Part shown: one piece after another, positions 1-21,791 of the stretch | Layout: each line of letters opens with the position of its first letter | Position numbering within the stretch: the stretch's first letter is position 1 | Source: a virus | DNA length: 21,791 nucleotides | Virus record (IMG/VR): IMGVR_UViG_3300017737_000098 | Coordinates: 1 to 21,791 of that record | Strand: one strand, 5' to 3' | Translations under genes and position numbers: made by a program | Notes under the pieces: generated by a model | What the model saw: the letters and a program-made list of their open reading frames with translations, nothing else | Databases searched by the model: none | What the model was told of the DNA's origin: nothing

Positions 1-813
1 AATCTGTTCCATTGTGTTGAGAATGTTAATGCCAATCCCTCTGGCAGCCATGCTGTTGTCACCAAAACTGCTTTCCATACTCATCATCTTTTTGTAATAT
101 TTACTACTGATGCTGTCACGCAGGTCACGCTCCTCAATTTCAATGCTGCCGCGTTCTTGATGCACTGCGTTGATTGCATTGATGAGATTTACTTCTAGCT
201 CTGTGCCATATGCTTTAGCAAGTTCCAGTGCTACTTGTCCATGTTGATTTTGATCTTCTAGTCTGTCAATTTTTGCTTTGAGGCTTTTATCTTCATTCAT
301 TTCTTTTATTCCTAAACGACTTGTAATCTCTTTGTGTAAGTAGTCTGCTCTGCGTGAACTGGTTCCTCTTGGAACATCACCTGCAATGCTGTATGCATCT
401 TCCATGTCACCTTTGTAGTAATCTACAACCATGTCCACAAACTGTTCTTCTTCTGCGCTCATGTCGCGGTCCATGTCATCTTCTTCATTTACATCTTCGC
501 GTTTGTTCATTGCACGGTTGGCCATTTGCCCTACTTTTTCGTCTGGGGGAATATCACCAGCAGGTGCATCTGCTTGTGGCTCGCCGCCTACAAATGTAAC
601 AGTTTCTGCATCAAACTGTTGTATAGCATTTTTTAGTTGTGCGTTGCTATCATATACACTTTTGAATTTGTCATAGTCCATGCTGATGCCAGCATTTTTA
701 AGTGCGTACAAGAAATCCGCCATGGGTGCAGTTCCATCCTTGCTATCTTTTTTAACAAGTTCAGCAACTGCTATAATACTTTGTACGCTGTCAACAAATT
801 CTCTAAAGTGCAT
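1..813 (-). CDS. Phage virion/head-region protein, 3' end cut by window edge
   Basis: An open frame starts at the ATG at 813-811 and runs without a stop to base 1, giving 271 residues of an incomplete protein. The start overlaps the stop of the upstream 385-aa gene by one base (TAATG), which points to translational coupling. The N-terminus MHFREFVDSV resembles the MRLREFVEN start of the gene at 2610-3071, suggesting a shared leader type. Residues about 75-125 are acidic and low in complexity (PPDEK, NEEDDMDRD, SAEEEQ), followed by a helical, charged region. I see no catalytic motif and do not recognise a family. Position in the late block suggests a virion or head-assembly role, by inference only. 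Confidence 0.8.
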   Translation of the reverse strand, partial: MHFREFVDSVQSIIAVAELVKKDSKDGTAPMADFLYALKNAGISMDYDKFKSVYDSNAQLKNAIQQFDAETVTFVGGEPQADAPAGDIPPDEKVGQMANRAMNKREDVNEEDDMDRDMSAEEEQFVDMVVDYYKGDMEDAYSIAGDVPRGTSSRRADYLHKEITSRLGIKEMNEDKSLKAKIDRLEDQNQHGQVALELAKAYGTELEVNLINAINAVHQERGSIEIEERDLRDSISSKYYKKMMSMESSFGDNSMAARGIGINILNTMEQI

Positions 814-1970
814 TATGCAGGCTCACCAAATACATCTGTTTCTTCTTCTTCGCCGCCAGCCAATTCACGTCCCATTGGCTCTTCGCCGCCAACTGCAGGA
901 TCACTAGCACCAAAGTCATCTTCTGGCTCTGCATCTGGTGCTGTAACTTCACCTGGCTCTTCTGCACCCATTGGTTCTGCAGGTGTATCGCCTACTAACA
1001 CACGGCTTGCCTCATCTACACCTGTTCTTGCAGTGCCTAGATTGTCAAGCAAACTGTTGAGTGCAGTGCTCATACTGCTGTTGAATGAATCTGCTACAGT
1101 GCTGTCCATTTCGTCGCGGATAGCATCTGTGAGTGGAGGAAGATCTTCGTTGATCATCTTGCCAATGTCTTCCAGCATACCTTGCACTCTGTCTACCATG
1201 TCTTTGGCTGCAAGTACAAGTTCAGCGTTCTCAACTTCGCCTTCGTTGATTTGTACACTTTCAACTAGACCCATTCGCTTGGCAGCGTTATACAATGCTT
1301 CTTGGTAGTCACCCATGTCAGCATACTTGCTTTCAGGACCAACCATTGCTTCAATTTTGCGAGCAGCATCTTTGTCCATGCTGGCAAGTTGTCTCATGCT
1401 CATGCGACCTTCAGTGACTCCTTCACCCATTTTTAAGCCAGTTGGCAATGCAAATAATTCATCTTGTGCAAATACTTCTGTTGAACCATCCATAAACTTA
1501 ACAGTTACTTTATCTCCATCTACTGCAATAACTTTTCCTGGAGCCTGATCTGGTCCTTCTTCTGCTGGAGCAACATTAGCACCTACTGCGAAGCCTTCAC
1601 TTAGTCCATCAGCAGTTTCTTTGTCCATTTTTACAGGATACTTTTTGCCATTAAATGTAAAGTGACTCTTGCCTGCCTTTTTGGCTGCGGCTGCTGCACT
1701 ATTAAAAGCATTGTCTTCATTTGGCTCTTCTGCCATTTTTGCTTCAAGTGCTTGTTTGGCAATGCGTAGTTCTTGGAACTGTCGGTTGCTAAATGCACTT
1801 GCACCTTCACGGCTTTCCATAACTTGTAATGTTTCACTTACATTTTTGTGTAGTTTTTTTGCTTTTGATTCTGTTAGCCCGTCAACATCAATAGCATAAC
1901 CGAAGATTTTGTTAGCAACTTGTGCAATCTTCTTGCTGCTAGGTGCAGGCACCAATTCATTAAGATCCAT
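813..1970 (-). CDS. Acidic phage structural/head-region protein with KOW/SH3-like segment
   Basis: This 385-aa protein starts at an ATG with AAGGA about 8 bases upstream and a late-promoter-like CATAAATA just before that. Residues 100-115 (KSHFTFNGKKYPVKM) and 145-175 (GKVIAVDGDKVTVKF, then EVFAQDELFAL) look like small beta-barrel KOW/SH3-type segments. The tail from about 330 is strongly acidic and low in complexity (EPEDDFGASDPAVGGEEP). Two T4 prohead-protease-like sites occur inside the protein: LVE|S at 235-238 and INE|G at 241-244. It is followed by the partial gene through a one-base TAATG overlap. I recall similar acidic proteins in marine T4-like phages but cannot name the function; scaffold or core protein is one possibility. 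Confidence 0.85.
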   Translation of the reverse strand: MDLNELVPAPSSKKIAQVANKIFGYAIDVDGLTESKAKKLHKNVSETLQVMESREGASAFSNRQFQELRIAKQALEAKMAEEPNEDNAFNSAAAAAKKAGKSHFTFNGKKYPVKMDKETADGLSEGFAVGANVAPAEEGPDQAPGKVIAVDGDKVTVKFMDGSTEVFAQDELFALPTGLKMGEGVTEGRMSMRQLASMDKDAARKIEAMVGPESKYADMGDYQEALYNAAKRMGLVESVQINEGEVENAELVLAAKDMVDRVQGMLEDIGKMINEDLPPLTDAIRDEMDSTVADSFNSSMSTALNSLLDNLGTARTGVDEASRVLVGDTPAEPMGAEEPGEVTAPDAEPEDDFGASDPAVGGEEPMGRELAGGEEEETDVFGEPA

Positions 1971-1997
1971 GATAGATTCCTTTTGTGTCTATTGTTA

Positions 1998-2005
1998 TAT
2001 TTATG
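1998..2005 (-). promoter_or_regulatory. T4-type late promoter candidate (CATAAATA)
   Basis: Read on the minus strand this is CATAAATA, one base from the T4 late consensus TATAAATA. The expected start is about 6 bases downstream, near 1992, leaving a leader of about 22 bases with an AAGGA ribosome site before the ATG at 1970. It overlaps the stop codon of the upstream gene. Confidence 0.5.
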
Positions 2006-2435
2006 TAAGATTTATTGAAAGTAGATTAGAATGAAGTTGTGATTTTGTATATTCTAAACGTGCAATATCTTCACTGAGTCTACAACTGAGAATGTTTTTA
2101 CGCACTCTATTGGCATAACGCATGCTGTGTCTGTAGTGTACACAGTCCTCACTGAGTTTACTGATGCGATTGTCTAAATCCAGTATTTGCTTTGCTGTGA
2201 TGTTGTCTTTGTTGATGCAACTGATGGCATATCCAACTGCACTTTTTTTATAATTAAACTGTTTGCCATTGTAACACCACACACCTTCGTACTGATGTAT
2301 TACAGTGCCATTGATGGTTATGCTGGTGGGTGTGTTGTTGTACAGTTTTACTTTGACATCAGTTGTGTCTACTGTGCGATTGAATTGTCTACTGAGATTG
2401 TTTACCAGATCGGATTTTGTAAAATAAGTCACCAT
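2001..2435 (-). CDS. Hypothetical phage protein, 144 aa
   Basis: I place the start at the ATG at 2435 rather than the TTG one codon upstream, because GAGGAA lies about 8-10 bases before that ATG. This start lies inside the 3' end of the preceding 73-aa gene, so the two overlap by 47 bases in different frames. The N-terminal half is beta-like and polar (VDTTDVKVKLYNNTPTSITI); the C-terminal half, from about residue 80, is helical and charged with a coiled-coil look (ITAKQILDLDNRISKL). There is no signal peptide, membrane segment or catalytic motif. I do not recognise a family. Confidence 0.75.
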   Translation of the reverse strand: MVTYFTKSDLVNNLSRQFNRTVDTTDVKVKLYNNTPTSITINGTVIHQYEGVWCYNGKQFNYKKSAVGYAISCINKDNITAKQILDLDNRISKLSEDCVHYRHSMRYANRVRKNILSCRLSEDIARLEYTKSQLHSNLLSINLT

Positions 2436-2610
2436 CAATCTTTTTCCTCAAGATAATTGATTTGTTTACTAAACTGTTTGCTAGACTTTGCTCATATTCG
2501 GTGAGATCACGTTTGCGTACATTGCCTTCTGCTCCGATGCGCTGGAACATGTTGTGTTCATCGTTGTTTACATACACAGGAATACCTGGAAATGCTTCAT
2601 GTGCTCTCAT
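2389..2610 (-). CDS. Hypothetical small phage protein, 73 aa
   Basis: The ATG at 2610 overlaps the stop of the upstream 153-aa gene by one base (TAATG), consistent with coupled translation. The protein begins MRAHEAFPGIPVYVNND and ends in a basic stretch (RKKIDGDLFYKIRSGKQSQ). No motif or membrane segment is visible. Its 3' end is shared out of frame with the next gene by 47 bases, an unusually long overlap for this window. Function unknown; its position between head-type genes suggests a minor virion or assembly protein. Confidence 0.65.
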   Translation of the reverse strand: MRAHEAFPGIPVYVNNDEHNMFQRIGAEGNVRKRDLTEYEQSLANSLVNKSIILRKKIDGDLFYKIRSGKQSQ

Positions 2611-3071
2611 TAACTTAGTTCTACTGTTGATCCAGGCTTGAGTGCATCTTTTGGATCTTTTGCTCCTGGCACACTGCCTTTGGGTTTGATCTTTGATTTT
2701 TGAGTTGTTGGATCAATTTCAACATCCACTTTGTCTAGATCAATTTCTACACCATCGCCTGCTTCGATCTTGTTGCCCATGCGTTTTGTTATTTGTAATT
2801 CTTGTTCACTGCCAGTTTTTGCAAGTGCCCGATTCAGCATGCCAATGTTGCGCTCTGCACTAGGTGCAATGTCTGCATCTTTTGACAATGCTGTTTGTTC
2901 TTTGTCAATCAAACTTTTTATAACATCAGCATCGCCTTTGCCCATTTGTGCGGCACGAACTGCACTGCGCACTTCATCATCTGCTGCTTTGCGTTCTTTG
3001 CTAAACACTTTGCCCAACTGTGCAATTGTAGCATCCATTGCTTTATTTTCTACAAATTCTCTAAGTCTCAT
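2610..3071 (-). CDS. Charged helical head-region protein, MRLREF leader
   Basis: This 153-aa protein starts MRLREFVENKAMDATIAQ, a start similar to the MHFREFVDSV protein at 813. The leader would end FVE|N, which only partly fits the (I/L)-x-E prohead-protease rule. Residues 20-100 are helical and rich in Ala, Lys, Glu and Asp; residues 105-153 become beta-like with alternating hydrophobics (VEIDLDKVDVEIDP) and a Pro/Gly/Lys tail. The start overlaps the upstream basic protein by four bases (ATGA). No enzyme motif is seen. I infer a small virion or internal head protein, with low certainty on role. Confidence 0.75.
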   Translation of the reverse strand: MRLREFVENKAMDATIAQLGKVFSKERKAADDEVRSAVRAAQMGKGDADVIKSLIDKEQTALSKDADIAPSAERNIGMLNRALAKTGSEQELQITKRMGNKIEAGDGVEIDLDKVDVEIDPTTQKSKIKPKGSVPGAKDPKDALKPGSTVELS

Positions 3072-3349
3072 CGGTTCAATGCCTTTACTCTGCGACTTGC
3101 AGGATTGACTCTTTTGGTACGCTTTGCTTTACGAGCCATTCGTGCACCAAGTCTTGCCTTTGTCATTTTAAGTTTAATACGTTTTTTAATATCTGGTGCA
3201 GCAAAACACTGTGCTGGTGTTGACACAACACGCCCTTTGCGTCTACCAGAAGTACAACGATATTTACGCACAACTTTATTGCCGCGCTTGGCCCATGCCA
3301 TGCCTTCATTGAGGCCCAATACTTCTGGAATAATATCACCTATTAACAT
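3068..3349 (-). CDS. Very basic, probably DNA-binding internal head protein, 93 aa
   Basis: I choose the ATG at 3349 (MLIGDIIPEV) because the upstream extension to 3439 reads poorly and overlaps the preceding membrane-protein gene. By my count the protein has 28 Lys/Arg and only 4 acidic residues in 93. Three of the acids (D5, E9, E15) lie in the first 15 residues, just before an LNE|G site (residues 13-16) matching the T4 prohead-protease rule. Cleavage there would leave about 78 residues with 28 basic and one acidic residue. Segments such as KRGNKVVRKYRCTSGRRKGR and MARKAKRTKRVNPASRR suggest nucleic-acid binding. I recall this type as a conserved hypothetical in marine T4-like phages. A capsid-packaged DNA-condensing role is inference. 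Confidence 0.75.
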   Translation of the reverse strand: MLIGDIIPEVLGLNEGMAWAKRGNKVVRKYRCTSGRRKGRVVSTPAQCFAAPDIKKRIKLKMTKARLGARMARKAKRTKRVNPASRRVKALNR

Positions 3350-3354
3350 ATTAC

Positions 3355-3362
3355 TATTTATA
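3355..3362 (-). promoter_or_regulatory. T4-type late promoter, exact TATAAATA
   Basis: The minus strand reads TATAAATA, an exact match to the T4 late promoter core. It ends only 5 bases before the ATG at 3349, so the predicted start falls at or near that ATG. The mRNA would be nearly leaderless, or the message may be used mainly by the coupled downstream genes. Confidence 0.55.
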
Positions 3363-3369
3363 GAAATTA

Positions 3370-3627
3370 CTACTGTAACAAAACAAACACAGTGCTGCTG
3401 AGTGCTATTGCTAGTGCGCCTATAATGGCTGTTGCCCAACCCAAGAGCTGGCGATTGCGAAACTGGTCATTTTTTATGACTGCAGTTCGTATCTCAGCAA
3501 TGTCATCATCTTGCTTGGCCATGTGGTCTATTATACGATCAAGTTTGTTATGCAATTGGTTATACCTTTCTCCGCACAATTCAACATGTGCTTCAAGGCT
3601 CTCTTTTTCAATTTCAGTTGTTGACAT
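3370..3627 (-). CDS. Small coiled-coil protein with C-terminal membrane anchor (XhlA/holin-like layout)
   Basis: This 85-aa protein has an acidic and helical N-terminal part (ESLEAHVELCGERYNQLHNKLDRI, split here as residues 9-31) and continues as a likely coiled coil to about residue 58. It ends in one hydrophobic segment (LLGWATAIIGALAIALSS, about 61-83) that stops at the C-terminus. That layout resembles haemolysin XhlA-like phage proteins and some holin or spanin partners, but the sequence alone does not prove it. A start at 3627 has AGGG about 12 bases upstream. Lysis accessory or membrane-anchored virion protein are both possible. Confidence 0.7.
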   Translation of the reverse strand: MSTTEIEKESLEAHVELCGERYNQLHNKLDRIIDHMAKQDDDIAEIRTAVIKNDQFRNRQLLGWATAIIGALAIALSSTVFVLLQ

Positions 3628-3718
3628 CAGTCCACCCTATTGGTTCGTATAGTCGACGCTGGAGTGTTTATGTATGTGCCTGTAGTATTGCCTAGTGTGT
3701 GCCTTGTAGCATCACATA

Positions 3719-3726
3719 TATTTATT
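3719..3726 (-). promoter_or_regulatory. Possible late promoter (AATAAATA)
   Basis: The minus strand reads AATAAATA, one base from TATAAATA, overlapping the stop of the gene at 3722. It is the only candidate signal ahead of the gene starting at 3627 and would give a leader of about 85 bases. The first-base mismatch and the long leader make it weaker than the other sites. Confidence 0.3.
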
Positions 3727-4165
3727 CTGCAGTGGCACGAAATATAAGAGTATTTTTATTTTCACCTTGTGTTGCAAACACACTGGGTTCCATTATACAA
3801 TTTTCGTCTAATCCACTAATTGCAGGTGTGTTGTGTAATGCATTTATCAACATACATGCATCTTTGCCCAGCACACCTTCAGTCTCTACTGCAAACTGCC
3901 ACAACCAAATGTTGTGATCAATGTTGAAAACTTCTTCTATCACACGATGCTTTATACCAAAATCTGTGCCACTTTTGCGGTGTATTCCATCTAACTTTAC
4001 ACCAAAGGGTTCAGTTACAGGTATTGCTTGTGTAAACAGTCCAATGGTTTGCATAAATGTGTCATAATTGCGCTGTTGATTACGTTGTTTGTTATTTTTT
4101 CTATATTCATTGGTATGAGTAATATCAACCAATGTTAGTACAACATAAAATTCGTTAAGTTCCAT
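3722..4165 (-). CDS. Conserved hypothetical protein of marine T4-like phages
   Basis: This 147-aa protein begins MELNEFYVVLTLVDITHTNEY and has the segment RNQQRNYDTFMQTIGLFTQA (about 27-46), then FGVKLDG, KHRVIEEVFNIDH and GENKNTLIFRA. I recall short cyanophage and marine T4-like phage proteins with a similar VDIT...RNQQRN...QTIGL pattern, all uncharacterised; this is memory, not a search. It has a mixed alpha/beta look with no signal peptide, membrane segment or catalytic motif. It overlaps the ParB-like gene upstream by 11 bases. Function unknown. Confidence 0.8.
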   Translation of the reverse strand: MELNEFYVVLTLVDITHTNEYRKNNKQRNQQRNYDTFMQTIGLFTQAIPVTEPFGVKLDGIHRKSGTDFGIKHRVIEEVFNIDHNIWLWQFAVETEGVLGKDACMLINALHNTPAISGLDENCIMEPSVFATQGENKNTLIFRATAE

Positions 4166-4565
4166 GCAACGGATCCTCGTCTCTTAGATGCAGTCCTAAT
4201 TTAATCAATTCACTTTGGTTTTTGCACTCTATACAGTCTACACTATTATAAGACATAAACTTCAAACACTGCAACCTATTTGTACCCATGTACACACCCC
4301 ATATCATGCCATCTTCGTTTACCACAGGAGGATTTATGTGTGCCCACATAGGTTGATGCCCTTTGCGACTGTGAAAACTTGTATTCCACCAGTCCGGTGT
4401 ACACTTGTAATACAACACTGGATACCATAGACCATGATCCATTATCCTAGGAAGGTCACGCCAGTACCATCTGTTATCTGCATGCCATCCCATGGGTGAT
4501 AACTTTGCCAAGTCCACCACATGTATTCCAGGATAGTCTTGCCATACGCTATTACAGTGTTTCAT
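4155..4565 (-). CDS. ParB/Srx-fold-like hypothetical protein
   Basis: In this 136-aa protein, VVDLAKLSP (about 16-24), then MDHGLWYPVLYYKC (about 42-55), then IWGVYMGTNRLQCLKFM (about 88-104) and VDCIECKNQSEL follow the pattern of ParB-like domains: a partner loop, 'gl.yPi.v', then 'G.nRl.a....g' and a closing strand. No extra DNA-binding domain is visible, so it would be a lone ParB-like fold, which in phages can be a nuclease- or NTP-binding-type domain. It sits just downstream of a strong terminator and therefore needs its own promoter, which I cannot identify with confidence. The fold call is tentative. Confidence 0.7.
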   Translation of the reverse strand: MKHCNSVWQDYPGIHVVDLAKLSPMGWHADNRWYWRDLPRIMDHGLWYPVLYYKCTPDWWNTSFHSRKGHQPMWAHINPPVVNEDGMIWGVYMGTNRLQCLKFMSYNSVDCIECKNQSELIKLGLHLRDEDPLHGT

Positions 4566-4587
4566 TATGTGTTTATTTAACTCATAA

Positions 4588-4617
4588 AAAAAGCGGTGCT
4601 AAAAAACACCGCTTTTT
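4588..4617 (-). terminator. Strong intrinsic terminator (bidirectional by symmetry)
   Basis: An 11-bp perfect stem (AAAAAGCGGTG with CACCGCTTTTT) encloses an 8-base loop. Read on the minus strand it closes with a run of seven T, the standard Rho-independent form. It lies 18 bases after the stop of the gene at 4636-5025 and should end that two-gene transcript. It is the clearest terminator in the structural half. Confidence 0.9.
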
Positions 4618-4635
4618 GTTTAGTGGTAAAGTGAA

Positions 4636-5025
4636 TTAGACGATTGCGTCTGTCTTCGCTTGTGTTGGTCCACCCTGCTCAACTGTTGCTGAACTAAGGT
4701 TGATACTGTCTACTGTACCAAGTGCTCTAACCGCTGCTTGTAGCACTGTTGATGTTGCAAAGTTGCCTACGGCTGTGTCTGTTGTAAGACCTTCAATGCC
4801 GATGATCTGTGCAGTGTTTGAATCAAATAGTGGTCCAAGGTATACGATTGTACCAAATGTGCCTAATAGTGAATAGACCTGTGCAAGTGTGCTTGCAGGG
4901 CCTGTTTTTGCATTTACTGCTGCTAGATAATCAACTTCAATGAAGGTGATGTTTTCTGTTGATCCGCCCATGTTAACTGGGAAAGTAGGTGTTGCTACTG
5001 GATGAATTCGTGTAAGTTCTGCCAT
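4636..5025 (-). CDS. Probable virion structural protein, paralogue of its neighbour
   Basis: This 129-aa protein starts MAELTRIHPVATPTFPV and is rich in Ala, Thr, Gly, Val and Ser with no Cys, typical of abundant capsid or tail surface proteins. It shares the MAE(I/L)TR-x-H start and a similar C-terminal part with the 139-aa gene upstream: STVLQAAVRALGTVDSINLS here against ATTLQTAIRTLTAAGSNSLD there. The pair is framed by a late-promoter-like site and the strongest terminator in the window, so high late expression is likely. The ribosome site is only a weak purine run. I infer a virion protein, perhaps decoration or tail, without proof. Confidence 0.8.
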   Translation of the reverse strand: MAELTRIHPVATPTFPVNMGGSTENITFIEVDYLAAVNAKTGPASTLAQVYSLLGTFGTIVYLGPLFDSNTAQIIGIEGLTTDTAVGNFATSTVLQAAVRALGTVDSINLSSATVEQGGPTQAKTDAIV

Positions 5026-5048
5026 TTTCTTAATCTTTCTTTAAAATA

Positions 5049-5468
5049 TTATACTAGCTCAAGGCCAGGATTTGTTACGTCACTGCTGCTGCAATCGAGA
5101 CTGTTACTGCCAGCCGCTGTTAGTGTGCGGATTGCAGTTTGTAGTGTTGTGGCTGTGTATGCACCAGCCGGATAAATTGCAACACTGATCTGACCAGTTG
5201 TGTCGCCTTCGACCTGATACATTTCAATGTTTGCACCACTACCTGTGATTTTTTCGAAGATTGCTTCTACGCCTTCTTCTGGATCTAGCTCATTGCGTAG
5301 ATCTTCTACGTTTCCTGATACATCTTTAACAATAATTTTAAAGAAGCTCATTTGTGGTCCGTTTAGAATCACTGTCTCATCGGCTGAGATTGCACCAGAA
5401 CCTGCTGCGCCTCTGCCTTGATGAACAACGCCAAATGCGCTACCATGGGTACGGGTAATTTCCGCCAT
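5049..5468 (-). CDS. Probable virion structural protein, paralogue of its neighbour
   Basis: This 139-aa protein starts MAEITRTHGSAFGVVHQGRG. A strong AGGAGT ribosome site lies about 8 bases before the ATG, and a CATAAATA late-promoter-like site about 46 bases upstream. The central part is acidic (VEDLRNELDPEEGVEAIF), then beta-like (ISVAIYPAGAYTATTLQTAI). The start and the C-terminal part match the next gene, so the two arose by tandem duplication. The middle sections differ, so they are probably no longer interchangeable. Small, Gly/Ala/Ser-rich and apparently highly expressed, it looks like an abundant virion component. Exact role unknown. Confidence 0.8.
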   Translation of the reverse strand: MAEITRTHGSAFGVVHQGRGAAGSGAISADETVILNGPQMSFFKIIVKDVSGNVEDLRNELDPEEGVEAIFEKITGSGANIEMYQVEGDTTGQISVAIYPAGAYTATTLQTAIRTLTAAGSNSLDCSSSDVTNPGLELV

Positions 5469-5513
5469 TTTGTTACTCCTAATTGTGTTGATTGCTTTGC
5501 ATCAACTTGCAAT

Positions 5514-5521
5514 TATTTATG
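5514..5521 (-). promoter_or_regulatory. T4-type late promoter candidate (CATAAATA)
   Basis: The minus strand reads CATAAATA in the 58-base gap between genes. The predicted start near 5508 gives a leader of about 40 bases ending in an AGGAGT ribosome site before the ATG at 5468. Together with the terminator at 4588-4617 it defines a two-gene late unit. Confidence 0.55.
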
Positions 5522-5526
5522 ACAGA

Positions 5527-6213
5527 TTAGAAGAATTTTCGTCCAATTACATAGCCTGCACCAAATGCAGCAGCGGCTTTTGCCACAGTCTTGACTGCGC
5601 CTTTTGCAATGCTGTCGCGTTTTGGACCACCACTTACCAGTCCTTGCGATACTGTTGTTGCAGCATAAGGACGGAACATATCACTGCGAAATTTATTGTC
5701 TTGTCTGTTGGTGTTGATCATACGTTGTGCCACTGCTTTACGCTCTTGATTTGTAGCACTGCCATAATCTTGTGCCACTCGCCTTGCATTTTTAAGCAGA
5801 CTGTTGCGTATTTGTAAGTTGCGTTGCATGCTCATAAACAACTGCCTGTCTTGTGCTTTATTGAGTTTGCCACTGGCCACATCACGCAAATAACGTTTAA
5901 ACTTTAACTCATCCAAACTCACATTGCCTGTGCTTGTTAGTTTATCGCTGTACTTGTTTTGATTGGCAAGTATACTAGCAAGATTGTGCAAATCTGTAGC
6001 GCCTGTGCGCACCTGTGTAAAAGTCTGATTCTGTAGTGTCTTTTTTGCATATGCTGCTGCAGCCTCAGGATTTTCATAACGCATCTGTTGCAACATCAAC
6101 ATGTGTTCAAAAAAAGTGTTGGCAATGTCATACTCACTGTAACCTGTGGCATCTGCTGGATTACGCAAGTATCTTGCTTCGTAGAGTTCTTCTCTTATAA
6201 ACTCAAATGCCAT
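5527..6213 (-). CDS. Head-region protein with capsid-targeting-type leader, 228 aa
   Basis: The N-terminus MAFEFIREELYEARYLRNP carries LYE|A at residues 10-13, matching the T4 prohead-protease (I/L)-x-E cleavage rule, as in the leaders of T4 internal head proteins. The rest is helical and basic with many Gln, Asn and Arg residues (YAKKTLQNQTFTQ, RQLFMSMQRNLQIRNSLLKN). It ends with a Gly/Ala hydrophobic tail (AAAAFGAGYVIGRKFF) that could insert into a membrane. The gene directly abuts the upstream 415-aa gene with no gap. An internal capsid protein is the best guess; no enzymatic motif is present. Confidence 0.8.
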   Translation of the reverse strand: MAFEFIREELYEARYLRNPADATGYSEYDIANTFFEHMLMLQQMRYENPEAAAAYAKKTLQNQTFTQVRTGATDLHNLASILANQNKYSDKLTSTGNVSLDELKFKRYLRDVASGKLNKAQDRQLFMSMQRNLQIRNSLLKNARRVAQDYGSATNQERKAVAQRMINTNRQDNKFRSDMFRPYAATTVSQGLVSGGPKRDSIAKGAVKTVAKAAAAFGAGYVIGRKFF

Positions 6214-7461
6214 CTACCATTCCTTCTTAATAACAAAGTTGTTGCGGTTAAACTCAAGTCTATCGTTAAACTTAACTGCGCCGCCGCTTTTGCCCACAGC
6301 AACGTATCCTTCTGGATTTGTTACTTCATACCCTTTGTCGGTTCTTACAAAAGTATTCATACCTTCTACTGTATTTAACTTTTTAATCAACATCAGTTTA
6401 AGATTGTTGATTTGCTTGTAGACTGTTAACACACTAAACAGTGTGTCTTTGTTTTCAATAAAACTATTTTCTAAGTCTGCTATTTTTTGTAATCTGTTTT
6501 GTGCTGCAGGACTGTCAGGGCCGCCTTTGAGTTTTGAAATCTCACTTTGCATTTTGCCTTGGAAGAATTGTTGGAAACCTTTTATAAATGTATTACTGTC
6601 CCCCACACTACGATCTTGTCTAACTAGATTATTAATGTATGGTTGCACAAACTTTTTGAAGTCAGGTTGTTGTGTAACCGTATCAAACTTGTCCGAATCC
6701 GTACTATCAAGTGTGTTTCTTACTTGTGCTATACCGCGGCTGACAATATTATTTTGCTTGTCACTGAGTGTGGCACTGCCTGTCAAATCTTTGTAAAAAG
6801 CATCATCTACCCACACACTGCTGGTTTTGTTGTAGCCACTGACATCAACTCCAAAACTTGCACTTGCATCTGCTATGCTATCGCCTTCATATGCTGTGTG
6901 AAACACAATGCCCAAGTTTGCAGCACTGATACGTTTTGCCATTTCTGTGCCTGTGCGCACTGCATATGTGATGGTGTTTGGACGGAATGTCAAATACTCA
7001 TCACCATCAATCTTTTCTTCTTTGACACTGTCTTTGGTAAACATCATGTCACCTTGCACAATACCTTTGATGCCAAGTTTACTCAACTCATCCAAACACA
7101 GGTGCAGTTTGTCCTTGACTGGACTGTCACCATACACATCATCAATCTCTTCATGTGTGCGTCCTAGTTTGGGTGTTTTGCCAAACACACTTTTTGTACC
7201 TACAAAAAATTTGCCTGATTCAGGATCTGTGCCACAAACTATAGCAGGTGCACCATCCCATTTAACAGTGACTTGCTGGCTACGGTCCCCACCTTGATCC
7301 AGCATGCCACGCACACCTTCGAGGTATGCCAGTGCTTCACCAGCACCTGTGTGACCATCATCCAACACCAGATCCTCAAGATGTGTCATATGCACATTCT
7401 TGCCTTCTTTGCTTTCTATCAGCATCCAATCTCTTGGTGTGGTTATTTCTGTTATAAACAC
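6214..7461 (-). CDS. Nucleotidyltransferase/ligase-like protein (DUF6267-type) with capsid-targeting leader
   Basis: This 415-aa protein starts at a GTG overlapping the upstream stop by one base (TAGTG). VKWDGAPAI (residues 66-74) resembles the KxDG nucleotide-attachment motif of DNA/RNA ligases and capping enzymes, with K67 as the candidate lysine. GIVQGDMMF (133-141) and FRPNTITYAV (159-168) sit where ligase motifs III and IV would be expected. I recall this as an uncharacterised family in marine T4-like phages (DUF6267, from memory). The leader MFITEITTPRDWMLIESKEG contains LIE|S at 14-17, fitting prohead-protease cleavage. A ligase-like enzyme packaged in the head is inference; the fold could also be catalytically inactive. 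Confidence 0.8.
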   Translation of the reverse strand: MFITEITTPRDWMLIESKEGKNVHMTHLEDLVLDDGHTGAGEALAYLEGVRGMLDQGGDRSQQVTVKWDGAPAIVCGTDPESGKFFVGTKSVFGKTPKLGRTHEEIDDVYGDSPVKDKLHLCLDELSKLGIKGIVQGDMMFTKDSVKEEKIDGDEYLTFRPNTITYAVRTGTEMAKRISAANLGIVFHTAYEGDSIADASASFGVDVSGYNKTSSVWVDDAFYKDLTGSATLSDKQNNIVSRGIAQVRNTLDSTDSDKFDTVTQQPDFKKFVQPYINNLVRQDRSVGDSNTFIKGFQQFFQGKMQSEISKLKGGPDSPAAQNRLQKIADLENSFIENKDTLFSVLTVYKQINNLKLMLIKKLNTVEGMNTFVRTDKGYEVTNPEGYVAVGKSGGAVKFNDRLEFNRNNFVIKKEW

Positions 7462-9257
7462 TATGCTGCCTGCAGTGCTGCTAGTACGGCTGCTTTTAAC
7501 TTAGGATCTGCTGTGATAGTAGCCACTAGTGGTTTTACTTTTGTACTTGGTTGTGCTGCTGCTTTAGGTGCTGATTTGTCAATGCTCTTAATTGCTTTTT
7601 GATCAACAGCAAATACTGCATTACCAATTTTCAATTGAATCTGAGCATCGCCATCAGCATCTTTTGTGTCTAGCATAGCATTTACCACAGCCTGTTTGTC
7701 TTCACCTTTGGCATTTGTATAAGTGACTGTGTCACCTACCTGTGCAGTGCCTTTTGCTACTGCTGGCTTTGCATTTGGATCTGCATCAGCCTTTGCACCT
7801 GCATCTGCATCAGCGGTTTTTTCATCTTTGCTTCCTGCAGTTGGTGCATCTAAACCAGAAGTTTTAAATGCTGCATTAATAACTGCTTCATCGATGCCCA
7901 AATCTAATAACACTTGTAGCACTCCCACACTGTCTGTTGGTTTACCTGCTTTTTCCCAAGCAGCCATCATTTTTTTGGCAGTGTACTTTTGAGTAAACTC
8001 TGTGCCAATCTCTGCGCCTTTTTCCACTGCTTTGCTCATTGCAGCACCAATTGCACCTTTTATGGCATCAAATGGGCCTTCGTCAAGTCTTTTGCTGTAG
8101 GCAAAATCTACAGCAAAAACAATATTTCTAACTTGACTTTCTGTCAAAGGCCAAGCATAATCACCTGCTGCTGATTCGCCCATTGCTCTAGAAATTGCTC
8201 CGTCAATAAGTTTTAATGATTGATTTGCCATGCCCGGTTCCATCATCATTGTAAATGTCTTTGGATGTATCGCTGTTTCTATACCAGCGTCAACTAAATC
8301 TTGTAATGCCTGACGTTGCTGGCTGGCTACCTTCGTAGCAAATGCTTTAACTACACTGTCTAGTTCTTGGCCAGTCAATCCTTTTTCTATTTGTGCTTTT
8401 GCATAAGTTTCTACAGCAGTTCCAAAAGTTTTACCCAATGCTTTACCATCAGTAGCACCAGTCGCCGCAGCATCATAAACAATCTCAAGGAAGTTGTCGC
8501 CTTTTCCAATATAACTTGGATTAGCCAATAGGGTTTGTGCTTGATCATAATCATATTTGATAGTGTATCCACTTGCATTAATACTGGTACCAACCTCTCC
8601 CTTTAACAGATCTGCTTTTAAATCGGGTGCTGCTGCTGCATCTCCGCCGCCTTTGATTAAGTCACCCAGTTTACTTGCACCATATGCCATAACACCAGTT
8701 TTACCAGCACTGTATATTGCACTGCGAATGTCCTTGCCTTGGATCATTTGATCAACAAGTTTGAATAATGCCAGTGCGGCTGCACCTCCTACACCTGCGC
8801 CAGTTATGCCTGCTGCAGCAATCAATGCACCGTACAGTGCACCTTGTATGATAGGATGCTCTTCTGCAAAATCTCTATACTTTTGTACAATCTTCATGAC
8901 TGTGCCGTCGTCGCCGCCTAGTTTGTCTTTTAATTCTCCTGCGGCTTTATCATACTTGCCTGCAAACTGCTCCAATGGACCACTGTTGTATATTTTACTC
9001 TTAAGATCTTTCCAAGCATTGTTTACTGCCACTGCAGTGTCTTTGGCTTTGCCTATGCCTGTTCTGTTTACACCTGCATCATTGGCTGCACCTTGTAGAT
9101 TTGTAAACAATTGTGTGATTTGATCTCCAGTTAATTCTGCTTCTTTGATTGCGCGTCCGGCATTTTCCCATAATAGAGCCGATTGTTTGTTACTGGTATC
9201 TAAACTTTCATACAGTTTTGTATAACGTATACTAGGATATGTTTCTGTTATTTTCAT
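7461..9257 (-). CDS. Large head-region protein with membrane-active segment and two capsid-leader sites
   Basis: This 598-aa protein starts MKITETYPSIRYTKLYESLD, with LYE|S at residues 15-18 fitting T4 prohead-protease cleavage. Residues 136-167 and about 180-199 are hydrophobic and Gly/Ala-rich, a likely membrane-inserting region (HPIIQGALYGALIAAAG and onward). At 390-394 RLDEG provides a second (I/L)-x-E|G site, followed by PFDAIKGAIGAAMSKAVEKG and a helical domain to about 465. A low-complexity Ala/Asp/Lys linker then leads to a beta-type domain at 507-561 nearly identical to one in the next gene, then an Ala-rich tail. The start overlaps the upstream gene (ATGA). An ejected internal protein acting at the host membrane is plausible but unproven. 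Confidence 0.85.
   Translation of the reverse strand: MKITETYPSIRYTKLYESLDTSNKQSALLWENAGRAIKEAELTGDQITQLFTNLQGAANDAGVNRTGIGKAKDTAVAVNNAWKDLKSKIYNSGPLEQFAGKYDKAAGELKDKLGGDDGTVMKIVQKYRDFAEEHPIIQGALYGALIAAAGITGAGVGGAAALALFKLVDQMIQGKDIRSAIYSAGKTGVMAYGASKLGDLIKGGGDAAAAPDLKADLLKGEVGTSINASGYTIKYDYDQAQTLLANPSYIGKGDNFLEIVYDAAATGATDGKALGKTFGTAVETYAKAQIEKGLTGQELDSVVKAFATKVASQQRQALQDLVDAGIETAIHPKTFTMMMEPGMANQSLKLIDGAISRAMGESAAGDYAWPLTESQVRNIVFAVDFAYSKRLDEGPFDAIKGAIGAAMSKAVEKGAEIGTEFTQKYTAKKMMAAWEKAGKPTDSVGVLQVLLDLGIDEAVINAAFKTSGLDAPTAGSKDEKTADADAGAKADADPNAKPAVAKGTAQVGDTVTYTNAKGEDKQAVVNAMLDTKDADGDAQIQLKIGNAVFAVDQKAIKSIDKSAPKAAAQPSTKVKPLVATITADPKLKAAVLAALQAA
7575..7739 (-). repeat. Duplicated 55-residue domain, copy 1
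   Basis: This stretch codes for residues 507-561 of the 598-aa protein, from VGDTVTYTNAKGEDKQAVVN to KSIDK. By direct comparison 47 of 55 residues match the copy in the adjacent 256-aa protein. The DNA is more diverged, mostly at third codon positions, so the copying is old or the protein is under selection. The VGDTVTY start suggests a KOW/SH3-like barrel. Confidence 0.85.
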
Positions 9258-10024
9258 GCCGCTAACGCCTTCTTTAGTTCTTCTTTTTCAGCAGGTGTAA
9301 GTGCATCCAACTGTTTTTGTACATCTGCAGGAATTGCTGCTGCTGCACCCGGTGCTTGTGCTGCTGGTTCTGCAGATGCACCAGCAGATGCTGCTTTGTC
9401 TATGCTTTGCACTGCTTTTTTATCAACTGCAAATACGGCGCTACCCTTTTTTAGTTGTATTTGTTCATCGCCTTGTGCATCTTTTGTATCTAACATAGCA
9501 TTTACCACTGCTTGCTTCTTTTCGCCTTTGGCATTGGTGTATGTAACAGTGTCACCCACTTTAGGATCAACTGCTGGGCGATCACCACTTGCTACACCAC
9601 TTGCTGTTGGTTCATTGGGTTTGGGCTGTGCGCCTGCTGCAGCATCAGCGGTTGTGCCTGCACCTTTTTCGCCTCTGTTGACAGTTTTAAAAATTGTTTC
9701 TTGATACTTGGCCTTGATTGCACCTGAGATATAATCATCCAGTGCTTTGGCATCATCTGGATTGCCAGCAAATGCTGGTTCATTATTTTTTGGATCTGCA
9801 AAGTCTACAACCTTATTTACTGTGTCTGTGATCAGTGCTGGTGCATCTTTGGCATATGCTTGCGGATCGCGAGTTTTTAGTTGCGCCATTGCTTTTGTAA
9901 CATCACCTTTAACACCTTTGAGTACTGCAGGAAGTTGTTTTAGTTTTTCTTCATACTCTTGGTTGAGTTTTTCTGTTGCAGCATCAACTGGATCTGCTTC
10001 TAAAATTATCTGTGAAACTTTCAT
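9254..10024 (-). CDS. Head-region protein with capsid-targeting leader and duplicated SH3-like domain
   Basis: This 256-aa protein starts MKVSQIILEADPVDAATEK with ILE|A at residues 7-10, a near-perfect short version of the T4 internal-protein leader. Residues 15-115 are helical and charged. Residues 120-150 form a Pro/Ala/Gly linker, and residues 156-210 form the domain shared with the next gene. An Ala-rich linker and a C-terminal helix (LTPAEKEELKKALAA) follow. A TTAGG/GAAAG ribosome site precedes the ATG, and four bases overlap the upstream gene (ATGA). The layout of leader, helix, linker and small barrel suggests a processed internal or assembly protein. No enzyme motif is visible. Confidence 0.8.
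   Translation of the reverse strand: MKVSQIILEADPVDAATEKLNQEYEEKLKQLPAVLKGVKGDVTKAMAQLKTRDPQAYAKDAPALITDTVNKVVDFADPKNNEPAFAGNPDDAKALDDYISGAIKAKYQETIFKTVNRGEKGAGTTADAAAGAQPKPNEPTASGVASGDRPAVDPKVGDTVTYTNAKGEKKQAVVNAMLDTKDAQGDEQIQLKKGSAVFAVDKKAVQSIDKAASAGASAEPAAQAPGAAAAIPADVQKQLDALTPAEKEELKKALAA
9395..9559 (-). repeat. Duplicated 55-residue domain, copy 2
   Basis: This stretch codes for residues 156-210 of the 256-aa protein, from VGDTVTYTNAKGEKKQAVVN to QSIDK, and matches copy 1 at 47 of 55 residues. Seven of the eight differences are at charged or polar surface-type positions, as expected for a folded domain retained in two proteins of the same complex. Confidence 0.85.
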
Positions 10025-10269
10025 TTACTTTCGCCTAACTTAGCAACGCCACGTTTAAATTTTTTGGTGTCGCGTCCTCGGATGCTGTTGATCAAACGTC
10101 TTTCGAGATCGCCAGCAACCTCCTCATTATGGTGTTCATAAAATTCATCAATCAAGTTAATAGCACTTTCAATAATTTGACTACCGCGCGACTCAAACAC
10201 ATGCTGTCTATCACGTTCATGAATCATGCTGTTGAGTTCTGTTAATATGCTGCGAGTTTGTCTTTTCAT
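10021..10269 (-). CDS. Small conserved phage protein, 82 aa
   Basis: The protein reads MKRQTRSILTELNSMIHERD, then VFESRGSQIIESAINLIDEFYEHH, split here as residues 24-47, and ends LINSIRGRDTKKFKRGVAKLGESK, residues 59-82. It is all-helical with a basic tail. I recall proteins of this size and pattern (RSI..ELN, R...II.SAINL, NSI...D..KF.RG) in marine T4-like phages as uncharacterised. It is the first gene of the long minus-strand operon running to 5527 and has a late-promoter-like GATAAATA about 22 bases upstream. Its stop overlaps the next start (ATGA). Confidence 0.8.
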   Translation of the reverse strand: MKRQTRSILTELNSMIHERDRQHVFESRGSQIIESAINLIDEFYEHHNEEVAGDLERRLINSIRGRDTKKFKRGVAKLGESK

Positions 10270-10290
10270 TGCCTAACACCGAATTTATGT

Positions 10291-10298
10291 TATTTATC
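10291..10298 (-). promoter_or_regulatory. T4-type late promoter candidate (GATAAATA) for the long operon
   Basis: The minus strand reads GATAAATA, one base from TATAAATA. The predicted start near 10285 leaves a leader of about 16 bases carrying TTAGG before the ATG at 10269. It sits in the 60-base divergent gap and would drive five overlapping genes down to 5527. Confidence 0.5.
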
Positions 10299-10329
10299 GT
10301 TAAATACAGTATACTTGGAGGAGTAGGAA
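10299..10329 (+). promoter_or_regulatory. Leader and possible promoter of the lipase gene
   Basis: The plus strand holds GTTAAATA at 10299-10306 (6 of 8 to the late consensus) and TATACT at 10310-10315 (5 of 6 to a sigma70 -10 box, with no clear -35). A strong ribosome site GGAGGAG follows at 10317-10323, seven bases from the ATG at 10330. The ribosome site is convincing; which promoter element is used is not. Confidence 0.35.
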
Positions 10330-11061
10330 ATGTCAATACAAGATAATCCTGGCGGCCACTTCGCTGAATTGGCTCGCATTGCATACATGACACAAAAAGA
10401 AAGCAAGCCCATTGCCAAAAAGATGGGCTACACAAAAACAAAACTCATAGATCACAAGGGTGCAGAGTGCTTATTTTTAGAAAATGATCACACAATTGTG
10501 TTGGCATTTCGTGGCACAGAGCCCAAAGAGTTCAGTGATATCAAAGCAGATCTTAAGGCATGGAAGCGCAAAAGTGAAACTTGGGGCATGGTGCATGCAG
10601 GTTTTTACGAATATCTTGAGCGTATTTGGGAAAGTGTACTAAATCACATCAACTATGGCGACAGAGAAACAAAAAGCCTTTACATCTGTGGACACAGTCT
10701 GGGTGGTGCAATGGCAACACTAGCAGCCAGTAGACTGCAAGATCGTGTTGTGGCATGCTACACATATGGTTCACCACGTGCTGGCGGTCGTATTTGGAAC
10801 AGCAAATGTACATTTGAACATCACAGATATGTGAACAACAATGATGTTGTGCCACGTGTTCCGTTCTGGATCATGGGTTTTAGGCACTATGGTGAATTAC
10901 ACTACATCAATCATTATGGTAATATTCGCAAACTCACACCATGGCAGAAGTGCAAAGATCAATGGCGTGGACGATGGAGAGCATGGCAAAAACGCGAGTT
11001 CTTTGATGGTGCTAGAGATCACAGCATGGATTTGTACAGCAAAAAAATCAATAAAAATTGA
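10330..11061 (+). CDS. Class 3 (alpha/beta-hydrolase) lipase
   Basis: This 243-aa enzyme of the fungal-lipase-like class 3 family should hydrolyse acyl esters of glycerolipids. GHSLGGAMATLAASRL (residues 121-136) is the nucleophile elbow with Ser123. VNNNDVVPRVP (168-178) supplies Asp172, and ARDHSMDLY (228-236) supplies His231, completing the triad. IVLAFRGTEP (56-65) is the usual oxyanion-side strand. There is no signal peptide, so it probably acts in the cytoplasm or is released at lysis. It is transcribed divergently from the structural block and precedes the polymerase gene by 107 bases. Lipid turnover during infection, or envelope damage at lysis, are the likely roles. The family call is firm, the role is inference. 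Confidence 0.9.
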   Translation: MSIQDNPGGHFAELARIAYMTQKESKPIAKKMGYTKTKLIDHKGAECLFLENDHTIVLAFRGTEPKEFSDIKADLKAWKRKSETWGMVHAGFYEYLERIWESVLNHINYGDRETKSLYICGHSLGGAMATLAASRLQDRVVACYTYGSPRAGGRIWNSKCTFEHHRYVNNNDVVPRVPFWIMGFRHYGELHYINHYGNIRKLTPWQKCKDQWRGRWRAWQKREFFDGARDHSMDLYSKKINKN

Positions 11062-11112
11062 CCAAAAAACTTGTTTGCCCGATTTTGCCAAACTAAATAA
11101 AAAGTCACGTCA

Positions 11113-11142
11113 GTGACACCAGGCACAAATAAAACATACTAT
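11113..11142 (+). promoter_or_regulatory. Possible sigma70-type promoter before the polymerase gene
   Basis: GTGACA (11113-11118, 5 of 6 to the -35 consensus) is followed after 18 bases by TACTAT (11137-11142, 4 of 6 to the -10). The -35 lies in one arm of a small inverted repeat, GTCAC-GTCA-GTGAC (11104-11117), which could be an operator or a weak hairpin. A GAGG ribosome site lies before the ATG at 11169. The rest of the 107-base gap holds nothing else I can support. Confidence 0.35.
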
Positions 11143-11168
11143 AGGCATTTAGGCAAACAAGAGGCAGC

Positions 11169-12866
11169 ATGAAGTTACCAAACGATGCAGAGGCACAACT
11201 AAATCGATTACTAGGCGCATTTATAAGGCAAATACCAGAGGCACCAGAATATCGAAATAGACTAGTAGAAGAATGTGAGATTATTCTCCGACTTCGCTTT
11301 GTCGATTACTTCCTAACAATTTGCAATGTACTGACGCTAACCGCGGACATTCCCCATATGACCAGAGGTTCAGCAGGGTCAAGTCTTGTGTGTTACCTTT
11401 TAGGTATCACTGATGTAGATCCCATAAGATGGCAAATACCGGTTGCACGTTTCCTAAATCCTTTGAGGGATGATTTGCCAGATGTGGACATAGACTTTCC
11501 GCATTGGCAACAGGATACTGTGATGCAAAGAGTATTTGCGAAATGGCCTGGTCGCAGTGCAAGAATCAGTAACTATGTGCTATACAAGGAGCGCAGTGCT
11601 CGCAGAGAAGCAGCACGCCGTCTTGGCGCATCTGGCAAACTCCCTCGCAATTTTAAGTATGAAGATTATGACATCGATAAGGAAGAGGCAATGAGACTCG
11701 AAAAGAAACTATTAGGCAAAAAAAGATCAATAAGCAAACACTGTGGTGGCATTGTGATATTAAAGCACAAACTACCAAAAAGTCTAATCAACCAAGACAA
11801 TCAGTTGATGCTGGACAAAAGAGAAGTAGAAGATTTAGAACACTTAAAAATAGACATATTGGCCAACAGAGGACTATCACAACTGTTGGAAATAGACAGC
11901 GACACACCACTGGAAGCATATCCAGAACAAGATTTTGAAACATCACAACTGCTGTGCAGAGGTGATGTGTTGGGCGTAACGCAGGCTGAGTCCCCGGCCA
12001 TGCGACGCCTGTTCCAAGCAATACAACCACAATCAAAAAGTGACTGTGTGTTTGCCACAGCACTGATACGCCCTGTGGCCACAACAGGCAGACAAAAGGC
12101 AGCATTTTTCCAAGACTGGACAGAGCAGGCACTGGAAGATACCATAGTGTATGAGGATGATGCCATACGCAAGATAGCAAACTTGATTGGTTGTGACATG
12201 TATGAAGCAGATATGTATCGTCGTGCATTTGCAAAGCGTGACGAAGAACGTGTGATGGAGTTTATGGGGAGAATGGGAGAGTGTGAGGACAAAGAGCAGA
12301 TTATCCAAGAACTGTATGGTTTGGGTAACTTTGGATTGTGTAGAGCACATGCTGTGAATCTTGGAAGGCTGATTTGGGCATTAGCATATCAAAAAGCACA
12401 CAATCCAAAGCAGTTCTGGCGTGCAGCACTCAAACACTGTGTGGGATCATACAGACGTTGGGTACACAAAACAGAAGCAAAGAATGTGGGCTGGGATCTG
12501 CGTGACTTGGGTTATGAGAATGGCATTGTCAGCACACCACAAGCACAGTATCGCAAACATGGTTATTGGACACAGCCTGAATTTATGCCTGGCATGTTCA
12601 TACAAGAAACATGGGGTGATAGAGTAAACTTTGCAGGACTCATAGCCAATGGTAGAACATTCCGCGGCGAAAGTGGACGCTATGTTACATTTGTTACTGC
12701 AGGCATTGCCAATGGTGAGTATGTGGACATCACTGTAAAACGTCCGTTTTCACACAAGGATCATGATGTTATTGTGGGCAGTGGTAAGATACGCATGAGC
12801 AATGGTGCACGTTACATTGAATGTTATGATGCACAAGGACATAGACTAGAGCGTTATCTTGACTAA
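11169..12866 (+). CDS. Compact C-family (DnaE-type) DNA polymerase without PHP domain
   Basis: This 565-aa protein matches the bacterial replicative polymerase III alpha core. RGSAGSSLVCYLLGITDVDP (66-85) followed by FLNPLRDDLPDVDIDF (95-110) is the palm signature, with D107 and D109 as catalytic acids. KHCGGIVI (190-197) follows, and HLKIDILANRGL (225-236) gives the third acid, D229. VTQAESPAMRRLFQAIQP (270-287) and LGNFGLCRAHAVNLGRLIW (385-403) are finger-domain motifs. A short OB-fold-like part (FAGLIANGRTFRGESGRYVTF, about 488-508) ends it. The N-terminal PHP domain is missing, the clamp-binding region is reduced, and no proofreading exonuclease is present. E. coli DnaE is about 1160 aa. 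Replicates phage DNA, most likely with the helicase and primase here. Confidence 0.9.
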   Translation: MKLPNDAEAQLNRLLGAFIRQIPEAPEYRNRLVEECEIILRLRFVDYFLTICNVLTLTADIPHMTRGSAGSSLVCYLLGITDVDPIRWQIPVARFLNPLRDDLPDVDIDFPHWQQDTVMQRVFAKWPGRSARISNYVLYKERSARREAARRLGASGKLPRNFKYEDYDIDKEEAMRLEKKLLGKKRSISKHCGGIVILKHKLPKSLINQDNQLMLDKREVEDLEHLKIDILANRGLSQLLEIDSDTPLEAYPEQDFETSQLLCRGDVLGVTQAESPAMRRLFQAIQPQSKSDCVFATALIRPVATTGRQKAAFFQDWTEQALEDTIVYEDDAIRKIANLIGCDMYEADMYRRAFAKRDEERVMEFMGRMGECEDKEQIIQELYGLGNFGLCRAHAVNLGRLIWALAYQKAHNPKQFWRAALKHCVGSYRRWVHKTEAKNVGWDLRDLGYENGIVSTPQAQYRKHGYWTQPEFMPGMFIQETWGDRVNFAGLIANGRTFRGESGRYVTFVTAGIANGEYVDITVKRPFSHKDHDVIVGSGKIRMSNGARYIECYDAQGHRLERYLD

Positions 12867-13429
12867 GTCCATGTAGCGTGTAAACTGTATCTGTTGAAGT
12901 TTGCTGGTACTACACCATTTAACCAGTGAGGGACACCCACAGTATTGTCTGCAATGTATCCACTGCCAGGATTTGTATCTGTTGTGTGTATGCCATTGTG
13001 TTCAAACACTGTGCTGAGATTAGATAGGTTGTTGATATAGATTTGTATGCTGGCATTGAACGCAGGATTATCAGTGTGACGTTTTATATAGTAACCCTCA
13101 GTGTCTTTCCACAAATCTAAACCATTAAATTTTAAATGTTTGTTGAATACGTTTTCCAATTGTGGTGTAACATTTTGTAACACGCTGTGTGCTACCTCAA
13201 CCACTGTGTCTTGTTCCCAGGTTATTTTTTCCCTACATTCAATTTCTTCTTGCACAAGATTGTAAGCCAATTGCCATCCATGTGATGTTTGACAATATTC
13301 AAGCAATTTATCCAGCAGTGCTTGATCAAAAAAACCAGTCACCAGTTGTACACCATCAATACTGTGTATGTGTTTTAAAACTGCCAGTGTGTGCTGTGTG
13401 CTGATTTTGATTTGTTGTATATCTAACAT
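12863..13429 (-). CDS. 2-oxoglutarate/Fe(II) dioxygenase-like protein
   Basis: In this 188-aa protein, YYIKRHTDNPAFNASIQIYI (113-132) contains the HxD iron motif (H118, D120). VPHWLNGVVPANFNRYSLHA (166-185) contains the distal histidine H168 and an R-x-S pair (R180, S182) of the kind that binds 2-oxoglutarate. Spacing and the double-stranded helix pattern fit prolyl-4-hydroxylase-like oxygenases, which are common in marine phages. Substrate is unknown: protein, nucleic acid or small molecule. It is the last gene of the minus-strand operon. Its start overlaps the amidinotransferase stop by 7 bases, and its stop overlaps the polymerase stop tail to tail. Confidence 0.8.
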   Translation of the reverse strand: MLDIQQIKISTQHTLAVLKHIHSIDGVQLVTGFFDQALLDKLLEYCQTSHGWQLAYNLVQEEIECREKITWEQDTVVEVAHSVLQNVTPQLENVFNKHLKFNGLDLWKDTEGYYIKRHTDNPAFNASIQIYINNLSNLSTVFEHNGIHTTDTNPGSGYIADNTVGVPHWLNGVVPANFNRYSLHATWT

Positions 13430-14388
13430 GCTCTATCCATATCACTGGTAACACAGTGTATACCTCCATCCCAAAACAACTGATTGCGAAGTGGTACCAC
13501 TGTGACACTGATATTGAATGTTTCTAATATTTTGATTAACTCAGGATTTTCAACACTCATTATTACATTGTACTTGTCAACTATCAACATATTTACATCT
13601 ATAAAAGTTTCACTGACATGTCCAATCCAGTGCGTGATGTTTTCTTCTACAAAATTTTCAAACTCAACACTGTTGATATATTCAGGCAACCAATATTTTT
13701 CTATATGCGGATGTGCTGTGCCTTTTCTGTGTGGAATAGGTATACTGTTGCATCCAGGAACACCATCAGTCCAGTCTGGTCTGTGCAGCACTGTGTTACA
13801 GTTTATTTGACACAGTACACCATCTAGATGTCCTTGTGTGTCGAGCAAGTGTACAGTTTTATTTGGAAATGTTTTTTGTAGAACATCAACAGTGGCACTG
13901 TTATCATCACCATCTGTCCAGTTTCCCACCAGTAGTGTATCACCGCAGCGATGTACCATAGCACTGTCTATTATGATGCCATTGGTGTTGTAATGCACAG
14001 TGTTTCCGTGTTTGTGCATCAGTTGCTCAATTGGTTTTAACCATGTATAGTCATACTGTGCCATTTCTTCTTCTCTCACTGCTTCAGGCATGAACCATAC
14101 ACTGTCAATCATGGCAGTGTAATCTCGTGGAGTAAGAGGTGCTGGTAACATTTTATCACCCATTGTCACATCACTGAAAGCACTACTGATGTTGGGTTGA
14201 TGTGTTTCAACACCAAAACTTTCTAGCACATTGCACAAGTTTTCTAAATCTTCAAGTGTTTGCTCACTGATTGTTTGTAATGTTTTTCTAACTGTTGTGC
14301 TTTGTACAAAGTCATACAACTTGGGATCATAAGTGGTACCAACCAAACAAACTTGTAGTGGATCCCAATGATGTTCTACTCTAAGCAT
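13423..14388 (-). CDS. Amidinotransferase / guanidine-modifying enzyme family protein
   Basis: This 321-aa protein has the layout of glycine amidinotransferase and dimethylarginine hydrolase enzymes: MLPAPLTPRDY (80-90), GHLDGVLCQIN (186-196) with the catalytic histidine H187 and D189, and the C-terminal FWDGGIHCVTSDM (305-317) with the nucleophile Cys312. These enzymes act through a covalent amidino-cysteine intermediate and either transfer the group from arginine to an amine or hydrolyse it. There is no signal peptide, so it acts in the cytoplasm. It lies between an aminotransferase-like and a 2OG oxygenase gene and overlaps both, suggesting one pathway. Transferase against hydrolase cannot be decided by eye. 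Confidence 0.85.
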   Translation of the reverse strand: MLRVEHHWDPLQVCLVGTTYDPKLYDFVQSTTVRKTLQTISEQTLEDLENLCNVLESFGVETHQPNISSAFSDVTMGDKMLPAPLTPRDYTAMIDSVWFMPEAVREEEMAQYDYTWLKPIEQLMHKHGNTVHYNTNGIIIDSAMVHRCGDTLLVGNWTDGDDNSATVDVLQKTFPNKTVHLLDTQGHLDGVLCQINCNTVLHRPDWTDGVPGCNSIPIPHRKGTAHPHIEKYWLPEYINSVEFENFVEENITHWIGHVSETFIDVNMLIVDKYNVIMSVENPELIKILETFNISVTVVPLRNQLFWDGGIHCVTSDMDRAC

Positions 14389-15199
14389 GTTTAATCAGCA
14401 ATGGCGTGATACACTGCAATCCATTGTTGCTAGGATTTACACAATGTGCAAACTTGGTTTGCGTCAATTGAAGTTGTTTGCAAATGTCATTGTTCAACAG
14501 ACCATAGGTGTTCCACACATAGTCTCTGTCTAAATTTTGCATGTGATACACACCACAACTGAATATATTGGTGTTGATATCTTGTTTGTAATAATGATTG
14601 AGAATGGTGATGCTATCCATTGTGCGTTGTCTACTCCAACGCAATCCAACTCTATTCCAGTTTAATCCTAGTTTGCTCATTGAAATGCCAAAACTTTTGA
14701 TACAGGGATGGGATAGATCTATTTCAATATCTCTGGCAACCATTAACCATGCAAAGTCCAAGTGCAAATCTATGTTTTTTGTTTCCGCAATACACAGTAG
14801 ATCTGCCCATTCATCTCGTACATCACCTGTAAAAAAATCTGGAATGGTGATGATAATTGGTTTGTTTGGTTCTAACAGTTCTAGTTCAACACCATGTTTG
14901 CCCATCAGTTTATAATAAGCATATTCTCTGTTGAGTATTTGAAATCCATCCCAGCCATACTTTAATATAAAACTTTCTATGTAGTGTGTATTGCCTTGTG
15001 TAACATCTACATATGGAAAATGTTCAATGCCATGCAATTGTACCAATTTACTGTCAACAAACCAATGCTGTGCAATACTGACATAATCATTCCAGGTGTG
15101 TATGGTCTGTGGTTGTTTGTACCACTGATTTTGAAGTTCAAGTATTCGACTGTCGTTGACTGTGTTAATTTTGTCTGTAACTAGATTTTTATCGTACAT
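14381..15199 (-). CDS. Short fold-type I PLP aminotransferase-like protein
   Basis: This 272-aa protein contains the main landmarks of class I/II aminotransferases in order: VTQGNTHYIESFILKYGWDG (66-85) for the phosphate-side glycine helix, IPDFFTG (119-125) for the P-x-x-P-TG loop, IDLHLDFAWL (143-152) with D148 for the pyridine nitrogen, and KSFGISMSKLGLNWNRVGLR (168-187) with candidate Schiff-base lysine K176. Usual enzymes are 350-420 aa; the N-terminal arm and the C-terminal small domain are largely absent here. It may be a minimal enzyme, a partner subunit or a decayed one. It overlaps the amidinotransferase gene by 8 bases, suggesting amine formation before guanidino transfer. Motif-based; not confirmed by alignment. 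Confidence 0.7.
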   Translation of the reverse strand: MYDKNLVTDKINTVNDSRILELQNQWYKQPQTIHTWNDYVSIAQHWFVDSKLVQLHGIEHFPYVDVTQGNTHYIESFILKYGWDGFQILNREYAYYKLMGKHGVELELLEPNKPIIITIPDFFTGDVRDEWADLLCIAETKNIDLHLDFAWLMVARDIEIDLSHPCIKSFGISMSKLGLNWNRVGLRWSRQRTMDSITILNHYYKQDINTNIFSCGVYHMQNLDRDYVWNTYGLLNNDICKQLQLTQTKFAHCVNPSNNGLQCITPLLIKHA

Positions 15200-15593
15200 G
15201 ATTCATCACACATTCATAAAAAGGACTGGTAAATGGCAACTGCCATTCGCAGTTGTGTCCAAGAAATGTTTCTCCCACCACACGTTGCTCAAGTTCAATT
15301 CCTTGAGCACGTTGTTCACTTGCCCAAGGTTCAGGATATTGCGGAATGCACACACTGTCAGTCCACAGCATATCGCGAAGGTCAATGCCATCAATTGTGA
15401 TGCTGTTTATAATTACATGCTGATTGGGTGTGCTGTTGGTTTTTCCACTGTGTACAATGGTTAACACATGATTGCCAAAGTCAAGTGTGTGTGAAAATTT
15501 TATGCCTTTCATCTCCGCATCATCTATGTACACTGCAATTTTGGCATCACCTGATATCGCTAAATTGATATCAAACTCAATTGTTTCATTCAC
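15189..15593 (-). CDS. Small beta-sandwich-like protein A
   Basis: This 134-aa protein starts at a GTG that overlaps the helicase stop region. Alternating hydrophobic strands (IEFDINLAISGDAKIAVYID, NHVLTIVHSGKT, HVIINSITIDGIDLRDMLW) suggest a jelly-roll or carbohydrate-binding-like fold. The tail is a distinctive NCEWQLPFTSPFYECVMNHV. No catalytic motif is visible. Its pattern is similar to the gene at 17032-17412 (GNHVLTIVHSGK against GQSIEFMMFGKD, and ITIDGIDL against LQYITLENL), so the two may be distant paralogues on either side of the helicase gene. I recall such small proteins in marine phages but no function. Substrate-presenting or binding partner is speculation. Confidence 0.75.
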   Translation of the reverse strand: MNETIEFDINLAISGDAKIAVYIDDAEMKGIKFSHTLDFGNHVLTIVHSGKTNSTPNQHVIINSITIDGIDLRDMLWTDSVCIPQYPEPWASEQRAQGIELEQRVVGETFLGHNCEWQLPFTSPFYECVMNHVR

Positions 15594-16983
15594 TCTTTAA
15601 TCCTGCCAACATGTTTTTGAGTTTGCTGCTCTGCACACTGGCTGTGATTTTGCCCACATCTTCATCATCTGCAGTGACAGTACCGCTGCCTTCTTTTGAC
15701 TTGATCTGTTCATATATACTGCTGCTCTGTTTCTTAAACTGTTGATACTCTTGATCTTCGCCCAAGTCTCGGATGCGCAAACTTTCAACATCAAACTCCA
15801 AGTCAATCTTTTGACCAACACCACTACTACTTCTAGTTTTCATCAACTGTATCTGATAGCGTCCACGCTCACGCATTGCACGACTTGTAAAGATACCAAA
15901 CACATTGTCTGCTGTGTTGATCTTACTGATACCACCAGATATCATACTGTGATCAAATTCAATTTCTTCAACAGCACTACGATTCAACTGACTTGCTGTT
16001 ACAAACACACAGTTGAGTTCTTTGGCCAAGTTGCGCAGTTCTTCACTCACATACTTGTCTTTAACAAACAAATCATTTGGACTTACCTTTGCACTCACTG
16101 GCATGATCAAATCCAAATAGTCTATCAGCAAGAAATCAATCTGCCAACCGTTTTTGATCTGTAGTTCTTTCAAGTATGCACGAATATCATTTACATTGCT
16201 TTGTGCTGGCATGTATTTGATTTGCAAGTTGCCTGCTTTCTTGCCCACCATTTTTACTTTCATTTCAACAGTGTCAAGATCTTTAAACACCTCTTTAGTG
16301 CTGACATTTGTCATCATGCTGTCGATGCGCATTGCACTCAAGCCTTCACTGAGTTCAAGTGTGAGATACACACCATTGAGTCCTGCTGTGGCCCAGTTCA
16401 CAGCCAAGTTCTGCATGAACAAACTCTTACCTGACCCTGATCCACCTGCAAATATGTTGAGTTCGCCTTTGTTCATGCCACCAAACAGTTTACGATCCAT
16501 AGCAGGCCAGCCTGTGCTGATCTGTCCGTTGTTGTCTTTGAGAGCCATAAGTCTGCCTCTTGGATCTTCAAAGTAGTCTGTGCCCATGTCTTTTGTGAGA
16601 CTGATTTGCACAGCATCCTTGATGATCTTTTCAACTGGATCATATTCGCCTTTCTCCAACAAGTCTGCACTTTTGAGAATGGCACGTTCTAGTTCTTGCC
16701 GCTTGGTGAATCCTTCAAACTCTGCTAAGAACCAATCGTTGTGACTTTCAGTGATGTCTGGCACTGGCTTTAGATCTACACCTGTCACAGCCTGCACTTG
16801 TTCGCGTGTGGGCAGTGTGCCATGATCCTTGCTGTGAGTGTCGACGAACTGTGCAGTGTCTCGCAAACTTCTGTCAAAGTTGTCCACATTGAAAATGTTC
16901 TGCACCCGCACAAAGTTTTGTGCATCATTCAGCATCATTTCCAAAAATAGTTTTTGTAAGTCTGGTGTGTATTCTTTACTCAT
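15586..16983 (-). CDS. Replicative DNA helicase, DnaB/T4 gp41 family
   Basis: This 465-aa protein is close to the length of T4 gp41 (about 475). The N-terminal 130 residues form the helical primase-interacting domain. The RecA-like domain carries Walker A FAGGSGSGKSLFM (178-190), Walker B IDFLLIDYLDL (282-292) and the sensor strand VFVTASQLNRSA (326-337). QLMKTRSSSGVG (379-390) holds the DnaB-type loop with K382 and R384. It unwinds the phage fork 5' to 3' as a hexamer using NTP, together with the primase at 18769. The C-terminal 50 residues are acidic and flexible. An unexplained 48-base gap separates it from the gene upstream, with no convincing promoter. Confidence 0.93.
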   Translation of the reverse strand: MSKEYTPDLQKLFLEMMLNDAQNFVRVQNIFNVDNFDRSLRDTAQFVDTHSKDHGTLPTREQVQAVTGVDLKPVPDITESHNDWFLAEFEGFTKRQELERAILKSADLLEKGEYDPVEKIIKDAVQISLTKDMGTDYFEDPRGRLMALKDNNGQISTGWPAMDRKLFGGMNKGELNIFAGGSGSGKSLFMQNLAVNWATAGLNGVYLTLELSEGLSAMRIDSMMTNVSTKEVFKDLDTVEMKVKMVGKKAGNLQIKYMPAQSNVNDIRAYLKELQIKNGWQIDFLLIDYLDLIMPVSAKVSPNDLFVKDKYVSEELRNLAKELNCVFVTASQLNRSAVEEIEFDHSMISGGISKINTADNVFGIFTSRAMRERGRYQIQLMKTRSSSGVGQKIDLEFDVESLRIRDLGEDQEYQQFKKQSSSIYEQIKSKEGSGTVTADDEDVGKITASVQSSKLKNMLAGLKSE

Positions 16984-17031
16984 AGTGTTATTTTAAACTC
17001 TTTCTGTAAATATCGCAAGTAAAATTTTGCA

Positions 17032-17412
17032 TCAACACGCTACTTGTATGTACCATATGGGAAAATCTTTTTTATCAGGCAAGTGTATGTATCTTTTTTC
17101 TCTATCAAATCCAAAGTAAGGATCAAAAATACTATTGTGAAAATGCAAATTTTCTAATGTAATGTATTGTAATCTCAACTGCACTATCCTAACGTGCTTG
17201 TCATGCTGTATATGCCCTTGTTCTATTGTGGTATCTCTTTCATTGTCTTTGCCAAACATCATAAATTCTATACTTTGACCATAATTGTATTCAAATTCAA
17301 AAGTATGTTTTCCTTCCGCAAGTGTATTGGGTTTGATGCACAGGCTATTGATCACAAAACCAGCAGTGCCATTGCATTCTCCAAAGTATAGGTCAACACA
17401 CGCCTTAGGCAT
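17032..17412 (-). CDS. Small beta-sandwich-like protein B
   Basis: This 126-aa protein starts MPKACVDLYFGECNGTAGFV, overlapping the radical SAM stop by 8 bases. Strand-like segments (HTFEFEYNYGQSIEFMMFGK, HVRIVQLRLQYITLENLHFH) alternate hydrophobic and polar residues, suggesting a beta sandwich. The end is aromatic (FDPYFGFDREKRYIHLP, then FPIWYIQVAC). It resembles protein A at 15189-15593 in strand pattern and length, but identity is low and the link is tentative. No catalytic motif or signal peptide is seen. Its tight coupling to the radical SAM gene suggests it works with that enzyme, perhaps binding a carbohydrate or peptide substrate; this is inference. Confidence 0.75.
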   Translation of the reverse strand: MPKACVDLYFGECNGTAGFVINSLCIKPNTLAEGKHTFEFEYNYGQSIEFMMFGKDNERDTTIEQGHIQHDKHVRIVQLRLQYITLENLHFHNSIFDPYFGFDREKRYIHLPDKKDFPIWYIQVAC

Positions 17413-18775
17413 ATTGCTGTTCTTCTAAATTATGAATCAGTGTTTGTTGTTCTTCATTTTTAGGAACAACATATCCCAAACTGACACAATGATCAATCAG
17501 TTCTCTTCGCCATTGCAATCTTTGATCCAGTGTGCTCAACCCAATCCAATCGTTTTCACGCTTGCCAAGAGTGACTCCAAGTTCTTGACTCATTTTTTCC
17601 AATGGTGTGCCAGGAAGGATGGCCAGTGTTGTTCCAATGGCAATGCCAGTTATGGTGTTGGGTGCATACTTGCTTAATCGTTCATACATGATCTTATTTT
17701 CTTGTATTGTGCTTTCATCATCTGTGATATATCCCACAATCATGAGAAAGGTTCCTGTGATTCCATATTTTTGCATGCAGTGTACGCCATAAATTATATC
17801 TTCATTGCTAAACTTCTTTTGCATATGATCTCTCACACTTTCACTGAGATTTTCTATGCCAATTGCCACATGTGTTAGCCCAGCATCAGCACTCAGTTTC
17901 CATGTCTCTTCTGACATTTGATTTTTTGGCCTAAAGATAAATTGCCCTTCCCAAGTGATTTTATTTTTTGCAGTACAATTATATTCTGCCAGTGCAGCGC
18001 ACATTTCTTTGTAGGCTTTCATACTGCCGTTGATTAAACTGTCTGTAAACAAAAAATGATAAAGATTGTGTTTTTGACTTTGTAACATCATTTCATTTGC
18101 AATACTTTTGCCACTTCTAAAAACAAACTTTTTCCAATGCACATGTATATCACAAAATGTGCAACGTCTTACACATCCTCTGCTGCCTGTGATAGGTATT
18201 TGTTTATGGTACAAACTCAAGTCGTAACTGCTGTAGTCAGGTATTGGAAATTCATCTAGATTTTCAATTTGCGTCCATTCTTTTTTATCGTCGTGGTCAC
18301 CTCTTACTATGTCTACAATAGGCCACTCGCCTTCACTCACCACCCAATGATCACATAATTCTTGGTCTTTCCATTGTTCTCCAAGATTTTTTCCTTGCAA
18401 TCCTCCAGTGTTTAATCCAGGACCGCCCAGTATTATTTTGGTGTTGGGACTCATTGTTCTAATGTATACACACAACAGTTTGGTCATTCTTTGACATTGA
18501 TAACTAAAAATGCTCAATCCAATGTATTTAGGTTCAAATGAAAGCATTTTGCGCACATGCATTTGTATTGTAGCATCAAATTCCGACGCATCCTCAGGAG
18601 TTGTTTCAGCAATTGCATATCTTTTAAAATTTTCATCATCTTTGACATAGTGATTAAAATCATAAAATTTACCTGTGTGTCCGTGTTGTTGTAGCATGCT
18701 GATTAGTATCGCTGGAGCGGCTGGCGCAGTGTTTGTAAAAGTCACAGGCACACTAACAAACAATACATCTACCAT
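17405..18775 (-). CDS. Radical SAM enzyme, B12-binding-type architecture
   Basis: In this 456-aa protein, GSRGCVRRCTFCDIH (197-211) holds the CxxxCxxC motif (C201, C205, C208) that binds the 4Fe-4S cluster and S-adenosylmethionine. The N-terminal 180 residues look like the Rossmann-type cobalamin-binding domain usual in such enzymes (LFVSVPV, APAAPAILISMLQQHGHTG, IGLSIF, KIILGGPG). The DxHxxG cobalamin-ligating motif is not present, so cobalamin may bind weakly or not at all. Later segments (FTDSLINGS, VAIGIENLSESVRDHM, GTFLMIVGY) fit the radical SAM barrel. It overlaps primase upstream and the beta protein downstream. Methylation or another radical modification is likely; the substrate is unknown. 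Confidence 0.88.
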   Translation of the reverse strand: MVDVLFVSVPVTFTNTAPAAPAILISMLQQHGHTGKFYDFNHYVKDDENFKRYAIAETTPEDASEFDATIQMHVRKMLSFEPKYIGLSIFSYQCQRMTKLLCVYIRTMSPNTKIILGGPGLNTGGLQGKNLGEQWKDQELCDHWVVSEGEWPIVDIVRGDHDDKKEWTQIENLDEFPIPDYSSYDLSLYHKQIPITGSRGCVRRCTFCDIHVHWKKFVFRSGKSIANEMMLQSQKHNLYHFLFTDSLINGSMKAYKEMCAALAEYNCTAKNKITWEGQFIFRPKNQMSEETWKLSADAGLTHVAIGIENLSESVRDHMQKKFSNEDIIYGVHCMQKYGITGTFLMIVGYITDDESTIQENKIMYERLSKYAPNTITGIAIGTTLAILPGTPLEKMSQELGVTLGKRENDWIGLSTLDQRLQWRRELIDHCVSLGYVVPKNEEQQTLIHNLEEQQYA

Positions 18776-19731
18776 TTTTTTCTCATCAGATTAATTTTTA
18801 AACTGGTTGTTTGCTTTGCATCAACAATACTCTTAAGTGCGAACAGTTTTCCATAACGCACAACTGCATCATTGACATCTTTTACATCTGTTTCCCACTC
18901 AGGAAAACTAACACTCCATCCATACTCCAGTGCATCATCGATGAGCCGTTGTCCTGCACTGTCTCTGTCTGGTACCAGTATTACTTCTCTGCCCAGTGTG
19001 TCAATGATCTGTGCCTGTTGCTCACTGCACTGATTGCTCATTATGGCCACACCGCTGATGCACATTGCATCCAGTAATCCTTCTGCAACTACTACAAACC
19101 TAGCATCAGGCAACTGATTATCAATCCCATAAACGTAGCCACTATCATGATTAGTAAAGTATTTGGGTCTTCCGGCATTGTCTGTACTCCTTGCACTAAA
19201 ACCTATCACTTCGTTGTTCCAAGTAAAAGGCACAATTATACGTTTCCACATGCCTGCTGGTTTGCTGTTGCTCCACAATAATTTTTCCAACGGTAAACAC
19301 CTGTTCTCAGCATACTGTTGTATGTGTTTGGGTGCATCATCAAGTGTAACAACTCCGTCTGGCAATGGTCTTGGTTTGAACTCTACAACAATAGCATCTT
19401 CATCAGGTGTGAGAAGTTCAACTGTTTCTTTGATGCGCAGTGCTTCAATGTTGAGCATCTGTCGTGTGTTCTCATCTACACCCAACCATGTTAGTATTTT
19501 GCGCAACTTGAAACTGATGTGTCTGCCCGGTTGCCATCCTGTTTTGAATCCACAGTTAAAGCAGTGATAACTCACAGCATCGCCATTCATTATCACACCA
19601 CCTCTGCCGCGTTTGTCAACGGATTCACCATTGTGATGACAGCAAACAGCATTGAATGAAATCCATCCACCACTGCTTTGTTTGCGTTTACCAGGCAACG
19701 CATCAAACACACTTTGTTGTATACTGTTCAT
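18769..19731 (-). CDS. DNA primase, DnaG/T4 gp61-like
   Basis: This 320-aa primase has an N-terminal zinc ribbon (C30, H33 from AVCCHHNGES, and C57, C60 from SYHCFNCGF). The Toprim catalytic core carries VVVAEGLLDAM (213-223) with Glu217 and ILVPDRDSAGQ (251-261) with Asp255 and Asp257. TDVKDVNDAV (281-290) is a further conserved segment. The length is similar to T4 gp61 (about 340 aa) and shorter than bacterial DnaG. It makes RNA primers for lagging-strand synthesis and should pair with the gp41-like helicase in the same operon. Its start overlaps the SGNH gene stop (ATGA) and its stop overlaps the radical SAM start. Confidence 0.93.
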   Translation of the reverse strand: MNSIQQSVFDALPGKRKQSSGGWISFNAVCCHHNGESVDKRGRGGVIMNGDAVSYHCFNCGFKTGWQPGRHISFKLRKILTWLGVDENTRQMLNIEALRIKETVELLTPDEDAIVVEFKPRPLPDGVVTLDDAPKHIQQYAENRCLPLEKLLWSNSKPAGMWKRIIVPFTWNNEVIGFSARSTDNAGRPKYFTNHDSGYVYGIDNQLPDARFVVVAEGLLDAMCISGVAIMSNQCSEQQAQIIDTLGREVILVPDRDSAGQRLIDDALEYGWSVSFPEWETDVKDVNDAVVRYGKLFALKSIVDAKQTTSLKINLMRKKW

Positions 19732-20288
19732 GTGTGTATTATAGCATCTAATTGTGTTTTGATCAACTGAAAAATACGCTCATGCCCAGCATCATTTGGA
19801 TGCAAGTGATCAGCAATGTACTTTTGTCTATCCGGCATCAGCACATCTATCATGTGTGGCACACAATGCACATGCATGTATCTTAGGCCTTGTAGATTGC
19901 AAGCATTTTCAACAATTGACTTGGGATACCAATCATGTACATCTTCAATGTATGCACTGAGTTGATTGCTTACATAATCTACAACACTGTGTGTCAGCGC
20001 ACTGCCGCGTTTCTTTTGCTGTATGTAATTGAGATGTTCCCAACGTGCAGTGTGAGTGTTGTACCAACTGTTGCGATTGGGATGACTCCATCCAAACAGC
20101 ACCACATCATCTGTTTGTATTTGATGTTGTGTTTCACAAAAGTGTAGTGCTATCCATGGATTGCTGGCACTGCTGTCACTGTGTTGCACAAAGTCATAAC
20201 CATAGTGGTCAGCGGCAATACGTCCATAACAGGTCTTGGCTTCTTCTCCTAGACTGACACTACAACCATATTGATGTATTGCGGGCAT
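19728..20288 (-). CDS. SGNH/GDSL-hydrolase-like protein, 186 aa
   Basis: YGCSVSLGEE (7-16) supplies the block I serine S10. DSSASNPWIA (38-47) holds a candidate Asn43 (block III type). IADHLHPNDAGHERI near the C-terminus contains a D-x-x-H pair (D then H in DHLH) as in block V. This fits SGNH esterase/acetylhydrolase folds, which are about 180-230 aa. No signal peptide is present, so it is probably cytoplasmic. It follows a second SGNH-like gene through a one-base TAATG overlap and precedes primase. The substrate could be a sugar O-acetyl or another ester; this is not visible from sequence. Confidence 0.75.
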   Translation of the reverse strand: MPAIHQYGCSVSLGEEAKTCYGRIAADHYGYDFVQHSDSSASNPWIALHFCETQHQIQTDDVVLFGWSHPNRNSWYNTHTARWEHLNYIQQKKRGSALTHSVVDYVSNQLSAYIEDVHDWYPKSIVENACNLQGLRYMHVHCVPHMIDVLMPDRQKYIADHLHPNDAGHERIFQLIKTQLDAIIHT

Positions 20289-20962
20289 TAGAATCTATCC
20301 ACGCAGTATCCATCATACCAGTGTTCATCTGCTGTCCATCTACCATTGCGCACTCGTTTGTCTATGGCAGCAAACTGTAATCTTGTTTGTCCATCAACTG
20401 GCAGTTCTGGCAATACCTCATCCAAATAGTCTATGTGTTGTTGAGGAGTAGGATGATAGTCGCTGTCAAATGCAGCATTGTGCCAATCACCTTTGTATAT
20501 CACAGTGTGTACACTGGGTTTTATTGAGCCAAGTACACCATAAGTTTGTAGTATGATATCGCACTGACTCTTTACTTGTGTATCGCTTGTGTCTAAATCA
20601 ATCATACTGAGAAAATAATACTCACAAGTTGTGCTGTTCAATGCCATTTGTGCTGCTTGTATGTTTGCACAATCTCTGATGATACTGCCTTTGACATCGA
20701 CCAGTTGTGCTCCGACTGTTTGCCAACCATCCTCATAATGATCTTGTCTGTCACAACTTGTCCACATCACTATGACTGTGTCATTGTGGTTTATATCATG
20801 TCTGGCATGTGCTTCTGCAATGCTCCACAATATAAAACTATTACCTGCACCGCCCTCTGCAAAGTTGTAGTGCTGATCAAATTGAGGTGCTAGGGCATCA
20901 GCCCAGGTAGGCCACTTATAGCGTGTGAAACTACAACCAAATGTAAACAATCTTTTTTGCAT
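20288..20962 (-). CDS. SGNH/GDSL-hydrolase-like protein, 224 aa
   Basis: I place the start at the ATG at 20962 (MQKRLFTFGCSFTRYKWPTW) rather than the TTG at 20980, because family members start close to the first strand. No strong ribosome site is seen for either. GCS (S11) is block I. AEGGAGNSFILW (35-46) gives glycine/Asn41 of blocks II-III. VIVMWTS (64-70) is a core strand, and DSDYHPTPQQHIDYL holds the terminal Asp/His pair in D-x-H spacing. I recall similar proteins in marine phages. It is the first gene of the replication operon after the terminator at 20987. An esterase or acyl-transferring role on cell-surface or sugar substrates is likely. Confidence 0.78.
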   Translation of the reverse strand: MQKRLFTFGCSFTRYKWPTWADALAPQFDQHYNFAEGGAGNSFILWSIAEAHARHDINHNDTVIVMWTSCDRQDHYEDGWQTVGAQLVDVKGSIIRDCANIQAAQMALNSTTCEYYFLSMIDLDTSDTQVKSQCDIILQTYGVLGSIKPSVHTVIYKGDWHNAAFDSDYHPTPQQHIDYLDEVLPELPVDGQTRLQFAAIDKRVRNGRWTADEHWYDGYCVDRF

Positions 20963-20986
20963 ACTATTAGTTATGCTCAAAAAATA

Positions 20987-21007
20987 AAGCAGGAATAGAT
21001 CCTGCTT
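20987..21007 (-). terminator. Intrinsic terminator after pseudoazurin gene
   Basis: AAGCAGGA (20987-20994) pairs perfectly with TCCTGCTT (21000-21007) around a 5-base loop. On the minus strand the hairpin is followed by a T-rich run (ATTTTTT). It lies 50 bases downstream of the pseudoazurin stop and separates that unit from the SGNH/replication operon. Confidence 0.85.
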
Positions 21008-21056
21008 GTATTTTTAACTTAGTCTGTCATTTTCTTCTTTGGTGTAAGGCCACATT

Positions 21057-21479
21057 TTATAGTTTCTCAAGTAATTTTTTAAGTTTCTTTTTGCTTTTGC
21101 CCAGTGCTTTTGCTTTGGCAACAACATCTTTGTTGCTGGTATCATCACCAACAACCACAAGTCCAATCATGCCCATGCCTTTGTGTGGTGTACACCAATA
21201 GTAGTACACACCTGGTATATCAAATGTGATTGCAACTTCTTTGCCGTTCTTTGACTTTTTCGGAATATCAAAGCCTTCTGGTGCTGCAACAATTTCTACA
21301 TTGTGACCTTTACTGGTTGGTACCCACGTGATGGTATCACCTGCTGCAACTCTTGCAATCTCTTGTGAGTATACCATTTTGTTGCCATCAGCATCTTTGT
21401 TCAACATTTCAATTGTGGTTGCATTTGCAGTTGTGGCAGCAAACAGCATTGTGATTGCTATTGTTAGATTTTTGAACAT
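21057..21479 (-). CDS. Pseudoazurin (blue copper protein), exported
   Basis: This 140-aa protein has a signal peptide (MFKNLTIAITMLFAATTANA, cleaved after about residue 20). The mature part is a cupredoxin with type 1 copper ligands H59 (SKGHNVE), C96, H99 and M104 (YYYWCTPHKGMGM). The Cys-x2-His-x4-Met spacing and the C-terminal Lys-rich helices (VAKAKALGKSKKKLKKLLEKL) match pseudoazurins rather than plastocyanins. It would carry single electrons in the periplasm, classically to nitrite or nitrous-oxide reductase or cytochrome peroxidase. AGGGA precedes the ATG by about 8 bases, and a terminator follows. As a phage gene it is an auxiliary metabolic gene. Host origin is likely, but I see no sharp composition change. 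Confidence 0.93.
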   Translation of the reverse strand: MFKNLTIAITMLFAATTANATTIEMLNKDADGNKMVYSQEIARVAAGDTITWVPTSKGHNVEIVAAPEGFDIPKKSKNGKEVAITFDIPGVYYYWCTPHKGMGMIGLVVVGDDTSNKDVVAKAKALGKSKKKLKKLLEKL

Positions 21480-21541
21480 TTATTTTCCCTTTGTTTTTCG
21501 TTGAGTTTCTGGTTTTCTAAAATATGTATGATCGGGATCTA

Positions 21542-21712
21542 TCATCGCTGTATAAATCCGTTTACTTCTGCATTCAAACGCTTCTCGAGTTCTGCAACTG
21601 TGTAACTTGCTTCACGGTACTTTAATGGTTGTCCCATTGGTGTTCCAGGCCATCCGCCAGTCTTTGCGTCACTAAAACGCATGCTAAAAATATTCTTTAG
21701 TATTTTAGTCAT
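21542..21712 (-). CDS. Short conserved phage protein, 56 aa
   Basis: Translating the minus strand from the ATG at 21712 gives 56 residues from MTKILKNIFSMRFSDAKTGG to a TGA at 21542. Features are WPGTPMGQPLKYREASYTVAE (split as residues 21-41) and a helical end LEKRLNAEVNGFIQR. The start overlaps the 3' end of the preceding partial gene by 8 bases, the coupling style seen across the window. The gene is 62 bases upstream of pseudoazurin and may share its transcript. I recall comparable short proteins in marine T4-like phages; function unknown. Confidence 0.7.
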   Translation of the reverse strand: MTKILKNIFSMRFSDAKTGGWPGTPMGQPLKYREASYTVAELEKRLNAEVNGFIQR

Positions 21713-21791
21713 TTTTGTTCTCCATCATTACGTTTTTTGCTTGTTCGTAATAACCCATTTGGGCTAGTGCGCTTGCTGCTTTTGCTCTGCC
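21705..21791 (-). CDS. 3' end of a phage gene, cut by window edge
   Basis: The minus strand is open from the window edge to a TAA at 21705, giving the last 28 residues: GRAKAASALAQMGYYEQAKN followed by VMMENKND. The segment is helical (ALAQMGYYEQAK looks like the end of a helical repeat). It overlaps the next start by 8 bases. Too little remains to assign a family. Confidence 0.55.
   Translation of the reverse strand, partial: GRAKAASALAQMGYYEQAKNVMMENKND

Follow-up and report, generated by a model that had tools for sequence, protein, structure and literature searches.

Among the closest described counterparts of the enzyme reported here is the split minimal Pol III alpha of the group 2.2 jumbo phages, which occurs in genomes that also encode a PolB, and for which cooperation with PolB was suggested by the authors (Iyer et al. 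2021, PMC7824862). For the marine jumbo phage cluster PGC_A, part of the published account puts the share with PF07733, a Pol III alpha NTPase domain, at 51.9% (PMC9123017), and the presence of two DNA polymerase families within one phage genome is reported to be rare (2 subtrees; PMC11348598). Among the bacterial enzymes, Bacillus DnaE does not proofread and elongates RNA primers, with PolC supplying the proofreading in trans (PMC5627055), and H760 of E. coli Pol III alpha is a presumptive steric gate (PMC8485763). The gp32 protein of T4 is an autogenous repressor of its own mRNA, acting through a folded 5' element and repeats, and ssDNA is thought to derepress this message (PMC535899).

The window—the whole stretch of DNA analysed here—is an entire virus record of 21,791 bases and is clearly a fragment. 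It encodes an unsplit minimal DnaE, which shares with the split form that both are PHP-less C-family cores in phages with a B-family polymerase; the phage supergroup is probably also the same, judged by the gp43 of a 202.9-kb relative, record G001. The split enzyme is made of two small proteins from distant genes, whereas the window encodes a single chain that bears an OB domain. The PF07733 gene of PGC_A likewise comes from marine jumbo phages, as do the genomes with minimal DnaE, a comparison that is made by the domain presence reported in that part of the account alone. Bacterial DnaE1 and DnaE3 are alike in palm, thumb, fingers, OB fold and catalytic residues, but the minimal DnaE has no PHP domain, clamp motif or tau-binding tail; DnaE2/ImuC is, by analogy, also an accessory C-family enzyme, although the minimal DnaE differs from it too in having no PHP. 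In the limited literature searched, the split form was the only minimal Pol III alpha seen to be described for PolB-encoding phages, and no earlier report was found of the unsplit enzyme, its coexistence with the split form and gp43, or an operator that it has in common with gp32.

Fold and catalytic residues of the minimal DnaE

The gene is an open reading frame of 565 aa with an ATG start, and its features are as follows.

11169–12866, + strand: minimal DnaE-type (C-family) DNA polymerase, 565 aa (Pfam, PHROGs and PDB matches, AlphaFold2 model)
11481–11489, + strand: catalytic motif in PDVDID, with D105 and D107 corresponding to E. coli D401 and D403 (alignment to E. coli; invariant in alignment A3)
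11853–11855, + strand: third catalytic aspartate, D229, corresponding to E. coli D555 (alignment to E. coli; invariant in A3)
12348–12350, + strand: H394, counterpart of the presumptive steric-gate H760 of E. coli (alignment to E. coli; PMC8485763)
12612–12863, + strand: C-terminal OB-fold domain, aa 482–565 (AlphaFold2 model and fold matches)

The protein matches DNA_pol3_alpha over residues 24–232 (Pfam, 6e-42), the finger domain over residues 247–364 (Pfam, 2e-13) and phrog_405 (PHROGs, 2.6e-61). Pol III alpha chains are its top matches when the sequence is compared with solved structures in the PDB, and they are also the best fold matches of an AlphaFold2 model (pLDDT 87.7, pTM 0.87) whose input, alignment A3, holds 48 minimal DnaE members with 35–97% identity. 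Compared with Taq Pol III alpha (3e0d) using VIA-align, residues 9–558 of the model align to residues 305–1121 of the chain (Z 32.5, 520 residues aligned), and the palm, thumb, fingers and OB fold are all covered. D105, D107 and D229 fall on E. coli D401, D403 and D555, and these three, together with D109, are invariant in the 48 diverse members of A3. With the palm aspartates, finger motifs and Pol III alpha fold all present, the product is confirmed as a C-family polymerase.

Pfam finds no PHP domain in the protein, and since the fold match starts only at about residue 305 of 3e0d, the first ~300 residues, which form PHP, are absent. The segment corresponding to E. coli 808–962, which bears the clamp motif QADMF at 920, is shrunk to ~29 residues; QADMF is absent, and a QxxLF-like motif is missing from the stretch between fingers and OB fold in nearly all 48 members. 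The tau-binding tail of bacterial Pol III alpha is missing as well. A preliminary description, made from the window sequence before this analysis, had proposed a minimal DnaE-type enzyme without PHP, with a much reduced clamp-binding region and an OB-like end, and had suggested structure prediction as a check on clamp contact; domain searches, model and fold matches bear it out on each of these points. It was also right that all three catalytic aspartates are kept, but its choice of D107, D109 and D229 is off by one motif position.

The gene appears with the same extent across its relatives. An aligned ATG start is found in 62/62 close relatives, nearly all of which have stop codons shortly upstream, and among these 62 no in-frame PHP part was found ahead of the ATG, so that the loss of such a part by assembly error, which the preliminary description had raised, is not borne out. 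Complete viral open reading frames of the family, as recovered from a wider query, are 551–616 aa long (a query with L103 alone for viral relatives gave no matches) and have about 97–154 residues ahead of the DxD motif, with PDxDxD mostly near residue 100; in those relatives from bacterial genomes that were measured, 217–632 aa precede DxD, apart from one, cut by a contig end, with 80. More than 100 distinct full-length sequences of the unsplit enzyme are among the matches listed, and dN/dS values of 0.02–0.10 show that it is under strong purifying selection. BFVD contains further short entries from phages, and the minimal DnaE is therefore not called the smallest known C-family enzyme.

Phylogenetic relationships

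A tree was constructed with DnaE1, DnaE2, DnaE3, PolC and phage references, and in it 19 minimal enzymes group as a single clade with 100/100 support, set apart by a long branch and separate from DnaE1, DnaE2 and PolC. The preliminary description had called for this comparison, and the answer is a separate viral clade. Its position on the DnaE2 side of the tree is weakly supported (82/98). Grouping of the minimal enzymes with DnaE1/DnaE3 is rejected (AU p 0.00022), as is an exclusive grouping with DnaE2 (AU p 0.011), where the AU values serve as guides, the reference set being limited and selected in part for its resemblance to the query, with groups that were set after the first tree. Membership of DnaE2 is not supported by this second test, and PF00817 has no match, so that no Y-family/ImuB partner was found, in 10 records including G001, most of them fragments. 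A DnaE2-like mutasome is therefore not supported.

Other DNA polymerases in the same genomes

Record G001, the 202.9-kb record of locus L081, encodes a 566-aa minimal DnaE that is 97% identical to the window protein, and it is related to the window through collinear blocks with 76–88% nucleotide identity and a gene order common to both. It also encodes a B-family gp43 with PolB and exonuclease domains (phrog_262, 3e-184), whose closest relatives are in Sinorhizobium phage Phosso and Agrobacterium phage Atu_ph07; gp43 is thus seen in relatives of the window and not within its own 21.8-kb contig. Genes for gp44, TerL, gp32 and DexA-like proteins are also present in G001. PF02916, the gp45 clamp, has no match in this record, which is uninformative because clamps diverge.

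A second C-family system is encoded in G001 by two genes, an N unit of 175 aa (83827–84354) and a C unit of 212 aa (160885–161523; hhalign 97.7%, E 1.7e-12; phrog_11778), the latter with the motifs PDIDIDF, HNTGVYF, KLDLLN, IRPGK and KKSH. Homologues of both units are found in cultivated jumbo phages such as PA5oct, a C-unit homologue is also present in Phosso, Atu_ph07 and GAP32, and the C unit occurs together with minimal DnaE in G002, G003 and G010 as well. By sequence comparison, the G001 pair matches the split enzyme that Iyer et al. reported (PHROG 11127 and 11778). Two other candidates for the C unit were discarded: phrog_11279, with an hhalign probability of 1%, and 121Q gene 9, 'DNA polymerase III', which gave no match and whose sequence reads as a DnaQ-type exonuclease. 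The window-type protein is a third polymerase system in G001, beside gp43 and the split Pol III alpha, and since split pair and unsplit enzyme coexist there, it is not simply the fused form. G001 appears not to be a chimera: its 101–202 kb half is collinear with G002, its 5–43 kb part, gp43 included, is collinear with G022, a record from the metagenome that also yielded G002, and base composition is even along its length.

Two further genomes combine the minimal DnaE with another polymerase. The 484-kb huge phage LR756508 encodes a 574-aa minimal DnaE and a PolB, and G020 has a minimal DnaE and a full-size DnaE in two open reading frames, with a PHP-like N-terminus recognized by eye. The DnaE frames of G020 (54614–59995, L278/L279) are separated by a gap of ~1.2 kb near the catalytic PDxD, not far from where the minimal phage version is split, and this gap may be an intron or intein. 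The PolB of LR756508 (L300, 258000–272000) is interrupted too, as two open reading frames with extra segments, which suggests inteins or introns; gp44 of this phage also matches in two pieces.

PHP was not found in the whole of G001 nor in five other records, RNase_T/DnaQ was not found in G001, and the records searched yielded no DnaQ-type gene. The preliminary description had asked whether the genome encodes a B-family polymerase, which would make the enzyme accessory, a DnaQ-type exonuclease or a split PHP gene; the last two did not turn up in the records searched, and the first is present in the relative whose minimal DnaE is nearly the same as that of the window. Its implication that the minimal DnaE substitutes for a B-family polymerase is contradicted by the gp43 of G001, with polymerase and exonuclease domains, and by the PolB of LR756508. 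Nor is a separate exonuclease or PHP protein required for fidelity, as it had supposed, since gp43 bears an exonuclease domain.

Gene neighborhood

The genes for a gp41-like helicase and a gp61-like primase that the preliminary description had placed alongside the polymerase are indeed present in the window.

15586–16983, − strand: gp41/DnaB-like replicative helicase (Pfam, PHROGs; within 4 kb of the polymerase in 105/125 loci)
18769–19731, − strand: gp61-like Toprim primase (Pfam, PHROGs)
10330–11061, + strand: class 3 lipase-like gene 5' of the polymerase and sharing its strand (25/125 loci)

Neighbors were counted at 125 loci with distinct full-length polymerases, where contig ends make all counts lower bounds. 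The 105 loci with gp41 at no more than 4 kb comprise 84 with it on the opposite strand and 21 with it on the same strand, gp61 is near the polymerase in at least 63, and in the clade of the window the polymerase and primosome genes are on opposite strands. An EndoIII-type HhH-GPD glycosylase (Pfam 1.7e-18) is encoded on the polymerase strand in 16 of the 125, and L109 has a phage endonuclease I directly 5' of the polymerase. The EndoIII-like gene adjoins minimal DnaE on the same strand in L113, L121, L123, L125 and L138, and in several of these it lies between gp41 and DnaE; glycosylase and polymerase are a possible phage base-excision-repair module.

Several other genes were noted. A DUF6267/phrog_455 protein (2e-102; window 6214–7461, − strand) is conserved near the polymerase in 33 of the 125 loci. 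Between primase and helicase the window encodes a radical SAM protein whose B12-binding match is weak (17405–18775, − strand), and a different radical-SAM-like protein occupies this slot in G001. The gene at 21057–21479 (− strand), which may be an auxiliary metabolic gene, encodes a copper-binding protein of the plastocyanin/azurin family (Pfam 1e-17), and the N-terminus of this protein is signal-like. Adjoining open reading frames of 598 and 256 aa (7461–9257 and 9254–10024, − strand) have a near-identical stretch in common (VGDTVTYTNAKGE..KQAVVNAMLDTKDA..), apparently through local duplication, and two tandem proteins of SGNH/GDSL-like appearance, one with a weak Pfam match, are encoded at 19728–20288 and 20288–20980 (− strand); similar ones recur in G001.

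A leader architecture common to the polymerase and gp32

The polymerase gene is preceded by a hairpin and a series of AGGCA repeats, and the same repeats recur before one other gene of the window.

11094–11099, + strand: TAAATA, a predicted T4-late-promoter-like element upstream of the leader (sequence)
11104–11117, + strand: leader hairpin GTCAC-GTCA-GTGAC (arms vary and pairing is kept in relatives)
11121–11166, + strand: four AGGCA repeats just 5' of the ATG (motif count)
11191–11243, + strand: three more AGGCA repeats within the first codons (motif count)
3677–3704, − strand: three AGGCA repeats 5' of an 85-aa gene (motif count)
3370–3627, − strand: the 85-aa gene, a third AGGCA regulon candidate with a hydrophobic C-terminal stretch by eye (open reading frame and leader repeats)

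At least two copies of AGGC[AT] are found in the last 60 nt of 93/110 polymerase leaders and 64/78 gp32 leaders, and in none of the 80 gp41 or 62 gp61 leaders; the expectation per leader is 0.6%. When AGGC[AT] is counted over all leaders of a genome, polymerase and gp32 are the two highest in G001, G003 and G010; in G002 gp32 leads and the second place is a tie that includes the polymerase. The motif is common, in the same genomes, essentially only to the polymerase, gp32 and one 85-aa gene. It is strand-specific, with 270 AGGC (257 AGGCA, 12 AGGCT and 1 AGGCG) versus 3 GCCT in polymerase leaders, and its copies are spaced by 10–11 nt there and more loosely in gp32 leaders. Retention follows identity to the window polymerase: 45/46 leaders at 75% or more, 40/47 at 60–75%, 8/12 at 50–60%, and 0/5 below 50%; since these last five have no repeats, the proposed control is not universal. 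The gp32 leaders of four cultivated relatives that are not among the close minimal DnaE matches (Phosso, PA5oct, BF and Vibrio 2.275) have 0–1 AGGCA copies, and the motif therefore seems lineage-specific.

A stem of at least six pairs lies beside a GGC[AT] repeat in 64/97 polymerase leaders (9.0 in shuffles) and 55/75 gp32 leaders (7.8 in shuffles). The hairpin arms differ among subgroups with pairing retained, and RNAalifold yields only four consensus pairs, three of them covarying through double changes, the small number being due to poor alignment of the arms across subgroups. No Rfam family matches the polymerase leader, and no classical sigma-70 promoter was found by exact hexamers; TAAATA is present in 68 of 97 distinct polymerase leaders, and the full TATAAATA in only 13.

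This is the layout of the T4 gp32-type operator, a folded 5' element followed by repeats that run through the ribosome-binding region and over the translation start, and it is present at gp32 itself (PMC535899). The repeat is AGGCA here and UUAAA in T4, the folded element is a hairpin here whereas T4 has a known pseudoknot, and here the arrangement also precedes a polymerase gene. By this analogy, gp32 is the putative binder of the AGGCA leaders.

Proposed role of the minimal DnaE

We propose, at about even odds or slightly better, that the minimal DnaE serves a lineage of marine, T4-related jumbo phages as an accessory gap-filling polymerase that does not proofread and is probably controlled together with the SSB by ssDNA. 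The accessory status rests on the second replicase encoded in G001 (gp43), LR756508 (PolB) and G020 (full-size DnaE), and repair neighbors, the HhH-GPD glycosylase at 16 loci and endonuclease I in L109, speak for gap filling. The reduced architecture, the purifying selection, the link to the fork through gp41 and the leader features found also at gp32 count in favor of the proposal as well. The genome would be copied by gp43, with its exonuclease domain, and the minimal DnaE, stripped of PHP and of the parts that bind clamp and tau, would be expected to synthesize brief tracts of DNA without proofreading. In this scheme gp32 or another regulator would bind the polymerase and gp32 leaders and repress their translation; as ssDNA gaps build up, gp32 would shift to the DNA and thereby free both messages, and the polymerase would then be made when gaps need filling or lesions need passing, after which gp43 would take over and proofread. 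A broader reading, in which one genome with three polymerase systems (gp43, split Pol III alpha and unsplit minimal DnaE) has wired the unsplit one with its SSB into an ssDNA-sensing translational regulon, an SOS-independent damage response making a gap-filling polymerase on demand, is more tentative, and we consider it less likely than not.

Primer extension at the primosome is a strong rival, although on balance we think it rather unlikely. Here the enzyme would extend gp61 primers briefly and hand them to gp43, as Bacillus DnaE does to PolC, with the same absence of its own proofreading and the same correction in trans. The helicase gene that adjoins the polymerase in most loci fits such a fork role equally well, the closeness to gp41 and gp61 is conserved in both orientations, and a fork enzyme would also suit co-expression with the SSB. 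T4 gp43 extends primers alone, and in cultivated jumbo phages belonging to the same group gp43, gp41 and a primase are retained with no close match to minimal DnaE. The opposite strands of polymerase and primosome genes in the window clade also count against it, and the Nth and endonuclease I neighbors, with the ssDNA-linked control, suggest gaps and repair over every Okazaki fragment.

The regulatory part of the gap-filling proposal has its own competitor, that the AGGCA repeats act on DNA, as promoter elements, origin iterons or transcription-factor sites, and so connect the gene with gp32 at the level of transcription or replication and not of translation. The late-promoter-like TAAATA upstream of most leaders and a spacing in polymerase leaders close to one DNA helical turn are what this would predict. 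Nearly every copy of the motif reads in coding orientation, whichever strand the gene is on, the repeats sit between hairpin and start codon and extend into the first codons, their spacing is looser in gp32, and the layout is that of the T4 gp32 operator, all of which make action on DNA rather unlikely.

That the minimal DnaE is the main replicase of these phages appears very improbable. It lies beside helicase and primase genes, and PolB is found in only 2/19 records with minimal DnaE, but the PolB-less records are fragments, G010 and G002 are without a gp44 clamp-loader match too, and G022, from the metagenome of G002, carries the gp43 side. The enzyme has no domain for contact with clamp or exonuclease, and its replacement of gp43 is contradicted by the gp43 of G001 and the PolB of LR756508, with the full DnaE of G020 as a further case. 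Finally, truncation or misassembly with loss of a PHP part, for which the short length of the gene alone speaks, is excluded for practical purposes by the number of independent contigs with the same length and start, and the upstream stops, the genome without PHP and a dN/dS below about 0.1 agree.

Implications

An unsplit 565-aa enzyme is thus encoded beside primosome genes, under a leader architecture that it has in common with the SSB. It provides a compact natural C-family catalytic core for studies of structure and fidelity, and a DnaE-like gene on a T4-like contig should not be presumed to encode the replicase. If the operator is shared, the phage would couple an accessory polymerase to free ssDNA without the host SOS system.

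Follow-up and report, generated by a model that had tools for sequence, protein, structure and literature searches.

A four-gene enzyme cassette recurrent in viral contigs, probably for guanidinylation of a sugar or other molecule

Gene content of the window

The window analysed here is a whole stretch of marine phage DNA of 21,791 nucleotides (IMG/VR record IMGVR_UViG_3300017737_000098), in which a series of enzyme genes lies among genes for DNA replication. The question it raises is whether these enzymes form one pathway and, if so, what that pathway modifies. An earlier note had proposed a single enzyme cassette embedded in the replisome operon, acting by radical functionalisation, amine installation, guanidino transfer and hydroxylation. 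The genes it named were all found where it had placed them, with their catalytic residues intact (Table 1).

Table 1. Features of the window, listed from the DNA primase to the PolIII-alpha-like ORF.
Feature	Position	Strand	Evidence	Remark
DNA primase	18769-19731	-	phrog_47 8.7e-38	genomic context
Radical SAM enzyme, B12-binding subclass-like	17405-18775	-	Pfam 5.6e-14	proposed accessory, lineage-specific
beta1, small beta protein	17032-17412	-	hhalign, remote homology to beta2	pairs with radical SAM gene
DnaB-like replicative helicase	15586-16983	-	Pfam DnaB_C 8.7e-22, phrog_19 2.6e-70	context, outside module
beta2, 134-aa beta-sandwich, CBM60/CBM36-like fold	15189-15593	-	predicted structure
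PLP-like protein, 272 aa, predicted fold type I	14381-15199	-	predicted structure and invariant residues
Amidinotransferase, AGAT/StrB1 family (predicted)	13423-14388	-	profile vs. PDB; residues C312, H187, D189, D89
2OG-Fe(II) oxygenase-like (putative)	12863-13429	-	motif H118-x-D120...H168...R180
PolIII-alpha-like ORF	11169-12866	+		convergent with 2OG gene

The module genes and their replication neighbours, from the primase to the 2OG gene, are all minus-strand ORFs. Neighbouring genes overlap by 7–11 bp except at beta1/DnaB, where a 48-bp gap separates them, so the description of the genes as all overlapping and co-directional holds for the strand and for every junction but this one. The stop of the 2OG gene overlaps the convergent PolIII-alpha-like ORF by 4 bp.

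Recurrence of the core genes across viral contigs

A contig search seeded with the PLP-like protein alone returned 111 viral contigs. The PLP homologues formed 43 clusters at 90% identity, and 33 clusters had enough flanking sequence for neighbour counts. Neighbourhood conservation, which the earlier note had named as a check on its reading, was borne out: beta2 was near the PLP gene in 29 of the 33 clusters, the 2OG gene in 25 and the amidinotransferase gene in 20. The PLP gene was nearly always accompanied by at least one partner, with beta2 and PLP forming a near-constant pair. The set travelling together is thus beta2-PLP-amidinotransferase-2OG (15593 to 12863 in the window). It is not an obligate set, because 8/33 clusters had no 2OG gene nearby and 13/33 no amidinotransferase gene; PLP genes without beta2 were also seen in several loci (L093, L099–L101). 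On the PLP tree, the minimum number of presence changes was seven for the amidinotransferase, six for 2OG and two for beta2. The location beside replication genes holds in the window and is only one among several elsewhere: cassettes were found after DnaB, after PolIII, on the opposite strand beside DnaB with the order permuted, beside terminase, and in several other contexts, and several lay away from replication genes. Occurrence in unrelated contexts without the other genes, which the earlier note considered evidence against a pathway, was found for the amidinotransferase and in part for beta2, and was not found for PLP.

The radical SAM enzyme and beta1 fall outside this core, whereas the PLP, amidinotransferase and 2OG genes of the proposed cassette are co-conserved. 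The nearest NCBIfam models of the radical SAM enzyme were of the B12-binding/BchE-HpnJ-PhpK type, all below the curated cut-off. Its own search returned only three other contigs, plus a distant match in L065/L066, and the window type was near PLP in one of the 33 clusters; it was rejected as a core member since its orthologues are rare, and its assignment as the first pathway step was not upheld. Other radical SAM types recur nearby, some type lying within about 6 kb of PLP in 15/33 clusters. Beta1 was likewise rejected as a core member since its gene accompanies that of the radical SAM enzyme, as a pair present in L269, L270 and L228. The two beta proteins had been taken as one unit; instead, beta1 follows the radical SAM gene and beta2 the PLP gene. 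We propose that radical SAM and beta1 form an exchangeable accessory pair of their own.

The ORFs, their residues and the gene association are found again across the 43 PLP clusters, so the cassette is more than chance. We read beta2, PLP, amidinotransferase and 2OG as a single enzymatic cassette, which has so far been seen in viral contigs alone. Since it recurs in dozens of diverse uncultured phages, the four-gene set probably encodes a genuine pathway for attaching a guanidine group to a sugar or another molecule.

Predicted folds and conserved residues of the core proteins

Gene identities, conservation of catalytic residues, recurrent association and the predicted beta2 fold were all obtained computationally. 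The PLP-like model (pLDDT 74.6, weak around residues 178–206) matched PLP enzymes in Foldseek with E down to 2.5e-6 and prob 1.00, and VIA gave Z of about 14 with an rmsd of about 4 Å over about 255 residues. The model thus points to a minimal fold-type-I pyridoxal-phosphate enzyme of 272 aa. G69, T71, H146, D148, S173 and K176 were invariant in 43/43 cluster representatives. We propose H146-x-D148 and K176 as cofactor residues, with D148 as the pyridine-binding Asp and K176, 28 residues apart from it, as the Schiff-base Lys, an assignment made by motif and not by residue-level superposition. Aminotransferase Pfam families did not match the protein, and no family scored above its gathering cut-off; several members showed weak matches to Pyridoxal_deC (group II decarboxylase), with a best E of 0.0013 and listed scores below the cut-off. 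The protein that the earlier note read as aminotransferase-like is retained as a predicted fold-type-I enzyme, its weak Pfam matches being to group II decarboxylases. The PLP profile gave spurious matches only against PDB sequences and no convincing match in PHROG. When 84,980 prokaryote genomes were scanned by pattern, no match and no cellular relative turned up, and tblastn of PLP, beta2 and the radical SAM enzyme against about 50,700 GenBank phage records found none. The PLP family is nevertheless widespread in environmental phage contigs.

The AlphaFold model of beta2 (pLDDT 93.6) aligned in VIA to the CBM60-type chains 2xhh and 2xfd with Z of 10.3 and 10.2, the next row being 5.6, which suggests a CBM60/CBM36-like fold and putative sugar binding. 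The resemblance to these calcium-dependent carbohydrate-binding modules lies in the predicted fold (Z about 10); beta2 differs in being a stand-alone phage protein without a CBM60 Pfam match. The fold was seen by structure only: the sequence profile had no match in PDB, CBM60 was absent from the top 50 rows of plain Foldseek, and the CBM60 Pfam model (PF16841) found nothing over the cut-off in the window or in 11 other contigs encoding beta2-family proteins. Neither beta1 nor beta2 matched a family by sequence. The profiles of the two aligned to each other in hhalign (prob 94.2, E 1.2e-7), which makes beta1 a remote homologue of beta2.

For the amidinotransferase, profile searches against PDB matched AGAT (8.8e-30, spanning both halves of the protein), StrB1 (4.2e-29), SxtG (2.5e-27) and HsvA (4.4e-26), which places it in the AGAT/StrB1 family and predicts arginine:amine amidino transfer. 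C312, H187, D189 and D89 were invariant in 24/24 cassette amidinotransferases and align to the catalytic C407 and H303 of AGAT and to its Asp305/Asp170. The AGAT triad residue Asp254 corresponds to window D141, a column that varies in 10/24 homologues and where the alignment may be shifted. Cassette amidinotransferases are not one clade, with four label changes on the tree, three of them forced by well-supported branches; this suggests repeated pairing of different amidinotransferase lineages with the same PLP family. The beta2-PLP pair seems to have picked up amidinotransferases from different lineages on more than one occasion. In genomes, the amidinotransferase was found in four MAG contigs only, none of them with PLP.

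The 2OG facial triad (H118, D120 and H168) and R180, for 2-oxoglutarate, were invariant in 31/31 cluster representatives, indicating a putative 2OG-Fe(II) oxygenase-like protein. It had no Pfam match and no PDB sequence match to a 2OG enzyme; its profile gave spurious matches only against PDB sequences.

Possible chemistry and its alternatives

The reading we favour, tentatively, is that the cassette guanidinylates an amine, on an aminosugar or other glycan, that is bound by beta2. We infer the step order, shared substrate, carbohydrate nature, product and site of action. The CBM60-like beta2 would hold a carbohydrate or similar substrate, on which the minimal PLP enzyme would make or expose a primary amine. 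The Cys-His site of the amidinotransferase would then transfer the amidino group of arginine to this amine, giving a guanidino group and ornithine, and the 2OG-Fe(II) oxygenase would hydroxylate either the substrate or the product. An aminosugar-bearing glycan on the virion or host surface would be the likeliest target. Points against the glycan reading are that no glycosyltransferase or sugar-nucleotide gene lies inside the cassette, that beta2 has no CBM60 Pfam match, that the PLP protein has only weak decarboxylase-like Pfam matches, that the four genes are not an obligate set and that the Asp254 position is variable. In the 14 contigs searched for the GT2 family, every match fell below the cut-off.

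Besides the beta2 fold, hints of carbohydrate were seen around amidinotransferase genes elsewhere. A 315-kb contig (G001) carries the cassette together with amidinotransferase paralogues, which lie downstream of a UDP-glucose dehydrogenase and a 2OG-like gene, and in a cluster with a dTDP-glucose-dehydratase-like gene, four twitch-type radical SAM genes and a StrS/DegT aminotransferase whose best PDB match was glutamine:scyllo-inositol transaminase (1.6e-44). An epimerase gene and a short DegT gene occur at other loci with an amidinotransferase, and in Synechococcus phage S-SCSM2R an amidinotransferase gene lies among glycosyltransferases. This paralogue context serves as an analogy and not as evidence on the window copy. 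In streptomycin-type aminocyclitol guanidinylation (StrS/StsC with StrB1), a PLP enzyme likewise works with an amidinotransferase that depends on arginine, the profile of the phage amidinotransferase finds StrB1 at 4e-29, and the phage paralogues sit with StrS/DegT-like aminotransferases; however, the cassette PLP enzyme is 272 aa long with no DegT match, and the cassette has no cyclitol genes but includes a 2OG oxygenase and a CBM-like protein as extra members. Among viruses with glycine amidinotransferase (AGAT/GATM) genes, the Campylobacter phages CP220/CPt10 are described as having interchangeable clusters with five radical SAM genes and a putative glycine amidinotransferase, which resembles the present case in placing a phage AGAT-like enzyme in an exchangeable cluster with radical SAM genes, whereas the available part of that description names no PLP/CBM60-like/2OG core (PMC2853527).

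DNA could be the target instead, with the 2OG and/or radical SAM enzyme oxidising a base, the PLP enzyme adding or unmasking an amine and the amidinotransferase yielding a guanidino base as a shield for the phage DNA. Pathways that modify phage DNA by means of PLP and radical SAM enzymes are known, thymidine and 7-deazaguanine hypermodification likewise place multi-enzyme tailoring genes near replication genes, the cassette is often beside DnaB and primase, and some contigs have GTP cyclohydrolase genes. The diagnostic genes of those systems were not found in the PLP-carrying contigs searched (49–316 kb): the thymidylate-synthase family (PF00303; phage dUMP/dCMP hydroxymethylase) was absent from 14 contigs, including ones of 315 and 209 kb, most contigs being fragments and the control being positive in nine genomes, and the TGT family (PF01702) was absent from 17, a model that divergent DpdA may escape. 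A search for ADDT was empty, but its control matched nowhere either, so that this negative carries no weight. Gene n33 of one other amidinotransferase module, with a DSGGFQ motif and a DpdA-like reading, had no family match. These contigs, most of them fragments, give no support to canonical DNA modification of the thymidylate-synthase-based or 7-deazaguanine type, or to placing in DNA the guanidino-modified nucleotide suggested by the earlier note. With several cassettes distant from replication genes and no obvious DNA role for a CBM60-like beta2, we consider DNA base hypermodification quite unlikely. Modification of a protein or peptide, with beta1 and beta2 as substrates or carriers acted on by the radical SAM, PLP and amidinotransferase enzymes encoded beside them, appears just as improbable: each beta gene adjoins its enzyme gene, the C-terminal W...FTSPFY of beta2 is strongly conserved and twitch/SPASM-type radical SAM genes are nearby, yet folding equally explains the conserved residues and several PLP loci lack beta2.

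A free guanidino metabolite, for instance a defence inhibitor or a compound like guanidinoacetate or creatine, is an unlikely product, though a little less so. In this case the PLP enzyme would decarboxylate or transaminate a host amino acid, and amidino transfer and hydroxylation would follow. By profile, AGAT and StrB1 are equally close, the weak Pyridoxal_deC matches would fit, and GAMT, a creatine-pathway gene, has been reported in ocean viruses (PMC11360552); the near-constant beta2 partner would go unexplained. Finally, the genes could be independent accessories at insertion hot spots by conserved phage genes, with no shared pathway. A wide variety of genes does occupy the primase-DnaB gap, SGNH and three radical SAM types among them, and amidinotransferase genes are also found in modules that lack PLP. 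However, these partners come together repeatedly in unrelated contexts and with their order permuted, and amidinotransferases of different lineages lie beside the same PLP family, which makes a chance assembly very improbable.

The findings also suggest that some viral amidinotransferase genes annotated as creatine/glycine metabolism may belong to sugar or glycan tailoring. It is possible, if rather doubtful, that the cassette represents a virus-only guanidinylation of a macromolecule amine (virion or host glycan, or DNA) by a minimal PLP enzyme with a CBM60-like partner guiding it. If true, this would be a positively charged decoration of the phage coat or genome, and we know of none described in any virus. 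The cassette offers a unit of four genes on which viral guanidinylation chemistry can be put to the test.

Gene layout of the window

The window, a complete IMG/VR record of 21,791 bases, contained all eight minus-strand ORFs reported by the earlier note. Their description as overlapping applied to neighbouring ORFs sharing 7–11 bp; beta1 and DnaB lie 48 bp apart. DnaB, the primase and the radical SAM enzyme were named by profile libraries, and the window DnaB shared ~50% identity with its counterparts in jumbo myoviruses such as PA5oct. The libraries gave no confident family for the PLP, 2OG, beta1 or beta2 proteins; for the amidinotransferase they gave only phrog_25854, a phage family of unknown function (2.2e-9).

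Features of the window and of other viral loci (L handles)
Feature	Location	Strand	Description
2OG-Fe(II) oxygenase-like	window 12863-13429	-	cassette
Amidinotransferase	window 13423-14388	-	cassette
PLP-like	window 14381-15199	-	cassette
beta2	window 15189-15593	-	cassette
DnaB	window 15586-16983	-	neighbour
beta1	window 17032-17412	-	neighbour
Radical SAM	window 17405-18775	-	neighbour
Primase	window 18769-19731	-	neighbour
82-aa protein	window 10021-10269	-	match to phrog_11854 (virion structural protein)
PolIII-alpha-like ORF	window 11169-12866	+	565 aa
Two adjacent small proteins	window 19728-20980	-	upstream of primase
Pseudoazurin-like blue copper protein	window 21057-21479	-	TIGR02375, 108 bits (cut-off 109.85)
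beta2-family ORF	L086 348-1499		383 aa
beta2-family unit	L089 1263-2241		two tandem copies
524-aa protein	L176 754-2328	+	DSGGFQ motif
213-aa PolIII-like mini-protein	L226 4949-5590	+	phrog_11778 DNA polymerase

The PolIII-alpha-like ORF matched the central polymerase part alone (~309–768 of a 1047-aa model) and lacks the N-terminal PHP part; several phages have relatives close to the cassette. Homologues of the 82-aa protein were close to the cassette in 26 PLP clusters. The first of the two small proteins showed weak GDSL/SGNH-hydrolase similarity, and relatives again lie upstream of primase in other loci. The pseudoazurin-like protein, just below the model cut-off, has a signal-peptide-like N-terminus.

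Co-conservation and proposed exchange of cassette genes

PLP queries retrieved first 30 and later 111 viral contigs, and 80 of these were retained; scanning 84,980 prokaryote genomes by pattern gave no copy of the protein, and GenBank phages had none. The 93 long copies formed 43 clusters at 90% identity, and neighbours were counted in the 33 whose flanks extended ≥1.5 kb to the left and ≥2.5 kb to the right of PLP. Within 3.5 kb of PLP lay beta2 (29/33), 2OG (25/33), DnaB (23/33) and the amidinotransferase (20/33). Because contigs were chosen by PLP alone, the partner counts were not built in. The earlier note had proposed gene-neighbourhood conservation as a check, and a co-conserved cassette is well supported. 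A limited literature search found no published description of this four-gene set.

The cassette context varied: directly after DnaB in some contigs, after a PolIII-like gene (L004, L008), on the opposite strand next to DnaB, 2OG then lying on the other strand (L020, L050, L062), beside terminase (L071, L073), or in further differing contexts (L074, L079, L090, L091, L096, L099–L101). Along the PLP tree, gene presence had to change at least 2 times for beta2, 6 for 2OG, 7 for the amidinotransferase and 8 for any radical SAM. The amidinotransferase tree required 4 cassette-label changes against a shuffled mean of 24; some joins were on long branches, and at least 3 of the 4 changes were forced by well-supported branches. 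We read beta2–PLP as the core, with the amidinotransferase and 2OG as partners repeatedly gained, lost or swapped.

The radical SAM enzyme had been placed in the same pathway, which the counts did not uphold: the window type occurred within 6 kb of PLP in 1/33 flanked clusters. Its own search yielded three contigs, two of them 61% identical and repeating the beta1 pairing between primase and DnaB. L065/L066 also held a distant match. Another type, with weak SPASM similarity and often located in the primase–DnaB gap, was near PLP in 10 clusters, and 6 had a twitch-domain type nearby; any type lay within 6 kb in 15/33. These enzymes are exchangeable and may contribute to the cassette.

Identity of the cassette proteins

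The amidinotransferase profile matched human AGAT (8.8e-30) and StrB1 (4.2e-29), as well as SxtG and HsvA. Its C312, H187, D189 and D89, invariant among 24 cassette copies, aligned to AGAT Cys407, His303, Asp305 and Asp170; the Asp254 column (D141 in the window) was variable in 10/24. The roles of these AGAT residues are established. The PLP model (pLDDT 74.6) matched fold-type-I PLP enzymes (Foldseek E 2.5e-6, VIA Z ~14), and D148, K176, G69, T71, H146 and S173 were invariant across the 43 cluster representatives. The label "aminotransferase" was not established, because there were instead weak Pyridoxal_deC matches (4/17 aligned members, best E 0.0013; more in a further profile run). The HxD...H...R motif of the 2OG protein was invariant in 31 homologues. 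Catalytic residues support the predicted chemistry class of the cassette.

The beta2 model (pLDDT 93.6) resembled CBM60-type modules (Z 10.3 and 10.2; following row 5.6), and the CBM60 Pfam model did not match beta2. Beta1 and beta2 were remote homologues (prob 94.2, E 1.2e-7). The L086 and L089 loci suggest duplication of the beta2 unit. PLP is absent from loci L140–L157, where the beta2 family has another, itself conserved, phage context and often a twitch-type radical SAM gene nearby.

Possible acceptors of the cassette enzymes

A role in DNA modification seems unlikely: its sole positive support is the location of the cassette, and against it searches returned PF00303 in 0/14 contigs, with a working positive control, and TGT in 0/17, most contigs in both being fragments. 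An ADDT search was also without match, but its positive control was equally silent. GTP cyclohydrolase was present in some contigs.

The amidinotransferase family extends beyond the cassette, to at least 591 viral contigs. In PLP-less modules the gene is, for example, flanked by two small unknown genes on one side and a DUF6614 gene on the other, or adjoins an epimerase together with a short DegT/StrS gene, or UDP-glucose dehydrogenase. G001, a 315-kb cassette carrier, has two additional amidinotransferases. The first follows UDP-glucose dehydrogenase (PDB match 6.9e-17) and a 2OG-like gene; the second is clustered with a dTDP-glucose-dehydratase-like gene, a DegT/StrS aminotransferase and four twitch-type radical SAM genes. 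In the contig G004, the cassette lacks a local amidinotransferase and a UDP-glucose-dehydrogenase-linked one lies elsewhere.

The 213-aa mini-protein, also found in five other loci, belongs to other phages with an amidinotransferase, where its gene is close to those for primase and DnaB. The 524-aa protein, its motif reminiscent of TGT/DpdA, had no family match; its loci also carry amidinotransferase, epimerase and GTP cyclohydrolase I.

Campylobacter phages CP220/CPt10 are reported to carry a putative glycine amidinotransferase and five radical SAM genes in interchangeable clusters (PMC2853527). The amidinotransferase entry K00613 is listed in a karst-lake virus study (PMC8226683), and the creatine pathway, with GAMT enrichment, is taken up in an ocean survey (PMC11360552).

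Mainly by analogy with the amidinotransferase paralogue context, we favour carbohydrate amines, as a reasoned guess, as the acceptors that the cassette would target.

Follow-up and report, generated by a model that had tools for sequence, protein, structure and literature searches.

A Pseudoazurin Gene in a Viral Genome Fragment

The window (the whole stretch of 21,791 nucleotides that was analyzed, an IMG/VR virus record) contains at positions 21057–21479 (stop codon included) a gene that encodes pseudoazurin, one of the small copper proteins that carry electrons outside the bacterial cell membrane. The initial annotation had these coordinates right; the reading frame runs on the minus strand, from the ATG at 21479 to the TAA at 21057, and encodes a preprotein of 140 amino acids whose mature part starts at about residue 21. 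The protein is matched by the Pfam Copper-bind family (E = 1e-17) and by the NCBIfam pseudoazurin model TIGR02375 (E = 2.2e-31, 108.0 bits, with the equivalog cut-off of 109.85 just above), and TIGR02375 matches all 37 aligned members (E ≤ 0.001, best E = 2.4e-34). Other cupredoxin models score far lower (halocyanin 47.6, plastocyanin 44.4, and amicyanin 36.9 bits), and on these NCBIfam scores an identity as plastocyanin (PetE, TIGR02656, cut-off 87.85), amicyanin, or halocyanin was rejected. The top match in a PDB sequence search is the pseudoazurin 3tu6 (E = 2.9e-25).

The four type-1 copper ligands (H59, C96, H99, and M104) are present with the C-x2-H-x4-M spacing of pseudoazurins, as had been claimed for this gene. 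An AlphaFold2 model (mean pLDDT 91, 37 aligned rows as input) displays the cupredoxin strands and two C-terminal helices (residues 117–121 and 128–139), and the first 27 matches of a PDB fold search with this model are all pseudoazurins (TM to target 0.86–0.90). A search of the viral fold library BFVD ranked a giant-virus blue copper protein first and a cyanophage plastocyanin fourth; the name pseudoazurin is absent among the 50 matches listed. Overall, the reading frame, profile, ligand, and structure evidence confirm that 21479–21057 is a real gene for an intact, putatively exported pseudoazurin.

The gene was said to have its own ribosome site and an export signal, and both stand as features recognized by eye: a Shine–Dalgarno-like site (AAAGGGAA, 21485–21492, minus strand) lies 5 nt 5' of the ATG, and the N-terminus resembles a signal peptide (...TTANA/T). 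One base past the pseudoazurin stop codon starts a micro-ORF of 13 codons (MWPYTKEENDRLS, 21014–21055, minus strand) that belongs to a microprotein family of viral contigs. The pseudoazurin/micro-ORF unit is closed by an intrinsic-terminator-like hairpin (20987–21007, minus strand; eight pairs followed by a T run), which bears out the terminator noted earlier: it was found by a terminator scan (2 sites vs. 1.0 ± 0.8 in shuffled sequences) and the region folds more stably than shuffled sequence (z = −2.38). A promoter scan returned nothing above chance. Upstream lies an ORF of 56 amino acids (21542–21712, minus strand) and downstream an ORF of 230 amino acids (20288–20980, minus strand) that by eye resembles SGNH hydrolases and had no match in the Pfam and PHROG searches.

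Phage Context of the Gene

The window encodes a DnaB-type helicase, a primase, a DnaE-type polymerase, and a DUF6267 protein, the last of a type that marine phages, cyanophages among them, commonly carry. The nearest relative of the helicase is found in the jumbo phage PA5oct (50%) and that of the polymerase in a 484-kb uncultured phage (38%), so the window is probably a fragment of a large phage. The polymerase (11169–12863), matched solely by NTPase and finger domain models, and a class 3 lipase (10330–11058) are encoded on the plus strand, the rest of the window being otherwise on the minus strand. A radical SAM protein with B12-binding-type relatives (17408–18775, minus strand) matches PhpK-type P-methyltransferases and others far below the cut-offs, and homologues are present in some contigs of helicase relatives. 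A tRNA search for host assignment found none.

A contig from another IMG/VR metagenome record (L002) encodes an identical pseudoazurin protein and shares with the window 98.3% DNA identity over 20959–21791 and 99.1% over 19601–20288. The upstream ORF is conserved next to the pseudoazurin gene in L002 and the downstream ORF is absent from it (around 8420–8520), marking an insertion or deletion right beside the pseudoazurin gene. L002 reaches almost 8 kb further upstream, through phage-like genes; within this continuation of the window's phage, genes resembling a ClpP protease and a nucleotidyltransferase were recognized by eye (L002 263–829). An assembly chimera or bacterial contamination at 20963–21541, the doubt raised by the initial annotation, would fit the small number of genes common to the window and the other pseudoazurin contigs; it is refuted by L002, an independent contig in which the gene has the same phage DNA on either side with 98–99% identity, unless one artefact is common to both assemblies, and is regarded as extremely improbable. 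Among 80 loci of helicase relatives (taken from at least 600 helicase matches) none contained a pseudoazurin within the DNA fetched, so the gene looks accessory within the window's own phage group.

Distribution and Selection among Viruses

A tblastn search of IMG/VR yielded 116 pseudoazurin relatives, of which the best 80 were kept (61–100% identity over the best segment, 58 distinct proteins). All 58 distinct proteins from these 80 loci retain the four copper ligands, whose loss in related phages had been named as a test of the initial reading, and a basic GKSKK motif close to the C-terminus is likewise common to all 58. Of the 80 contigs, 52 carry one or more T4-type replication gene families and 29 carry two or more, and PHROG annotation of representatives identified a polymerase, a clamp, both clamp-loader parts, a translation repressor, and an SbcCD-like pair, among others. 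A recurrent gene order on the T4-like contigs is regA-(membrane protein)-Hsp20-pseudoazurin-lysozyme-polymerase, and the polymerase of one contig (L005) is nearest to that of phage C48C1 (52%). Hsp20 is found in 27 contigs (the family was named by Pfam from one member), and other neighbors are Na/Pi cotransporter, BMP-type binding protein, aldolase, Fe-S scaffold, oxygenase, and DoxX-like genes. Judged by gene content, the carriers are T4-like phages and the different phage group of the window. Values of dN/dS between 0.035 and 0.17 in the 13 of 15 viral pairs for which the ratio was computable (dS was saturated in the other two) point clearly to purifying selection.

Among 50,697 GenBank phage records, 214 matched, each of them under the name Synechococcus phage or cyanophage and none reaching 60% identity; the 20 matches listed are annotated as PetE or plastocyanin, and no cupredoxins other than those of cyanophages were found in this set. 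A small gene judged by eye to encode a membrane protein (no Pfam match) lies near the pseudoazurin gene in three SAR116 genomes (L093 7427–7717, L094 7130–7408, and L092 8740–9138) and in 22 viral contigs (e.g., L026 5880–6239), with up to 70% identity; it is possibly a trace of joint transfer.

The micro-ORF lies within about 1 kb of the pseudoazurin gene in 55 of the 80 viral loci and directly behind it in 32, with a TAATG or TGATG stop/start junction in 29 of these 32 (one extra regular-expression match, in L075, was unlike the family and was excluded). The family peptide reads MWPYT(E/D/K)EE(N/A)D... and has 13–30 residues. A DNA-pattern search added two further viral pseudoazurin loci with the micro-ORF. 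Third-position changes among 47 distinct DNA copies are largely synonymous, which indicates that the micro-ORF is very probably coding. A viral scan for the pattern found at least 120 loci (L242–L361, including a few contigs already in the pseudoazurin set), 119 of which have a frame no longer than 40 codons, and the genes in front of them are diverse. A special tie between micro-ORF and pseudoazurin was rejected, as only 8 of these 120 pattern loci contain a pseudoazurin within the DNA fetched. The micro-ORF was found in none of the 136 SAR116-order genomes, the eight cultured phages tried, or the 80 loci of helicase relatives.

Bacterial Relatives

A scan of bacterial genomes identified 22 loci, mostly in SAR116 single cells and metagenome-assembled genomes (MAGs) with a few in Rhodobacteraceae; two of the loci within MAGs (L099 and L102) lie on contigs that are phage-like judging from gene layout. 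The SAR116 pseudoazurins are mostly 60–80% identical over the best segment. By sequence comparison the closest bacterial genes are those of SAR116 and a few Rhodobacteraceae, which narrows the host donor sought by the initial annotation to the marine alphaproteobacteria and no further. The viral profile was matched in 63 of 136 SAR116-order genomes, 18 of 32 genomes of a small-genome order, 75 of 248 genomes of the Ascidiaceihabitans family (only two of them with E < 1e-60), and 44 of 289 genomes in a class-level sample.

Five SAR116 loci (L086–L090) carry the gene order soxY-soxZ-soxC-soxD-like-pseudoazurin-soxB. In L087, the NCBIfam models for SoxZ, SoxC, and SoxB score over their cut-offs and SoxY reaches 124.1 against a cut-off of 125; the soxD-like label of the gene preceding the pseudoazurin is based on its position and a heme motif. 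The order of L087 is kept by homologues in the other four loci, and a phmmer search with its Sox genes, conducted within the loci then compared, gave matches among the bacterial loci only. Two copies of an older type (L116 and L117) are followed by soxY, soxZ, and soxC homologues. Most of the bacterial copies examined do not adjoin sox genes.

SoxB was over its cut-off in 52 of the 136 SAR116-order genomes and occurred together with pseudoazurin in 32 (24 expected; Fisher's exact test, p = 0.008, with kinship ignored). It was missing at this cut-off in 31 of the 63 pseudoazurin-bearing genomes and present in 8 of the 12 genomes whose pseudoazurin closely resembles the viral type. None of the 48 viral records tried (out of 80) gave a match to SoxZ (PF08770), in a search in which the control genomes also gave no match. 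NirK over its cut-off was found in none of the 136 SAR116-order genomes, the same search being positive in 1 of 14 control genomes.

Phylogenetic Analysis

The pseudoazurin alignment comprises 145 columns and therefore offers limited resolution. The first tree omitted a fragment (L067), viral duplicates of identical sequence, and 16 rows from bacteria, most of which repeated loci that were already included; the distant L160 and L161 were also among these 16. The rows of an enlarged tree were thinned at 90% identity (143 to 111) and 13 were then removed, one a fragment and the others long or distant branches, including L100, L103, and L133. The MAG contigs L099 and L102 were treated as cellular in the first tree and, judging from their gene layout, as viral in the enlarged one.

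A marine subfamily that unites the viral and bacterial copies is separated from the classical pseudoazurins with a support of 100/100, and SAR116 and the small-genome order each form their own clade. Two Ascidiaceihabitans-type copies (Rhodobacteraceae) are nested among the viral rows in the enlarged tree (100/93), and the first tree places the pair with two viral rows (100/97). These two copies are located on contigs with ordinary bacterial genes, and their nesting among viral rows suggests a transfer of the pseudoazurin gene from phage to bacterium into a branch of the Rhodobacteraceae. Strict paraphyly of the viral copies was dropped: SAR116 falls inside the viruses in the first tree and the backbone lacks resolution with more bacterial rows. 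A single viral clade was not rejected by an AU test (p = 0.25), and constraining the viruses and the Ascidiaceihabitans pair together gave a tree 6.8 log units above the free tree (p = 0.59), both groups having been named after the tree was seen. The viral copies may therefore stem from an old lineage common to the viruses, more probably than from numerous recent acquisitions.

Proposed Role of the Viral Pseudoazurin

Its presence on many viral contigs, its host-type homologues, and the selection acting on it support the proposal of the initial annotation that this phage-encoded pseudoazurin is fit to be an auxiliary metabolic gene. The best explanation, to which we assign a probability of roughly 0.6, is that the viral pseudoazurin serves aerobic respiration as an electron shuttle in the periplasm. 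The phage would make the type-1 copper protein during infection and export it to the host periplasm, where it would add to or replace the host's pool of small electron carriers. Electrons would pass from periplasmic donors (either the bc1 complex or a dehydrogenase, with the Sox thiosulfate-oxidizing system as one example) through pseudoazurin to terminal oxidases, and respiration might thereby be sustained as an energy source while host proteins decay. We infer, in this reading, that the phage protein is expressed, takes up copper, is exported, and meets an electron partner. Weighing against the explanation are the many bacterial copies away from sox genes, the viral records tried that gave no SoxZ match, the pseudoazurin-bearing SAR116-order genomes with no SoxB over its cut-off, and the accessory character of the gene in the window's own phage group. 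The sox linkage in some close bacterial relatives makes the Sox pathway a candidate partner and the best one that can be named, a tentative choice.

An abundant type-1 copper protein would bind copper, and some phage neighbors are of a stress type, such as the Hsp20 gene mentioned above; copper buffering or protection against oxidants could then be the primary function and redox shuttling secondary. This is considered unlikely given that the close bacterial relatives with informative neighbors sit in an electron-donating sox operon and that no copper-resistance gene was recognized adjoining the phage copies, whose neighbors are partly annotated. The initial annotation had named denitrification or peroxide defence as examples and imagined low-oxygen water; no observation made here pointed to peroxide defence or to low oxygen. 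As a denitrification helper, the phage protein would pass electrons to the enzyme that reduces nitrite or nitrous oxide in a denitrifying host, and pseudoazurins and other cupredoxins are best known as donors in that pathway according to a passage of PMC12423496. The SAR116 order speaks against such a helper, which appears very unlikely: the lack of NirK over its cut-off in all 136 genomes argues against NirK-type denitrification there, which was rejected, and the same genomes hold pseudoazurin in 63 and SoxB in 52 cases, with five loci inside a sox operon. Finally, the sporadic occurrence in the window's own phage group would suit a passenger gene acquired by chance from a host and retained without benefit, an idea that the low dN/dS values, the ligands invariant across the 58 distinct proteins, and the recurrence of the gene in several phage gene arrangements render highly improbable.

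The electron-shuttle reading can be extended to a joint scenario in which at least two unrelated groups of marine phages use one old viral pseudoazurin lineage to boost thiosulfate-driven (lithotrophic) respiration in alphaproteobacteria, the gene having passed back from phages into bacteria on one or more occasions (Rhodobacteraceae) and its product often being made together with a virus-specific microprotein of 13–20 residues whose start overlaps or abuts the pseudoazurin stop. That all of these parts hold together seems rather doubtful.

Comparison with Known Systems

Until now, the copper electron carriers known from phages were those that cyanophages carry for photosynthesis. Cyanophage plastocyanin (PetE, phrog_515) is likewise a phage-encoded type-1 copper electron carrier and is most likely the functional parallel of the window protein; it belongs to another cupredoxin family (31–39% identity in the 20 matches listed), and no photosynthetic context was seen. 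With bacterial pseudoazurins (TIGR02375; PDB 3tu6, 1bqk, and 1paz) the window protein shares the predicted fold, the C-x2-H-x4-M motif with an upstream histidine, the C-terminal helices, and the signal-peptide-like start. It differs from them in being phage encoded, in its 37–43% identity to the solved structures in the fold search, in small indels in the His-Cys loop, and in the GKSKK C-terminal segment, which is strongly conserved in the viral proteins. The closest well-sampled bacterial relative of the viral protein, the pseudoazurin in the sox operons of SAR116 (Puniceispirillales), has a shorter loop (SPN-MK-KSKNGK type vs. the viral GPDG-PKKSKN type) and no micro-ORF behind it.

Auxiliary soxYZ, soxC, and soxD genes of phages are described in passages of Kieft et al. 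(2021, PMC8190135). The viral pseudoazurin would serve the same thiosulfate-oxidizing electron pathway if Sox is its partner; in the pseudoazurin contigs tested, no sox gene was seen, with a weak control. A search of the open PMC literature by title and abstract found no phage-encoded pseudoazurin, and nothing was found there on a phage cupredoxin as an auxiliary metabolic gene or on a SAR116 pseudoazurin. The string "azurin" is unmatched in the main text of PMC11360552, PMC8190135, and PMC5628999, and the passages checked for azurin together with auxiliary metabolic genes deal in turn with a dye used as substrate, with resazurin, and with a thaumarchaeal integrated element that carries a PetE-type gene.

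The pseudoazurin-carrying phages probably infect heterotrophic ocean bacteria. As a small and easily expressed protein, pseudoazurin lends itself to asking whether infecting phages sustain the respiration of their hosts. If the electron-shuttle reading is true, phage copper carriers would extend from photosynthesis to ordinary respiration, possibly including sulfur oxidation, in very abundant marine bacteria, and infection may let phages adjust respiration in ocean bacteria, in a way comparable to the use that cyanophages make of plastocyanin.
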